Source of the DNA: Alcanivoracaceae bacterium
GTDB taxonomy: Bacteria > Pseudomonadota > Gammaproteobacteria > Pseudomonadales > Alcanivoracaceae
Assembly (NCBI GenBank): GCA_029212745.1
Contig: JARGOL010000011.1
Span: 1-64,000 of the forward strand
Direction of reading: 5' to 3'
Length of the DNA: 64,000 nucleotides
Shown here: positions 1-64,000 of the stretch, one piece after another
How the letters are laid out: each line of letters opens with the position of its first letter
How positions within the stretch are numbered: the stretch's first letter is position 1
Notes under the pieces: generated by a model
The model's input: the letters and a program-made list of their open reading frames with translations, nothing else
The model's database searches: none
Told to the model about the DNA's origin: nothing
Position numbers and translations under genes: made by a program

Positions 1-118
1 TCAAGGGAGAAACTGCCGGAGATGCGAACTGGCTCCTGCCCTGGATGCCGGACTGCCCTGCCGTGGGCAGTGAAATCAAACAGCCATCACACGTCGATTT
101 GGAAGAAAGAGCCAAGCG
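1..118 (-). other. Truncated ninth integron cassette, copy of cassette 1
   Basis: Read on the minus strand, this is the start of the cassette that follows the attC site at 119-179, and it is cut by the window edge. It matches the first cassette (3438-3556) without gaps, with about ten mismatches over roughly 113 bases. The TTG-initiated reading frame of cassette 1 stays open here through the whole visible part. No function is recognised. It shows that the same or a closely related cassette occurs twice in the array, once next to attI and once eight cassettes downstream. Confidence 0.75.
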
Positions 119-179
119 CCCTAACGTCGCAAACAGGGGCTCGCGTAGCGAGTCCCCGGCCTGCTTTGCCTTGTTATGT
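119..179 (-). other. attC: attC site of the DCC-family cassette
   Basis: Imperfect inverted repeat of about 60 bp bounded by core sites: on the minus strand it starts ACATAAC and ends GTTAGGG. The inner arms (minus strand CAAGGCAAAGCAGGC and GCCCCTGTTTGCGACG) are shared with six other sites in the array, and the centre is a palindromic GC-rich loop. It lies directly after the stop codon of the cassette gene at 174-584, as expected for an attC recombination site used by the integron integrase. Confidence 0.9.
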
Positions 180-584
180 TTGAATACCGATAAATCGTTT
201 CATTATCTCTGGGTCTGGTACCTGACATTGGTCTGTCCTACCAAAAAGATTGTACCGATTCCGGGCAAATACGCGGTAGAGCCAGTCTCTAACGGGCCTT
301 GGTATGATTCTAGTGGCCTTAAAAAGCCACCAACCCCCGGTTAGCTCACCGGCTATCTCGAGTGCCGCTTCGGTCCAGATATAGCACCTGCCGTTCTTTA
401 CCAGCAAGAAGGTGTCCTGGCCTACGTTGGGGACACTGTGCTTTTTTATTAACTTCTGCGCATATTCGGACTGCATGGGCGTGAACTTAAAGCGCGCAGC
501 AGGATCTCGCTTGATAATGAACCTCACAGCCCCATTGCAGAAGTTGCATACGCCATCGTAAATAACCACTCGCGATTCAGACAT
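174..584 (-). CDS. DCC-family thiol-disulfide oxidoreductase-like protein, cassette gene
   Basis: A 136-residue protein with the family's hallmark motif DGVCNFC near residues 10-16 (Cys13 and Cys16), matching DCC1-like (DUF393) thioredoxin-fold proteins, which are predicted thiol-disulfide oxidoreductases. No signal peptide is visible, so it is probably cytoplasmic. A TTG two codons upstream is possible, but the ATG at 584 is preferred; neither has a strong ribosome binding site, which is common in cassette genes. It sits between attC sites 119-179 and 597-657 as a one-gene cassette. The physiological substrate is unknown. Confidence 0.85.
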   Translation of the reverse strand: MSESRVVIYDGVCNFCNGAVRFIIKRDPAARFKFTPMQSEYAQKLIKKHSVPNVGQDTFLLVKNGRCYIWTEAALEIAGELTGGWWLFKATRIIPRPVRDWLYRVFARNRYNLFGRTDQCQVPDPEIMKRFIGIQT

Positions 585-596
585 GCTCAATTCACA

Positions 597-657
597 ACAT
601 AACGTCGCAAACAGGGGCGCGCTTTAGCGCGTCCCCGCCTGCTTTGCCTTGTTAAGT
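597..657 (-). other. attC: attC site
   Basis: Same attC family as the site at 119-179. On the minus strand it begins with ACTTAAC, carries the shared CAAGGCAAAGCAGGC and GCCCCTGTTTGCGACG arms around a GCGC palindrome, and ends with GTTATGT. It closes the cassette whose gene ends at 652. Confidence 0.9.
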
Positions 658-1047
658 TCTCTCGGTGTTTCTTTGTATTTCGAAAACATCTTGCGCTATC
701 GCGTCGACGCTTTCCTTAATGCCGGAGTTGTCGTCGACCGAGACCCGAATTTCTCCCAGGCGGTAGTCGATCATATTCAACGACCGATTGATCTCCTTAA
801 GGGACTCCGAGTCGCCAGAAGAAAAGCCGCCTGATCTTCCAAATAGCACAGCAAAGAAAATAGCCGCCAATAAAATGTGCGTAGGGTCAGTGGCAAAATC
901 GGGTAGCCCTAAGCTAGGGAATAGAACGGCGACTTCGTTAAGCCCAATCAGCAAGCCGACAGCCAGGCCAAAGCACAGACCAATAACAAGAAGAAACATA
1001 AAGATCAGCACAAATATGACTTGCGCGGCGGCGAATAAATCTTTCAT
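652..1047 (-). CDS. Hypothetical membrane protein with C-terminal helix, cassette gene
   Basis: A 131-residue protein. It has a long hydrophobic stretch at residues 8-38, a second membrane segment near 60-74, and a hydrophilic, probably helical tail from about residue 80. The ATG at 1047 was chosen because AGGAGGA lies just upstream (minus strand), an unusually good ribosome binding site for a cassette gene; an upstream TTG at 1068 would put the Shine-Dalgarno sequence inside the gene and start within the attC site. No family is recognised. The position of the good ribosome binding site, beside the R' core of the preceding attC, would let it be translated without a leader. Confidence 0.8.
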   Translation of the reverse strand: MKDLFAAAQVIFVLIFMFLLVIGLCFGLAVGLLIGLNEVAVLFPSLGLPDFATDPTHILLAAIFFAVLFGRSGGFSSGDSESLKEINRSLNMIDYRLGEIRVSVDDNSGIKESVDAIAQDVFEIQRNTERT

Positions 1048-1056
1048 GTCTCCTCC

Positions 1057-1119
1057 TCTTAACGCCAAGCTAAGCGGCTGCCTGAAAGGCAGTCCGCGAA
1101 TTTCAGCGACTTGTTATGT
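1057..1119 (-). other. attC: Divergent attC site
   Basis: Core sites are ACATAAC at the start and GTTAAGA at the end (minus strand), and the inner hairpin pairs GCGG and TGCCT with AGGCA and CCGC around a GAA loop. The arms differ from the family shared by the other seven sites, so the cassette it closes (gene 1114-1488) probably came from a different cassette pool. Confidence 0.8.
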
Positions 1120-1488
1120 GTGAACTTCAAATCGAAGCTCTCCGCCAAGTATTTCTACTTGCCCAAAGTCGCCGGCTATTATGAAGCCGCCGGCAGTTTT
1201 CTCTAACTGGTCAATATTGCCATAATCTATGGAACCATCCGGATCCCTCGTGAACGGGCTCTCTTCTTGGGCGCGCAAACCAGTAACTGACTCCAAGCCG
1301 AAGAACCTTAGGCTGGCCCGCCGGTAACACGTATATTCATTATTCTTTGGTTCAGAGTAGTAGCGCGAGGCTGGCCAAATGCTGGCCTCCACGTCAAACA
1401 GCAGGCTTCCGCTCTCCTGGCTCCACCCAAGAACAAAAGAGTCATGCAGATCGATGCCTTCGAAGGCGGGCATTTCCGTCCAGTTCAT
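1114..1488 (-). CDS. Hypothetical protein, cassette gene
   Basis: A 124-residue soluble protein with no signal peptide or membrane segment, acidic overall. The start is the ATG at 1488, ten bases from the preceding attC site; no clear ribosome binding site is present. The stop lies inside its own attC (1057-1119), the usual compact cassette layout. I do not recognise a family. The sequence is aromatic- and beta-rich (for example LLFDVEAS and RASLRFFG), compatible with a small beta-sheet domain, but that is only an impression. Confidence 0.7.
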   Translation of the reverse strand: MNWTEMPAFEGIDLHDSFVLGWSQESGSLLFDVEASIWPASRYYSEPKNNEYTCYRRASLRFFGLESVTGLRAQEESPFTRDPDGSIDYGNIDQLEKTAGGFIIAGDFGQVEILGGELRFEVHT

Positions 1489-1498
1489 CGCAATTCAC

Positions 1499-1558
1499 AC
1501 ATAACGTCGCAAACAGGGGCGCGCGTAGCGCGTCCCTGCCTGCTTTGCCTTGTTATGT
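1499..1558 (-). other. attC: attC site
   Basis: Member of the main attC family in this array, with cores ACATAAC and GTTATGT on the minus strand and the shared AAGGCAAAGCAGGC arm. The central loop is a GCGCGCGTAGCGCG-type palindrome. It closes the cassette whose gene ends at 1553. Confidence 0.9.
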
Positions 1559-1804
1559 GGCCTCACCTTCACCCAGGCTCTTAAAGAAGCTGAAGCCCAG
1601 TGTGAAAAGCAGCGCAATATGGAGGGCAAGTGAAGACCAAAAAATATATGGATCTTCGGGCCCGATAAAAAGCGGCCCGCCACCGTGCGGTCTTGTAACC
1701 CTAAAGACTTTCTCATATTGCCATGCATAGTAAATTAGCCCCGCATCGAGCATGAATGAAGCGGCGTTGGCGATAGTTCTTGTTTCTCGAGATGCTCTAT
1801 ACAT
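1553..1804 (-). CDS. Small membrane protein, cassette gene
   Basis: An 83-residue protein with one weak hydrophobic segment near residues 12-28 and a clear membrane helix at about 52-74 (IFWSSLALHIALLFTLGFSFF region). The start ATG at 1804 is formed by the R' core of the upstream attC itself (GTTATG), so the recombination site supplies the start codon. An internal ATG at 1753 is an alternative, but no ribosome binding site distinguishes them. No family is recognised. Confidence 0.65.
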   Translation of the reverse strand: MYRASRETRTIANAASFMLDAGLIYYAWQYEKVFRVTRPHGGGPLFIGPEDPYIFWSSLALHIALLFTLGFSFFKSLGEGEAT

Positions 1805-1861
1805 AACGTCGCAAACAGGGGCGCGCCTTGGCGCGTCCGCGCTTACTTTGCCTTGTTATGG
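1801..1861 (-). other. attC: attC site
   Basis: Main-family attC. On the minus strand it starts CCATAAC, contains the CAAGGCAAAG arm and a GCGCC palindromic loop, and ends GTTATGT. Its last bases provide the ATG of the following cassette gene (1804). Confidence 0.9.
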
Positions 1862-2212
1862 TTACTCGCACGGCTTTGACTCTGCGAGAAATTCGCAAAA
1901 CGCCAGCCGGCGATGCCTCACTATCACATCTGGCACTTCCTCGCTCATAATAGCGCGCCGTGCCTGATCCTTAAGCAAAGCACCCTCAATCATGGCTAGT
2001 GCGTTATGAAGCTCACAAACGCCCAAGTCGGCTCCGTCCGAGAGAGATTGCTGCAATGTGTCGAAACTCTCTCTCGCAGAGGCTTTGGAGAAATCACTCT
2101 CGCCCCAAGCGAAAGCGTCTCCCTTGCCTTCATTTGCACCCTCGCAGATTGGCCCCGCAATGCCCGCAAGCGGAATAAGAATAATGCAAAGAACGAGGTA
2201 TCTATATTTCAT
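1862..2212 (-). CDS. Hypothetical exported protein, cassette gene
   Basis: A 116-residue protein beginning MKYRYLVLCIILIPLAG, a convincing signal peptide of about 20 residues, followed by a mature domain with four cysteines (Cys after residue 20, and in GVCEL, AFCEF and KPCE). Disulfide-bonded periplasmic location is likely. The longer open frame upstream only translates the attC site (residues such as KARQRTPSAPLLATL), so the ATG at 2212 is the better start. No family is recognised. Confidence 0.7.
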   Translation of the reverse strand: MKYRYLVLCIILIPLAGIAGPICEGANEGKGDAFAWGESDFSKASARESFDTLQQSLSDGADLGVCELHNALAMIEGALLKDQARRAIMSEEVPDVIVRHRRLAFCEFLAESKPCE

Positions 2213-2221
2213 CCGAACAAT

Positions 2222-2276
2222 CCATAACGTTGCGAGCAGGGGCGCCGAAGGCGTCCGCTGCCTTGCCTTGTTAGGC
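2222..2276 (-). other. attC: attC site
   Basis: Main-family attC, slightly shorter than the others. On the minus strand it starts GCCTAAC, a perfect RYYYAAC core, and ends GTTATGG. The central loop is GGACGCCTTCGGCGCC-like, the same as in the site at 3206-3260. Confidence 0.9.
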
Positions 2277-2287
2277 ACTCCGACATC

Positions 2288-2758
2288 TCAATATTGAGAA
2301 AAATCAAGTGTGCCATCACTATTTATCCCTATTGGCTTCAAGGAAGCAGAATATCTTTGGCCATCCTTCCACGCTCGATATGTATAGTTGACCCAAAGGT
2401 CATTTGATTGAGGATCTCCGCTTAATGTCGATTCAACGACATATCGATCGTAGTGCGAGAAAGGGAGGCCAGTTTTCGGAAAAGGGCTCTCAGGATTTAT
2501 AGAGCGTACTTTCACGCGCAGAATATCCCCGGACCCCGTAAATATGAAGACGAATAAATGTGTCTCATCTCCCTTTGTGCCCGATAACGCTGCCGAAGTC
2601 CTATTCTCGTTCCAGGAAGCATCCGGCATTCCATTTACTTTCTCATAGCTGAGGCCCAACTGGGTCATTTCACTGCGCATTGCTTCAATGAGAGCGTCTT
2701 CGGAGGCCGCTGCTATCGACGACCAGGCTGAAAGAACAAGAAGGAGGATATATCTCAT
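2288..2758 (-). CDS. Hypothetical exported protein, cassette gene
   Basis: A 156-residue protein starting MRYILLLVLSAWSSIAAAS, a typical signal peptide cleaved after about residue 18, followed by a soluble domain without membrane segments or cysteines. AGGAGG-like bases (minus strand ATCCTCC complement) lie just inside the coding start, so ribosome binding is not clearly resolved. The mature part looks like a small alpha/beta domain; I do not recognise it. One-gene cassette between attC sites 2222-2276 and 2767-2827. Confidence 0.75.
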   Translation of the reverse strand: MRYILLLVLSAWSSIAAASEDALIEAMRSEMTQLGLSYEKVNGMPDASWNENRTSAALSGTKGDETHLFVFIFTGSGDILRVKVRSINPESPFPKTGLPFSHYDRYVVESTLSGDPQSNDLWVNYTYRAWKDGQRYSASLKPIGINSDGTLDFSQY

Positions 2759-2766
2759 GAGCTTAA

Positions 2767-2827
2767 GCCTAACGTCGCCAACAGGGGCCCGCGTTAGCGG
2801 GTCCCTGCCTGCTTGGCCTTGTTAGAC
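2767..2827 (-). other. attC: attC site
   Basis: Main-family attC with both cores close to consensus: on the minus strand GTCTAAC at the start and GTTAGGC at the end. The central loop is a CCCGC-TAA-CGCGGG-like palindrome. Confidence 0.92.
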
Positions 2828-3175
2828 CTAGCCTGCAGCGGCTTTTGCAGGGCCAACAATCATTGCAATTGAATCTCCATCTTCCTTGTAGCTTAGATAG
2901 AGAAGGTAAGGGGCTAGAAACATGATCCCGAAAAAGACTGCCACCGCTCCAAGAGCGAGCCCTTTTGGTGTGAATCCGCTCCTCCATGACGTCCAAATTC
3001 CTGAAAGCATCAGGAAGCACATGAAATCGAAGTTGAATTGGCCTGACCAAGTCATTGCAAACATCTCGCCGAAAAATATGGGAACCAGATTCCAGCCGTG
3101 ATTTACGCCTACAACGCCGGTGTATCCTAATATTCCGACTATAACTAATACTAAAAAGGATCTGAAAATTGCCAT
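2828..3175 (-). CDS. Small three-helix membrane protein (DUF2834-like), cassette gene
   Basis: A 115-residue protein with hydrophobic segments at about 5-25, 46-62 and 74-95. The run GWNLVPIFFGEMFAMTW followed by GQFNFDFMCFLMLSG resembles DUF2834-type small membrane proteins as I remember them; the family assignment is tentative. The ATG at 3175 follows the R' core by 30 bases. The stop codon is inside its attC. Function unknown. Confidence 0.75.
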   Translation of the reverse strand: MAIFRSFLVLVIVGILGYTGVVGVNHGWNLVPIFFGEMFAMTWSGQFNFDFMCFLMLSGIWTSWRSGFTPKGLALGAVAVFFGIMFLAPYLLYLSYKEDGDSIAMIVGPAKAAAG

Positions 3176-3205
3176 GCTGCAGCCTCCGATTTCTGTCGTC
3201 TACGC

Positions 3206-3260
3206 GTCTAACGTCGCGAGCAGGGGCGCCGAAGGCGTCCGCTGCCTTGCCTTGTTAGCG
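3206..3260 (-). other. attC: attC site of the attI-proximal cassette
   Basis: On the minus strand it starts CGCTAAC and ends GTTAGAC, the perfect complement of a GTCTAAC core, with the main-family arms between. It closes the first cassette, whose sequence runs from the attI junction near 3563 down to this site. Confidence 0.9.
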
Positions 3261-3325
3261 GGTGCGCCGTGACTGCGCTGCAGAGAGCCCAGCATGGGCG
3301 CTGCGCCAGCGGCGCCCCGCGATAA

Positions 3326-3553
3326 CTAATGGCACACGGAACAGGACTGATGCCTGGCCGTGGCCGCCTGCCTTGATTGTGGCATGCCCAAAAGAATGCT
3401 CAAGCCTGAATGCCAGGCCTCACTGCCAACTAATGGCTTCAAGGGAGAAACTGCCGGATATGCGAACTGGCTCCTGCCCTGGATGCCGGACTGCCCTGCC
3501 GCGGGCAGTGAAATCAAATTGCTATCAAGCGCCGTTTTAGAAGAAAGAGCCAA
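3326..3553 (-). CDS. Possible 75-residue ORF of the first cassette
   Basis: The roughly 300-base cassette between attI and the attC at 3206-3260 has no convincing protein. Its best minus-strand frame starts with TTG at 3553 and runs 75 codons. Two points favour it: the TTG lies five bases after the stop of the attI leader ORF (3559-3615), and the same frame stays open in the copy of this cassette at 1-118. Against it: no recognised domain, a rare start codon, and mostly amino-acid-changing differences between the two copies. The cassette may instead be non-coding. Confidence 0.3.
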   Translation of the reverse strand: MALSSKTALDSNLISLPAAGQSGIQGRSQFAYPAVSPLKPLVGSEAWHSGLSILLGMPQSRQAATARHQSCSVCH

Positions 3554-3556
3554 GCG

Positions 3557-3620
3557 CCCTAACAGTTAATTAGGTCGACCGGGTCGACCTTTTTCTTGTC
3601 GGTTTTGTTGTTCATGGCGC
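3557..3620 (-). other. attI: attI recombination site
   Basis: The cassette array begins at a core sequence GTTAGGG (minus strand, 3557-3563), and no cassette-type attC lies between it and the integrase gene, so the attI site must be here. Two copies of the 8-bp palindrome GGTCGACC (3573-3580 and 3582-3589), one base apart, lie just outside the core and could be accessory integrase contacts, as direct repeats are in attI1. The exact right boundary is a guess. Confidence 0.65.
3559..3615 (-). CDS. attI-embedded 18-codon leader ORF
   Basis: On the minus strand an ATG at 3615 begins an 18-codon ORF encoding MNNKTDKKKVDPVDLINC. AGGAAG stands eight bases upstream, a good ribosome binding site. Its stop codon, TAG, spans the attI/cassette crossover: the codon TGT ends at the core and the TAG comes from the cassette side (GTTAG). 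Cassette genes here mostly lack ribosome binding sites, so the ORF could load ribosomes that then reach the first cassette, as the short ORF-11 in attI1 of class 1 integrons is known to do. Expression is inferred. Confidence 0.5.
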   Translation of the reverse strand: MNNKTDKKKVDPVDLINC

Positions 3621-3883
3621 TAGCTTCCTACAGCGGAATATGTATTTCAATTCAGTCGTTTGGGTTTGTCTGGGGTTTTGTGCGTCGGAGAAAAGCCGGC
3701 ACGGGCGGTTTAATCCTGGCTCTGGCGGCGTGATATCTAATTGATATCGCCCGTGTCTTCTGCCTTTTAATCAGTAACTTACCAGTTTGCGATGTGAGTT
3801 CTGACGTCGATAGTAGGTCTTGGCCGGTTTGCAGGATGGTCGGTGGCAATCAGCGTGTTTATTCACGTTGGCAGGAGACATCG
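3616..3883. promoter_or_regulatory. Integron control region between attI and intI
   Basis: Non-coding stretch that must hold the divergent promoters for the cassettes (Pc, leftward) and intI (rightward). I could not assign convincing -35/-10 pairs for either. There is a repeat of GATATC at 3732-3737 and 3743-3748 separated by TAATT. No LexA-type operator was found by eye, although many integrase genes have one. AT-richer than the flanking genes. Confidence 0.45.
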
Positions 3884-4882
3884 ATGACAAATCGCGCGGA
3901 TGATATTCCCAGGGCGCTGCCAGAGCGGCCCACTCGGCTCATGGACCAGTTTCGGGCCTGGATGCGGTCTCGCCACTACAGCTATCGTACCGAGCAATCC
4001 TATGTTCACTGGGTGGTAGCATTTATCCGGTTTCACAAGCGCCGCCACCCCCGCGAAATGGGAGCTCATCATATAGAGGCCTTTCTCAATCACCTGTCTG
4101 TGAACCGGCGGTGCAGTATTGGCACGCAAAAGATAGCGCTCAACGCGATCAACTGCCTGTATCGGAAATTTCTCCAGATCGACTATGGCCAGCTCAGCTA
4201 TAGAGGATCGCGCCGACAGCCGCGCGTGCCGGTAGTTTTCAGTGAAGCGGAGGTGCTGGCCATCATTGAGCGTTTGGCTGACCCCTTCAAGCTGATGGCA
4301 GAGCTGATGTACGGAGCGGGGCTGCGGGTGTCCGAGGTGCTTCGTTTGCGCATCAAGGATCTTGATTTTGACCAGGGCCAGCTTATTGTGCGCGAGGGCA
4401 AGGGTCGCCGTGATCGCATTACCATGTTGCCACGGTCGCTGCAGGAGCGGTTGGGGGCACAGGTGCTGTTGGCGCGGTGGTATTACCAGCGCGATCAGCA
4501 AAGCGGGGTTGGGCCGGCATGGATGCCATACGGGCTGGCGCGCAAGTACCCGGGTCAGGCCTCACAGCTGGGCTGGCAGTTTATTTTTCCGTCGAAAGAG
4601 CCCGCCACCGATCCGCAAACAGGCATTGTCCGTCGGCATCACCACCATCCCGATACCATCCGTAAGTATGTAAAGAGGGCCGCTGTGGATGCCGGCATTA
4701 CCAAGCTCTGCGGTCCGCACACCTTCCGGCACTCGTTTGCCACACGCCTGCTGGAGGCTGGCTACGACATCCGCACGGTCCAGGAGCTGCTTGGTCATTC
4801 CGATGTGTCTACCACCCAGCGTTACCTGCATGTGCTAAATCGTGGCGGTGTTGGTGTGATCAGCCCGGTGGACAGGCGCTAG
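3884..4882 (+). CDS. intI: Integron integrase IntI
   Basis: A 332-residue tyrosine recombinase that inserts and excises cassettes by attI x attC recombination. It has an N-terminal SAM-like domain (residues about 15-100) and a catalytic domain with Arg148 (GAGLRVSE), Lys173, His279 and Arg282 (HTFRH), His305 (LLGHSD) and Tyr314. The extra segment specific to integron integrases is present around residues 205-270 (KYPGQ, TDPQTGIVRRHH). The ATG at 3884 is preceded by GGAG; the open frame extends 30 codons upstream from a GTG but without family similarity. It is transcribed away from the cassettes, the standard integron arrangement. Intact and probably active. Confidence 0.96.
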   Translation: MTNRADDIPRALPERPTRLMDQFRAWMRSRHYSYRTEQSYVHWVVAFIRFHKRRHPREMGAHHIEAFLNHLSVNRRCSIGTQKIALNAINCLYRKFLQIDYGQLSYRGSRRQPRVPVVFSEAEVLAIIERLADPFKLMAELMYGAGLRVSEVLRLRIKDLDFDQGQLIVREGKGRRDRITMLPRSLQERLGAQVLLARWYYQRDQQSGVGPAWMPYGLARKYPGQASQLGWQFIFPSKEPATDPQTGIVRRHHHHPDTIRKYVKRAAVDAGITKLCGPHTFRHSFATRLLEAGYDIRTVQELLGHSDVSTTQRYLHVLNRGGVGVISPVDRR

Positions 4883-4894
4883 GCGTCTGTGGGG

Positions 4895-4914
4895 GCGCCT
4901 TTTCAGGCGCTTTT
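4895..4914 (+). terminator. Terminator after intI
   Basis: Hairpin GCGCCT-TTTC-AGGCGC followed by TTTT, 12 bases after the intI stop. It overlaps the last codons of the convergent tetR gene. The minus-strand version lacks a T-run, so it should act mainly on intI transcripts. Confidence 0.7.
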
Positions 4915-5616
4915 GGGCGTTGCTGCACTGAACAGCACCGAGAGCGTATCGCCGGCGCTGTAACGTTGCTTGATCTCGGCCAGGTGGCTGGCAGCGTCGC
5001 CGCGCAGGTACGGTGCCTCCAGGCACACCAGCTGGTAGATGCCCTGGCGCAGCAGGGTGTGGTCGAGGCTTTCCTGTTGCTTCTCCGGCGGCACCAGGCC
5101 GTGCACAAAGCCGGTCCAGCTGGCGGTGATCACCCAGGTGTTCACCATCAGCGCACGCAGCTCTTCGTCGGTGGCCTCCAGCAGGCCGGCACTGCGCAGT
5201 CCCTCATACACCCGCAGGCCCTGCTCCAGCGTGCGCTGCACGAAGGCGTTGTAGCGCAGCCGCAGGTCCTCGTCCTGGTTCAGCAGGTGCGACAGGTCGC
5301 GGTGGAAGAAGCGCGCCCCCCACATGCTGTCGAGGATCGATTCCAGGTAGCCCATCTTGTCCTGCCAGGTCAGCACGCGGTCTTCCGGCACCTGCAGGAA
5401 GCCGCTCACCAGGGCCTCGTAGTGATTGAACAGCTCCGAGACGATGTCGGCCTTGTTGCGGAAGTGGTAGTACAGGTTGCCCGGCGAGATGCCCAGGTCC
5501 TCGGCGATGTGGTTGGTGGTCACATTGCGCTCGCCCTGGGCATTGAACAGCCGCAGGGCGCTATCAAGGATGCGTTCCCGGGTGCTGCCAGGGCTTTTGC
5601 GGGCGGTAGTCGTCAT
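4903..5616 (-). CDS. TetR/AcrR-family transcriptional regulator
   Basis: A 237-residue regulator with an N-terminal TetR helix-turn-helix (residues about 12-60, including TTNHIAEDLGISPGNLYYHF) and a C-terminal ligand-binding domain. It is divergent from the aldehyde dehydrogenase/GMC operon across a 143-base gap containing two perfect inverted repeats, so it is the obvious candidate repressor of that operon and of itself. From memory, Pseudomonas aeruginosa has the same tetR/ALDH/GMC/coaD order (PA0367 to PA0363). The effector is probably a fatty alcohol, aldehyde or acyl compound, but this is inferred from the neighbours only. Confidence 0.93.
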   Translation of the reverse strand: MTTTARKSPGSTRERILDSALRLFNAQGERNVTTNHIAEDLGISPGNLYYHFRNKADIVSELFNHYEALVSGFLQVPEDRVLTWQDKMGYLESILDSMWGARFFHRDLSHLLNQDEDLRLRYNAFVQRTLEQGLRVYEGLRSAGLLEATDEELRALMVNTWVITASWTGFVHGLVPPEKQQESLDHTLLRQGIYQLVCLEAPYLRGDAASHLAEIKQRYSAGDTLSVLFSAATPKSA

Positions 5617-5661
5617 TTCGGGCCAGTTTGTCCGTTTATCGGCAGGCGGGGGCCGTGCCTG

Positions 5662-5689
5662 TTGACAGTTAGAGTAATTGCTCTAAAAA
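5662..5689 (+). promoter_or_regulatory. Promoter of the ALDH/GMC operon with overlapping palindrome
   Basis: TTGACA at 5662-5667 and TAAAAA at 5684-5689 with a 16-base spacer make a good sigma-70 promoter toward the aldehyde dehydrogenase gene. The spacer contains the perfect inverted repeat TTAGAG-N6-CTCTAA (5669-5686), so a protein bound there would block the promoter. Confidence 0.6.
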
Positions 5690-5692
5690 TCG

Positions 5693-5711
5693 TTGGTCAA
5701 GTACTGACCAA
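5693..5711. promoter_or_regulatory. Candidate TetR operator TTGGTCA-N5-TGACCAA
   Basis: Perfect 7-bp inverted repeat with a 5-bp spacer, just downstream of the ALDH promoter and in the tetR promoter region. Its size and symmetry fit a TetR-family dimer. On the minus strand it includes TTGACC, a possible -35 element of tetR. Confidence 0.6.
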
Positions 5712-5759
5712 TAATTTCACTGTCCGGATTGCCGGCTTCAGATACCAGGGAGGCCCCTC

Positions 5760-7202
5760 ATGGTCGCCGAAGTAAAAGCGCTACACGCCAACGATGACGA
5801 AATTGCCCGCATGCAGGCCATCTTCCAGGCCCAGCGGGAAGCATTCCGCAAGCACCCCTACCCCACGGGTGAAGAGCGCCTGGAGCACCTCTCGCGCATC
5901 AAGCCGGTGCTGCTCGAGCACATGGAGTCCATCTGTGAGGCGCTGAACGACGATTTCGGTGCCCGCTCCTACGACGAGACCAAGCTGGCCGAAGTGATGA
6001 CCAGCATCGAGGGCATCAAGTATTACAGCAAGCACCTGCGCAAGTGGATGAAGCCGCAGAAGCGCAAGGTGGGCGCGGCCCAGTGGCCGGGCTCGGCGTT
6101 CGTGACCTACCAGCCCAAGGGCGTGGTGGGCATCGTCACGCCCTGGAACTACCCCATGTACCTGGCCATCGGCCCCATGCTCGGCGCCCTGGCGGCCGGC
6201 AACCGGGTGATGATCAAGATGAGCGAGTTCACGCCGCGCGCCGGCGAGCTGCTGCAGCGCCTGCTGGGCGAGATCTTTCCGGAAGACCATGTTGCCGTGA
6301 TCAATGGTGAGGCCGACGTGGCCCAGGCATTCACGCAGCTGCCGTTCGACCACATCCTGTTCACCGGCTCCACCAATGTCGGCCGTCACGTCATGCGCGC
6401 AGCTGCCGAAAACCTGACCCCGGTGACCCTGGAGCTGGGTGGCAAGAGCCCCTGCATCATCGGTGAAAACTTCCCCATGAAGGACGCCGTCGAGCGCATT
6501 TCCTTCGGCAAGTGTTTCAATGCCGGCCAGACCTGCGTATCGCCGGATTACATTCTTTGTCCGCGCAATCGCATTGACGATTTCATCGCCACCTTCACCG
6601 AACAGGTGGCGGGCATGTACCCGACCATGCGCGACAACCCGGATCTCACCTCGGTGGTCAACGAGCGCCAGTACACCCGCCTGCAGGGCTACCTGAAAGA
6701 TGCCGAAGCGAAAGGCGCGAAGGTGGTGCAGGTGAATCCGGCCAACGAAGATTTTTCCGGCACCCACAAGATCCCGTTCACCATGGTGCTGGATGTCACC
6801 GATGACATGGACATCGCCCACGACGAGATCTTCGGCCCGTTGATGATCGTGCAGCCTTACGATTCCCTCGACGAGGCCATCCAGTACGTCAACGACCGTC
6901 CGCGGCCGCTGGCCCTGTATTACTTCGACTGGAACATGGCCAATGCCAACCACGTGCTCAACAACACCCACTCCGGTGGCGTTTGCCTGAACGACACCAT
7001 GACCCACGTGGGCGTGGATGACATCCCGTTTGGTGGTGTCGGGCCGTCCGGCATGGGTGCCTATCATGGCCACGAAGGCTTCCTCACCTTCTCCCACGCC
7101 AAGGGTGTGTTCAAGAAGGGGCGCTACAACGCCACCAAGAATATCCTGCCGCCGTTCGGTCGCGGTTTTCACAAGTTCATCTACAAGTTCATGCTGAAGT
7201 GA
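5760..7202 (+). CDS. Coniferyl-aldehyde-dehydrogenase-type NAD(P)+ aldehyde dehydrogenase
   Basis: A 480-residue aldehyde dehydrogenase that oxidises aldehydes to carboxylic acids. Catalytic Glu225 (LELGGKSP) and Cys259 (FNAGQTC) are present, as is the cofactor-binding region (TPWNYP near 127-132, FTGSTNVG near 201-208). Length and the C-terminal region match the coniferyl aldehyde dehydrogenase / class-3-like branch, members of which also take fatty aldehydes. The start ATG has GGGAGG upstream. It is the first gene of an operon with the Tat lipoprotein (13-base gap) and the GMC oxidoreductase, so a likely role is the second step of alcohol-to-acid oxidation; the true substrate is not shown by sequence. 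Confidence 0.93.
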   Translation: MVAEVKALHANDDEIARMQAIFQAQREAFRKHPYPTGEERLEHLSRIKPVLLEHMESICEALNDDFGARSYDETKLAEVMTSIEGIKYYSKHLRKWMKPQKRKVGAAQWPGSAFVTYQPKGVVGIVTPWNYPMYLAIGPMLGALAAGNRVMIKMSEFTPRAGELLQRLLGEIFPEDHVAVINGEADVAQAFTQLPFDHILFTGSTNVGRHVMRAAAENLTPVTLELGGKSPCIIGENFPMKDAVERISFGKCFNAGQTCVSPDYILCPRNRIDDFIATFTEQVAGMYPTMRDNPDLTSVVNERQYTRLQGYLKDAEAKGAKVVQVNPANEDFSGTHKIPFTMVLDVTDDMDIAHDEIFGPLMIVQPYDSLDEAIQYVNDRPRPLALYYFDWNMANANHVLNNTHSGGVCLNDTMTHVGVDDIPFGGVGPSGMGAYHGHEGFLTFSHAKGVFKKGRYNATKNILPPFGRGFHKFIYKFMLK

Positions 7203-7215
7203 CCGGAGCACGGCG

Positions 7216-7758
7216 ATGACTGAAACCAACCTCGGCCGGCGCGGCTTTCTCAAGCTCAGCGCCGGCGGTGCCGCCATGCTGTCCCTCGGCGCCAGCCTGT
7301 CCGTTCTCAGTGGCTGTTCCAGTGGGCCGAAAACCGCGGCGGACGGCTTCCTGCATTTGCGCGCCTCCGATCTCGAGGTGCTGCGCCCGTGGGTGCCGGT
7401 GGTGCTGTCCGCAGACAGTCGCCCCAATGGCGATGCCGATATCGAACGCGCTCTTGTGGTGCTCGATGGCCTGCTGGAAAACGCTGGGCCGCTGGCGCGC
7501 AAGATGCTGTTCGAGCTCTATGACGTCATGCACCTGGGCGCATTCCGCTGGTGGGCCACCGGGGTCTGGAGCGATCCGGCCACGCTCACGCTGGAGCAGC
7601 GCACAGCAGCGTTGGCCAACTGGGAGCATATCGATTCCACCTTCGGCCGCGCCGCCTTCCGCGGGCTGACCAGTCCGCTCATGTCCGGCTGGTACCAGGT
7701 GCCTGAAATGGCATTGACCACCGGGTATCCCGGTCCCCCGAAAAAGATCGTCGGTTAA
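7216..7758 (+). CDS. Tat-exported lipoprotein, small subunit partner of the GMC oxidoreductase
   Basis: A 180-residue protein. The N-terminus has a twin-arginine signal (RRGFLK, residues 9-14) followed by a lipobox (LSGC, Cys34), so it is predicted to be exported folded and lipid-anchored. The remainder is a helical domain of the kind found in small subunits that accompany GMC dehydrogenases (gluconate 2-dehydrogenase subunit 3-like). The downstream GMC protein has no signal of its own; in known three-subunit FAD sugar dehydrogenases the catalytic subunit is carried out by the Tat signal of the small subunit, and the same may hold here. The gap to the GMC gene is 11 bases. Confidence 0.8.
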   Translation: MTETNLGRRGFLKLSAGGAAMLSLGASLSVLSGCSSGPKTAADGFLHLRASDLEVLRPWVPVVLSADSRPNGDADIERALVVLDGLLENAGPLARKMLFELYDVMHLGAFRWWATGVWSDPATLTLEQRTAALANWEHIDSTFGRAAFRGLTSPLMSGWYQVPEMALTTGYPGPPKKIVG

Positions 7759-7769
7759 GGAGTGGCGTG

Positions 7770-9407
7770 ATGGATTTGTCCAATCTTGAAGTACGGGGCA
7801 TCGCCGATCCCTGGAAGGAGGGCATTGCCCGCGGCTGGGATGTGGTGGATGGCGCCACCCTGGAAGAAAGCCGCATGGTGGAAGCGGACGTGGTCATTAT
7901 CGGCAGCGGCGCCGGCGGCGGTGTCAGTGCCGAGATCCTGTCAAAGGCGGGCCTCAAGGTGGTCATCATTGAAGCGGCCCGGCTGAAATCGTCCGACGCC
8001 TTCGACATGGACGAAGGCGCTGCCTATCGCGACCTCTACCAGGAAGGTGCGGCACGGGCCAACAAGGACGGCACCATTACCATCCTCCAGGGCCGTGCCG
8101 TGGGTGGCACCACCGTGGTCAACTGGACGTCGAGCTTTCGCACGCCCGGGCAGACACTGGATTTCTGGGCCAGTGAGTTTGGCGTTGAGGGCATGGACCG
8201 GGCGTCCATGGACCCGTATTTCCAGACCATGGAAGAGCGCCTCAAGGTCAGCAAGTGGGCCATGCCGCCCAATGCCAACAACGATGTCATCAAGCGCGGC
8301 TGTGACGCGCTGGGCTGGAGCTGGGCGGTGATCCCGCGCAACGTGGATGGCTGCTGGAACCTCGGCTATTGCGGCACCGGTTGTCCCACCAACGCCAAGC
8401 AGAGCATGCTGGTCACCACGTTGCCGGCGGCCATGGAAAACGGCGCCAGCCTGTTTCACAGCTGCGAGGCCGATGTGGTGCTGACCGACAAGGGCCGCGC
8501 AAAGGCTGTGGTCTGCCACACCCTGGATGAACGCAAGCAGCGCCGCCCGGTGCGTGTCACCGTGCAGGCAAAAACCATCATCGCTGCCGCCGGCGGCATC
8601 AACACGCCCGCCCTGTTCAAGCGCTCCGCCCTGCCGGACCCGAATGAGCGTGTCGGCAAGCGCACCTTCCTGCATCCCACCACCCTGGTGGTGGGTGACA
8701 TGGATGACAACGTGGCGCCCTACTACGGCGCGCCGCAATCGCTCTACTCGGATGAGTTCGTCTGGCGTGATGGCGTGGACGGCAATATCGGCTACAAGAT
8801 CGAGGTCATGCCGCTGCATCCGGGCCTGTTCGCCGGCCTGCTGGGTGGCTTTGGCCAGGGCGCGCGCGAGCAGATTGAGCAGCTGCCGCAGTATGCCGGT
8901 GCTATTGGCCTGATGCGTGACGGTTTCCATGAAGACAGCCAGGGCGGCGAAGTGCATCTCACCGATGACGGACGGCCACTGCTGGATTACACGCTCAACC
9001 GCCACGTGCTCGAGGGTGCCCGTGATGTGCACCTGAGCCTGACGGAAATGCTGTTTGCTGCCGGTGCCACGCGCGTGCGGCCCGGACACATGGATTCACC
9101 GTTCCACAGCAGCTGGTCCCAGGCCCGCGATGCCATCAAGGGCTACAACTATGCCCCCGGCTTCGTCGGTGTCGGCAGCGCCCATGTCATGGGTGGCTGT
9201 GCCATGGGCCATGGCGATCGCTGCGTGGTGGACAGTGACGGCCAGCACAAGCACGTGGAAAACCTGTACGTGTTCGATGGCTCCGTGTTCCCCACCAGCC
9301 TGGGCGTCAACCCGCAGCTGACCATCTACGGCATGACCGCGCGTAACGCCGGCAAGCTGGCGCAAAAGCTCACCGCCGAAAAGCAGCCCGAAAGCGCCAA
9401 CCTGTAG
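7770..9407 (+). CDS. GMC-family FAD-dependent oxidoreductase (alcohol dehydrogenase type)
   Basis: A 545-residue GMC oxidoreductase. The FAD-binding motif GSGAGGG is near residue 46; the GMC C-terminal domain includes GSAHVMGGC with the catalytic His and GVNPQLTIYG with the conserved Asn. AAGGAG precedes ATG 7770 by seven bases; a GTG one codon earlier is the alternative. Family members oxidise primary alcohols or sugars and pass electrons to the respiratory chain or a quinone. Coupled to the aldehyde dehydrogenase upstream, it probably oxidises fatty or aromatic alcohols. Cysteine-rich NLGYCGTGCPTNAK (residues about 194-207) resembles the segment found in respiratory-chain-linked members. 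Confidence 0.92.
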   Translation: MDLSNLEVRGIADPWKEGIARGWDVVDGATLEESRMVEADVVIIGSGAGGGVSAEILSKAGLKVVIIEAARLKSSDAFDMDEGAAYRDLYQEGAARANKDGTITILQGRAVGGTTVVNWTSSFRTPGQTLDFWASEFGVEGMDRASMDPYFQTMEERLKVSKWAMPPNANNDVIKRGCDALGWSWAVIPRNVDGCWNLGYCGTGCPTNAKQSMLVTTLPAAMENGASLFHSCEADVVLTDKGRAKAVVCHTLDERKQRRPVRVTVQAKTIIAAAGGINTPALFKRSALPDPNERVGKRTFLHPTTLVVGDMDDNVAPYYGAPQSLYSDEFVWRDGVDGNIGYKIEVMPLHPGLFAGLLGGFGQGAREQIEQLPQYAGAIGLMRDGFHEDSQGGEVHLTDDGRPLLDYTLNRHVLEGARDVHLSLTEMLFAAGATRVRPGHMDSPFHSSWSQARDAIKGYNYAPGFVGVGSAHVMGGCAMGHGDRCVVDSDGQHKHVENLYVFDGSVFPTSLGVNPQLTIYGMTARNAGKLAQKLTAEKQPESANL

Positions 9408-9429
9408 GGGTGGCCCTGCCGGCCACTGA

Positions 9430-10014
<585 letters not shown>

Positions 10015-10020
10015 AGCGCT

Positions 10021-10051
10021 GAGCGGGCGCTGCGATTGACTGAGCCCGCTC
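10021..10051. terminator. Possible terminator after coaD
   Basis: Perfect inverted repeat GAGCGGGC / GCCCGCTC with a 15-base loop, seven bases after the coaD stop. The downstream T-run is weak (TCACCCTTT), so termination may be inefficient. Confidence 0.4.
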
Positions 10052-10121
10052 TCACCCTTTCGTCCGGTTGCCGTTCACAGTAATCGCGCACATTATCCCC
10101 TATCCTTGCAGCGTATAACTG

Positions 10122-10142
10122 CACCCGGCCGTGTACCGGGTG
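10122..10142. repeat. Inverted repeat in the ggt leader
   Basis: CACCCGG and CCGGGTG flank a seven-base loop, about 37 bases upstream of the ggt start. It could be a hairpin in the 5' leader or an operator; the sequence alone does not decide. Confidence 0.35.
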
Positions 10143-10179
10143 TGGACATTCTTGTTTGTGCAGAACACAGGGGGCAGCC

Positions 10180-11862
10180 ATGCGGCATGCAGTGTTGGCA
10201 TTTCTTCTTGTTATCGCGTTCCCGCTGAACGCGAAGACACCACCGGCGGCGGCCATCGCCTCGGCCCACCCGCTGGCCACCCAGGCCGGGTTCGATATTC
10301 TTGATGCCGGCGGTAACGCCTTCGATGCCGCGGTTGCGGTGGCGGCGGTACTGGCCGTGGTAGAACCCTACTCCGCCGGCATGGGCGGCGGTGGCTTCTG
10401 GCTGTTGCACCGCGCCAGCGACCAGCACGAGGTGATGCTGGATGCGCGCGAGACAGCGCCCGCCGCTGCCACGGCTGACATGTACCAGGATGAAGACGGC
10501 ACGGTGGTGCGCGACTGGGCCATCAACGGGCCGGCGGCGGCCGGCATTCCCGGGCAGGCAGAGGCCTTTGCCCACCTGGCGGCGGGCTACGGTCGGCTGC
10601 CCCTGGCTGACGTGCTGGCACCGGCGATTCGTATCGCCCGGGAAGGCTTTGCCGTGGATGACCACTACCGCAAGCTCGCCAACTACCGCAAGGATGCCCT
10701 GAACCGCTTTCCGCAGGCGCGTGCCATTTTCCTGACCAATGGCGAAGTGCCGCACACCGGCTACCTCCTGCAGCAGCCGGACCTGGCCGGGGTGCTGGAA
10801 GCCATTGCCGCCAACGGCCGCGATGGCTTCTATGCCGGTGAGGTGGCAAAGAAGCTGGTGGAGGGTGTGCAGTTCAATGGTGGCCTGTGGACGCTGGACG
10901 ATTTGAAGAACTACCGGGTTATTGAACGTGCGCCGGTGGTGGGCAGTTTCCGCGGCGCCCGCATCGTCTCTGCGGCACCACCGTCGTCCGGCGGCGTCGT
11001 CCTGCTTGAAGCGCTGGCCATTCTCGACCAGGTCACCGATGGGTCCACCAGCGAGGCGGATTTTACCCACCGTGCCGTGGAGGCCATGCGCCGTGCTTAC
11101 CGGGACCGGGCCTTGTACCTCGGCGATCCGGACTTTGTCAGCATGCCGCTGGAAAAACTGCTCTCCAGCGATTACGCCGCTGCCCAGGCCGCCACCATTG
11201 ATGCCAGACGGGCGACGCCGAGTGATTCCCTCGGTGATCCGGTCACTGTGCAGCAAGGTAACCACACCACCCACCTGTCGGTGCTCGACATGGAGGGCAA
11301 CCGGGTCTCTGCCACCCTGAGTATCAACCTGCCGTTTGGCTCTGCGTTTGTGCCGGCCGGAACCGGTGTGGTGCTGAACAACGAGATGGATGACTTCTCC
11401 GCCAAGCCGGGCGTGCCCAATGCCTACGGCCTCGTGGGCAGCGAGGCCAATGCCATTGCGCCGGGCAAGCGGCCGCTGTCGTCCATGACGCCCACGTTTG
11501 TGGAGTTCGACAACAAGGTGGCCATTCTGGGTACGCCCGGCGGCTCACGCATTATCAGCATGGTGATGCTGGGCGTGATTGAGGCACTCAAGGGAACGCC
11601 GCCGCAGCAATGGGTCAGCGCGCCGCGTTTTCATCACCAGTACCTGCCCGACCGTGTCCATGCAGAGCCGTCGTTTGTCGGTGGTGAGCTGGCCAAGAGC
11701 CTGCGCCTGAAGGGCCACCAGGTGGACTCCACCGGACGGCCCTACGGCAACATGCAGGCGATTCTCTGGGACAGCGCTGCCGGCACTGTGCAGGCGGCAG
11801 CGGACCCGCGCGCCATCGGCAAGTCAAAAGTCCGGCCTACCCGGCCAAGGGACCTGCCCTGA
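10180..11862 (+). CDS. ggt: Gamma-glutamyltransferase
   Basis: A 560-residue exported N-terminal nucleophile hydrolase that cleaves the gamma-glutamyl bond of glutathione. The signal peptide is about residues 1-18 (MRHAVLAFLLVIAFPLNA). The proenzyme would self-cleave before Thr363 in the NHTTHLSV motif, giving large and small subunits; substrate-loop residues (SSGG near 273, LSSMTPTF near 428-435) are present. The ATG at 10180 has AGGGGG upstream; an earlier TTG lacks support. Length is normal. In P. aeruginosa, as I recall, a ferredoxin gene lies between coaD and ggt; it is absent here. Confidence 0.95.
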   Translation: MRHAVLAFLLVIAFPLNAKTPPAAAIASAHPLATQAGFDILDAGGNAFDAAVAVAAVLAVVEPYSAGMGGGGFWLLHRASDQHEVMLDARETAPAAATADMYQDEDGTVVRDWAINGPAAAGIPGQAEAFAHLAAGYGRLPLADVLAPAIRIAREGFAVDDHYRKLANYRKDALNRFPQARAIFLTNGEVPHTGYLLQQPDLAGVLEAIAANGRDGFYAGEVAKKLVEGVQFNGGLWTLDDLKNYRVIERAPVVGSFRGARIVSAAPPSSGGVVLLEALAILDQVTDGSTSEADFTHRAVEAMRRAYRDRALYLGDPDFVSMPLEKLLSSDYAAAQAATIDARRATPSDSLGDPVTVQQGNHTTHLSVLDMEGNRVSATLSINLPFGSAFVPAGTGVVLNNEMDDFSAKPGVPNAYGLVGSEANAIAPGKRPLSSMTPTFVEFDNKVAILGTPGGSRIISMVMLGVIEALKGTPPQQWVSAPRFHHQYLPDRVHAEPSFVGGELAKSLRLKGHQVDSTGRPYGNMQAILWDSAAGTVQAAADPRAIGKSKVRPTRPRDLP

Positions 11863-11940
11863 AACACGCGTTATCAGTGCGCACAAAAAGGTTCATCGCG
11901 GATTAGCAGGATCAATGCCGCGCCCAGCATGAGCAAGTAA

Positions 11941-11975
11941 CCCCTCTCCCTCCGGGAGAGGGGTTGGGGTGAGGG
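11941..11975. repeat. REP-like palindromic repeat, single copy
   Basis: CCCCTCTCCC-TCC-GGGAGAGGGG hairpin with tail TTGGGGTGAGGG. The same element occurs at 17691-17725 and 50599-50633, with related inverted copies at 17635-17669 and 50542-50576. All lie between genes. Confidence 0.85.
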
Positions 11976-12020
11976 CAGGTGCAACGCCTTGAAGGCTTTC
12001 CCGCTTCAGCGCGATGACCC

Positions 12021-12051
12021 AAAAAAAAGGCCGCGTAAACGCGGCCTTTTT
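12021..12051. terminator. Bidirectional terminator between ggt and the barrel gene
   Basis: A-run, then the perfect hairpin GGCCGCG-TAAA-CGCGGCC, then T-run. Works for both converging genes (ggt on plus, outer-membrane barrel on minus). Confidence 0.92.
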
Positions 12052-12072
12052 GATTGTCTGAGGGACGTGGCT

Positions 12073-12750
12073 TCAGAAGTGCCAGGACAGACCCACCGCA
12101 AACCCGCTCTGGCGTGAGGAACGCTTTTCCTCATACAGCAGGCCGGACGGATCGAGCTGGCTGATCAGGGCGGCGTCGCCCATCAGGTCACCTTCCGGGT
12201 TGCCGTCAGACAGCAGGAAGTATTCACCGTTGATGCTCAGCTTGCCCAGCAGGTTGATTTCCAGGCCGGCAGCCATGGATGAATCGTAGTAGCTGCTGTC
12301 GCCGTTGAGCAGCGCCGGACCACCATTGGTGGCGCGCAGTTCAAACGAATCGGTCACCCGAACCACACCGCCCTGCACGTAGGGCACGAAGATGGAGATC
12401 GGGTATTGCAGGCGCACATAGCCGCCCGCCCAGTAATCGTGCCGGTAGGAGAAATCACCGGAACCACCGATGTACTGCTTGGTCTCTTCGGTATCAGACA
12501 GGGTGCCACCGGCGCGAAGTTCGACGCCGACATAACGGTTCACCTTGCCGCCGAACTTGATGAAGGCATCCTGGGTTTCAAACACGTCGGAGCTGTTGTT
12601 GACGCCCAGATCTTTCAGGCCGTAGCGGTCACTCTGCTCGATCGTGGCGGCACCGATGCCGATGTAGTTATGGGTTTCGTCGGCAGCGTGTGCTGAGGTG
12701 CCGAGAGCGGCCAGGCCAGACGCCAGCACCAATGCGCATATTCTTTTCAT
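12073..12750 (-). CDS. Outer-membrane beta-barrel protein
   Basis: A 225-residue protein with a signal peptide (MKRICALVLASGLAALGTSAHA, cleaved after about residue 22) and a mature chain of alternating hydrophobic strands ending in the aromatic residue Phe (LSWHF), typical of outer-membrane insertion. Strands such as YVGVELRAGG and GFAVGLSWHF fit an 8-stranded OmpA/OmpW-like barrel. No specific substrate can be inferred. It is followed by a strong terminator and lies 37 bases downstream of the small exported protein at 12788-13198, with its own start at 12750. Confidence 0.85.
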   Translation of the reverse strand: MKRICALVLASGLAALGTSAHAADETHNYIGIGAATIEQSDRYGLKDLGVNNSSDVFETQDAFIKFGGKVNRYVGVELRAGGTLSDTEETKQYIGGSGDFSYRHDYWAGGYVRLQYPISIFVPYVQGGVVRVTDSFELRATNGGPALLNGDSSYYDSSMAAGLEINLLGKLSINGEYFLLSDGNPEGDLMGDAALISQLDPSGLLYEEKRSSRQSGFAVGLSWHF

Positions 12751-12787
12751 CGTTATGTTCTCCTTGACCCGATATCGGCAGCCGGCG

Positions 12788-13198
12788 TTATTCGCCGGAC
12801 TGCTGCGCCTGTTTGTTGGCGGCTTCCTGGCGTGCTACTTCGCGACTTTTCTCCAGCTCGCGTTCCTGCACCAGGCGCTCCTGCTGTGCCGGCGTGCAGC
12901 CAAGGCAACGGATAAAAGCAGCATGACCCGGCTTGCGCACCAGAGTGCCGGCGGCTTCATCGGTGCTGCGGGCAATGGCCGTGAATGGCAGCGTCACCGT
13001 GAAGATGGCGGCACCCGCCAGTGTCGATACGATCAGGAAGGGACGCGCGAATACGGCGTCGCCGATCATTGCCATCTCCCCGGGCCGATCGTTGATGGTG
13101 ACACTGTTTCCAGCGGACGCCGTCATCGGCATCAGGCTGGTGAGCATCATGGAGGTGGCGAGGGCGGAGGCCAGTATCGGGCGCTTAGCTCGCATCAT
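12788..13198 (-). CDS. Uncharacterised exported protein with RCLGC motif
   Basis: A 136-residue protein with a signal-like N-terminus (residues 1-29), a hydrophobic segment at about 52-76 (FLIVSTLAGAAIFTVTLPFTA), a conserved-looking motif TFxRCLGC-type (here FIRCLGC near residue 97-100), and a Glu/Gln/Arg-rich helical tail. I recall similar small proteins in Pseudomonas, some labelled multidrug transporter without evidence; function is unknown. The initiator is one of two adjacent ATGs at 13198/13195, with GAGGG upstream. Confidence 0.8.
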   Translation of the reverse strand: MMRAKRPILASALATSMMLTSLMPMTASAGNSVTINDRPGEMAMIGDAVFARPFLIVSTLAGAAIFTVTLPFTAIARSTDEAAGTLVRKPGHAAFIRCLGCTPAQQERLVQERELEKSREVARQEAANKQAQQSGE

Positions 13199-13331
13199 GA
13201 TGAGTCCCTCTAATTGCTTGTTATAGTTAAAGTATCGCTGCCATTGTGGCTGCTAAGTCATTAAAATTCCAACAATTGCATCACAATCTACACCTTTGCC
13301 GAGTCAGCGGCAACCCTCTGTAGCGGTCTTG

Positions 13332-13355
13332 AGAAGCCCTTTTTACGGGGCTTTC
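13332..13355. terminator. Possible weak terminator after mutM
   Basis: Inverted repeat AAGCCC / GGGCTT around TTTTTACG, about 30 bases beyond the mutM stop. No clean T-run on either side, so low confidence. Confidence 0.3.
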
Positions 13356-13382
13356 GTCACATTTTGCCCCACCGGCGGGCAG

Positions 13383-14192
13383 TCATGTCTGGCATCGTGG
13401 GCAGTAACTGGTGCTGCGCTGGCCGTGGCGGGCCCCCTTGAGGGGCGTCTGGCAGCGTGGGCAGGGGGCCCCGGCGCGACCGTACACGGCCAGTTCCTGG
13501 GCGAAATAGCCGGGCTGGCCGTCGGCGCGGGTGAAATCCCGCAACGTGGTGCCGCCCGCCTCGATGGCCCGTGCCAGCACCGTCCGCACGGCCGCCGCCA
13601 GGGCCTCGTAGCGGGCCGCCGAGATGCGCCCGGCCGGCCGGGACGGGTGGATGCCGGCCAGGAACAGGCTCTCCTGGGCATAGATGTTGCCCACCCCCAC
13701 CACCGTGTGGTTGTCCATCAGGAAGGTTTTCACCGCCTGCCGTCGGCCGCGGCTGCGCTGGTGCAGCCAGGCACCGGAAAACGTCGGCTCCAGTGGTTCC
13801 GGGCCGAGCCGGTCGAGCAGGGCATGCTGGCCCGGGGTGTCCGTCCAGAGCACGGCGCCGAACCGGCGCGGATCGTTCAGCCGCACCAGCGTGTGGTTGT
13901 CCAGTACCAGGTCCACGTGGTCATGTTTGCCCGGCGGCTGGCTGGCGGGCAGTACCCGCAGGCTGCCGGACATGCCCAGGTGCAGCAGCAGCTGGCCGTG
14001 GGGCACGTCGACCAGCAGGAACTTGGCGCGGCGATTGACGCCCAGCACCGGGGCATCCGCCAGGCGCATCACCGCGTCCGGCACCGGCCAGCGCAGCTGG
14101 CGCTGGCGCACCGTCACGGCGGTGATCACCCGGTCCTGCAGGTGCGGGGCAATGCCCCGGCGGGTGGTCTCGACTTCCGGCAATTCCGGCAT
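13383..14192 (-). CDS. mutM: Formamidopyrimidine-DNA glycosylase
   Basis: A 269-residue bifunctional DNA glycosylase/AP lyase that removes 8-oxoguanine and formamidopyrimidines. The mature N-terminus PELPEVE provides catalytic Pro2 and Glu3; Lys57 lies in NRRAKFLLV; the helix-two-turn-helix is around 150-215 (GVGNIYAQE); and the C-terminal zinc finger has two CPRC pairs. All essential residues are present and length is standard. Divergent from the hydantoinase gene; not in an operon with genes visible here. Confidence 0.98.
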   Translation of the reverse strand: MPELPEVETTRRGIAPHLQDRVITAVTVRQRQLRWPVPDAVMRLADAPVLGVNRRAKFLLVDVPHGQLLLHLGMSGSLRVLPASQPPGKHDHVDLVLDNHTLVRLNDPRRFGAVLWTDTPGQHALLDRLGPEPLEPTFSGAWLHQRSRGRRQAVKTFLMDNHTVVGVGNIYAQESLFLAGIHPSRPAGRISAARYEALAAAVRTVLARAIEAGGTTLRDFTRADGQPGYFAQELAVYGRAGAPCPRCQTPLKGARHGQRSTSYCPRCQT

Positions 14193-14289
14193 GCTGCTCT
14201 ATCCTCCGTCGCCCCGGCGACTGTTGTTTGCGCGGCAAGTATAGCGCCCTGGCGTCACGTGGCTGCCAATGAACCCGGGGCCATGCTAC

Positions 14290-14310
14290 TGTTCGCGCCG
14301 TTAGCGAACA
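14290..14310. promoter_or_regulatory. Inverted repeat TGTTCGC-N7-GCGAACA upstream of the hydantoinase gene
   Basis: Perfect 7-bp arms with a 7-bp spacer, ending 30 bases before the ATG at 14341 and lying in the gap between divergent mutM and the hydantoinase-family gene. Placement fits an operator; the cognate regulator is not identified. Confidence 0.5.
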
Positions 14311-14340
14311 GGGTTGGCAACGGGGCATTCGACAGCACAC

Positions 14341-16308
14341 ATGGCTCTCTGGCTTGGCGTAGACACCGGCGGCACCTTTACCGACTTTGTCGTGCTCGGC
14401 GGCGAGCGGGTGCGTATCCACAAGGTGCTGTCGACACCGGCGGCGCCCGAGCAGGCCATCCTTTCCGGCATTGCCGAGATGGGGCTGGCGCCGGCGCTGG
14501 CCAACGGCGAACTGGTCATTGTCCACGGCACCACGGTGGCCACCAACGCCGCTCTTGAACAACGCGGTGCCCGCACCCTGTTTGTCACCAATGCCGGTCT
14601 CGAGGATCTGCTCACCATTGGCCGGCAGACCCGTGAATACCTCTACGATCTGACCCCGCCACCGCCCACGCGTCCTTTTGCCGGTGCCCCGGCCCTGGGT
14701 GTGGCAGGTCGCCTGGACGCCCGGGGGGCGGTCATCGAGCCCCTGACAGATGCGGCCGTGGATGACCTGGTGGCGCGGGTGCGCGCCGCCGATGCCGACG
14801 CGGTGGCGATCTGCCTGTTGCATGCCTGCCTGGACCCGGCCCATGAGCAACGCCTGCGCGATGCGCTGGCCGACGCCGCCGGTTTTGTCTGCTGTTCCTC
14901 GGATGTGCTGCCGGTGGCGGGTGAGTACGAGCGCGGTGTCGCCACCTGGCTGAATGCCTGGCTCGGGCCGGTGGTGGCGGATTACCTGGCACGGCTGGAC
15001 CAGGCGGTGGCCGGTGCGCCGTTGTCGGTGATGCAGAGCCATGGCGGCACAGTGGCGGCGGCGAGCGCCGCCCGCACGGCAGTCAGCCTGTTGCTGTCGG
15101 GCCCGGCTGGCGGCCTGCGCGCCGCCCAGGTGATTGGTGATGCCATTGGCGAGCCGCGCCTGCTGACCTTCGACATGGGCGGTACCTCCACTGATGTGGC
15201 GCTGGTGGACGGTGATGTGCGCCTGACGCTGGAGGGCCGCTTCGCCGGCATGCCGGTGGCGGTGCCCATGGTCGACATGCACACCATCGGCGCCGGCGGC
15301 GGTTCCCTCGCGCGGGTGGATGACGCCGGGCTGCTGCATGTGGGGCCGCGATCCGCCGGGGCCGATCCCGGCCCGGCCTGTTATGGCCGTGGCGGTACCG
15401 GCGTGACGGTCACCGATGCCAACCTGTGGCTGGGACGTCTGCAGCCGTCCTTCGCCCTGGGCGGCAACCTGTCCCTGGACAGTGACGCGGCCGAGTCAGC
15501 TCTTGCCGAGCTGGCATCGGCTCTGGATAGCGATGTCACCGATGCCGCCCGCGGTGTGGTGGCGCTGGCCAATGAGCACATGGTCCAGGCGTTGCGGGTG
15601 ATTTCCATCCAGAAAGGCCATGATCCGGCCGACTTTGCCCTGATGTGTTTTGGCGGTGCCGGCGGCCTGCATGTCTGTGACCTGGCCGATGCCCTGGGCA
15701 TGCACCGGGCGGTGGTGCCGGTGCATGGCGGCGTGCTGTCCGCGCTGGGGTTATTGTGGGCGCCGCGCCAGCGTGAGCTGGTGCAGGCGGTGCCGCCGGA
15801 TGCCGGCGCCCCGGGCGAGATCGTCCGCCGGCTGGAGCAACAGGGTCGCCAGGCCCTGCGTGATGAAGGCCTGGCGGATACCGCCATCCATGTCAGCACC
15901 AGTGCCGACTTGCGCTACGCCGGCCAGAGTTTCACCCTCAACGTGCCGTTGCAGGTGGCGCACACCGAGGCCGCCGAGCAGGCCTTCCACGATGAGCACG
16001 AACGCCAGTATGGTCACCGACTCGACATGCCGGTGGAGTGGGTCAACCTGCGTGTGCGTTGCCAGGGCCAGGTGCACCCGCCGGGGCTGCCGGCACTGGC
16101 GGCCAGCGACGAACCGGCGGTGAGTGAATACGTTCGCGTGGACGGCGTTGACGATCCGGTGCCGGTGTACCCGCGCAGTGCCCTCGGCCCTGGTGCGCAG
16201 ATCGCCGGGCCGGCGCTGGTGGTAGAGCCGGTGGCCACCACCTGGATTGCCCCGCAATGGTGCGCCCAGGTGCATGCCGAGGGCCATCTTCTGCTGTTTC
16301 GTCGTTGA
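14341..16308 (+). CDS. Hydantoinase/oxoprolinase family protein (HyuA-like)
   Basis: A 655-residue protein of the HyuA family: ATP-binding actin-like N-terminal half (VDTGGTFTDF at residues 7-16, HGTTVATNA near 62-70) followed by the hydantoinase A domain (LTFDMGGTSTDV near 277-288). Family members act on hydantoins, 5-oxoproline or acetone-type substrates together with a HyuB subunit. No hyuB gene follows; the next gene is a desaturase. It may act alone, use a partner coded elsewhere, or have a different substrate. The proximity to ggt (glutathione breakdown yields gamma-glutamyl compounds) is suggestive of 5-oxoproline, but this is speculation. ATG 14341 starts the conserved domain; an upstream TTG is less likely. 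Confidence 0.85.
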   Translation: MALWLGVDTGGTFTDFVVLGGERVRIHKVLSTPAAPEQAILSGIAEMGLAPALANGELVIVHGTTVATNAALEQRGARTLFVTNAGLEDLLTIGRQTREYLYDLTPPPPTRPFAGAPALGVAGRLDARGAVIEPLTDAAVDDLVARVRAADADAVAICLLHACLDPAHEQRLRDALADAAGFVCCSSDVLPVAGEYERGVATWLNAWLGPVVADYLARLDQAVAGAPLSVMQSHGGTVAAASAARTAVSLLLSGPAGGLRAAQVIGDAIGEPRLLTFDMGGTSTDVALVDGDVRLTLEGRFAGMPVAVPMVDMHTIGAGGGSLARVDDAGLLHVGPRSAGADPGPACYGRGGTGVTVTDANLWLGRLQPSFALGGNLSLDSDAAESALAELASALDSDVTDAARGVVALANEHMVQALRVISIQKGHDPADFALMCFGGAGGLHVCDLADALGMHRAVVPVHGGVLSALGLLWAPRQRELVQAVPPDAGAPGEIVRRLEQQGRQALRDEGLADTAIHVSTSADLRYAGQSFTLNVPLQVAHTEAAEQAFHDEHERQYGHRLDMPVEWVNLRVRCQGQVHPPGLPALAASDEPAVSEYVRVDGVDDPVPVYPRSALGPGAQIAGPALVVEPVATTWIAPQWCAQVHAEGHLLLFRR

Positions 16309-16405
16309 TTGCCCTGCGCCGGTCAAATTGTCCCGATCTTGTCTGTACCGTTAGTGAACACCTGTCTATTATGTCCGTGCTCACAGATTGTTTCGGGATT
16401 TCTTG

Positions 16406-17590
16406 ATGACTTTTCTTTCCGGTTTTTTCGCGCCCTCGCCTTGGGAGCTGGTGCTCATTACCCTTGCCATGACCCACGTCACCATCGTCAGTGTCACGGT
16501 CTACCTGCACCGCCACTCCGCCCACCGGGCGCTGGACCTACACCCTGCCCTGGCGCACTTCTTCCGCCTCTGGTTGTGGCTCACCACGGCCATGAACACC
16601 AAGGCCTGGACCGCCATTCACCGCAAGCACCATGCGTTCTGCGAAACCGAAAAGGATCCGCACAGCCCCGTGGTCCTGGGCATCGGCAAGGTGCTGCGTG
16701 AGGGGGCTGAGCTGTACCAGTCCGAACAGCGCAACCAGGAGACGCTGGACAAGTACGGTGCCGGTACGCCGGACGACTGGATCGAGCGCCATCTCTACAG
16801 CCGCTACGAGAACCTCGGCATCTACCTGATGATGGCCATCAACCTGGCCTGCTTCGGTGTCATCGGCCTGACCGTCTGGGCGGTGCAGATGATGTGGATT
16901 CCCATCTTTGCCGCGGGCGTCATCAATGGCATTGGCCATTTCTGGGGCTATCGCAATTTCGAGTGCCGGGATGCGTCGCGCAATATTTCGCCCTGGGGCA
17001 TCCTGATTGGCGGTGAAGAGCTGCACAACAATCACCACACCTACCCCAACTCGGCCAAGCTGTCCGTGCGCCGCTTCGAGTTCGATATCGGCTGGGCCTG
17101 GATTCGCCTGTTCGAGCGGCTCGGTCTTGCGCGGGTCAACCGCGTGGCGCCCAAGCCGGTGATCGCGCGCGACAAGACCACCCTGGACATGGACACCGTG
17201 CGCGCCCTGATGACCAACCGTTTCCAGGTCATGGCCCGTTACCGCAAGGAAGTGGTGCTGCCGGTATTCCGTGAAGAGAAGGCGCGTGCCGGTGAGGCAG
17301 CCCGCTCCATGTACCGCCGCGCCCGTGGCCTGCTGGTCCGGGATGAGGCGCTGATCAGTGAGGGCGCCCGCCGCCGCCTGGAAAACCTGACCGCGGAAAA
17401 TGAGACCCTGGAAGCGATCTACCAGGCACGCCTGAAGCTGCAGGCCATCTGGTCGCGCACCAGCCAGAGCTCGGATGAAATGCTCGAGGCCCTGAATGCC
17501 TGGTACCACGAGGCGCGGGATTCCGGCATTCGTGCGCTGGAAGAGTTTGCCGAGCGCCTCAAGGCCTACACAGTGGCGCCGGCGCACTGA
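16406..17590 (+). CDS. Acyl-CoA/acyl-lipid fatty acid desaturase
   Basis: A 394-residue membrane-bound di-iron desaturase. The three histidine clusters are HRHSAH (near 34-39), HRKHH (near 71-75) and HNNHH (near 207-211), between membrane segments at about 12-32, 45-65, 130-150 and 155-175. It resembles DesA-type delta-9 desaturases that introduce double bonds into saturated acyl chains. A C-terminal helical extension of some 110 residues follows the catalytic part. ATG 16406 is preferred over an upstream TTG. Single gene; ends before a repeat-rich spacer and a bidirectional terminator. Confidence 0.92.
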   Translation: MTFLSGFFAPSPWELVLITLAMTHVTIVSVTVYLHRHSAHRALDLHPALAHFFRLWLWLTTAMNTKAWTAIHRKHHAFCETEKDPHSPVVLGIGKVLREGAELYQSEQRNQETLDKYGAGTPDDWIERHLYSRYENLGIYLMMAINLACFGVIGLTVWAVQMMWIPIFAAGVINGIGHFWGYRNFECRDASRNISPWGILIGGEELHNNHHTYPNSAKLSVRRFEFDIGWAWIRLFERLGLARVNRVAPKPVIARDKTTLDMDTVRALMTNRFQVMARYRKEVVLPVFREEKARAGEAARSMYRRARGLLVRDEALISEGARRRLENLTAENETLEAIYQARLKLQAIWSRTSQSSDEMLEALNAWYHEARDSGIRALEEFAERLKAYTVAPAH

Positions 17591-17610
17591 TAGTGGTTTA
17601 CGTCCACTCG

Positions 17611-17633
17611 TAGGAGCGGCGTGTACGCCGCGA
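17611..17633. repeat. GGAGCGGC-type palindromic repeat
   Basis: TAGGAGCGGC-GTGTAC-GCCGCGA, an imperfect palindrome. A perfect version occurs at 57779-57800. It resembles the TAGGAGCGGC...GCCGCGA REP elements common in Pseudomonas and relatives. Confidence 0.65.
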
Positions 17634-17634
17634 G

Positions 17635-17669
17635 CCCCTCACCCTGTCCCTCTGCCGGAGGCAGAGGGA
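17635..17669. repeat. REP-like repeat, inverted partner
   Basis: CCCCTCACCCTGTCCCTCTG hairpin variant that is roughly the reverse complement of the element at 17691-17725, 21 bases away. The two form a head-to-head pair; a second such pair is at 50542-50633. Confidence 0.8.
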
Positions 17670-17690
17670 ACGCGCCAGCCGCCCATCTAG

Positions 17691-17725
17691 CCCCTCTCCC
17701 CCGGGGAGAGGGGTTGGGGTGAGGG
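17691..17725. repeat. REP-like palindromic repeat
   Basis: CCCCTCTCCC-CC-GGGGAGAGGGG hairpin plus TTGGGGTGAGGG tail; second half of the inverted pair in the desaturase/rpmG spacer. Confidence 0.85.
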
Positions 17726-17772
17726 CGCCTCTCTCACCGGGCAATGCCTCACACCCTCGAACCCCCAGACAC

Positions 17773-17800
17773 AAAAAAGCCCGGCAGTGCCGGGCTTTTT
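17773..17800. terminator. Bidirectional terminator between desaturase and rpmG
   Basis: A-run, AGCCCGGCA-GTGCCGGGCT hairpin (essentially a perfect stem), then T-run. Serves the desaturase on plus and rpmBG on minus. Confidence 0.9.
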
Positions 17801-17829
17801 CATGACATGTCCACGCCAGGTGCGTCAGA

Positions 17830-18000
17830 TCACTTGATCTTGGCTTCCTTGAACATGACGTGCTTGCGTACCTTCGGGTCGTACTTGCGCAGCTCCATTT
17901 TTTCCGGATGCTCGCGCTTGTTCTTGTCGATGGTGTAGTAGTAGCCAGTGCCTGCACTGGATACCAGCTTGATCTTTTCGCGGATCTTCTTCGTCGCCAT
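17830..18000 (-). CDS. rpmG: 50S ribosomal protein L33
   Basis: A 56-residue ribosomal protein beginning [20 protein letters not shown] and ending FKEAKIK, a close match to L33 in sequence and length. It contains no CxxC pairs, so this is the zinc-free form. It lies 11 bases downstream of rpmB in the usual rpmB-rpmG operon and is read on the minus strand toward the terminator at 17773-17800. Confidence 0.97.
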
Positions 18001-18011
18001 CTCTCAGCTCC

Positions 18012-18248
18012 TTACACTTTCGCGCCGCGGCTGCGGATATCAGCCAGCACCTTGTCGATGCCAACTTTGTCGATGATGCGCATGCCCTTGCTGGAGACGC
18101 GCAGGCGAATGAAGCGCTTCTCGCTTTCCACCCAGAAACGGTGGTAGTGCAGGTTGGGCTCGAACCGACGCTTGGTCTTGATGTTCGAGTGCGACACATT
18201 GTTGCCCGTCACGGGGCGCTTACCGGTTACCTGGCAAACCTTGGACAT
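18012..18248 (-). CDS. rpmB: 50S ribosomal protein L28
   Basis: A 78-residue ribosomal protein starting [20 protein letters not shown], the standard L28 N-terminus, with normal length. It is the first gene of rpmB-rpmG and has a strong promoter 50-80 bases upstream. The zinc-free form: only one cysteine (Cys5) is present. Confidence 0.98.
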
Positions 18249-18301
18249 TGTCTTGCTCCGAAAACACGATTCCGTCCGGGGGGACCCGGAAAAGGACGCG
18301 A

Positions 18302-18330
18302 TTTATACCAGATCGCCCCGGTGCGCACAA
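18302..18330 (-). promoter_or_regulatory. rpmB-rpmG promoter
   Basis: On the minus strand TTGTGC and TATAAA are separated by 17 bases, a near-consensus sigma-70 promoter placed about 55 bases upstream of rpmB. Confidence 0.75.
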
Positions 18331-18337
18331 GCGCGGG

Positions 18338-19072
18338 TTACAGCCAGCCCCGTTCTGCCAGCGACACCCAGTCATTATCAGACACCACCAGGTGGTCCAG
18401 CACGCGCACATCCACCAGCGCCAGGGCGTCGCGCAACCGGTGGGTGATCGCCCGGTCCGCGTCGCTGGGGGTGGGATCCCCCGACGGGTGGTTGTGGGCC
18501 AGTATCACTGCCGCCGCATTATGGGCAATGCAGCGGCGCACCACCTCGCGCGGGTACACGGCGGCGCCGTCAATGGTGCCGCGGAACAGCTCTTCCAGCG
18601 CCAGCACCCGGTGGCGGTTGGTCAGGAACAGGCAGGCGAACACTTCACTGGGATAGGCGCCCAGGGCGTGGCACAGGAAGCCGGCGGCGTCTGCCGGCGC
18701 GCGCAGCACCCGTTGTTCCGGCCGCGCCGGCTGCCGGCAGCGGTGGCCCAGCTCGACGGCGGCCAGCAGCCGGGCGCAGCCGGCCTGGCCGATCCCCGGC
18801 ACTGCCGACAGCGCCCCCGGTGCCAGTTGCGCCAGCCCGGCCAGGCCGCGGCCATGGGCAAGCAACTGCTCGGCCACCTGGGCCACGGGATGGCCGCGCC
18901 CGCCGCTGCCCAGCAGCACCGCCAGCAGCTCGCTGTCGCTGAGTCCTGCCGCACTGCCACTGAGCAGGCGCTCGCGCAGGTCCGGCCGGGCCGGTGCCGC
19001 GGCAGGGGTGTTGCGCCGGTGGCGACGCACGTTGGCAGTGGCTGTCACGGAGCTGTCCTTGATTTGCGGCAT
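18338..19072 (-). CDS. radC: RadC family protein (JAB/MPN metalloprotease fold)
   Basis: A 244-residue protein with an N-terminal helix-hairpin-helix region ([13 protein letters not shown] near 89-101) and a C-terminal JAB domain carrying the zinc-binding motif [14 protein letters not shown] near residues 194-207. The historic link to DNA repair is doubtful and the biochemical role remains unresolved. It is divergent from coaBC, as in Pseudomonas. The N-terminus (first about 28 residues, Arg/Ala rich) is poorly conserved. Confidence 0.93.
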
Positions 19073-19227
19073 TAGTGGGTATTCACTTCGAAACCGGCGG
19101 CGGGAGTGCTACGCTAGAACGCTTTCCACGGGCGAATCGCGCACCGGGCCCACAGGTCCGGACCGTCCTGGTCGCCGCGCCGCAGGGGCGCCGGCCAGCG
19201 CAGCAAGCGAGGCAGAAGTACAGAGCT

Positions 19228-20427
19228 ATGGAACGACTGATCAACAAACGCATTCTCCTGGGTGTTACCGGCGGTATTGCGGCCTACAAGAGTGCCGAAC
19301 TGGTGCGTCGCCTGCAGGACGCCGGGGCTGAAGTTCGTGTCGTCATGACCGCAGGGGCGTGTGAGTTTATTACCCCGCTGACCATGCAGGCGCTGTCCGG
19401 CAACCCGGTGCACACCAACCTGCTGGATCCGCAGGCGGAAGCGGGCATGGGCCACATCGAGCTGGCCCGCTGGGCTGACCTGGTACTGATCGCCCCGGCC
19501 AGTGCCAATTTCATGGCGCGCATGGCCCACGGCCATGGCACCGACCTGCTGGCCACGCTGTGTCTGGCCACCGGCGCGCCCATTGCCATCGCCCCGGCCA
19601 TGAACCAGCAGATGTGGGCGGACAGCGGCACCCAGCGCAACCTGCTCATGCTGCAGGAAAAAGGCATTCACGTGTTCGGCCCGGCGGCGGGCTCCCAGGC
19701 CTGCGGTGATGTCGGCCTTGGTCGCATGCTCGAGCCCCACGAAATCGCCGAGCTGGCCGCGGGAGTGTTCGAGTACAGCCTGCTCACCGGCAAGCATGTG
19801 GTGATCACCGCCGGTCCCACCCGCGAGGCCATCGACCCGGTGCGCTACATCACCAACAAGAGCAGCGGCAAGATGGGCTTTGCCCTCGCTGAGGCCGCCG
19901 CCGAAGCGGGTGCCCGCGTGACCCTGATCGCTGGCCCCGTGTACCTGCCCACACCCGCGCGGGTGGATCGCGTCGATGTCACCTGTGCCCGCGAGATGTA
20001 TGACGCCTCGCTGGCGGCGGTGGATGGCGACTGCAACATCTTTATTGCCACGGCGGCGGTGGCGGACTACCGGCCGGTGAACCCGGCCGACCACAAGATC
20101 AAGAAATCCACCGAAGAGATTCACCTGACCCTGGTGAAGAACCCCGACATCGTGGCGGCGGTGTCCGCCCATGAAAAGCGGCCCTTCACCGTAGGCTTCG
20201 CGGCAGAGACGCAGGATGTGATTGCCTATGCCCAGGCCAAGCTGACCAACAAGAAGCTGGACATGATCGCCACCAACGACGTGTCTGGCTCGAATGTGGG
20301 CTTCAACAGCGACAACAACGCAGTAACCGTGATCTGGCCCGGTGGCCACAAGGTCCTGCCGCTGGCGTCGAAAAAGCAGATCGCCAAGCAGCTCGTCGAG
20401 CTGATCGGCATTCGATACAAGGATTGA
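19228..20427 (+). CDS. coaBC: Bifunctional phosphopantothenoylcysteine decarboxylase/phosphopantothenate-cysteine ligase
   Basis: A 399-residue fusion that makes 4'-phosphopantetheine: the N-terminal flavoprotein CoaC domain (residues 1-180, with PAMNQQMW near 118-125) decarboxylates, and the C-terminal CoaB domain (about 190-399, with KIKKSTEE near 289-296) ligates cysteine using CTP. The ATG at 19228 begins the conserved [15 protein letters not shown]; the open frame extends 51 codons upstream but that part is not family-like. Followed by dut after two bases, the usual coaBC-dut-algC-argB order. Confidence 0.97.
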
Positions 20428-20429
20428 CC

Positions 20430-20882
20430 ATGCAGTTGCAGTACAAGGTTCTGGATCCGCGCCTGGGTGGCGAATTTCCGTTGCCGGCCTATGCCACTGA
20501 CGGCTCCGCCGGCCTGGATTTGCGCGCCATGCTCGACGCACCACTGACCCTGGCGCCGGGCGCCACCGAACTGTTGCCCACCGGTGTCGCCATCTATATC
20601 GCTGACCCGGGTTATGCCGGCATGATCCTGCCGCGCTCGGGCCTGGGCCACAAGCATGGCATCGTGCTTGGCAACCTGGTCGGACTGATCGATTCTGATT
20701 ACCAGGGCCAGTTGATGGTGTCGTGCTGGAATCGCGGCAAGGACACGTTTGTCATCGAGCCGGGCGATCGCATCGCCCAGCTGGTGATTGTGCCGGTGCT
20801 GCAGGTGGCGCTGGAGCAGGTGGACGAGTTTTCGCAAACGCAAAGGGGTGAAGGCGGCTTTGGCCACAGCGGCCGTCGCTGA
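20430..20882 (+). CDS. dut: Deoxyuridine 5'-triphosphate nucleotidohydrolase
   Basis: A 150-residue trimeric dUTPase that hydrolyses dUTP to dUMP, keeping uracil out of DNA. All five motifs are recognisable: AGLDLRA (near 27-33), [11 protein letters not shown] (near 69-79), GLIDSDYQG (near 86-94), DRIAQLV (near 114-120) and the C-terminal [10 protein letters not shown]. Starts two bases after coaBC with AAGGA upstream, so translational coupling is likely. Confidence 0.98.
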
Positions 20883-20899
20883 GCAGAACGGGGTGTTCG

Positions 20900-24341
<3,442 letters not shown>

Positions 24342-24364
24342 ATGGCTGTGCCAGGAGATAACAG

Positions 24365-24955
24365 ATGACGGAACAGAAAGTATCGCGCCGGGACCAGATT
24401 CTTCAGGCGCTCGCCCACATGCTGGAAGCAGAGCCCGGCGGTCGCATCACCACAGCCGGTCTGGCCCGCGAAGTGGGGGTGTCAGAAGCCGCGCTCTATC
24501 GTCACTTTCCCAGCAAGGCGAAAATGTTCGAGGGACTGATCGGGTTTATCGAAGACAGCATTTTTTCCCGCGTCAACGTGATTACCCGTGAAGTGACGCA
24601 CCCGCTGGCACAGGTGGAGCAGATGCTGACGCTGCTGCTGGCATTTACCGAACGCAATCCCGGGATTACCCGGCTGCTCACCGGCGATGCACTGACGGGC
24701 GAAAATGAACGGCTGCGCCAGCGCATTGAGCAGTTTTTTGACCGGGTCGAGAGCCAGTTGCGCCAGGTCCTGCGCGACGCCGAGTTCAGCCACCAGTTGC
24801 GCACCCAGGCGTCGCCGGCGATCACGGCGAACCTGTTGCTTTCCGTGGTGGAAGGACGCGTCTCCCAGTTTGTCCGTTCCGGGTTCAAGCAGGTGCCGGG
24901 CCAGGACTGGGCGGCGCAATGGCAGCTGTTGTCTGCGGTGGTGTTTCGCCAATAG
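24365..24955 (+). CDS. slmA: Nucleoid occlusion factor SlmA
   Basis: A 196-residue TetR-family DNA-binding protein that blocks FtsZ assembly over the chromosome. N-terminal helix-turn-helix (TTAGLAREVGVSEAALYRHFPSK split around residues 29-52) and the characteristic C-terminal dimer region (LLTGDALTGENERL near 102-115) match SlmA, as does the position after argB. AGGAGATAAC precedes the ATG. Confidence 0.94.
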   Translation: MTEQKVSRRDQILQALAHMLEAEPGGRITTAGLAREVGVSEAALYRHFPSKAKMFEGLIGFIEDSIFSRVNVITREVTHPLAQVEQMLTLLLAFTERNPGITRLLTGDALTGENERLRQRIEQFFDRVESQLRQVLRDAEFSHQLRTQASPAITANLLLSVVEGRVSQFVRSGFKQVPGQDWAAQWQLLSAVVFRQ

Positions 24956-24974
24956 ACAAACAGTCAGCTGGCAT

Positions 24975-25004
24975 AAAAAAGGGCCCGTAGCAGGGCCCTT
25001 TTTT
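24975..25004. terminator. Bidirectional terminator after slmA
   Basis: A-run, GGGCCC-GTAGCA-GGGCCC stem extended by the flanking A/T runs, then TTTTTT. Serves slmA on plus and the converging rph-pyrE operon on minus. Confidence 0.9.
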
Positions 25005-25021
25005 GCGCCTTGTGCATGCCA

Positions 25022-25648
25022 TCATTTCCCGGATTGCATGTTGGCCAGCTTGTCGATGATGGGTGCAAACTTCTCACGGGTCTTTTCGATCTGCGCTTCG
25101 TTCTCCCGCACTTCGGTGCGCAGATCTTCCAGCTGGCGATTGAGCTGGTCGATGGCCGCCTTGTTGGTGTCGGGTACATCGCGGCCCATTTTTTCGAACC
25201 GGGCAGCGGCAGTCAGTTCTTTTTGCAGACGTTCCTCTGCCTGGCTGATAGAGGTCTGTGCGTAGCTGATGTTCAGCTCCAGCGCCTGTATCTGCCGGTC
25301 GCGGGCCCGCTCAGCATCTTCCGGCGTCGAGTAGAGACGCTTGAGCCGCTGCTCTTCTTCCGCCCGGCGCATCTCTGCCTGAAGCTCTGCCCGTTTCTTC
25401 AGGCGTTCCTCTTCGGGCATGGCGGGTTCCACCGTGCGCAGCACCCGTCCGGCACCGTCAATCACTTCATAGCCGGTGTAGATGGCTTCCTGTGGCAGCG
25501 CGTTGGTCATCACCAGGCGGCCGTCTTCGGTGGTGTAACGATAGAACGCCCCGGCTGGCAGGGCGTTGGGATCGCCCACCGGGCCCGCCGCTGTCGCAGA
25601 AGCGGTGGCCATCAACAGTGCCAGCAGTGTCAGGGGTGTCTTTTTCAT
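25022..25648 (-). CDS. Periplasmic coiled-coil protein (DUF4124-like N-terminus)
   Basis: A 208-residue protein with a signal peptide (about residues 1-21), a short beta-rich part ([18 protein letters not shown] near 36-53) reminiscent of DUF4124 domains, and a long charged coiled coil from about residue 75 to the end. It overlaps the pyrE stop by four bases (ATGA), so it is the last gene of the rph-pyrE operon. Function unknown; a structural or cell-envelope role is plausible. Confidence 0.82.
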
Positions 25649-26292
25649 TGTGTCACGCCGAATTGATCGCGGTAGTCCTGCATGGCCCCGAGGGCCTCTG
25701 ATGCGTCAGGCTGTTGTTCAAGATAGTGGATGATATCGGTCAGGCCAACAATACTTTGGACCGGCACTTTGAGACTTTGTTCCACCTCCTGGATGGCTGA
25801 CAATTGGCCTTGCCCCTTTTCCTGCCGGTCCAGCGCCACCATCACACCGGCCATCCTGGCCGCGGTGCCGTCGAACAACGTGGCCACCTCGCGGATGGCG
25901 GTGCCGGCTGTAATCACGTCGTCGATAACAAGCACACGGCCTTCCAGGGGTGCCCCCACCAGCCAGCCACCCTCACCGTGGTCCTTGGCTTCCTTGCGGT
26001 TGAATGCCCAGGGCAGGTCTTTCTGGTGATGCTCGGCCAGTGCCACGGCAACGGCGGCCACCAGGGGAATGCCCTTGTAGGCGGGGCCGAACAGCATGTC
26101 GAAGGCGATGCCACTGTCGACGATGGCATCGGCGTAGAAACGCCCCAGGCGCGCCAGCGCGGCGCCGCTGTTGAAGGTGCCGGCATTGAAGAAGTAAGGG
26201 CTGGTGCGCCCGGACTTGAGTGTGAACTCGCCAAACTTGAGCGCATCGCGCTCAAGGGCAAACGAGATGAAGGCCTGCTGGTAGTCCTTCAT
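25645..26292 (-). CDS. pyrE: Orotate phosphoribosyltransferase
   Basis: A 215-residue enzyme making OMP from orotate and PRPP in pyrimidine synthesis. The PRPP motif [13 protein letters not shown] is at about residues 118-130 and [12 protein letters not shown]-like substrate loop near 22-35 (here [12 protein letters not shown]). It starts two bases after rph, as in E. coli. In Pseudomonas crc adjoins pyrE; no crc is present here. Confidence 0.98.
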
Positions 26293-26294
26293 GG

Positions 26295-27011
26295 TTACCA
26301 CCCGAGCGCCTGTTGCTGGGCCTTGACGATATCGGCGGTGCCTTTCTCGGCCAGGTCGAGCATGGCGGCCTGTTCGTCCCGGCTGAACGGCGCGGCCTCG
26401 GCGGTGCCCTGGATCTCGACAAAGCCGCCGTGCTGGGTCATGACCACGTTCATGTCGGTATCGGCGTTGGAGTCCTCGGCGTAGTCCAGGTCCAGCACCG
26501 GGGTGCCCTTGTAGATGCCCACTGACACGGACGCCACCAGCGCCTCCAGCGGATCATCCTTGCAGCGGCCCTTGTTGAGCAGGAAGGTAAGTGCGTCCAC
26601 CAGGGCGATGCTGGCGCCGGAAATGGAGGCTGTACGCGTGCCGCCGTCGGCCTGCAGCACATCGCAGTCCAGCGTGATGGTGTTCTCGCCAAGCTTCTTC
26701 AGGTCCACGGCGGCGCGCAGGCTGCGGCCGATCAGGCGCTGGATCTCCAGGGTGCGTCCGCCCTGCTTGCCGCGTGATGCCTCGCGCGCGTTGCGGGTGT
26801 TGGTGCTGCGCGGCAGCATGCCGTATTCCGCAGTGATCCAGCCCTGGCCCTGGCCTTTGAGGAAACGCGGCACGCTTTCTTCCACCGAAGCGGTGCAAAG
26901 CACCCGGGTATTGCCGAATTCCACCAGCACGCTGCCTTCGGCATGCATGGTGAAGTTGCGGGTGAATCGGATGTCGCGCATCTGGTCGGGCTGGCGGCCG
27001 GAGGGTCGCAT
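26295..27011 (-). CDS. rph: Ribonuclease PH
   Basis: A 238-residue phosphorolytic 3'-5' exoribonuclease that trims tRNA 3' ends. It begins [14 protein letters not shown], contains GEGSVL-like and [20 protein letters not shown] (split near 165-184) typical of the family, and keeps the catalytic Asp residues. Full length, with no frameshift of the kind found in E. coli K-12 rph. First gene of the rph-pyrE operon. Confidence 0.97.
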
Positions 27012-27179
27012 GAAATCTCCTGGTTCTGTGGTGCTTGAAGGGAGGAAGCCGGCGTCTGGCCCGCTCCTCGACTGTGCTGCATTGTACCCGAGACGGGCGT
27101 GATCAACAGGGCCAGGGGCGGCTGCAGCATCGACGAGCCGTGGTAGACTGTCGCCACCGCAGTCCTGTCAGGTGAGAGC

Positions 27180-28043
27180 ATGATTCGCAGTATGACCGCC
27201 TTTGCCCGTGTCACGGTGCCCGCAGAAGGGGCAACGCTGATCTGGGAGCTCAAGTCCGTCAACCACCGCTACCTGGAAGTATCCCCGCGCTTGCCGGAGG
27301 CGTTCCGCGACCTGGAGGGCCCGGTGCGGGAAATGGCGCGCAAGCGGCTCGGCCGTGGCAAGGTGGAGATCTCGTTCCGTTACCAGCTGGCACAGGACAG
27401 CGGTGCGCTGAGCCTGAATGAGGCGCTGGTGCAGGAGCTGGCTGACGCGGCCCGCCGTGTCGGCGATATCGTCATGCACCCGTCGCCGGTGGATGTGGCC
27501 GAGATTCTGCGCTACCCGGGCGTGCTGCAGAGCGCCGAGGTCGACGGCGCCGCCCTGCGCAAGGACGCCCTGGCGGCCCTCGGCGATGCCATGGACGTGC
27601 TGCTCGACAACCGCGCCCGCGAGGGCGAGGCCCTCAAGGCCATGATCGAGGAGCGCCTCGAGGGCGTGCTGGAACAGGTCGGGATTGCGCGCAAGGCGAT
27701 ACCGCGTATTCTCGACAGTCAGCGGGAAAAGCTGCGCAAGCGTGTGGAGGAGGTGCTGGAAAGCGCCGATCCCCAGCGCCTGGAGCAGGAGATCGTGCTG
27801 CTGGCGCAGAAGATGGATATTGCCGAGGAAATGGATCGCCTGCAGGCCCACGTGGATGAGGTGCGCCACGCCCTGGCAGCGGGTGGCAGCTGCGGCCGGC
27901 GCCTGGATTTCCTGATGCAGGAGTTCAACCGCGAAGCCAATACACTGGGTTCCAAGTCGGTGGATACCGAAACCACCCAGGCGGCGGTGGAACTGAAAGT
28001 ACTGATTGAACAGATGCGAGAACAGGTACAGAACATTGAGTGA
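27180..28043 (+). CDS. yicC: YicC family endoribonuclease-like protein
   Basis: A 287-residue protein of the YicC family: conserved N-terminus MIRSMTAFARV, YicC-N domain and C-terminal DUF1732 with the signature GRRLDFLMQEFNREANTLGSK split around 239-258. E. coli YicC has been shown to cleave RNA. Its frame runs into the start of gmk (eight-base overlap), making a yicC-gmk operon, and it is divergent from rph. Confidence 0.95.
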   Translation: MIRSMTAFARVTVPAEGATLIWELKSVNHRYLEVSPRLPEAFRDLEGPVREMARKRLGRGKVEISFRYQLAQDSGALSLNEALVQELADAARRVGDIVMHPSPVDVAEILRYPGVLQSAEVDGAALRKDALAALGDAMDVLLDNRAREGEALKAMIEERLEGVLEQVGIARKAIPRILDSQREKLRKRVEEVLESADPQRLEQEIVLLAQKMDIAEEMDRLQAHVDEVRHALAAGGSCGRRLDFLMQEFNREANTLGSKSVDTETTQAAVELKVLIEQMREQVQNIE

Positions 28044-28680
28044 ACTGAAGAAATCCACCGGCAACCTGTTTATCGTCTCGGCCCCGTCCGGGGCCGGCAA
28101 GACCAGCCTGGTGGCCGCCCTGATCGATACCCTCGAGGGCCTGCGCATGTCGGTGTCACACACCACCCGGCCGCAGCGCGATGGCGAGGAAAACGGCGTC
28201 AACTACCACTTTGTTGATCGCGACCATTTCCTCGGCATGGTCAATGGCGGTGACTTCCTCGAGCATGCCGAGGTGTTTGGCAACCTGTATGGCACCTCCA
28301 CGGCGGCGGTCCAGGATGTGCTGGACGCCGGCGACGATGTCATCCTCGAGATCGACTGGCAGGGCGCCCAGCAGGTGCGCCGGCTGGTGGAGGACGCCAT
28401 CAGCGTGTTTATCCTGCCGCCGTCCCTGGACGAGCTGGCGGATCGCCTGCGTGGCCGTGGCAAGGACCCGGAGCAGGTGATCGCCCAGCGCCTGGCCGGT
28501 GCCCAGGCGGAGATGGCCCATTATCCGGAATTCGACTTCCTGGTGGTCAATAACGAGTTCGAGCGGGCCCTGGCTGACCTGGCCGCCATCGTCCGCTCGG
28601 CCCGGCTCAGCCACCGGCGCCAGCAGCAGGCCCTGGAGCCGATGCTGGAAGACCTGCTGACCCCGGGCATGACCGACTGA
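28036..28680 (+). CDS. gmk: Guanylate kinase
   Basis: A 214-residue enzyme converting GMP to GDP. P-loop APSGAGKTS at about 14-22; GMP-binding SHTTRPQRDGE near 42-52; lid residues near 140. The likely start is TTG at 28036 inside the yicC end, since no ATG or GTG is available near the conserved SELKKSTGNLF; the open frame upstream is the yicC overlap. TTG plus overlap suggests translational coupling to yicC. Confidence 0.93.
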   Translation: MSELKKSTGNLFIVSAPSGAGKTSLVAALIDTLEGLRMSVSHTTRPQRDGEENGVNYHFVDRDHFLGMVNGGDFLEHAEVFGNLYGTSTAAVQDVLDAGDDVILEIDWQGAQQVRRLVEDAISVFILPPSLDELADRLRGRGKDPEQVIAQRLAGAQAEMAHYPEFDFLVVNNEFERALADLAAIVRSARLSHRRQQQALEPMLEDLLTPGMTD

Positions 28681-28699
28681 TAGCCGCCGATTGCCCCGG

Positions 28700-28729
28700 T
28701 TGCCGGCGACGGTGCCCCGGGGCTAGAAT
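28700..28729 (+). promoter_or_regulatory. rpoZ promoter
   Basis: TTGCCG and TAGAAT with an 18-base spacer, 27 bases upstream of the rpoZ start. Confidence 0.6.
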
Positions 28730-28755
28730 ACGCGGCCCTGAACGAGAGGTGCGAC

Positions 28756-29019
28756 ATGGCACGAGTAACTGTAGAAGATTGCCTTGAAAAGCTGGACAAC
28801 CGCTTCGAGCTGGTACTGACCGCCAGCAAGCGTGCGCGCCAGATCCAGACCGGTGGCAAGGAACCGCGTGTGGCCTGGGAAAACGACAAGCCCAGCGTGG
28901 TGGCCCTGCGCGAGATCGCGGAAGGCCTGGTGGATTCCGAGTCCGTGGATGCCGATGCGGAAAGCAACCGCGACGCCATTGACGAGCTGGCCCTGCTGAC
29001 CGATTCCTTCGGCGAGTAA
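28756..29019 (+). CDS. rpoZ: DNA-directed RNA polymerase omega subunit
   Basis: An 87-residue subunit that helps assemble RNA polymerase and contributes to the ppGpp-binding site. [21 protein letters not shown] is the family start (given here only as the first residues), and [10 protein letters not shown] is conserved near 28-37. AACGAGAGG precedes the ATG. It is followed by spoT, the usual pairing. Confidence 0.98.
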
Positions 29020-29169
29020 TGCTGCCTCCCGGGGCGCCCGCCCCGGGAAGAATATCCACTATTTCAATGGCTCATGGCGGTTTCCTGAGAAAGCGCCATA
29101 GACAAAGCCCGCTGCAGTTCCTAAGCTTGAAGAACACACTGTTCGACAATGCAGGCGCGGCGAGGACAT

Positions 29170-31287
29170 TTGCCCACCATCCATAATCTCGTAAAACGGC
29201 TGAAGAGCTACCTGGACGACGACCAGATCGCCCAGGTCGTACGCGCTTACGAGTTCGCCGAGAAATCCCACGAGGGCCAGTACCGCCGCACCGGTGATCC
29301 CTACATCACCCACCCGCTGGCTGTGGCCAATATCCTCACCGACATGCACATGGACCATGAGAGTCTCATGGCCGCCCTGCTGCATGACGTGCTCGAGGAC
29401 TGCGGTGTGTCCAAGGACCGCATGGCCAGCCTGTTCGGCCAGGAAGTGGCTGAACTTGTGGATGGCGTGTCGAAGATTGCCCAGATCAAGTTTGAATCGA
29501 AGGCCCACCAGCAGGCGGAAAACCTGCGCAAGATGATGCTGGCGATGACGCGCGACATCCGCGTCATCCTGGTGAAGCTGGCGGACAGGCTGCACAACAT
29601 GCGCACGCTGCATGTGATGCCACCGGAAAAACGCCGTCGCATCGCGCTGGAGACCATGGAGATCTACGCCCCCATCGCCAACCGGCTGGGCATGTACAAC
29701 ATCCGTGTGGAATACGAAGACCTGGGCTTCCATGCCATGTATCCCATGCGCGCGCGCCTCATCGCCAAGGCCGTCAAGAATGCCCGTGGCCACCGCAAGG
29801 AAGTGTTGTCCACACTGAAAAGCAGCATTGAAAACTGCCTCGAACAGGAAGGCATCGAGGCGCGGGTGCTGGGCCGCGAGAAGCACCTGTACTCGATCTA
29901 CCTGAAGATGAAAGAGCAGCACAAGAGCTTTGCCGACATCATGGATGTGTATGGCTTTCGCATCATCGTCGACAAGGTGGATACCTGCTACCGGGTACTG
30001 GGGGCGGTGCATAACTTCTTTACGCCGATCCCGGGGCGCTTCAAGGACTATGTTGCCATTCCCAAAGCCAACGGCTACCAGTCGCTGCACACGACCCTGA
30101 AGGCGCGTTCCGGCATGCCACTGGAAATCCAGATCCGCACCGAGGAAATGGAAGCCATGGCCAACAACGGCATCGCGGCGCACTGGCTGTACAAGTCCAG
30201 CCCGGAAGATGACGACCCGAACACGCCGACCCATACCCGGGCACAGACCTGGATGAACCGGCTGCTGGAAATGCAGCAGAAAGCCGGTGACTCCATGGAG
30301 TTCATCGAGAGCGTCAAGGTCGACCTGTTTCCGGACGAGGTCTACATCTTTACCCCCAAGGGCGAGATTCGGGAAATGCCCCTGGGCGCCACGCCGGTGG
30401 ATTTCGCCTATGCCGTGCACACCAAGGTGGGCAACACCTGCGTGGCCGCAAAAATCGACGGCAACCTGGTGGCGTTGAGCACCCCGCTGGAATCCGGCCA
30501 GACCGTGCGCATCATTACCGCCCCCAACGCCACGCCCAATCCGGCCTGGCTGAACTTTGTCGTCACCGGCAAGGCACGCACCAATATCCGTCATTTCCTC
30601 AAGACCCAGCGTCGCGACGAATCTGTCGCCCTGGGCGAGCGACTGCTGGAACAGGCGCTGATCCAGTACGGCATGACCACCTCTGACCTGCCCATCGAAC
30701 GGGTGGTCGCGGAGCTGGCCAGCAATGGCTATGCCTCGCTCGACGACCTGCTTGAGGAAATCGGCATGGGTAACCGGCTGGCACCGCTGGTGGCCCGCAA
30801 GCTGGCCGGTGACCACGGTACCGATGTCGAGCACGGCGATGATCGCAGTGCCCTGGCCATCCGCGGCACCGAAGGCCTGCTGGTGACCTATGCCAAGTGC
30901 TGTTTCCCATTGCCCGGTGACCATATCATCGGCCATCTCAGTGCCGGCCGTGGCATCGTGGTGCACCGTGACAACTGCAAGAACATGCTGGTGGAATTGC
31001 GTAACAACCCGGAGAAATGCATAGCCCTGGGCTGGGACGACAATGTCGAGCAGGAGTTTACCGCGGCCCTGCGCCTGGACCTGGTCAACAAGAAGGGCGT
31101 GCTGGCGACGTTCGCCAATAGCCTGTCGGAACTGGGTTCAAACATCGAGACCATCAGCATGGCCGAGAAGGACGCCGCGCTCACCGCCATCAACGTCAAT
31201 GTCACAGTGCGTGACAGAATCCATCTGGCGCGTATCATTCGACGTTTACGGAGTATGGACAACATCGTCCGTATACACCGACTCTGA
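29170..31287 (+). CDS. spoT: Bifunctional (p)ppGpp synthetase/hydrolase
   Basis: A 705-residue protein that makes and degrades (p)ppGpp. Domains in order: HD hydrolase (about 20-170, with LLHDVLED near 72-79), synthetase (about 220-345, with YGFRIIVD), TGS (about 380-440), helical region, and C-terminal ACT (about 630-705). The TTG at 29170 is chosen: GAGGA lies five bases upstream and the resulting [14 protein letters not shown] matches Pseudomonas SpoT from its second residue. The ATG 21 bases upstream gives an extension not seen in the family. Confidence 0.95.
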
Positions 31288-31351
31288 CCGGTCCCGGTAT
31301 CAGCGATGCCGGGACCCCGGTTTGGCGCATTACTATTTCTGGAGCACAACC

Positions 31352-31738
31352 ATGCCCAATCGATCCATCATTTCCACCGACAAGGCGCCGGCCGCCATCG
31401 GCACCTACTCGCAGGCGGTCAAGGTCGGGGACACTGTTTACCTGAGCGGGCAGATTCCCCTCGACCCGGCCACCATGGCGCTGGTGGACGGAGACATGCG
31501 CGCCCAGATCGAGCGTGTGTTCAACAACCTCGCCGCCGTGTGCGAAGCCGCCGGCGGCAGCCTGCGCAACATCGTCAAGCTGAACATTTTCCTCACAGAC
31601 CTTGGCCACTTCGCCCTGGTCAACGAGGTGATGGCGGAGTTCCTGGCCGAGCCCTACCCGGCCCGTGCCGCCATCGGCGTGGCGGCCCTGCCCAAGGATG
31701 CCGGCGTGGAAATGGATGCCGTCATGGTGATCGACTGA
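31352..31738 (+). CDS. ridA: RidA family reactive enamine/imine deaminase
   Basis: A 128-residue protein that hydrolyses reactive 2-aminoacrylate intermediates. The signature [19 protein letters not shown] (residues about 105-123) includes the substrate-binding Arg, and the N-terminal [18 protein letters not shown] is typical. GGAG precedes the ATG by seven bases. 64 bases downstream of spoT, as in Pseudomonas. Confidence 0.97.
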
Positions 31739-31744
31739 CGCGCG

Positions 31745-32581
31745 TCACTCCGACGCCAGCGATGCCATGACCTGCTGGTAACCCTGGCGATAATCCGGAT
31801 AGACCAGGCTGTAATGGCCGTCGCGCAGGTATTCGCTGCGCAGCCGCTTGCCGGGCACCTGCTCGGGCACCGGCAGATCCAGGGGCGTGCCGCGCTCGCG
31901 CGCCAGCCAGTTGAGCACTTCAAGGTTCGGGCTGGGCGCACTGTCGGTGCCGACGATCACCCCCGGAGGCATATCCCGTGCCAGGAAGCGCTCGCCCACG
32001 TGCTTGAGCAGGCCAACGCAGTCATGGCTGTGAATGCGGTTGGTGAAACTCGCTTTCGGCATTTCCCCGCCTTCCCTGAGCCGGTCCACCTGCCGTAGCA
32101 GGCGCATGCGACCGGGACCATAGATGCCGGAAAAACGGACCGTGCTCATCACCGTGCGGGTGCTCAACTCCTGCTCAGCGGCGAGGATGATCTTGCCATT
32201 GAAGCGCGTCGGCGACGGCGGTGTGGATTCACTGACGTCACCGTCGGCGTCGCCATAGACTGCCGTGCTGGAGACAAACACCGTGGGCGGCAGTGGCTGC
32301 TGTTCTCCGAGGGCGTCGAGCAGGCGCAACGGGGCAGTGAGGTAGGCGCGTTCGTAGCCGGCTTCGTCCCGGCTCGACGGTGTCATGATGATATAAAGCA
32401 GCTCCACCGTGTCCGGCGGCAGCAGCACGGTGTCGGCTGCCAGGTCCTGGCTGTACAGGTCGACCCCGGCAGGCGCGGCGGACTGGCGGCGGATGCCGGA
32501 AACCTGGTGGCCCTCGTCGAGCCAGCGTTGTGCCAGTGACTGGCCGAGGTCGCCCAGGCCGGCGATCAGAATGTGTGACAA
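31745..32581 (-). CDS. NAD-dependent epimerase/dehydratase-like SDR protein (YeeZ type)
   Basis: A 278-residue Rossmann-fold protein beginning with SHILIAGLGDLGQSLAQRW, whose GxGxxG binds NAD(P), and with the extended SDR pattern of VSSTAVYGD (near 100-108) around the catalytic region. The substrate is unknown. The TTG at 32581 is chosen because GGGAGAG lies seven bases upstream; a GTG 33 bases upstream would bury that site. Converges with ridA across six bases and is divergent from oxyR. Confidence 0.85.
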   Translation of the reverse strand: MSHILIAGLGDLGQSLAQRWLDEGHQVSGIRRQSAAPAGVDLYSQDLAADTVLLPPDTVELLYIIMTPSSRDEAGYERAYLTAPLRLLDALGEQQPLPPTVFVSSTAVYGDADGDVSESTPPSPTRFNGKIILAAEQELSTRTVMSTVRFSGIYGPGRMRLLRQVDRLREGGEMPKASFTNRIHSHDCVGLLKHVGERFLARDMPPGVIVGTDSAPSPNLEVLNWLARERGTPLDLPVPEQVPGKRLRSEYLRDGHYSLVYPDYRQGYQQVMASLASE

Positions 32582-32643
32582 CAGACTCTCTCCCGTGCGG
32601 CGAGGGTGGTACACTTTCCCGATAGCCGCTAACTTATACTCTT

Positions 32644-33546
32644 ATGACTTTAACAGAACTTCGCTATCTTGTTGCCCTCGCCCGCGAGCGCCATTTCGGC
32701 CGTGCCGCCGAAGCCTGCCAGGTGAGCCAGCCTACGCTGTCGGCCGCGATCAAGAAACTGGAAGAGCACCTGGGTATTACCCTGTTCGAACGGCGGCCGC
32801 GCGAGGTGCGGGTCACGGCCGAAGCAGAGCCCATTGTCATCCAGGCGCAGCGGGTGCTGGAGCAGGCCGAGGCACTGGAAGCCATGGCCCAGCAGCAGAA
32901 GGACCAGCTCGGCTCGCCGCTGCGCATCGGCGCCATCTTCACTGTCGCGCCCTACCTGTTTCCGGTGATCGTGCCGCGCATGCGCAAGGCCGCCCCGGAG
33001 ATGCCGCTGTTCATCGAGGAAAACTATACCCACGTGCTGCGCGGCAAGCTGGAACGCGGTGAGCTGGATGCCATCATTGTCGCCCTGCCGTTCTCCGGCG
33101 GAGGCCTGGTGCGCGCGCGTATGTACGAGGAGTCGTTTTCCGTATTGCTGCCGGCCGATCACGCCTGGACCAAACACAAGGCGATCAAGCCGGACTGGTT
33201 GCTGGATGAAACCCTGCTGCTGCTCGGTGAGGGCCACTGCTTCCGGGACCAGGTGCTGGAGCTGTGCCCGGCCATCGAGTCGCGCAAGTCGCCCAACCTG
33301 GTGCAGATTGAAGGCGGTTCCCTGGAAACCCTGCGCCACATGGTGGCCAGCGGCCTGGGTATTACCATCCTGCCGGACTCGGCCCTGCACCGTGGCAATT
33401 ACGACGAGGAAGTGTTTGCCGTCCGCCCGTTCGTGCGACCGGTACCCGCGCGTACCATTGCCCTGGTCTGGCGTGACAGCTTCCCCCGGCCCAAGGCCAT
33501 CGAGGTGGTGCGCCAGGCCGTACCCAGGGAAGGCATCGGCAATTGA
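32644..33546 (+). CDS. oxyR: Hydrogen-peroxide-sensing LysR regulator OxyR
   Basis: A 300-residue LysR-type activator of peroxide defence. N-terminal winged helix-turn-helix (about 2-60); the two redox cysteines Cys199 and Cys208 (GEGHCFRDQVLELC) fall at the same numbering as in E. coli OxyR and form the peroxide-sensing disulfide. It overlaps the next gene, recG, by four bases, the oxyR-recG operon known from Pseudomonas. Its targets are not in this window. Confidence 0.96.
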   Translation: MTLTELRYLVALARERHFGRAAEACQVSQPTLSAAIKKLEEHLGITLFERRPREVRVTAEAEPIVIQAQRVLEQAEALEAMAQQQKDQLGSPLRIGAIFTVAPYLFPVIVPRMRKAAPEMPLFIEENYTHVLRGKLERGELDAIIVALPFSGGGLVRARMYEESFSVLLPADHAWTKHKAIKPDWLLDETLLLLGEGHCFRDQVLELCPAIESRKSPNLVQIEGGSLETLRHMVASGLGITILPDSALHRGNYDEEVFAVRPFVRPVPARTIALVWRDSFPRPKAIEVVRQAVPREGIGN

Positions 33547-35615
33547 GTACGCTGGCGGAGCAGTCCGTCGACACGTTGAAAGGCGTTGGCCCGAAAGCGG
33601 CCGAGCGCCTCGCCCGGCTGGGCATCGTTTCCCTGGAAGACCTTTTTTTCCACCTGCCGTTCCGTTACGAGGACCGTACCCGGATTGTGCCCATGGGGGC
33701 GCTGCGGCCTGAGCAGCACGTCGTTATCGAGGGCGAGGTGCGTGCCGCGGATGTGGTGTTCGGGCGCCGTCGCAGCCTGCTGGTGCGCATTGGGGACAAC
33801 ACCGGCTTCGTGTCCTTGCGCTTCTACCATTTCAGCGCCGCGCAAAAACATTACCTTGAACCGGGTACCCGCATCCGTGTCTATGGCGAGGTGCGTGCCG
33901 GCGCGACCGGGCTGGAGTTCTACCACCCGGAATATGAAACTGCCCGCGGCGATCTGCCGCCGCTGGAGAAATCCCTCACCCCGGTCTATCCCACCACCGA
34001 GGGCGTCACCCAGCGCTTTCTGCGTGGCCTGATGAAGCAGGCCCTGGACATCCTGCGCCGGCATCCGCCCCGTGACCTGCTGCCCCGTGATCTGCTCCAG
34101 CAACAGGACCTGCCGTCGCTGCAGGCCGCGCTACTGAAACTGCACGCGCCGGGACCGGATGATCCGGTGGACCTGTTGCTGGCCGGGGAACACCCGGCAG
34201 TGCGCCGCCTGGTGGTGGAAGAGATGGTCGCCCACCAGTTGGGCATGCTGCACAAGCGCGCCGGGCAAAAGGCGCAGCAGGCACCGGTGATCAACCAGGC
34301 GGGCCAGCGCGCGCAGTTGCTTGGCGCCCTGCCCTTCACCCTGACCGCTGCCCAGCAGCGGGTGATTGCCGAGATTGATAAAGACCTGGCGCAGCCGTCA
34401 CCCATGCTGCGCCTGGTACAGGGGGATGTCGGTTCGGGCAAGACGCTGGTGGCGGCCTGTGCCGCCCTGAGTGCCATAGCCAGTGGCTACCAGGTGGCGG
34501 TGATGGCGCCCACCGAGATACTGGCCGAGCAGCACCTGCGCAATTTCAGCAGCTGGCTGGAGCCGCTGGGAATTTCCGTGGCCTGGCTGGTGGGCTCCCT
34601 GACCGCGCGCCAGCGGCGTGACACCTACCAGGCCATTGCCGATGGCCAGGCACAGGTGGTGGTGGGTACCCACGCCCTGTTCCAGGATGCTGTCGTGTTT
34701 GATGCCCTGGGCCTGGTGATCATCGATGAACAGCATCGCTTTGGTGTGCACCAGCGCCTTGCCCTGCGCGAGAAGGGGCGCCGCGGCAAGGAAGTGCCAC
34801 ACCAGCTGGTGCTCACCGCCACGCCCATTCCGCGCACCCTGGCCATGAGCCTGTATGGCGACCTGGACACGTCGGTGATCGACGAACTGCCGCCGGGCCG
34901 CCAGGCCATCGATACCGTGGTCATCGGTGAGCAGCGCCGGCCGGATGTGGTGGAGCGTATCCGTAACGCCTGCAAGGCCGGCACACAGGCGTACTGGGTC
35001 TGTACCCTGATCGAGGAATCGGATGCGCTGCAGGCCAAGGCGGCCGAGGACACCTGGCGTGAGTTGCAGCAGGCGCTGCCCGAACTGGCTGTGGAAATGG
35101 TCCATGGGCGCATGAAGCCCAAGGAAAAGGCACAACACATGGCGCGCTTTGCCGACGGCGATGCCGCTGTGCTGGTGGCCACCACCGTGATCGAGGTGGG
35201 TGTGGATGTGCCTAACGCCACGCTCATGGTGATCGAAAATGCGGAACGGCTGGGTCTGTCACAGCTGCACCAGCTGCGCGGCCGGGTGGGCCGGGGCGGC
35301 GAAAAAAGTTACTGCGTGCTGATGTACAGCGGGCGGTTGTCGGAAACGGCCCAGCGACGCCTGCATGTCATGCGCGACACCAATGACGGCTTTCGCATTG
35401 CCGAAGAGGATTTGCGCCTGCGTGGCCCGGGGGAATGGCTCGGCACCCGCCAGACCGGCGAACTGGCATTTCGCATCGTTGACCTGATGCGTGACGAAGA
35501 CTGGATGGCGCCCGCCCGTGACATGGCCCAGGTAGTACTGACACGGTATCCGCAGCAGGTGGAACCGCTGGTGCGGCGCTGGCTTAACGAGGGTGATGCC
35601 TATGCCGACGTCTAG
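33543..35615 (+). CDS. recG: ATP-dependent DNA helicase RecG
   Basis: A 690-residue branch-migration helicase that reverses stalled forks. N-terminal wedge domain (about 50-150), Walker A GDVGSGKT (near 296-303), DEQH box (IIDEQHRFG near 396-404), and helicase C-terminal motifs (GRVGRGGEKSYC near 581-592). The TTG at 33543 overlaps the oxyR stop; MSTLAEQSVDTLKGVGPK-type N-terminus fits the family. Confidence 0.97.
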   Translation: MSTLAEQSVDTLKGVGPKAAERLARLGIVSLEDLFFHLPFRYEDRTRIVPMGALRPEQHVVIEGEVRAADVVFGRRRSLLVRIGDNTGFVSLRFYHFSAAQKHYLEPGTRIRVYGEVRAGATGLEFYHPEYETARGDLPPLEKSLTPVYPTTEGVTQRFLRGLMKQALDILRRHPPRDLLPRDLLQQQDLPSLQAALLKLHAPGPDDPVDLLLAGEHPAVRRLVVEEMVAHQLGMLHKRAGQKAQQAPVINQAGQRAQLLGALPFTLTAAQQRVIAEIDKDLAQPSPMLRLVQGDVGSGKTLVAACAALSAIASGYQVAVMAPTEILAEQHLRNFSSWLEPLGISVAWLVGSLTARQRRDTYQAIADGQAQVVVGTHALFQDAVVFDALGLVIIDEQHRFGVHQRLALREKGRRGKEVPHQLVLTATPIPRTLAMSLYGDLDTSVIDELPPGRQAIDTVVIGEQRRPDVVERIRNACKAGTQAYWVCTLIEESDALQAKAAEDTWRELQQALPELAVEMVHGRMKPKEKAQHMARFADGDAAVLVATTVIEVGVDVPNATLMVIENAERLGLSQLHQLRGRVGRGGEKSYCVLMYSGRLSETAQRRLHVMRDTNDGFRIAEEDLRLRGPGEWLGTRQTGELAFRIVDLMRDEDWMAPARDMAQVVLTRYPQQVEPLVRRWLNEGDAYADV

Positions 35616-35631
35616 GGCGCCGGCCCATGGA

Positions 35632-36081
35632 TCAGGCGTCGATCACGTAGGCCAGAATCTCCACCACCTGCTCCGGCGTCGCCGCTGTGGCACAGGCGGC
35701 GGCATCCACTTCCTTGAGGGCATGGTTGAGCTCGGCATCGTGCAGGGTCACCAGGGGCTTGCCCAGGGCGGCGGCCATGCCGGCATCGAAGGCGGCATTC
35801 CACTGGCGATACTTGGGCCCGAAACGCACTACCACCAGATCCGCCTCGCGCAGCAACGTCTGCGTGCGAATGCTGTTGATGCCGGCGCCCTTGCGGTCTT
35901 CCCAGAAGGCATCGGGTTCGTCACCAAGGATGCGCACGCCGCACTTGTCGCTGGCCTCGTGGTCGGTCACCGGGCCGCTGAACGTCACGCGCAAGCCCGC
36001 CTGTTCGCAGCCGGCGATGATCTGCTCGCGCCAGTCGGTGTGAATTTCGCCGGACAGGTATACACGCCAGGTTCGGTTCAT
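35632..36081 (-). CDS. YtoQ family protein
   Basis: A 149-residue soluble protein starting MNRTWRVYLSGEIHTDWR. It has a Rossmann-like pattern (VYLSGEIH at the start, DLVVVRFG near 81-88) shared with nucleoside 2-deoxyribosyltransferase-like YtoQ proteins. Function is unproven. The ATG at 36081 fits the conserved start; the frame extends 12 codons further without support. It ends 17 bases after recG on the opposite strand and lies 22 bases downstream of the zinc-ribbon gene. Confidence 0.85.
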   Translation of the reverse strand: MNRTWRVYLSGEIHTDWREQIIAGCEQAGLRVTFSGPVTDHEASDKCGVRILGDEPDAFWEDRKGAGINSIRTQTLLREADLVVVRFGPKYRQWNAAFDAGMAAALGKPLVTLHDAELNHALKEVDAAACATAATPEQVVEILAYVIDA

Positions 36082-36103
36082 GGGGGTCTCCCGTGCAGAA
36101 TTT

Positions 36104-36310
36104 TCAGTGGCCATCATTGCGCGGCGTTGCCGGCATGATGGTCACCGGCGTGCCGCTGTCGGCCGCCGGTTGCTGGTCCAGGTCGCGCACCATACCGCAG
36201 GCTATGCAGGTCATCCACAGACGCTCGCCATCCTGCACACGCTGGATCTTGTCCAGCTTGCCGCATTCAGGGCAGGTGGCACCGGCGATGAACTGGCGTT
36301 TCTCGGTCAT
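36104..36310 (-). CDS. YheV-like zinc-ribbon protein
   Basis: A 68-residue protein starting MTEKRQFIAGATCPECGK with two CxxC pairs (CPEC near 13-16 and CIAC near 35-38), forming a zinc ribbon. It resembles E. coli YheV (MAIRKRFIAGAKCPAC). Its ATG overlaps the prlC stop (ATGA), so it is co-translated with prlC. Role unknown. Confidence 0.88.
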   Translation of the reverse strand: MTEKRQFIAGATCPECGKLDKIQRVQDGERLWMTCIACGMVRDLDQQPAADSGTPVTIMPATPRNDGH

Positions 36311-38340
36311 GCCGCAATCCCGCTGTGGCGCAGCAGCGGTTCCACATCCGGCTCGCGGCCGCGGAAATCGATGAACAGCTCCATGGGTTCCTTGCTGCCG
36401 CCCTGTGCCAGGATCTTGGCGCGGAATTCGCGCCCGGTGTCGGTATTGAAGATGCCCTCTTCCTCAAATCGGGAAAAGGCATCGGCACTGAGCACCTCGG
36501 CCCATTTGTAGCTGTAGTAGCCGGCCGCATAACCGCCGGCAAAGATGTGGCCGAAGCTGTGCTGGAAGCGGTTGAAGTCCGGCGGAATCATCACGGCCAC
36601 TTCCGCGCGCACCTCGTCGAGAATCTTCTGGATGTCGGCATTGCCGTCCTGCTCGGTATGGATGCGCATGTCGAACAGGGAGAACTCCAGCTGGCGCAGC
36701 ATGCCCATGGCGCTCTGGAAGTTGCGTGCTGCCAGCAGGCGCTCACGCTTGTCATCCGGCAGCGGCTCGCCGGTTTCGTAGTGGCCGGAGATATGCGCCA
36801 GGCCTTCTTCGGTCCAGCACCAGTTTTCCATGAACTGGCTGGGCAGCTCGACCGCGTCCCAGGCCACACCGTTGATGCCGGACACGCCGCCCACTTCCTG
36901 CTCGGTGAGCATGTGATGCAGGCCGTGGCCGAACTCATGGAACAGGGTGACCACTTCATCATGGGTGAGCAGGCCGGGCTTGCCGCCGGCCGGCGGGGCG
37001 AAGTTGCAGGTCAGGTAGGCCACCGGCTTCTGCAGCTGACCGTCGATCAGTCGCACGCGGCCCTGGCAGTCGTCCATCCAGGCGCCGCCACGTTTGCCGG
37101 AACGGGCATACATGTCCAGGTAGAAGCTGGCCATGTGGGCGCCCTGTTCGTCGCTGACATCGTAGAAGCGCACGTCCGGATGCCAGACATCGACGCCGTC
37201 GCGTTGGGCGATGCGGATACCGAACAGTTTCTCGACAATGGCAAACATGCCACTGATGACTTTCTCTGCCGGGAACCAGGGACGCAGCTCTTCCTCGGAG
37301 ATGTCGTAACGGGCCTCGCGCAGCCGCTCACTCCAGAACGCAACGTCCCACGGGGCCAGGTCGCCGGCACACTGCTCACGGGCGAAGGTGCGCAGCGCCT
37401 CCAGTTCCTTCTCGGCCTGGGGACGTGACTTCTTCGCCAGGTCCTTGAGGAAGCCCATCACCTGTTCCACGTCGCTGGCCATCTTGGTGGCCAGGGATTT
37501 CTCGCCATAGTGACTGAAGCCGAGCAGCTCAGCCTGCTTGTGCCGCAGTGACAGGATTTCCTGCATGATCTGGCTGTTGTCGTACTTGCCCGCATCCGGC
37601 CCCTGGTCGGAGGCACGGGTGGTGTAGGCACGGTACATTTCCTCGCGCAGCTCGCGGTTCTGGCTGTGACACATGACGGCGTAGTAGACCGGGAAATCCA
37701 GCGTCAGGTACCAGCCTTCCAGCTCCTTCTCGCGCGCCTTGTCAGCGGCACCGGCGAGGGCGGTTTCCGGCACGCCGGCAAGTACGTCGGCATCGGTGAC
37801 ATGTTTGCCCCAGCTCTGGGTGGCATCCAGCAGGTTGTCGGAAAAGCGCGAGGTCAGCTCGGACAGCCGTGAGGCGTTTTCCATGTACTGCTGCTTTTTG
37901 TCATCTGGCAGTGACACACCGGACAGGCGGAAGTCGCGCAGGGTGTTGTCGATGTCCTTCTGTTGCGCCGGGGTCAGGCTGGCAAAGGTATCGCCGTCGC
38001 GCAGCGACTGGTAGGCCTGGTACAGCGCCACGTTCTGGCCCACTTCGGTGCTGTAGTCGCTGAGCTTGGGCAGGCAGGCATTGTAGGCCTGGCGCAGCGC
38101 GTCCGTCTGGCAGGTGGCATTCAGGTGGCCGGCCGGGCCGAAGGCCTTGCCCAGGCGCTCGTCTTCGCGCTCCAGCGGTGCCACCAGGCCGTCCCAGGTG
38201 AAGTCGCCGTTGGCCAGCACCTGCTCGATGCAGGCGCGGCCGGATGCAATCAGGGCATCCATGGCTGGTTCCACATGCTCGGGTTTGATGGCGGAGAACG
38301 GCGGCAGGCCGGGATAGTCGATCAGCGGGTTGTCAGACAT
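36307..38340 (-). CDS. prlC: Oligopeptidase A (M3 metallopeptidase)
   Basis: A 677-residue cytoplasmic zinc oligopeptidase that degrades signal-peptide fragments and other short peptides. The zinc motif HEFGH lies in LFHEFGHGLHHM (near 466-477). Length matches family (about 680). The N-terminal DNPLIDYPGLPPFSAI matches PrlC. Operon with the zinc-ribbon gene; divergent from the carbonic anhydrase gene. Confidence 0.97.
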   Translation of the reverse strand: MSDNPLIDYPGLPPFSAIKPEHVEPAMDALIASGRACIEQVLANGDFTWDGLVAPLEREDERLGKAFGPAGHLNATCQTDALRQAYNACLPKLSDYSTEVGQNVALYQAYQSLRDGDTFASLTPAQQKDIDNTLRDFRLSGVSLPDDKKQQYMENASRLSELTSRFSDNLLDATQSWGKHVTDADVLAGVPETALAGAADKAREKELEGWYLTLDFPVYYAVMCHSQNRELREEMYRAYTTRASDQGPDAGKYDNSQIMQEILSLRHKQAELLGFSHYGEKSLATKMASDVEQVMGFLKDLAKKSRPQAEKELEALRTFAREQCAGDLAPWDVAFWSERLREARYDISEEELRPWFPAEKVISGMFAIVEKLFGIRIAQRDGVDVWHPDVRFYDVSDEQGAHMASFYLDMYARSGKRGGAWMDDCQGRVRLIDGQLQKPVAYLTCNFAPPAGGKPGLLTHDEVVTLFHEFGHGLHHMLTEQEVGGVSGINGVAWDAVELPSQFMENWCWTEEGLAHISGHYETGEPLPDDKRERLLAARNFQSAMGMLRQLEFSLFDMRIHTEQDGNADIQKILDEVRAEVAVMIPPDFNRFQHSFGHIFAGGYAAGYYSYKWAEVLSADAFSRFEEEGIFNTDTGREFRAKILAQGGSKEPMELFIDFRGREPDVEPLLRHSGIAA

Positions 38341-38446
38341 GTGTTCCTCGATAGTCCTGTGTGTGGCGTACAGACCGGGCCAGTCTTACACTGCCCCCAT
38401 GTTGGGTCCGTGAAACGGGCCATTTTCTGGAGGGTGAGTGTAGCAG

Positions 38447-38992
38447 ATGGGGATTCGCAGCTTTAAAGACAAGGCCCCGTCGCTGGGTCAGTACGTGTGG
38501 GTGGACCCGTCGGCGCAGGTCATTGGTGACGTCACCCTGGGTGACGACTGCTCCGTCTGGCCCTGCGCAGTGGTCCGGGGCGACATGCACCGCATTGAAA
38601 TTGGCCGGCGCGTGAGCATCCAGGACAATGCGGTGCTGCACATCACCCATGATTCCCGTTTCAACCCCGGCGGCTTCCCGCTTAGCATCGGTGACGATGT
38701 GACCATCGCTCACCAGGCCATGTTGCATGGCTGTCGCATCGGCTCCCGGGTGATGATCGGCATGCAGGCGGTGGTGATGGACGGGGCGGTGATCGAGGAC
38801 GAAGTAATCCTCGCCGCCGGCTCGCTGGTGCCACCGGGCAAGACCCTCAAGCGGGGTTACCTGTACCGTGGCCGCCCGGCCACCCGGGTGCGCCCGCTGA
38901 GCGCAGAAGAACTGGAGTTCCTGCCCTATGTGGCGGGCAACTATGTGCGCCTGAAGGACGACTACATTGCCGACAGCGGTACCGGCGCCTGA
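38447..38992 (+). CDS. Gamma-class carbonic anhydrase family protein
   Basis: A 181-residue left-handed beta-helix protein with hexapeptide repeats across residues about 20-140. The three zinc-ligand histidines are present (LHITHD near 65-70 and IAHQAMLHG near 88-96). Similar to YrdA/CaiE-type proteins; whether it hydrates CO2 is not known. Divergent from prlC, as in Pseudomonas. Confidence 0.92.
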   Translation: MGIRSFKDKAPSLGQYVWVDPSAQVIGDVTLGDDCSVWPCAVVRGDMHRIEIGRRVSIQDNAVLHITHDSRFNPGGFPLSIGDDVTIAHQAMLHGCRIGSRVMIGMQAVVMDGAVIEDEVILAAGSLVPPGKTLKRGYLYRGRPATRVRPLSAEELEFLPYVAGNYVRLKDDYIADSGTGA

Positions 38993-38996
38993 ATGC

Positions 38997-39461
38997 TTAC
39001 AGGCGCCAGCGTTTTTCCATCACCAGGTAGGTGAAGGACGCCGACCAGCCGATCAGCAACAGGCCGTTGAGGGACTCGATGCCGGTCATCAGGCGCACCG
39101 GGCCCACCGGATACAGGTCGCCCAGGCCCAGTGAGGTGTAGCTCACCGTGGAGAAGTACAGGTAATCCAGGAAACTGCCGCTGAGGTTGTCCGCCACGTC
39201 AATGATGTCGGCCACCGGCGTCAACCGGTCGAGCAGGTAATAGGCCAGCGCATACAGCCACACCTCCAGTGTGTGCGCGGTAAAGATGCCAATAATGACC
39301 ACCATCATCTGCTGGCGCGGGTTTTCGAAGCGCGGGTGCAGGAAGCGGGAAATCAGCGTCAGTGCCTCATAATGAATCAGGACGGTGGCCAGCACGGTTA
39401 CCACCGAGGCGGCCATGACCAGCAGCAGCAGGGCCCATTCATCATGGAGCAGCTGTTCCAT
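38997..39461 (-). CDS. Small two-pore-type ion channel protein
   Basis: A 154-residue membrane protein with helices at about 10-30, 52-76 and 126-146 and a pore loop YFSTVSYTSLGLGDLYP near 103-119. The filter is TSLGLGD rather than the usual T(V/L)GYGD, Leu replacing Tyr. No cytosolic regulatory domain. Probably a potassium-selective or less selective cation channel. It ends the minus-strand run hemF-aroE-channel, three bases after aroE. Confidence 0.8.
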   Translation of the reverse strand: MEQLLHDEWALLLLVMAASVVTVLATVLIHYEALTLISRFLHPRFENPRQQMMVVIIGIFTAHTLEVWLYALAYYLLDRLTPVADIIDVADNLSGSFLDYLYFSTVSYTSLGLGDLYPVGPVRLMTGIESLNGLLLIGWSASFTYLVMEKRWRL

Positions 39462-39464
39462 GGC

Positions 39465-40304
39465 TCAGTCCCCGGCAGACGGGTGGCGAAGGGCACGGAT
39501 CACGGCCTTGCTGTCCGGCCGCCAGTTCATCCACAGGTAAAACGATTCCGCCGCCTGTTCCACCAGCATGCCAATGCCATCCGCCCATTCTGTGGCGCCG
39601 TGGGTTTCTGCCCAGGCCAGGAATGGCGTGCCTGACTTTTCTGCCGGGTTGCCGTAGACCATGTCGTAACAGACCGTGTCCGCGCCGATCAGGCCGTCTG
39701 GCAACGCCGGCATGTCGCCGGCCAGGCCCGCGGAAATGGCGTTGATGATGATGTCGAACGGCCCGCGCAGGGTGTCCATGCCCGTGCCATACACGGCAAT
39801 GCCACGGTCGCTGAATTGCTCGGCCAGTTCTTCCGCCTTTGCCACGGTGCGGTTGGCGATGGTGATGTCGGCCGGGGTTTCCGCCAGCAGCGGGTCAAGC
39901 ACGCCGCGCACAGCGCCGCCGGCACCGAGAATCAGCACGCGCTTGCCGTGCAGTTGCCAGCCCAGGTTGCGGCGCAGGTCATGGACCAGGCCGAGGCCGT
40001 CGGTGTTGTCGGCGTGCAGGTGGCCATGGGCCATCCACAGCGTGTTGGCCGCCCCCGCGCGTTTGGCGCGCTCGCTCGGGTAGCGCGCCATCTCGAATGC
40101 CTGCGCCTTGAACGGCACAGTGACGTTGAGGCCGATGCCTTCGTCATCGTTGAAGAAGTGGCGCACGGTGCCGGGGAAATTGTCCAGCGCTACTTCGATG
40201 CGCTGGTAGTCAATCTCGATGCCATGCTGGGCGGCAAAGGCCCGGTGGATGTCCGGTGAGCGTGAGTGCGCTACCGGGTTGCCCAACACCGCAAAACGTC
40301 GCAT
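39465..40304 (-). CDS. aroE: Shikimate dehydrogenase
   Basis: A 279-residue NADPH enzyme reducing 3-dehydroshikimate to shikimate. The substrate-binding region NVTVPFKAQAF (near 59-69) with catalytic Lys, Asp102-type DNTDG (near 101-105), and nucleotide motif LGAGGAVRGV (near 128-137) are all present. Three bases downstream of hemF. Confidence 0.97.
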   Translation of the reverse strand: MRRFAVLGNPVAHSRSPDIHRAFAAQHGIEIDYQRIEVALDNFPGTVRHFFNDDEGIGLNVTVPFKAQAFEMARYPSERAKRAGAANTLWMAHGHLHADNTDGLGLVHDLRRNLGWQLHGKRVLILGAGGAVRGVLDPLLAETPADITIANRTVAKAEELAEQFSDRGIAVYGTGMDTLRGPFDIIINAISAGLAGDMPALPDGLIGADTVCYDMVYGNPAEKSGTPFLAWAETHGATEWADGIGMLVEQAAESFYLWMNWRPDSKAVIRALRHPSAGD

Positions 40305-40307
40305 GTC

Positions 40308-41794
<1,487 letters not shown>

Positions 41795-41888
41795 GGACAG
41801 CTTCCTTGGACAGGCTCCGGGGAGCGACAGGCGCAAGTGTAGCAAGGGCGTCTGTGAAAGCCAGATGGTCGGCCGGCGTGGGCGTCTG

Positions 41889-42920
41889 TCACCAGGCGCT
41901 GCGACGGTACCCCCCGGCCACCCGCACCACCGCGCCTGACAATTCCAGCTCGCTCAGCTGGCGGGCCAGTTCCGGCGCTGACAGCCCGGTCTGGGCCGCC
42001 AGCGCCTCCAGCCCCCGTGTCTCGTCGCCCAGGGACCGCAGCAGCGGGTGGTCAGTGTCATTCTCCCTGTGCACGGTGGTATCCGCTGGTGCCGGGTGCG
42101 GTGCGGCAATCACGGCCGTGACATCCTCGGCGCACTCCAGCCATTCGGCGCCGTCACGCAACAGCTGGTGGCAGCCCCGGGCAAACCGGTTGTGCACAGC
42201 ACCAGGCATTGCGAAGACCTCGCGGCCCTGCTCAGCCGCCAGGCGTGCCGTGACCAGGGTGCCGCTGCGCAGTGCCGCCTCGATCACCAGCGTGGCCCGG
42301 CTCATGCCGCTGATAAGGCGGTTGCGCTGGGGGAACAGCGCGGGCAGGGGCGCCTGTCCGGGCGGGAATTCGGTCACCAGCAGGCTGCCGTCGCGCACCA
42401 GGGTATCTGCCAGCGCACGGTGGCGGGCCGGGTAGAGCCGGTCCGGGCCATGGGCGAGCACGGCAATGGTCTGGCCCGACTGCAGGGCGCCTTCGTGCGC
42501 GGCGCCATCCACCCCCAGCGCCAGGCCACTGGTGATGACAAAGCCCTGTGCCGCCAGCGCCCGGGCCAGGTCGCTGGCGTGGCGGCAGGCGGCGGTCGTG
42601 CCATGGCGCGAGCCCACCATGGCCAGCTGCGGTTGTTGCAGCAGTTGCCAGTCGCCACGGCAGTAAAGCAGGCCGGGCGGGTCGGCGGTTTCGCGCAGCA
42701 GGGACGGGTAGCGGGCATCGGTGATGGCCACCAGGTCCCAGCCCTGGCGCTGCAGGGTGGCCAGGCGGGCGGCGGTGGTGGCGTGGCGGGCAAGCTGCTG
42801 GCGCCGGGCGCGCACGGCCGGCGGTTCGTCAGTGTCGGCCGGGGCCTGGAGCCAGCGGCCCAGTCCCGGGGTGTCCGGCCCGTAGGCCAGGCTGGCGGCT
42901 AACAGCGGCAGGGTGTCCAC
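41889..42920 (-). CDS. dprA: DNA processing protein DprA
   Basis: A 343-residue protein that loads RecA on incoming single-stranded DNA in transformation. The Rossmann-fold core carries GSRHGT (near 97-102), the [16 protein letters not shown] segment (near 126-141), and [12 protein letters not shown] (near 195-206). A C-terminal winged helix (about 275-343) is present. Starts 96 bases after the LysM gene with a terminator between. Its presence, plus the integron, is compatible with natural uptake of DNA, but no other competence genes are seen. Confidence 0.95.
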
Positions 42921-42941
42921 ACGGTGGCTCCGAAACGAAAA

Positions 42942-42972
42942 ACGCCCGATGACGATGCCATCGGGCGCTTTC
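42942..42972 (-). terminator. Terminator after the LysM gene
   Basis: On the minus strand GCGCCCGATG and CATCGGGCG flank a seven-base loop and are followed by TTTTTC. Placed between the LysM gene and dprA. Confidence 0.85.
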
Positions 42973-43016
42973 TCGGACTGCCGGCCAGTGACGTCACTGG
43001 CTGTCAGTGGATGCCG

Positions 43017-44111
43017 TTACAGCGAGCCAGCCGGATTGGTGGCGATGTCGTTCATGCGGATCGGGCGCTCGGCCTCCACCACCAGGGCGTAGGAGACTTT
43101 CTCGAAAGCCCGGAACACGATGATGGTGCCGGCTTTGACCTGCGGCAGCTGGATCATCTCGTCGCGAACCTTGTCCTTGACCACCTGGCCGGCCTGCTTC
43201 ACTTCCAGCACATGCCCGGCGCGCAGGCCGTCACGGATGCCCTTGTTGATCACCAGGGCCTCGTTGCGGGCCACCGAGTTGAGGCGGTCGAAGAAGCGGA
43301 TCACGCGGGCGTCGATGGGCTCGTCCGGGGCCACCGGATAGAACACGGACTGCATCTTGCGCTCGGCCGCATTCAGCACCCGGTCCTGTTCACGAACATC
43401 TTCGTTGGACTGGATCAGGCGCAGGGTAGCGATTTCCGATTCCTGGTCGGCCACCCGGGCGAGGGCGATCTCCAGTGCCTCGTAACCGAGAATCTCCTTG
43501 GTCACCGGGTCGACGTATTCCTCGCCCACGCGGTAGATGCCGTAGGAGCGCACCAGGTTTTCCCAGGCGTCGATGGGGTCGCGGGCGTACACGGTATCGC
43601 CATCACCAAACACCACCCGGGCGTCTTCGCCGCCCACTACATAGGGGGCTTGTTCCAGTTGCAGCTTGCTCAGCACCAGGCCTTCCACCAGGTAGTTTTC
43701 CACGGTATCCAGCGGGATGGCGGGGATCGCGGTGTCCAGCGCGACGACGCGAGCCTTGGGCTCCATCTTCACCAGACGGCCGTCGGTCATCATCTTCACG
43801 GTTTCCTTGCCGTCGTCGGCGCCACCGTTGCGTTCCACCTCGATGCGCGGCTTGCCGTCCACGTAGACGATCCGGATCACGTCACCCGGGTAGATCAGGT
43901 GCGGGTTCTCGATTTCCTGGTTGACGTGCCACAATTCCGGCCACTGCCAGGGGCTGTCCAGGAACTGGCTGGCGATGTTCCAGAGGTTATCGCCGTTCTT
44001 GACGTAGTAGACGTCTGGCGCGTCATCCTTCAGAGTCACTTGCGCGAAGGACAGGGCCGGCGCCAGAACGAGCAGGCCTGTGGTCAGGGCACGCAGCAGC
44101 GATTTCATCAT
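43017..44111 (-). CDS. LysM domain-containing exported protein
   Basis: A 364-residue protein with a signal peptide (about 1-23) and a LysM peptidoglycan-binding domain at about residues 34-84 (YYVKNGDNLWNIASQF, HLIYPGDVIRI). The remaining 280 residues lack recognised motifs, but the family is widespread beside dprA in Pseudomonas. Divergent from def. Probably binds the cell wall. Confidence 0.92.
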   Translation of the reverse strand: MMKSLLRALTTGLLVLAPALSFAQVTLKDDAPDVYYVKNGDNLWNIASQFLDSPWQWPELWHVNQEIENPHLIYPGDVIRIVYVDGKPRIEVERNGGADDGKETVKMMTDGRLVKMEPKARVVALDTAIPAIPLDTVENYLVEGLVLSKLQLEQAPYVVGGEDARVVFGDGDTVYARDPIDAWENLVRSYGIYRVGEEYVDPVTKEILGYEALEIALARVADQESEIATLRLIQSNEDVREQDRVLNAAERKMQSVFYPVAPDEPIDARVIRFFDRLNSVARNEALVINKGIRDGLRAGHVLEVKQAGQVVKDKVRDEMIQLPQVKAGTIIVFRAFEKVSYALVVEAERPIRMNDIATNPAGSL

Positions 44112-44255
44112 TACCCGATTCCTTTTATCATTATTAGCACGCCCTCAGCCGTGCCAGGACGTCCGCGAACGCACGGTTTGAGATCGAATATAGCAATGTG
44201 ATCATAGCCTTAGCAACCAAATTTCGAGTGCTACTGCAAGTTTTGGATACCCCAT

Positions 44256-44762
44256 ATGGCCATCCTTGAAATCCTGGAGTTTCCCGATCCCCGCCTGCGC
44301 ACGGTAGCAAAGCCCGTGGAAACCGTGGATGACGAGCTTCGCAAACTGATCGACGACATGTTTGAAACCATGTACGACGCCCCCGGAATCGGCCTCGCCG
44401 CCAGCCAGGTGAACGTCCACAAGCGCCTGCTGGTGCTGGATGTGTCCGAGGACCAGAGCGATCCGCGCGTGTTCATCAACCCGGAAATCACGCCGCTGGT
44501 GGAGGAATGCCAGTCCTACGACGAGGGCTGCCTGTCGGTGCCGGGCTTCTACGAGACCGTGGAGCGGCCGGCACGGGTCCATATCAAGGCCCTGGACCGC
44601 AACGGCGAGCCCTTCGAGATGGAAGCCGAGGGCCTGCTGGCCGTGTGTATCCAGCATGAAATCGACCATCTCGACGGCAAGCTGTTCGTTGACTATGTCT
44701 CGCGACTGAAGCGCGACCGCATCCGCAAGAAGCTGGTCAAAGTCCAGCGCCAGCGGGCCTGA
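44256..44762 (+). CDS. def: Peptide deformylase
   Basis: A 168-residue metalloenzyme removing the N-formyl group from nascent proteins. The three motifs are GIGLAASQV (near 45-53), EGCLSVPG (near 89-96) with the metal Cys, and QHEIDHLDG (near 132-140) with two metal His. Standard length. First gene of def-fmt-rsmB-trkA. Confidence 0.98.
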
Positions 44763-44767
44763 CGCTG

Positions 44768-45715
44768 ATGCCGGCGTCCACCCCACTGAATATCCTGTTT
44801 GCCGGTACGCCGGATTTTGCCGCTGCGTCGCTGCAGGCCCTGCTGGACAGCGAACACCGCGTGCTGGCGGTGCTGACCCAGCCTGACCGGCCCGCCGGGC
44901 GGGGCAAGAAGGTGACGGTCAGTCCGGTCAAGCAGCTGGCCGTATCCGCCGACATCCCGGTCTGGCAGCCCGATACCCTCAAGGATGCCGAGATCCAGCA
45001 GCACATCCATGATGCCCATGCCGACGTCATGGTGGTGGTGGCGTACGGCCTGATCGTGCCGCAGACGGTGCTGGACATGCCGCGCTACGGCTGCGTCAAC
45101 GTGCATGGCTCGCTGCTGCCACGCTGGCGCGGCGCCGCGCCGATCCAGCGCGCCATCGCCGCCGGGGACACGGAAACCGGGGTGGGCATCATGCAGATGG
45201 AGGCCGGCCTCGATACCGGCCCGGTGCTGCTGGAGCGGCGCACCACCATTGCCCCCAACGACACCGGCGGCAGCCTGCATGACCGGCTGGCGGCGCTGGG
45301 TGCCACCGCGCTGCTGGACGCGCTGGCAGACCTCCCCGCCCTGCGTGAGGCGGCACAGCCGCAGCCAGCCGAAGGCGTCACCTATGCCCACAAACTGGGC
45401 AAGGAAGAGGCGCGCCTGGACTGGCAGCAACCGGCGGTGGCGCTGGCCAACCAGGTGCGCGCCTTCAATCCCTGGCCGGTGGCCTGGTTTTCCCTCGCCG
45501 GCCAGGCGGTGCGCGTGTGGGCGGCACAGGCGGTGGCCGGTGACGGTGCTCCGGGCACGGTGCTGGCGGTGGGCGAGCAAGGGATTGATGTGGCCTGCGC
45601 GGATGGCGTGCTGCGTTTGCAGCAGTTGCAGCGCCCGGGGAAACGCGCCATGCCGGTGGCGGACATCCTTCGCGGTCACCCCGAATTCCTCCAGGCCGGA
45701 GACCAGCTTGGCTGA
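44768..45715 (+). CDS. fmt: Methionyl-tRNA formyltransferase
   Basis: A 315-residue enzyme formylating initiator Met-tRNA. Catalytic Asn/His/Asp pattern is in the N-terminal domain (FAGTPDFAA near 11-19, [13 protein letters not shown] near 112-124, GLDTGPVL near 145-152). Five bases after def; its end overlaps rsmB by eight bases. Confidence 0.98.
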
Positions 45716-47036
45716 TCCGGCACGGCTGGCCGCCGTGCGGGTGTTGCTGGCGGTGCTGCCGGCGGGCGGCGATGGGCAGTCCTTGCGTGACGCCCTGCCC
45801 CCGGCGCTGACGGGTCTCAAGGACAGTGAGCGCGGCCTGGCGCAGGATCTGGCCTACGGTGTGTGCCGGCATTACCGGCGCCTGCATCACTGGCTCAACA
45901 GCCACCTCGACAAGCCCCTGAAATCCTCTGCCCGGTCGGTGGAGCTTGCCATGCTGTGTGGCATCCATGAGCTGTGGTTCAGTCAGCGCCCGGCCCATGC
46001 CGTGGTCAATGCCTGGCCGGGCGTCATGCGTGACCTGAAGGCGCCCTGGGCCAGTGGTCTGGCCAATGCGCTGCTGCGCCAGGCGGCCGATGCCGATGTG
46101 GAAGCCGTGCTGGCGGCGCAGAAACCGGCCGTGCGTTATTCGTTGCCGGGTTGGTTGTGGGCGCGTCTGCGCGAGGCCTGGCCTGAGCAATGCCATGCGG
46201 TGGCGGCGGCGCTGCTGGACCCACCGCCGTTCACCGTGCGGTTGTCGCCAGAGGCGCCGGCTGATGGACCGCAGCAGTGGCAGCAGGCCGGTATCGAGGC
46301 GCGCCAGGGCGACCTCGCGCCGTCTGCCTGGACGCTGTCGCCGGCCCGGGCAGCGGCGGCCGTGCCCGGTTTTTCCGAAGGCTGGGTATCGATTCAGGAC
46401 GAAGCCGCGCAGTTGCCGGTAGGTGCCCTTCTGGAAAAGCCGTTGCCTCGTGCAGCCCGGGTGCTGGATGCCTGTGCCGCGCCGGGCGGCAAGACCGGCC
46501 AGCTGCTGGAACGTCAGCCGGACATGCGCCTGCTGGCGCTGGATGCATCGACGCAACGGCTGCAGCGGGTGGCCGACAACCTGTCGCGGCTGGGTCGCCA
46601 GGCGGCGCTGAAAACGGGCGATGCCACACAGCCGCAGGCATGGTTCGACGGCGAGCCCTTCGATGCCGTACTGCTGGATGCACCCTGCTCGGCCACCGGC
46701 ATCATTCGCCGGCAACCGGACGTGCGCTGGCACCGACAGGCGGATGACATCCCGGCGCTGTGCGGTTTACAGGCTGATATGCTGGATGCATTATGGCCGC
46801 TGATAGCGCCCGGTGGTGTGCTGGTGTACGCCACCTGCTCGATCCTGCCGGAAGAGAACAGCGAACAGATCGCTGCCTTCCTTGCTCGTCATGCCGATGC
46901 CCGGGATGACACGCCCGCGCTGGCGGACGCCGCCGGCGGGCCGGGTTGCCAGCTTTTGCCGGGTACGGGGGATTACGATGGCTTCTATTTCTGCCGACTG
47001 CAGAAAATCGGTGATAATGACCCTGTTCAACCATGA
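45708..47036 (+). CDS. rsmB: 16S rRNA (cytosine-967-C5)-methyltransferase
   Basis: A 442-residue enzyme with an N-terminal NusB-like RNA-binding domain (about 5-130) and a C-terminal SAM methyltransferase ([13 protein letters not shown] near 259-271, [15 protein letters not shown] near 323-337, catalytic Cys in [10 protein letters not shown] near 375-384). TTG 45708 is selected: GGAG lies seven bases upstream and the result, [12 protein letters not shown], is the expected N-terminus. The start overlaps the fmt end. Confidence 0.94.
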
Positions 47037-47051
47037 ACCGGAGTACTGCGC

Positions 47052-48425
47052 GTGAAGATTATTATTCTCGGTGCAGGTCAGGTGGGCGGTACCCTGGCTG
47101 AGAATCTCGCCGGGGAACAGAACGACATCACCATCATCGACACCAACGCGGCGCGCCTGGCCGAGCTCAGTGACCGGCTTGATATCCGCACCGTCGCTGG
47201 CAAGGGCTCCTACCCGTCCGTGCGGCGCCAGGCCGGCGCTGAAGATGCCGACATGCTGATTGCCGTCACCAACAGTGACGAGGTCAACATGGTGGCCTGC
47301 CAGGTGGCCTACACCCTTTTTCGCACGCCCAGCAAGATTGCCCGTATTCGCACCGCCAACTACACCCAGCGGGAAAAGCTGTTCAGTGCTGATGCCATTC
47401 CCATCGACGTGATCATCTCGCCGGAGCAGGTGGTTACCGATTACATCAAGCGATTGATTGAAACGCCGGGCTCGCTACAGGTGGTGAACTTCGCCAGCGG
47501 CCGGGTACAGCTGGTGGCGGTGCGCGCCTATTACGGTGGCCCCCTGGTGGGCAATGAGCTGCGCCAGTTGCGCAAGCACATGCCCAACGTGGACACGCGT
47601 GTGGCCGCCATCTTCCGTCGTGACCGGCCGATCCTGCCCGAGGGCAACACGGTGATTGAGGCCGATGATGAAGTGTTTTTCATTGCCGCGCGCAATGACA
47701 TTCGTGCGGTCATGAGTGAGCTGCGCCGGCTCGAGCACAGTTACCGCCGTGTGGTCATCGCCGGCGGCGGCAACATCGGCTATCGCCTGTCGAAAGCCAT
47801 TGAGCAGCGTTACAACGTCAAGCTGATCGAGCGCAACGAGGACCGCTGTGAACTGCTTTCCGCGCAGCTGTCCCGCACGGTGGTCCTGCAGGGCAGTGGC
47901 ACCGACCGCGACCGCCTGCTCAAGGCGAACATCGAGAACACCGATGTCTTCTGTGCCCTGACCAATGATGACGAAGCCAACATCATGTCGTCGCTGCTGG
48001 CCAAGCGCCTGGGCGCGCGCAAGGTGATGACATTGATCAGCAACCCGGCCTATGTCGACCTGGTGCAGGGCCATGACATCGATATCGCGATTTCACCCCA
48101 GCAGGCCACTATCGGCAGCCTGCTCACCCATGTGCGTCGCGGTGATATCGTCAACGTCTATTCCCTGCGTCGTGGTGCGGCGGAAGCCATCGAGGCCATT
48201 GCTCACGGTGATGCAAAGAGCTCAAAGGTCGTCGGCCGTGCCATCGAGGATATCGACTTGCCGGAAGGCACCACCATCGGTGCCGTGGTACGCGGTGAGA
48301 AAGTACTGATTGCCCATGATGACGTGGTCATCGAGGCGGACGATCATGTGATCCTGTTCGTGATGGACAAACGACGCATTCGTGACGTGGAAAAACTGTT
48401 CCAGGTCGGCTTTACCTTCTTCTGA
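47052..48425 (+). CDS. trkA: Trk potassium uptake system NAD-binding regulator TrkA
   Basis: A 457-residue peripheral membrane subunit with two tandem RCK units, each with a Rossmann core (GAGQVGG near 7-13 and GGGNIGYR near 237-244) and a TrkA-C domain. It gates TrkH in response to nucleotides. 15 bases after rsmB and 25 before trkH. Confidence 0.98.
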
Positions 48426-48450
48426 ATCGGGCTTCTGATACGGGACAGCC

Positions 48451-49896
48451 ATGCATCTTTCGGTGATTGCCAAGATTCTGGGTTTGCTGCTGATGGTGTT
48501 CAGCACCACCATGCTGCCGCCGGTGCTGGTTGCCTATATCTATCAGGATGGCGGCCAGATCCCGTTCCTCACCGCCTGTGCCATTATCTTTGTCTCCGGC
48601 CTGGTGCTGTGGTTGCCGTTCATGCGCGCCAATGCCGAGCTGCAGACACGTGATGGCTTCCTGGTGGTGACCTTGTTCTGGACCGTGCTGGGGGTGATGG
48701 GCTCGGTGCCACTGATGCTGGTGTTGGACCTGTCCGTCACCGATGCCGTGTTCGAATCCATTTCCGGTCTCACCACCACCGGCGCCACGGTGCTCTCCGG
48801 CCTTGATGACATGCCCAAATCGCTGCTGTTCTATCGCCAGCAGTTGCAGTGGCTGGGGGGCATGGGTGTGATCGTACTCGCCATCGCCATCCTGCCCATG
48901 CTCGGCGTCGGTGGCATGCAGCTGTACAAGGCGGAAATCCCGGGGCCGATGAAGGAGTCGAAACTGACGCCGCGGGTGGCAGAAACCGCCAAGCTGCTCT
49001 GGTACGTCTACCTGACCATCTCCATCCTCTGCGCCCTGAGCTATTGGTGGGCCGGCATGACGCCCTTCGATGCCATTGCGCTGACGTTCTCCACGGTGTC
49101 CACTGGCGGCTTTGCCCCCTACGACGATTCCATTGCTTTCTTCGACAGCCGCGCGGTGGAACTGGTGGGGGTGATCTTCATGTTCCTGGGGGGCTGCAGC
49201 TTCGCCCTCATGTTTACCGCCTGGAAGCTGCGCAGCCCGCTGATTTTCTGGCGCGATCCGGAATTCCGTGTCTTCCTTGGCCTGACCCTGGCATACATTA
49301 TTATCGTCGACCTGATCCTCTGGTTCAGCGGTGTCTACCAGGCGCGCCATGAGAACCTGATTCACTCCGCCTTCCAGGTGGTGTCGTTCTCCACCGGCAC
49401 CGGCCTGACCAGTGGCTCGGCCGCCACCTGGCCGTCGCTGGTGCCGTTCCTGCTGGTGTTCACCAGCTTTATCAGTGGCTGTGCCGGCTCCACCACGGCG
49501 GGCATGAAGGTGGTGCGGGCATCGCTGGTGTTCCAGCACGGCATGCGCGAGTTGCGCCGGTTGATCTACCCGCACGGCATTTTCGCCCTGCGCTTCGGGC
49601 GGCGGGCTGTCGATGACCAGGTATTACAGGCGGTCTGGGGTTTTGTCGGCGTTTATATTACCCTTGCCGTCCTCATGACCCTGCTGCTGACGGCAACCGG
49701 GCTGGACCTGGCCACCGCCACGTCGGCCCTGGCGGCTTCCCTCAACAACCTCGGGGTCGGTATTGAAGGCGTGGCTGACGGCTTCTCCCATCTGTCGCCG
49801 GCGGCGAAATGGATCATGTGCGGGGCCATGCTGCTGGGGCGTCTGGAAGTGTTCACCATTCTGGTGCTTTTCACGCCCATGTTCTGGCGCCAGTAA
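48451..49896 (+). CDS. trkH: Trk potassium transporter membrane subunit TrkH
   Basis: A 481-residue polytopic membrane protein, the K+ translocating subunit. Selectivity-filter-like loops occur in each repeat (SGLTTTGATVLSG near 110-122, STVSTGGFAP near 217-226, SFSTGTGLTSGS near 312-323, and SLNNLGVGIEGV near 430-441). Four repeated pore segments fit the Ktr/Trk superfamily. Forms an operon with trkA. Confidence 0.96.
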   Translation: MHLSVIAKILGLLLMVFSTTMLPPVLVAYIYQDGGQIPFLTACAIIFVSGLVLWLPFMRANAELQTRDGFLVVTLFWTVLGVMGSVPLMLVLDLSVTDAVFESISGLTTTGATVLSGLDDMPKSLLFYRQQLQWLGGMGVIVLAIAILPMLGVGGMQLYKAEIPGPMKESKLTPRVAETAKLLWYVYLTISILCALSYWWAGMTPFDAIALTFSTVSTGGFAPYDDSIAFFDSRAVELVGVIFMFLGGCSFALMFTAWKLRSPLIFWRDPEFRVFLGLTLAYIIIVDLILWFSGVYQARHENLIHSAFQVVSFSTGTGLTSGSAATWPSLVPFLLVFTSFISGCAGSTTAGMKVVRASLVFQHGMRELRRLIYPHGIFALRFGRRAVDDQVLQAVWGFVGVYITLAVLMTLLLTATGLDLATATSALAASLNNLGVGIEGVADGFSHLSPAAKWIMCGAMLLGRLEVFTILVLFTPMFWRQ

Positions 49897-49932
49897 CGGC
49901 GCCGTGTTTGCATCAACGATCTGGGACCAACC

Positions 49933-50532
49933 ATGACCAAGAGCACCAACATTGTTTATCACCACGGTGATGTGACCCGTGCCGACCGCGAGAAACTGCT
50001 TTCACAACGTGGCGCCACCCTCTGGTTCACCGGCCTGTCAGGCTCCGGCAAGTCCACCCTGGCAGTTGCCCTGGAAAGCGCGTTGCACGAAATGGGCCGG
50101 CTGACCTATATCCTTGATGGCGACAACATCCGTCATGGCATCAATGCCAACCTCGGTTTCTCACCGGACGACCGCAAGGAAAATATCCGCCGCATTGCCG
50201 AGATCTCCAAGCTGTTCCGCGACGCTGGTGTGATCAACCTGACCGCCTTCATTTCGCCTTACCGTGAAGACCGCCAGCTGGCCCGTGAACTGGCCGATGG
50301 CGATTTCATCGAGATCCATGTGGACGCGCCCCTGGAAGCCTGCGAGGCGCGCGACCCGAAGGGCCTGTACAAGAAGGCCCGCGCTGGAGAGATCCCCGAG
50401 TTCACCGGCATCAGCGCCCCCTACGAAGCGCCGGAAAAGCCGGAGCTGCATATCAACACAGCTGAAAACAGTGTCGATGAGTGTGTCGCGCTGATGATCG
50501 ACTACCTCAAGGACAACGGCTTCCTCGGCTGA
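49933..50532 (+). CDS. cysC: Adenylyl-sulfate kinase
   Basis: A 199-residue kinase converting APS to PAPS in sulfate assimilation. P-loop GLSGSGKST (near 34-42), LDGDNIRHG (near 61-69), FISPYREDR (near 105-113). Stand-alone CysC, with no cysN or cysD beside it. Follows trkH by 36 bases. Confidence 0.96.
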
Positions 50533-50541
50533 GGCGGCTGG

Positions 50542-50576
50542 CCCTCACCCTGTCCCTCTCCCGGCGGGAGAGGGGA
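50542..50576. repeat. REP-like repeat, inverted partner
   Basis: CCCTCACCCTGTCCCTCTCC hairpin variant facing the element at 50599-50633, the same pairing as at 17635-17725. Confidence 0.8.
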
Positions 50577-50598
50577 CCCACTAGCAGGACGGATCAAG

Positions 50599-50633
50599 CC
50601 CCTCTCCCCCGGGGAGAGGGGTTGGGGTGAGGG
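50599..50633. repeat. REP-like palindromic repeat
   Basis: CCCCTCTCCCCC-GGGGAGAGGGG with TTGGGGTGAGGG tail; nearly identical to 17691-17725. Confidence 0.85.
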
Positions 50634-50662
50634 CCAACCCACGCGCAACAAAGCCACCCGAC

Positions 50663-50687
50663 AAAAAAAGGCCGGCTTTCGCCGGCC
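50663..50687 (-). terminator. Terminator after alkB1
   Basis: On the minus strand GGCCGGC-GAAA-GCCGGCC is followed by seven T. It lies 25 bases beyond the alkB1 stop. Confidence 0.9.
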
Positions 50688-50711
50688 CACACATCGATCG
50701 GGAATATCGCC

Positions 50712-51869
50712 TCAGCTGGCGCTGGCAATCTTGTTGACGCGCTTCTGCTTGCGGAACAGCTGGTCCATCTCACCCTCGTAGTAGGCTTCCACCCGCGGGT
50801 TCATGACTTTCTTCCACAAAGGCGGGAACAATGCCAGCACGTACATGGAGGCGTAGCCGCCCGGCAACTGCGGACTTTCCTCGTAGTGTCGCAGCACCTG
50901 GTAGCGTCGTTTCGCGTAGGCATGGTGATCGCTGTGGCGCTGCAACTGGAACAGGGCGATGTTGGTGAGCAGGTAGTTGCTGTTCCAGCTGTGGGCCGGG
51001 GTCACCCGCTCGTACTTGCCGTTTTCGAGCACGCGACGGTGCAGGCCGTAATGCTCGATGTAGTTGATGATCTCCAGCGCCAGGGCGGCAAAGAAGCTCT
51101 GGCCGAAGAAGAACAGCACGCCCATCCAGCCCCACAGCGCGTAGAACACGCCGGCAAGGGCGAAGGAAATGGCATACCACCAGATCAGTTCGTTGTCCTT
51201 GCTCAGGAATTTCTTGCCCTTGCGCTCCAGGTACTGCTTCTCCAGCCGCCAGGCGTTGATGAAGTTGTGCGGGAACGCGTGCAGCAGGAAGGCATAAAGC
51301 CCCTGGTTGTAGCGCGAGGATGACGCATCTTCCGGCGTTGAAACGCTGACGTGGTGACCGCGCACGTGCTCCACCTTGAAGCCGGCATAGGTCACTGACG
51401 CCAGCAACAGGCCGCCGGCCCAGTTCTCGATCTTCGGGTCCTTGTGGATCAGCTCATGGCCCAGGTTGATGGCGATGATGCCGCCTACCGTGCCGATGGA
51501 GACGATCCAGCCGAGCATGCCGAACCAGGAGTAGTCATTGACCATGAAGATGTGGCCGCCCCAGAACAGGACGCCGAACCAGATCGGCACCATCAGCAGG
51601 GTGAACCAGCGATACACCTTCTCTTCAGACATGGAAGGCACGTCCTCCACTTCGTCCGGGTTGGCCGCATCCTTGCCGATGATGTAATCAAGCACCGGGA
51701 TGATGCCGAAGATGGTGAAGTAGATGAACCAGGCCCACAGGTCCTGGGTGCCGGACTCACGGCCTGCCAGCGCACTCAGCGGCAGGACCGGGATCAGGGC
51801 GATCCAGAACAGCGGGTAGCCTATTTTCTTTATTTTCAGCATGGTTTTCGGGTCAACACGCTCGAACAT
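50712..51869 (-). CDS. alkB1: Alkane 1-monooxygenase, first copy
   Basis: A 385-residue integral-membrane di-iron hydroxylase that adds oxygen to the terminal carbon of n-alkanes with rubredoxin as electron donor. The histidine motifs are HELIH (138-142), HVRGHH (168-173) and RHSDHH (311-316), plus NYIEHYGLHR (269-278) that is specific to AlkB enzymes. About six membrane helices. It is the downstream member of a tandem pair with alkB2, each with its own terminator and upstream region. No rubredoxin gene is in the window. The gene label follows order here, not any published numbering. Confidence 0.96.
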   Translation of the reverse strand: MFERVDPKTMLKIKKIGYPLFWIALIPVLPLSALAGRESGTQDLWAWFIYFTIFGIIPVLDYIIGKDAANPDEVEDVPSMSEEKVYRWFTLLMVPIWFGVLFWGGHIFMVNDYSWFGMLGWIVSIGTVGGIIAINLGHELIHKDPKIENWAGGLLLASVTYAGFKVEHVRGHHVSVSTPEDASSSRYNQGLYAFLLHAFPHNFINAWRLEKQYLERKGKKFLSKDNELIWWYAISFALAGVFYALWGWMGVLFFFGQSFFAALALEIINYIEHYGLHRRVLENGKYERVTPAHSWNSNYLLTNIALFQLQRHSDHHAYAKRRYQVLRHYEESPQLPGGYASMYVLALFPPLWKKVMNPRVEAYYEGEMDQLFRKQKRVNKIASAS

Positions 51870-51910
51870 GCTGGGGCCCTCCGTAACGCAATTGAACAGA
51901 CAGTCACCTA

Positions 51911-51939
51911 ATAGTTACATCGGCCAATGTAACAGTCAA
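51911..51939 (-). promoter_or_regulatory. alkB1 promoter with inverted repeat GTTACAT-N6-ATGTAAC
   Basis: On the minus strand TTGACT (51934-51939) and AACTAT (51911-51916) are 17 bases apart. The perfect 7-bp inverted repeat GTTACAT / ATGTAAC (51914-51933, six-base spacer) fills the space between them, so a bound regulator would control transcription directly. The regulator is not identified. Confidence 0.5.
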
Positions 51940-52056
51940 TGCCGTTTGGCAGGCCGTTGGTCGGCAATTGGTTACTTTTTGTTCGTCAGACAGGGGTGTC
52001 CGGTGCGCCCTCCTCCTTCCTTGCCGCTCCGACAGGGCGCGCAAAAAACGGCGCAC

Positions 52057-52085
52057 AAAAAAGGGCCGGCATGGCCGGCCCTTTT
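52057..52085 (-). terminator. Terminator after alkB2
   Basis: On the minus strand GGGCCGGCC-AT-GGCCGGCCC-type stem with A-run before and TTTTTT after (minus direction). Separates alkB2 transcription from alkB1. Confidence 0.88.
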
Positions 52086-52102
52086 GTCTGCCTCGTCGCG
52101 GG

Positions 52103-53272
52103 TCAGGCGCGGGAGGCATCAGCGGAGATCTTGTTGACCCGCTTCTTCTCGCGGAACAGCTGGTCCATCTCGCCCTCGTAATAGGCCTCCACCCGCGGGT
52201 TCATCACCGCCTTCCACAGTGGCGGGACAAAGGCCAGCACGAACATGGAGGCATAACCGCCAGGCAGCTGCGGGCTTTCGTCGTAGTGGCGCAGCACCTG
52301 GTAGCGGCGCTTGGCATAGGCGTGGTGGTCGCTGTGGCGCTGCAGGTGGAACAACAGCAGGTTGGTGAGCAGGTAATTGCTGTTCCAGCTGTGGGCCGGG
52401 GTAACGCGCTCGAAGCGGCCGTTTTCCAGCACGCGGCGGTGCAGCCCGTAGTGCTCGATGTAATTGATCACTTCCAGCGTCATGCCCGCCAGCAGGCCCT
52501 GGGCGAAGAAGAAGCCGACGCCGATCCAGCCAAAGGCAGCAAAGAACAGGCCGGCCAGCAGCAGGGAAAAGCCGTACCACCAGATCAGCTCGTTGTCCTT
52601 GCTGACCACCTTTTTGCCCTTGCGCTTGAGGTAGGCCGCTTCCAGGCGCCAGGCGGCGAGGAAGTTGCGCACCAGGGCTTTCGGCAGGAAGTCGTACAGG
52701 CTCTGGTTGTAGCGGCTGGACGAGGCGTCTTCCGGGGTGGAGACATGCACATGGTGGCCACGCACGTGTTCCACCTTGAAGCCGGCGTAGGTGACGCAGG
52801 CCAGCAGCAGGCCGCCGGTCCAGTTCTCCAGCTTCGGGTCCTTGTGTACCAGCTCATGGCCAACATTGATGGCCACCACGCCGCCGATGACGCCACAGGA
52901 AATGACCCAGCCCAGCTGGCCCAGTGCGCTGAACTGGCCCCAGCCGGCAAACACCCAGCCGCCGAAGGCAAGGATGCCGAGCATGAGTGGGAACATGGCC
53001 AGGGTGAACCAGCGGTAGATCTTCTCTTCCGACAGGCTCGGCACCTGGGTTTCCTCGTCCGGGTTGGACGGGTCCTTGCCGACGATGTAATCCAGTACCG
53101 GCACGATGCCGAAAATGAACAGCAGCGGGAAGAACGCCCAGAACGTGGCCTGGCCCGGGTTGCTGTCGGCCATGTACCAGCTGAACAGCAGGCTGGCCGG
53201 TGCCACCAGCACCAGCAGGTAGGCCCACTTCTTGAACGCGAGCATGGTGTTGTTATCGACTTTCTCGAACAT
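52103..53272 (-). CDS. alkB2: Alkane 1-monooxygenase, second copy
   Basis: A 389-residue paralogue of the adjacent AlkB with the same histidine motifs (HELVHKD, HVRGHH, NYIEHYGLHR and RHSDHHAYAKRRYQ). The C-terminal halves are almost identical; the N-terminal membrane part (first about 130 residues) is more different, which may alter chain-length preference. ATG 53272 is preceded by GAGGAGG at nine bases; an upstream frame extension would hide that site. Divergent from a gntR gene, an arrangement I recall for alkB2 in Alcanivorax borkumensis. Confidence 0.96.
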   Translation of the reverse strand: MFEKVDNNTMLAFKKWAYLLVLVAPASLLFSWYMADSNPGQATFWAFFPLLFIFGIVPVLDYIVGKDPSNPDEETQVPSLSEEKIYRWFTLAMFPLMLGILAFGGWVFAGWGQFSALGQLGWVISCGVIGGVVAINVGHELVHKDPKLENWTGGLLLACVTYAGFKVEHVRGHHVHVSTPEDASSSRYNQSLYDFLPKALVRNFLAAWRLEAAYLKRKGKKVVSKDNELIWWYGFSLLLAGLFFAAFGWIGVGFFFAQGLLAGMTLEVINYIEHYGLHRRVLENGRFERVTPAHSWNSNYLLTNLLLFHLQRHSDHHAYAKRRYQVLRHYDESPQLPGGYASMFVLAFVPPLWKAVMNPRVEAYYEGEMDQLFREKKRVNKISADASRA

Positions 53273-53342
53273 GGCGTAGCGCCTCCTCAAATACGCAAAA
53301 GTCTGTTGATCTCGTGATCGACCGGGACAGTCTGCGCGACGA

Positions 53343-53369
53343 TACTTGAATTGTCAAACACTTCAAGTA
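53343..53369. promoter_or_regulatory. Candidate GntR operator TACTTGAA-N11-TTCAAGTA
   Basis: Perfect 8-bp inverted repeat with an 11-base spacer in the alkB2/gntR divergent gap. Inside the spacer, TTGACA on the minus strand could be the alkB2 -35 element. Placement suits control of both genes by the neighbouring GntR protein. Confidence 0.55.
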
Positions 53370-53439
53370 GATGACTTTTGCGCCGGTTGCCGGCATAATC
53401 CGCAGCCATATGGAGTCGAGTGCCCACGGGAGGGACGTC

Positions 53440-54105
53440 ATGCCGCTGAACCCGGCGCGCAATCTGAGCGAACAACTGGCTGAGCACATCAGTGAGCGGA
53501 TCATCCGTGGTGAGCTGGCGCCGGGCGACCGGCTGCCCGAGGCGGAGTTGGCCAGGCAGCTTGATGTGAGCACCAACTCGCTCCGAGAGGCCTTCAGGCT
53601 GGTGGAGAAGCGGCACCTGGTGGAGATCCAGCCGCGCCGCGGGGTGCGTGTGAAGCCGGTGGACGAGACCCAGGTACGCGAACTTTACGATTTCCTTTTC
53701 GTGCTGCTCGGGCAGCTGGCCAGTCGCGCGGCCAGTGGCTGGAAACCCGGTGAGATCGAGGACCTGGTGGCCCTGGTGGGGCGCATGGCAGAGAACGTGG
53801 CGGCCGGCGATGTGGCCGCATTCCATGACACCGCCTTCGAATTCATCCACAACGGCCTGCGTTTTGCCGGCAATGCCTATCTGGTGGATGCCATCGAGGA
53901 CCTGCTGCCGCAGCTGCAGCGTTTTTCCTATATCGCCCTGATTGAGGAAACCACCGAACTGGAGGTGTCCCTGGCCATCTTCCAGCGCCTGGTGCAGCAC
54001 GTGGTGCAGCGCCAGGCCGAGCAGGCCACGGCGGATATCCGCGAGTACGGCGCCAACCAGTGCCAGATCGTGCTGCGCGCCCTGGCCAAGCGCCACGCCG
54101 CCTGA
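53440..54105 (+). CDS. GntR-family regulator (FCD type)
   Basis: A 221-residue regulator with an N-terminal winged helix-turn-helix (about 8-75, including GDRLPEAELARQLDVSTNSL split near 30-48) and an all-helical FCD ligand domain. FCD members often bind small carboxylates or acyl compounds. The ATG at 53440 has AGGGA upstream; the frame upstream is not conserved. Divergent from alkB2 across a perfect inverted repeat, so likely controls alkane hydroxylation, perhaps by sensing a fatty-acid product. Confidence 0.9.
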   Translation: MPLNPARNLSEQLAEHISERIIRGELAPGDRLPEAELARQLDVSTNSLREAFRLVEKRHLVEIQPRRGVRVKPVDETQVRELYDFLFVLLGQLASRAASGWKPGEIEDLVALVGRMAENVAAGDVAAFHDTAFEFIHNGLRFAGNAYLVDAIEDLLPQLQRFSYIALIEETTELEVSLAIFQRLVQHVVQRQAEQATADIREYGANQCQIVLRALAKRHAA

Positions 54106-54152
54106 GGGCCTGCCGGCCCGGCCGGGCCGCGATAGCTTTTGCCGTTTCCCGG

Positions 54153-54179
54153 GAACCATTTCCCCGATTAGCACTCTAA
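54153..54179 (+). promoter_or_regulatory. Sigma-E-like promoter of rpoH
   Basis: GAACCA (54153-54158), a 16-base spacer, and TCTAA (54175-54179) follow the sigma-E layout GAACTT-N16-TCTGA seen at the E. coli rpoH P3 promoter. The -10 element overlaps the left arm of the CIRCE operator. Confidence 0.45.
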
Positions 54180-54194
54180 TTGCCCGAGTGCTAA
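54168..54194 (+). promoter_or_regulatory. Perfect CIRCE operator (HrcA site) upstream of rpoH
   Basis: TTAGCACTC, nine bases, GAGTGCTAA: an exact match to the CIRCE consensus bound by the heat-shock repressor HrcA. It ends 32 bases before the rpoH ATG. CIRCE normally sits before groESL or dnaK operons; here it is before the heat-shock sigma factor itself. hrcA is not in the window. Confidence 0.93.
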
Positions 54195-54226
54195 TATCGA
54201 GCTGAATTTCATTGGGAGGGGGTTCC

Positions 54227-55105
54227 ATGAGCACAGAGTTGCAAGCGGTGAAGGCGCTGCCACTGGCGGTTCCGGGAGATAACCTGGATGCCTACATTCG
54301 CGCTGTCAGCGAGGTGCCTGTTCTCGATGCCGAGCAGGAGCGCGCGCTGGCCGAGCGCCTTTACTTCAACGAAGACATTGATGCGGCCCGCGGCCTGGTG
54401 CTGGCGCACCTGCGCTTTGTGGTGCATATCGCCCGCAGCTACAGCGGCTACGGCCTGCCCCTGGCGGACCTGATCCAGGAAGGCAATGTCGGCCTGATGA
54501 AGGCGGTGCGCCGCTTCGACCCGAACGTCGGCGTGCGCCTGGTGTCTTTTGCCGTGCACTGGATCAAGGCGGAAATCCACGAGTTCGTGATCCGCAACTG
54601 GCGCATCGTCAAGGTGGCCACCACCAAGGCCCAGCGCAAGCTGTTCTTCAACCTGCGCGGGCAGAAGAAGCGCCTGGCACGCCTGAGCGTGGAAGAAGCC
54701 CAGCGCGTGGCCGATGACCTGGGTGTGAAGCTCAAGGATGTGCAGGAAATGGAAGGCCGCCTGGCCGCCTACGACGCCTCCTTCGATGGCCCCACCACCG
54801 AGGATGACGAGGACCGGGCGATTGTCTCGCCGGCCCAGTACCTGCAGTCCGAGGGTGATGACCCGGCGGATATCCTCGCCGAGGAAGACTGGAACGAACA
54901 GGGTGCCCGCGCCCTGGCGGTTGCCCTGAAGGACCTGGACGAGCGCAGTCGCGATATTCTCCAGCGCCGCTGGCTGGCTGACGACAAGGCCACCCTGCAG
55001 GAGCTGGCTGACGAGTACGGCGTCTCTGCCGAGCGTATCCGCCAGCTGGAGAACAACGCCATCAAGAAGCTGCGCGGTGCCATGGTCGCCGACACAGCGG
55101 CGTAA
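54227..55105 (+). CDS. rpoH: RNA polymerase heat-shock sigma factor RpoH (sigma-32)
   Basis: A 292-residue sigma factor. Region 2 (about 50-125, with [12 protein letters not shown] and [17 protein letters not shown]), the RpoH box QRKLFFNLR (near 136-144) that is diagnostic for sigma-32, and region 4 (about 230-285, with [12 protein letters not shown]). The ATG at 54227 has GGGAGGGGG upstream. In Pseudomonas and E. coli rpoH follows ftsX; here it follows gntR/alkB2 and has a CIRCE element, so its control probably differs. Confidence 0.97.
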
Positions 55106-55133
55106 CCCGGCAGCAAAAAATACGGTAGAATGG

Positions 55134-55151
55134 CGCCGCCTTCGGGCGGCG
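55134..55151. repeat. UUCG hairpin between rpoH and the methyltransferase gene
   Basis: CGCCGCC-TTCG-GGCGGCG, a stable seven-pair stem with a UUCG tetraloop, about 50 bases before the methyltransferase start and after a possible -10 element (TAGAAT, 55126-55131). No T-run follows, so it is more likely a 5' leader hairpin than a strong terminator. Confidence 0.5.
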
Positions 55152-55198
55152 TCCGCGTTTCTGGCCCGCCCTGAATCCATCAACGTTGAGGAACACGC

Positions 55199-55894
55199 AT
55201 GACGCCGAACGAATTTCTGGACAAGGCCTGGCAGGAAAGCGGGCCGAAACTGATCAGCGGTTTCTCGCGTCCGGTGTATCACAACGTCATGGGCCTGCTG
55301 CGTGGTCGCAAGTACGACAAGAAAGCTTACGGCGGCATGATCCGGCATACCGAGGCCGGCATGCTCACCACCTGGGCCAGCCAGGTGCCGCGCGGCGGCG
55401 TCATTGTCGAGATCGGCTGCTACGGCGGCCTGTCCACCAGCTACCTGCTGCGCGGCCTGAAGCAGCATGGCGGCACCATCTACTCCATGGACCCGTTCAA
55501 TTCCGACCTGGACAAGCAGGCGGAACTCACCGACAACTGCGTGCCGCTGGACAACAAGCCCACCAAGGCGCTGGTGGAGCAGCGCCTGGAAAAGAACGGC
55601 TTCGCCGGCATGTTCAAGCTGATCGAGGGCTTCTCCCAGGAAGTGGCGGCCAACTGGGATCCGTCCATCAAGATCGATTTCCTCTGGATCGATGGCAACC
55701 ACGAGCAGGCCTATCGTGACTTCAAGGATTTCGAGCCCTACCTGAATCCGGGTGCCCGGGTGGCGGTGCATGATGCGCATCCGCGCTACGGCTACCAGGA
55801 AGTGGTGCGTGATGTGCGCAAGATCTTTGCTGAAGGCCAGTGGGAAGACATGGAGCACGTCAAGAGCATCATTGCCGGCAGACTAATAAAATAA
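55199..55894 (+). CDS. Class I SAM-dependent methyltransferase (Methyltransf_24 type)
   Basis: A 231-residue protein with a SAM-binding motif GGVIVEIGCYGGLSTSYL (split around residues 66-82), an acidic loop SMDPFNSDL (near 96-104), and DFLWIDGNHEQAY (near 161-173) as found in small class I methyltransferases acting on sugars or antibiotics. The substrate cannot be told. It is the last gene with the local high GC content before a low-GC insertion. Confidence 0.88.
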   Translation: MTPNEFLDKAWQESGPKLISGFSRPVYHNVMGLLRGRKYDKKAYGGMIRHTEAGMLTTWASQVPRGGVIVEIGCYGGLSTSYLLRGLKQHGGTIYSMDPFNSDLDKQAELTDNCVPLDNKPTKALVEQRLEKNGFAGMFKLIEGFSQEVAANWDPSIKIDFLWIDGNHEQAYRDFKDFEPYLNPGARVAVHDAHPRYGYQEVVRDVRKIFAEGQWEDMEHVKSIIAGRLIK

Positions 55895-55911
55895 GAACTG
55901 TTGGGGAAGGG

Positions 55912-56853
55912 ATGAGTACAGAGAAAAAGCTTAATGGAAAAGCGATCCACTTTTTTGTGGGGTTATATGGGTTTTGCCAGAAGTGGTGGCTGAAATATGG
56001 CCTCTTGCCTTTGCTTTTCCTAGGGGGGCCACTTTTTGTAATCGGGATATTGGAAGGAGACGGACCGCTTTCTTCTTTCGGCGTGGACCTTGAGGAGTTT
56101 AAGCGCTTTCATCTTTGGATCTATTTGTCTTGTGCTGTTTTGGTGTTCGCCTATAGCAGTCTTCCAGCTTTGATTAAAGAAGCGATCGATGGCGCTCCTA
56201 ACATGACGCTACGGCGAGCGATGCTCTTAATCGAGTGCTTCGAGAAGATTGTTGAAACTAAGTTCCTGCGATTCAATGGAGAGTTGGAGGATATAAAGAA
56301 GACTTCTGGTGCGCACGGAGCGGATATTTTTAATCGCATAACAAAACCGGATCAGCAGATCGCATTTATCGTGCAGATAATTTACACATTTATTGCTGAG
56401 CTGGATTCATCAATCGGATTCAAAGTTCGATTAATAGAGGTGTGTCCAGACTCCGGTGCAGCGCAGGACTATTTTTACTATGTTCCGCAAGATTCGCACC
56501 CCTCCCACGAGGTCGAAAGGCTCAATGAGCGCGAAACACTCTATATGGCTGCGATCAAAAAGAATGAAATGGTTGTCGTTGAGGATATAGGCAAGGAGCT
56601 ACGAAAGACTTCCAGAAACTTCGTGAAGTTCAATTCCGAGTCTGGTTCGGCTCTCTGTTTTCCTATGGTCTGTAAGGGCCGGAAGTATCCTGTTTTCGTT
56701 CTGTCGATAACGGCTGACAAATCCGGGTTCTTTAAGAATAAAGAAAAGAAGTTATATAACTGGATATTATATAAGTTTGCGCAACGGGTTTGCCTCGAAT
56801 ACACTCTTTTATGCCTCAAGGAGGGACAGGAAGATGAAACCTCAGCAAGCTAA
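55912..56853 (+). CDS. Low-GC membrane protein with GAF-like domain
   Basis: A 313-residue protein not recognised as a named family. Two membrane helices lie at about 29-47 and 67-86, followed by a cytoplasmic region of about 220 residues whose end (ETLYMAAIKKNEMVVVEDI near 205-223, GSALCFPMVCKGRKYPVFVL near 245-264) has the strand-and-loop pattern of a GAF sensor domain. ATG 55912 has GGGAAGGG upstream. Base composition is clearly AT-richer than neighbours and codon use differs, suggesting recent transfer. It overlaps the next small gene by 20 bases. Confidence 0.82.
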   Translation: MSTEKKLNGKAIHFFVGLYGFCQKWWLKYGLLPLLFLGGPLFVIGILEGDGPLSSFGVDLEEFKRFHLWIYLSCAVLVFAYSSLPALIKEAIDGAPNMTLRRAMLLIECFEKIVETKFLRFNGELEDIKKTSGAHGADIFNRITKPDQQIAFIVQIIYTFIAELDSSIGFKVRLIEVCPDSGAAQDYFYYVPQDSHPSHEVERLNERETLYMAAIKKNEMVVVEDIGKELRKTSRNFVKFNSESGSALCFPMVCKGRKYPVFVLSITADKSGFFKNKEKKLYNWILYKFAQRVCLEYTLLCLKEGQEDETSAS

Positions 56854-57019
56854 GAGTGCTTCTTCGCCTAGGTCGCCTACTCAGAGCAGTGGGAGTAGGG
56901 CTCAAGTTCAAATGGATGGTTTCAACAAGCTACAAAGCAGAAACTTAAAAAAGGAAATTTCCTCTGCTGTAAAAAGAGACATGAAAATGCTCCGAAAGAT
57001 GGGGCTAATAGTGGAGTAA
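56834..57019 (+). CDS. Small protein of the low-GC module
   Basis: A 61-residue basic protein beginning MKPQQAKSASSPRSPTQSSG, with a disordered Ser/Gln-rich start and a C-terminal charged helix (LKKEISSAVKRDMKMLRKMG near 38-57). It begins inside the end of the GAF-like gene, in another frame, with GAGGGACAGGAAG upstream, which implies translational coupling and a joint function. No family recognised. Followed directly by a terminator. Confidence 0.7.
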   Translation: MKPQQAKSASSPRSPTQSSGSRAQVQMDGFNKLQSRNLKKEISSAVKRDMKMLRKMGLIVE

Positions 57020-57023
57020 CAAT

Positions 57024-57048
57024 AAGCCCGGCATCGCCGGGCTTTTTT
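57024..57048. terminator. Terminator after the low-GC module
   Basis: AAGCCCGGC-ATC-GCCGGGCTT stem followed by TTTT, five bases after the last stop. Also usable for the converging FAH gene. Confidence 0.9.
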
Positions 57049-57089
57049 GTGGTTGCAGATTCAGCGCAACCGTCCGCAGGAGCGGCTCG

Positions 57090-57755
57090 CTATCCGGCAA
57101 TGGCCCCGGTGACGGTCAGGAGGTTGCCCATGCGCGCTTCCAGCTGGTCGCCCGGTTGCAGCGGCCCGACACCGGCGGGCGTGCCGGTGAGCACGACGTC
57201 GCCGGGGTTCAGGGTGAATGTGTTGCTGATATGTGCCACCAGCTCGAAGATCGGGAACAGCATCTGGGCGGTGCTGCCCTGCTGGCGGACGTCGCTATTG
57301 ATGCGCAGGGACAATTCCAGCGGCTGGCGAACGGAAATACCCCGGGCATCGACAAAGCCGGAGATCGGGCAGGCGCCATCGAAGGCCTTGGCGCGCTCCC
57401 ACGGCTGGCCTTTTTCTTTCAGCGCGTTTTGCACATCCCTGAGCGTCAGGTCCAGCGCCAGCGCATAGCCGGCAAGACTGTATTGCACCTCGCGCGCCGT
57501 AGCCTGGTGCAGGGGCTCGCGCACCAGCACGGCGATCTCGATTTCATGGTGCACTTCGCCCTGGTCAGTGGGGATTACGATGTGATCATTGAACGGTGCC
57601 AGGGCCGTGGCTGGCTTCATGAACAGGATCGGGCTGTCTGGCACCTCATTGCCCAGTTCGCGGGCATGCTCGGCATAGTTGCGGCCCACGCACACCACCT
57701 TGCCGACGGGCAGGTCCACGGGTGTGTTGTCGATCCACAGGTGCTGGTAGGCCAC
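57090..57755 (-). CDS. Fumarylacetoacetate hydrolase family protein
   Basis: A 221-residue FAH-fold hydrolase or isomerase/decarboxylase of the YcgM type. VVCVGRNYAEHARELG (near 20-35) binds the substrate loop, and the metal-binding acidic residues lie in HHEIEIAVLV (near 69-78) and the following Asp (LDLTLRDVQ near 101-109). The exact substrate is unknown; relatives act on acylpyruvates or oxaloacetate. Lies in a minus-strand pair with the D-2-hydroxyglutarate dehydrogenase gene. Confidence 0.92.
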   Translation of the reverse strand: MAYQHLWIDNTPVDLPVGKVVCVGRNYAEHARELGNEVPDSPILFMKPATALAPFNDHIVIPTDQGEVHHEIEIAVLVREPLHQATAREVQYSLAGYALALDLTLRDVQNALKEKGQPWERAKAFDGACPISGFVDARGISVRQPLELSLRINSDVRQQGSTAQMLFPIFELVAHISNTFTLNPGDVVLTGTPAGVGPLQPGDQLEARMGNLLTVTGAIAG

Positions 57756-57778
57756 AGGGTTCCCTCATTGTCACTGCA

Positions 57779-57800
57779 GGAGCGGCGTGCACGCCGCTCC
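57779..57800. repeat. Perfect palindromic repeat between the FAH and D2HGDH genes
   Basis: GGAGCGGCGTG joined to its exact reverse complement CACGCCGCTCC (22 bases, no spacer). Related to the imperfect element at 17611-17633. Intergenic REP-like. Confidence 0.7.
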
Positions 57801-57809
57801 TTCTGGTTG

Positions 57810-59195
57810 TTACAGGTCGAACAGCTTGCCCGGGTTCATGATGCCGTTCGGGTCGAATACCGCCTTCACGGCTTTCATGGCAGCGATTTCTTCTGCCGAG
57901 CGTGAGTACTGCAGGTACGGTTTCTTGGTGCGGCCGACACCGTGTTCGGCAGAAATGGAGCCGTTGTATTTCTGCACGATTTCGAACACCCAGCGGCTGA
58001 CGTGGTTGCAGCGCTGGAAGAACTCGTCCTTGTCCAGTGCGTCCGGCTTGAGGATGTTCAGGTGCATGTTGCCGTCACCAATGTGGCCGAACCAGACGAT
58101 CTCGAAATCGGGGTAGTTATCCTGGACCACCGCATCCACTTTCTCGACGAAATCCGGCACCTTGCCGACGGTGACCGAGATGTCGTTCTTGTAGGGGGTG
58201 TACACGGAAATGCTTTCGGAAATGCGTTCGCGCAGCTGCCAGAGCTGTTCGGCCTGCTGCAGCGATTGGCTCATGGCGCCGTCCAGCACCCAGCCTTTTT
58301 CGACGCAGCTCTCAAAGATGCCCATGGCGTCTTCCAGCACCTGCGGGGAATCACCCTCGAATTCCAGCAGGCAATAGAACGGGGCCTCGGTGTCGAACGG
58401 ACGTGCGACGCCGTGGGCCAGCACATGGTGCATGGCCTTGTCGGAGAAAAACTCGAACGCGGTCAGGTCGATCTTTTCCTGGAAACTGTGCAGCACATTC
58501 ATGACATCACGGAAACCGGGGCAGCCCAGCACCAGCACGGTCAGGTCGCGCGGTTTGCGCGCCAGCTGGATGGTGGCTTCCACCACCAGTCCCAGGGTGC
58601 CCTCGGAGCCGATGAACAGGTGGCGGAAGTCATAGCCGGTGGCATTCTTGGCGAGGCCCTTGTTGAGTTCCAGCAGGTCGCCCTTGCCGGTGACCACTTT
58701 CAGGCCCGAGACCCAGTCGCGCGTCATGCCGTAGCGGATCACCTTGATGCCACCGGCGTTGGTGCCGATGTTGCCGCCGATCTGGCTGGAGCCGGCGGAG
58801 GCGAAGTCCACCGGGTAGAACAGGCCCTGTTCGTCGGCGAATTCCTGCAGCTGCTGGGTGACCACGCCCGGCTGCACGGTGACAGAGCGCTCGAACGGTT
58901 CGAAATCGAGAATCTTGTTCATCCGGTCAAAGGCGATGACCACCTCGCCGTCGGCCGCCACGGCGCCGGCGGACAGGCCGGTGCGACCGCCACTGGGCAC
59001 CAGGGCGATACCGTGTTCGTTGGCCAGGCGCACAATTTCCTGCACTTCCTCGATGGTCTCCGGCAGCAGCACGGCACTGGGCGCGGGTGCCCAGACCTTG
59101 GTCCAGTCAACGCCATAGCGCGCCAGGCTGTCAGCGTCGGTGAGGCATCGGTTGTCGCCCAGCAGCGGGCGGAAATGTTCGGCGACCTCGGTCAT
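57810..59195 (-). CDS. FAD-linked D-2-hydroxyglutarate dehydrogenase-type oxidoreductase
   Basis: A 461-residue protein with an FAD_binding_4 domain (about 35-215, with PSGGRTGLSAGAV near 62-74 and NIGTNAGGIKVIRYG near 140-154) and a C-terminal FAD-linked oxidase domain (about 220-460, with VFDPNGIMNPGKL near the end). It belongs to the GlcD/D2HGDH group. Divergent from serA: in Pseudomonas stutzeri the D2HGDH enzyme removes D-2-hydroxyglutarate made by SerA and so drives serine synthesis, and that role is very likely here. Confidence 0.92.
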   Translation of the reverse strand: MTEVAEHFRPLLGDNRCLTDADSLARYGVDWTKVWAPAPSAVLLPETIEEVQEIVRLANEHGIALVPSGGRTGLSAGAVAADGEVVIAFDRMNKILDFEPFERSVTVQPGVVTQQLQEFADEQGLFYPVDFASAGSSQIGGNIGTNAGGIKVIRYGMTRDWVSGLKVVTGKGDLLELNKGLAKNATGYDFRHLFIGSEGTLGLVVEATIQLARKPRDLTVLVLGCPGFRDVMNVLHSFQEKIDLTAFEFFSDKAMHHVLAHGVARPFDTEAPFYCLLEFEGDSPQVLEDAMGIFESCVEKGWVLDGAMSQSLQQAEQLWQLRERISESISVYTPYKNDISVTVGKVPDFVEKVDAVVQDNYPDFEIVWFGHIGDGNMHLNILKPDALDKDEFFQRCNHVSRWVFEIVQKYNGSISAEHGVGRTKKPYLQYSRSAEEIAAMKAVKAVFDPNGIMNPGKLFDL

Positions 59196-59251
59196 GCAAT
59201 GCTCCGGAACTGATTGGTCACGGAAAACGCCGGGGGCTGGCGTTCTCAGGG

Positions 59252-59276
59252 GGGCGCTATGGTACCATACGCGCCC
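59252..59276. promoter_or_regulatory. Palindrome in the serA/D2HGDH gap
   Basis: GGGCGC, TATGGTACCATA (a perfect 12-base palindrome), C, GCGCCC: near-perfect 25-base dyad ending 28 bases before the serA ATG. Could be a regulatory site serving both divergent genes, or partly a -10 region; not decided. Confidence 0.4.
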
Positions 59277-59304
59277 TCAAATGCAGGCTACCCGAGCGAT
59301 TTCC

Positions 59305-60534
59305 ATGGCCCAGACCTCCCTTGAAAAGGACAAGATCCGCATCCTGTTGCTGGAAGGTATTCACCAGACTGCGGTGGATAACCTCAAGGCCCACGGTTAC
59401 ACCAACGTCGAGCTGCTCAAGGGCGCCCTCACCGGGGATGACCTGAAGGCCAAGATCCGCGATGCCCACATGGTGGGTATCCGCTCGCGTACCCAGCTCA
59501 CCGAGGATGTCTTTGCCGCGGCCGAAAAGCTGATGGCCGTGGGCTGCTTCTGCATCGGCACCAACCAGGTGGACCTGACCGCCGGCCTGGTGCGCGGTAT
59601 TCCGGTGTTCAATGCACCCTATTCCAACACCCGTTCCGTGGCCGAGCTGGTGATTGGTGAAGCGATCATGCTGATGCGCGGCATTCCCCAGCGGAATGCC
59701 TCCTGTCATGTCGGTGGCTGGCTCAAGAACGCCAAGGACAGCTACGAGGTGCGCGGCAAGAAGCTGGGTATCGTCGGTTACGGCAACATCGGCGCCCAGG
59801 TGTCTGTGTTGGCCGAAGCCATGGGCTTCAAGGTGTACTTCTATGACACCGTGACCAAGCTGCCGCTGGGCAACGCGACCCAGGTGCAGAGCCTGGATGA
59901 CCTGCTCGGCATGAGCGATGTGGTCAGCCTGCACGTGCCCGATACCGACTCCACCCGCTGGATGATCAAGGAGGCGCAGATCCGGGCCATGAAGCCGGGC
60001 AGCTACCTGATCAATGCCGCCCGCGGCAAGGTGGTGGACATTGAAGCCCTGGCTGCCGCCCTCAAGGACGGTCACCTGCTGGGCGCCGCCATTGACGTGT
60101 TCCCGGAAGAGCCGAAGAGCTCCGACGACGAGTTCATCTCGCCGCTGCGTGAATTCGACAATGTCATCCTCACGCCGCATATCGGTGGCTCCACCCAGGA
60201 AGCGCAGGAAAACATTGGCGCGGAGGTGTCGGAGAAGCTGGCACGTTACAGCGATAACGGCTCCACCCTGAGCGCGGTGAACTTCCCCGAGGTGGCCCTG
60301 CCGGCGCACCCGAACATGCATCGCCTGCTGCATATCCACCAGAACAAGCCGGGCATCCTGACCCAGCTGAACACCGTGCTGTCCGAGACTGGCGTGAATA
60401 TCTGCGGCCAGTACCTGCAGACCAACGCCGATATCGGTTATGTGGTCATTGATGTGGAATCCGAGTACAGCCAGCTGGCGCTGGAAAAGATGCGCAACAT
60501 TGAAGGCACCATCCGTACCCGCGTGCTGTTCTGA
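59305..60534 (+). CDS. serA: D-3-phosphoglycerate dehydrogenase
   Basis: A 409-residue enzyme oxidising 3-phosphoglycerate for serine synthesis and, in relatives, reducing 2-oxoglutarate to D-2-hydroxyglutarate. NAD-binding GIVGYGNIGAQ (near 153-163), catalytic Arg in NAARGKVVD (near 235-243), Glu and His (TPHIGGS near 288-294), and a C-terminal ACT domain (about 330-409) that gives serine feedback control. The ATG 59305 matches Pseudomonas SerA (MAQTSLEKDKI); an in-frame ATG at 59281 is less likely. Confidence 0.97.
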   Translation: MAQTSLEKDKIRILLLEGIHQTAVDNLKAHGYTNVELLKGALTGDDLKAKIRDAHMVGIRSRTQLTEDVFAAAEKLMAVGCFCIGTNQVDLTAGLVRGIPVFNAPYSNTRSVAELVIGEAIMLMRGIPQRNASCHVGGWLKNAKDSYEVRGKKLGIVGYGNIGAQVSVLAEAMGFKVYFYDTVTKLPLGNATQVQSLDDLLGMSDVVSLHVPDTDSTRWMIKEAQIRAMKPGSYLINAARGKVVDIEALAAALKDGHLLGAAIDVFPEEPKSSDDEFISPLREFDNVILTPHIGGSTQEAQENIGAEVSEKLARYSDNGSTLSAVNFPEVALPAHPNMHRLLHIHQNKPGILTQLNTVLSETGVNICGQYLQTNADIGYVVIDVESEYSQLALEKMRNIEGTIRTRVLF

Positions 60535-60641
60535 CCGCCCGGGCGCCGGCCACCCGGCGCCCTTCTCTCTGCTCGACACCCCTGCTGCCAGCAGCTACTT
60601 TAGTAGACCTTTCCCGGGAATCTGACCAAGGCAGGGATGAC

Positions 60642-61976
60642 GTGTTGCGATTGCTGTTCCTGGCGCTGCTGTTGTTGCAAGGCTGCTCCGCCAGCTCCGT
60701 GTTTGTGCCCTACCCCGACCAGGCCAGCGCCTGGGTGCAGCCGCTGTCCGCCGGGCAGCCGGGCCAGGGTGCGGTCAAACTCGAGCCGCTGACCACCCGT
60801 GAAGACGGTCTGCTCTACCTGCAGGAGCTGGCCCGTCTGCAGCAGCTGGACAACCAGCTTGAGGCCAGCCGTGCCACCTTCGCTGATGTCTTTGCTGCCT
60901 ATGAGCAGCAGGATGCCGCCGCCACTGTCCAGGCCTCGGCGCTGGCTGCCGGCACCGCCTCCCTGATGACCAATGACAACGCCCTGCCTTATGAAGGCTA
61001 TGCCTATGAGCGCATCATGGCCCATGCCTACCAGGCCCTGAATTACCTGGGCAGCGGTGACGTCGAGGGTGCCCAGGTGGAGCTGCGGCGCGCCGCGCTG
61101 GAACAGCGGGTGGCCCAGCAGCGCAACGAAAAGCGCATCGCCCGGGCGGAAGAAAAGGCCAGTGAACAGAACGTCGACCCGGGCCAGTTCGAAAGCCAGT
61201 TTGCCGGCCTGAATGCGGCGGCTGCCGAGGTGCGCAGCGCCATCACCAATGCCTGGACCTTCTACCTGTCCGGCGCGGTCTGGGAGGCCACGGGTGAGTA
61301 CAACAGCGCCCTGGTGGACTACAAGCAGGCGTTGCAGATCCAGCCGGATTCGCCGCTGCTCAAGGCCGCCGCCACGCGCGCGGCGGCCAAGGTGGACGGG
61401 CGACGGAACCGCGACAGGGGCACGGTGGTCATACTTCATGAGCAGGGTCTGGTGCCGCCCAAACGCGAAATCAATTTTCCGGTGCCCACCATTCACGGCT
61501 GGTTTGCGGTGGCGTTTCCCACCTACCAGCCCCAGGACATGCGCCCGCCGGAGCCAGTGCATGTGCGGGCCGGCGACAGTGAAGCGGCGGACACGGAAGT
61601 GCTGGCGCAGCTGAATGCCATGGCGGCGCGGGCCCTGAAAGACAGGGTTCCGGCCATGCTGGTGCGCCAGACACTGCGCGCCACGGCCAAGTACCAGGCC
61701 CAGAAGACCGCCAATGACAATTTCGGGCTGGCCGGCGCCCTTTTCACCCAGATCTACAACCTGGTGTCGGAGCGGGCCGATCTGCGCAGCTGGTTGAGTT
61801 TGCCGGCCTACGGCATGGCCGCGGAGGTGACCCTCCCTGCCGGCGAGCAGAGTGTGCAGTTGTCCGGCCCCGGGGGCGGTGCTACGTTGACCGTGCCGGT
61901 GCGCGGCGGCGGTGTCACTATCGTGCGCGTGGTGACAGCAGGCAGCTTCATGCATACCGATGTTTACGCGTTCTAG
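60642..61976 (+). CDS. COG3014-type lipoprotein
   Basis: A 444-residue predicted lipoprotein: lipobox LLQGC (Cys15), then a mainly helical chain with tetratricopeptide-like stretches (near 205-250, NAWTFYLSGAVWEATGEYNSALVDY region). GTG 60642 has AGGGA at five bases. It is the first gene of an envelope operon with a YcfL-like lipoprotein, LpoB and a CsgG-like protein, the arrangement known for COG3014 in gammaproteobacteria. Function likely linked to peptidoglycan synthesis, not proven. Confidence 0.87.
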   Translation: MLRLLFLALLLLQGCSASSVFVPYPDQASAWVQPLSAGQPGQGAVKLEPLTTREDGLLYLQELARLQQLDNQLEASRATFADVFAAYEQQDAAATVQASALAAGTASLMTNDNALPYEGYAYERIMAHAYQALNYLGSGDVEGAQVELRRAALEQRVAQQRNEKRIARAEEKASEQNVDPGQFESQFAGLNAAAAEVRSAITNAWTFYLSGAVWEATGEYNSALVDYKQALQIQPDSPLLKAAATRAAAKVDGRRNRDRGTVVILHEQGLVPPKREINFPVPTIHGWFAVAFPTYQPQDMRPPEPVHVRAGDSEAADTEVLAQLNAMAARALKDRVPAMLVRQTLRATAKYQAQKTANDNFGLAGALFTQIYNLVSERADLRSWLSLPAYGMAAEVTLPAGEQSVQLSGPGGGATLTVPVRGGGVTIVRVVTAGSFMHTDVYAF

Positions 61977-62012
61977 CGCCGGACACCTCCGGCGATGACA
62001 GGGAGAAGACCA

Positions 62013-62411
62013 ATGAAACCGATACATGTGCTGATGGCTGTGCTGATGGCCGCCGTGCTGGCGGGGTGCTCTGCCAGTAACATGGCCAGTCGCGACAAGG
62101 GCGAGGACGGCCAGTATGAAACCGTGCTCAAGTCCAACAACTCCCTGCTCTACAGTCGCCTGCAGATTGCCCAGCTGAACGAACGGCAGGTGGGTGACCT
62201 GATGCAGGTGCAGGCGACGCTGGAGAATGCCTGGAAGTTCGAGCTCGACTTCCAGTACAAGTTCAAGTGGTTCGATGCCAATGGCTTCGAGCTGGCACCC
62301 GAGGGGCAGGCCTGGCGTCAGCTGATCCTGCCGGGCCGCAACCAGGCCAACGTCCAGGCCGTGGCGCCGAACCCCACGGCGGCCCGTTATGAAATCTGGG
62401 TTCGTGAATAA
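62013..62411 (+). CDS. YcfL-type lipoprotein (DUF1425)
   Basis: A 132-residue lipoprotein with signal and lipobox (VLAGC, Cys19) and a beta-sandwich-like domain (LMQVQATLENAWKFELDF near 61-78, RYEIWVRE at the end). GGGAGAAG precedes ATG 62013. In E. coli ycfL is directly upstream of lpoB; the same order is seen here. Confidence 0.88.
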   Translation: MKPIHVLMAVLMAAVLAGCSASNMASRDKGEDGQYETVLKSNNSLLYSRLQIAQLNERQVGDLMQVQATLENAWKFELDFQYKFKWFDANGFELAPEGQAWRQLILPGRNQANVQAVAPNPTAARYEIWVRE

Positions 62412-62452
62412 TTGGCTGCGCGAATAATTACGTTCAAGGAGAGGAAGGGATC

Positions 62453-63046
62453 ATGGTGCGTTTACTGACAATTGTACTGGTGGCAGCGATGACGGTGCTG
62501 GCTGGTTGTGCCGCAAAAGTGGATTACGGTGATGCCACCGCCCGCGAGACGGTGAATACGGATTTCGGCTCCACCGACCTGCAGATGATTGCAGCGAAGA
62601 TGGTGGATGACATGCTGGTGTTTCCGCCCATCGTGCAGATGACGTCACAGCGTCGCCCGGTGGTTTTTGTTGACCGGATCAAGAACAAGACCACCGAGCA
62701 TATCGACACCGAATCCATCACTGACACCATCCAGAGCAAGCTGCTCAATTCGGGCAAGTTCCGCTTTGTTGACATGACTGTGGTGGACCGGGTCAAGGAA
62801 CAGCTGGATTACCAGGCAGATTCCGGGCTGGTGGATCCCACCCAGGCGGTGCTCATGGGCAAGCAGATTGGTGCCGAGTTCATGCTCTACGGCAACATGT
62901 CCTCCATCGTGAAGCGCGATTCCAGCACCAAGGATGTCTACTACAAGTTCACCCTGAAACTGATGAACCTGCAGACCGGCATCCTGGAGTGGTCCGGCGA
63001 GAAGGAAATTCGCAAGACGCGTAACAACACGTTCCTCGGCCTTTGA
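62453..63046 (+). CDS. lpoB: Penicillin-binding protein activator LpoB
   Basis: A 197-residue outer-membrane lipoprotein (lipobox VLAGC, Cys19) that activates the class A penicillin-binding protein PBP1b. The CsgG/TolB-N-like domain covers about 50-190 (PVVFVDRIKNKTTEHID, KQIGAEFMLYGN). Lacks the long proline-rich linker of E. coli LpoB. GGAGAGGAAGG upstream. Confidence 0.9.
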   Translation: MVRLLTIVLVAAMTVLAGCAAKVDYGDATARETVNTDFGSTDLQMIAAKMVDDMLVFPPIVQMTSQRRPVVFVDRIKNKTTEHIDTESITDTIQSKLLNSGKFRFVDMTVVDRVKEQLDYQADSGLVDPTQAVLMGKQIGAEFMLYGNMSSIVKRDSSTKDVYYKFTLKLMNLQTGILEWSGEKEIRKTRNNTFLGL

Positions 63047-63072
63047 GGCTGGCGGACAGGGAGGCCGGAACA

Positions 63073-64000
63073 ATGAAGTTGCTCAAGTGGATCTGTGTGG
63101 TGCTGTGGCTGGCCGCAGCCACAGCGCAGGCAAAAACCGAGGAAGTGGTGCAACAGGCCAGCGGCTTTGGTGATACGCCCGCTGCAGCCGTGGCCAATGC
63201 CCTGGTGGAAGCATCGCGCCAGGCCCTGGGTGTGTCCGTGCTTTCCGACCCGTCATTCCGGGTGGCCACCTATGAGTGGGTGGCCAACGAAAACATGGCC
63301 ACCGGCGCCTGGACCACGCGCAGTGAAGCGCAGGCCACCAGTCTCTCCAATGTCGCGGGCTATCGCGTGATCGACACCCGCAAGGTGGATGAGGGGCTGT
63401 GGCAGGCGGACATCGAGGCCCGCCTGCTGCGCGATGTCAGCATCGGCCCGGACCGTTCCGCGCTGCCATCGCTGGTGGTGGCGCCATTCCGCACTGCCAG
63501 GGACAGCTATGACCCGGGGCAGCCTGCCAGTGCTTCAGACGTGCGCGCCGCGCTCAAGCGGGAGCTGGTGAATGCGTTCGTACAGTCAGGGCGTGTGCGT
63601 GTGCTGGATCGTGATTTTGGCGCCGCCGCCGGCAAGGAAATGGATGTGGCGGCGGAGAGCCTGTCGCCGTTCGAACAGGCCAAGCGCGGCCAGGCACTGG
63701 GTGCCGATCTGGTCATGGCAGGCGAGGTGGAATCGCTGCAACTGGGCCGCAAGAGTGGCTCCTTCTACGGCGCCCAGCTGAACACCATGGAGCCGGTGGT
63801 GCGCATTCACTATCGCCTCATTGATACCGCCACGCGCGAGATCATTGCCGCCGGCACCTGGGATGAATCCCGTTCCGCCGCCACCCTGCGCCAGCAACTG
63901 CGCGACGCGGACATCGACAAGGACCGGGAGCCGGAGCGCATCACCGAAGTGCTGTATCCAAACATTGCCCGCGGGCTGGTCAATGTAGCGCTGGAATCCC
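63073..64000 (+). CDS. CsgG-like exported protein, cut by the window end
   Basis: At least 309 residues visible. Signal peptide about 1-20 (MKLLKWICVVLWLAAATAQA), then GFGDTPAAAVANALVEA and a region with a CsgG/TolB-N-like core (SLVVAPFRT near 137-145, RVRVLDRDF near 175-183, GADLVMAGEVESL near 213-225). Probably works with the LpoB-type proteins upstream. The C-terminus is not in the window, so the full domain make-up is unknown. Confidence 0.85.
   Translation, partial: MKLLKWICVVLWLAAATAQAKTEEVVQQASGFGDTPAAAVANALVEASRQALGVSVLSDPSFRVATYEWVANENMATGAWTTRSEAQATSLSNVAGYRVIDTRKVDEGLWQADIEARLLRDVSIGPDRSALPSLVVAPFRTARDSYDPGQPASASDVRAALKRELVNAFVQSGRVRVLDRDFGAAAGKEMDVAAESLSPFEQAKRGQALGADLVMAGEVESLQLGRKSGSFYGAQLNTMEPVVRIHYRLIDTATREIIAAGTWDESRSAATLRQQLRDADIDKDREPERITEVLYPNIARGLVNVALES

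Follow-up and report, generated by a model that had tools for sequence, protein, structure and literature searches.

Short open reading frames (ORFs) that carry ribosomes towards the recombination junctions of integrons are already known in the form of ORF-11, ORF-18 and the attC ORFs. ORF-11 lies in the attI1 site of class 1 integrons (Hanau-Bercot et al. 2002, as reviewed in PMC8876359) and takes its stop codon from positions 3-5 of the cassette core GTTRRRY (PMC8876359). The same review reports that it was found experimentally to enhance TIR-deficient cassettes. In the case of ORF-18, the OXA-1 cassette has no stop in its core, and a TAA situated 21 bp into the 5' UTR is used instead (PMC8876359). 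Finally, section 3.2 of the review describes short ORFs within attC sites that relieve a stem-loop block by termination-reinitiation. Many cassette genes in long arrays have no ribosome binding site, which raises the question of their translation. In the open-access literature that we searched, we found no statement on a translation phase standard to cassettes in general, nor on a bias of attC lengths modulo 3.

The window analyzed here, a stretch of 64,000 nucleotides from an Alcanivoracaceae bacterium, is one end of a contig (C8) and carries a minus-strand cassette array that extends from position 3562 to the contig end (Table 1). The intI match to the profile reached 398.5 bits for a cutoff of 265, and the mechanical ORF of this gene starts further upstream, at 3794. 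As in sedentary chromosomal integrons, the integrase is divergent from an attI-attC array, with attC arrays on C8 and on a second contig (C10), which carries on an attC array. The nearest full-length integrases among the sequences compared are 66-70% identical and come from relatives of the same family, one of them Alcanivorax nanhaiticus. A third contig (C20) has a further array, with no intI match in its vicinity. Its locus L148 (C20:70000-80000), an attC group with no integrase match close by, holds a relative of cassette 6 of the window, and the two have the 5' end GTTATGTGTGAATTGCGATG in common.

Table 1. Coordinates of the integron features in the window.
Feature	Positions	Strand	Basis or remark
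Cassettes 2-9, the ninth cut by the contig end	1..3210	minus	attC search
First cassette with its attC (about 3257-3205)	3205..3562	minus	no credible cassette-sense ORF
Core GTTAGGG, attI x cassette 1; recombination point between G3563 and T3562	3557..3563	minus	sequence; same core in further copies
attI leader ORF, 18 codons plus cassette-donated TAG (3561-3559)	3559..3615	minus	sequence reading
Palindrome AGGTCGAC-CGG-GTCGACCT beside the TAATTAAC core, within the leader	3572..3590	.	sequence
Shine-Dalgarno-like AGGAAG, 5' of ATG 3615	3624..3629	minus	sequence and duplex energy
Integron integrase coding region as searched (TIGR02249), divergent from the array	3884..4879	plus	profile search

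Upstream of the first cassette, the minus strand from 3632 to 3559 reads tgtAGGAAGctagcgccATG AAC AAC AAA ACC GAC AAG AAA AAG GTC GAC CCG GTC GAC CTA ATT AAC TG/T TAG, where the slash marks the recombination point. This is a leader ORF that starts at ATG 3615-3613 and encodes the peptide MNNKTDKKKVDPVDLINC in 18 sense codons, crossing the junction as the original prediction had described. As recombination occurs after G3563, the final T and the entire stop codon of the leader are cassette bases, which agrees with the idea that the cassette donates the stop. Other parts of the prediction hold equally well: a GTTAA core would give TAA, a GTTATG core would give TAT in the leader frame, and the TTG at 3553 begins five bases past the leader TAG. 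The GTTAGGG core also begins two other copies of cassette 1. The ribosome binding site had been called good; a Shine-Dalgarno (SD) sequence is indeed present, but its strength is moderate, with a duplex energy of -4.2 kcal/mol against the anti-SD. A leader of the ORF-11 type is transcribed from a promoter upstream of it, Pc. A scan of positions 3450-3950 found no sigma70-consensus promoter. The palindrome within the leader probably corresponds to IntI-binding half-sites, because its position and symmetry recur with different sequences in other attI sites (L116, L121, L127, L134, and L059). Direct copies of one of its arms adjoin it, and this juxtaposition of direct and inverted motif copies made us drop the view of a novel RNA element for that of paired IntI-binding sites. 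On the plus strand, a T run comes after the palindrome, and the whole resembles a terminator pointing towards intI.

To compare junctions, we defined P1 as the phase of the leader, where the codon N-G/T precedes T-R-R, P0 as the phase where GTT is a codon, and P2 as NNG/TTA. In the attI1 site of a plasmid-borne class 1 integron, ORF-11 encodes MLRSRAVALKQS and obtains its stop from aadA1. The two ORFs end in the same phase, the leader of the window with CTA ATT AAC TG/T TAG and ORF-11 with CTA AAA CAA AG/T TAA. The likeness to ORF-11 that was originally proposed is thus borne out for the phase and for the origin of the stop.

Conservation of the leader in related attI sites, which had been put forward as a check, was not observed. 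It is absent from the attI of the closest relatives (L086-L095), whose integrases are 66-70% identical: a TGA in the core closes P1 in L086-L090, and there is no P1 leader in L091-L095. Where the attI core of a relative is recognizable, P1 is either closed or has no SD-led start. We therefore ruled out a leader peptide conserved in relatives. The same genome has a second attI-like site, GTCGAATTATGGATAGGTCGAACGGTTCGGCCTACTACACTGTTA, near position 236844 of contig C12 (L149, C12:234500-239500), where P1 is closed by a TAG ten codons upstream, so that there is no leader either. Behind this site come a copy of cassette 1 of the window, 96% identical, and then further cassettes; no intI was matched up to about 2.6 kb away. 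The locus is a predicted integrase-less integron. Hence, the case for the ORF of the window as a conserved leader is weak.

The first cassette was expected to provide the target of reinitiation, in the form of an ORF starting with TTG. We rejected this ORF as a gene, since two stops interrupt its frame in the C12 copy (96% identical) and Pfam gave no match. For these reasons, cassette 1 presently offers no credible gene for reinitiation. An antisense ORF of 92 amino acids was also discarded, its copies differing mostly by amino-acid-changing substitutions. Cassette 1 is the first one after both attI-like sites, and another copy occupies positions 1-125 of the window, at the opposite end of the array. 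It is possibly a gene-less cassette with another role, e.g., as a promoter.

The absence of the leader in the relatives and in the second attI-like site, together with a first cassette without a credible gene, would be expected if the ORF were a by-product of attI. The TAATTAAC core closes two phases and spares P1, and the ATG and the modest SD could then be fortuitous. We kept the 12-nt attI core fixed and shuffled the dinucleotides of the 120 nt upstream, requiring an SD duplex of -4 kcal/mol or better. An ATG ORF led by an SD entered the junction, in any phase, in just 1.2% of the shuffles (0.5% for ORFs of at least 17 codons), which argues against chance at this site. Across the order, SD-led ATG ORFs enter the junction in 10 of 69 attI where 6.4 are expected (SD threshold of -3.5), a number in line with chance, and most of these attI have no SD-led leader, whatever the phase. 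Leaders with a strong SD, on the other hand, are more frequent than chance would have them (5 seen versus 1.1 expected). For its own sequence, the leader of the window is therefore out of the ordinary (at about the 1% level); across integrons, chance would suffice. When the SD-led ORFs of attI are separated by phase, P1 accounts for 10 clusters versus 5 and 2 for the others, and includes leaders of unrelated sequence (L112, L114, and the group of L194/L207/L212/L215). The attI of L132 and L135 have a very strong SD (AAGGGGG) followed by an 11-codon ORF in P0, which would be read in frame across GTT rather than end there. Chance is also at odds with the fact that the phase of the leader is the one under selection at cassette 5' ends (see below), and we regard it as a doubtful explanation that still deserves a place among the candidates.

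We then asked whether cassettes in general are marked by the phase of the leader. The sample of junctions comprised the arrays of relatives across the order and the class, plus loci from more distant taxa. The attC sites were called by a home-made paired-arm rule that gave 3 false hits in 110 kb of ordinary chromosome. We split the cassettes by the presence of a P1 stop in the core (TAG, TAA, or TGA at index 2) and counted the extra P1 stops between index 8 and start+2. If nothing reads P1, such downstream stops should be equally common in the two groups. Yet, they were found in 94 of the 126 cassettes without a core stop (75%) and in 39 of the 153 with one (25%, p=1.7e-16). The contrast persists when keeping one cassette per 5' cluster (74/98, or 76%, versus 31/127, or 24%; p=1.3e-14) or one per array (p=1.2e-8), is replicated in independently fetched arrays (50/66 versus 20/68), and is seen for the core classes ATG, ATA, AC, and GG. 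The other phases show no difference by core class (37 versus 31% for P0, 26 versus 24% for P2), and neither do 945 control GTT[AG] sites that are not part of attC and precede genes in the same DNA (26 versus 25%). Overall, a stop at or before the start codon occurs in P1 in 201 of 225 cassettes, compared with 81 in P0 and 72 in P2. As far as sequence statistics can tell, this shows that selection acts on exactly the phase of the leader at cassette 5' ends. A signal that is restricted to one phase and has a three-base rhythm points to translation rather than to DNA recognition. A bias in the frame of the start codon had been our main signal, as it was strong in the first set of arrays, but it was not significant alone in the new ones; we thus replaced it by the test of P1 stops, which replicates.

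The other end of the cassettes is also biased. The length of attC, from the AAC of the left core to GTT, falls in the classes 1, 2, and 0 modulo 3 in the proportions 67:31:20 (118 clusters, p=2e-7), and as a consequence the TAA of the left core seldom blocks P1. In L324 and L345, where attC lengths range from 58 to 130 nt, nearly all are 1 modulo 3. The attCs of these two loci, in spite of very different lengths, have a common open frame in P1 with recurring peptides (e.g., NNYSHQTHTATLGFVHSLRSLLHKTKLHCAGRCCRR), which annotation pipelines may call as proteins. One might have expected that the constraints of recombination alone account for these patterns: the GTTAG and GTTAA cores and the lengths of attC would be dictated by hairpin geometry or by what IntI recognizes, with the phase signal as a side effect. 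The TAR of the core does belong to the GTTRRRY consensus, and folding does constrain the arms of attC. This explanation is nevertheless disfavoured, and in our opinion very improbable, given the downstream stops that compensate for stopless cores, in a single phase and with a three-base rhythm, and given the uniform length class of the attCs of L324 and L345.

The interior of attC is not specifically open in P1 (61 of 118 clusters, versus 58 of 118 for P0), and we dropped this measure as a P1 signal. We also searched for bridging ORFs, whose ATG lies close to where the preceding gene ends and which continue without a stop up to the junction. They enter P1 after 44 of the 94 genes in the P2 frame (47%) and after 21% of the genes in the P0 frame, whereas bridging into other phases amounts to 3-10%. 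Ordinary gene ends give 22-27%, and the baseline is 22-23% when they are kept open for 65 nt. Relative to it, bridging into P1 is doubled for the P2-frame genes, the other phases are depleted, and the P0-frame genes are merely at the baseline. The enrichment is overstated when judged against the other phases alone, and we abandoned that comparison.

The array of this genome follows the same pattern. Among its 25 cassettes with a clear ORF, translation in P1 would terminate between -35 and +14 nt of the start codon in 24, compared with 15 and 10 for the other phases. Termination at or before the start (+2) concerns 19 cassettes in P1, 10 in P0, and 8 in P2. In none of the 26 attCs listed for the genome (C8, C10, and C20) is P1 interrupted between the left core and the junction, and the TAA of the left core is never in P1. 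The SD is weaker than -3 kcal/mol, and thus not discernible, in 11 of the 25 cassettes, somewhat less than half, which supports the original suggestion of cassette genes without ribosome binding sites for that part of the array.

Cassettes thus seem to be built to a common translation standard. Junctions would share the phase P1, fed by leaders in attI or by ORFs borne by attC, and this could serve either termination-reinitiation or insulation. In the first case, two kinds of ORFs would bring ribosomes into P1: attI leaders, such as the ORF of the window or ORF-11, and ORFs that cross attC after starting close to where the preceding cassette gene ends. The P1 stop would come from the incoming cassette, no later than the start codon of its gene: the TAG or TAA of the core, a stop in the 5' UTR, or a TGA that overlaps the ATG. 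Having terminated next to the start codon, the ribosome could reinitiate there, which would help cassettes with a poor SD. Since almost all cassettes open with a P1 stop and usually end with an attC that spares P1, the arrangement survives shuffling. Arrays in any order could then work as a termination-reinitiation relay. The phase would be maintained by the evolution of cores, 5' UTRs, and attC lengths modulo 3, and ORF-11 and the leader of the window would be the attI entries; we find the arguments for and against this relay evenly balanced. That ribosomes use the P1 signatures, and that coupling is the benefit, is what we infer from the sequences.

Insulation would dispense with reinitiation, the P1 stops at cassette fronts simply keeping stray translation from attI or attC off the start codon. 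It fits the statistics of P1 stops equally well, and the stops are mostly before the start, in many cassettes far upstream of it or accompanied by a good SD of the cassette itself. However, the SDs are weaker in cassettes where a P1 stop is near (p=0.003, versus p=0.81 in the same test for P0), a correlation that is partly confounded with 5' UTR length. With this confounder in mind, the weaker SDs favour coupling over mere insulation, as does the enhancement of TIR-deficient cassettes by ORF-11 that the review reports from experiments (PMC8876359). We therefore consider insulation rather unlikely. A phase standard, if common to the cassettes of many species, would account for the translation of genes in whatever order shuffling leaves them. 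If true, it would also place cassette cores and attC length under translational as well as recombinational selection.

How does the ORF of the window relate to the known systems? Like ORF-11, it is a short ORF of attI, on the cassette-sense strand and with its own SD, which spans the recombination point and ends in CTA NNN NNN NGT followed by a TAG or TAA of the cassette, at core positions 3-5. It differs from ORF-11 in having 18 codons, an unrelated sequence, a moderate SD, and a chromosomal integron as host. It also differs in that it is not conserved in the attI of its integron class, i.e., in the relatives, and is followed by a first cassette without a credible gene. Whether it is an ORF-11-like leader, one case of junctions built on P1 with a stop beside the start and where reinitiation is possible, is in our view an even call. 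At the level of cassettes, the closest parallel is ORF-18: when the core has no stop, the P1 frame ends within the 5' UTR of the cassette, as it does here in 76% of such cassettes, although ORF-18 is known for one cassette group and not as a general property of cassettes. Similarly, the ORFs that would run through attC resemble the known attC ORFs in passing ribosomes to the next cassette.
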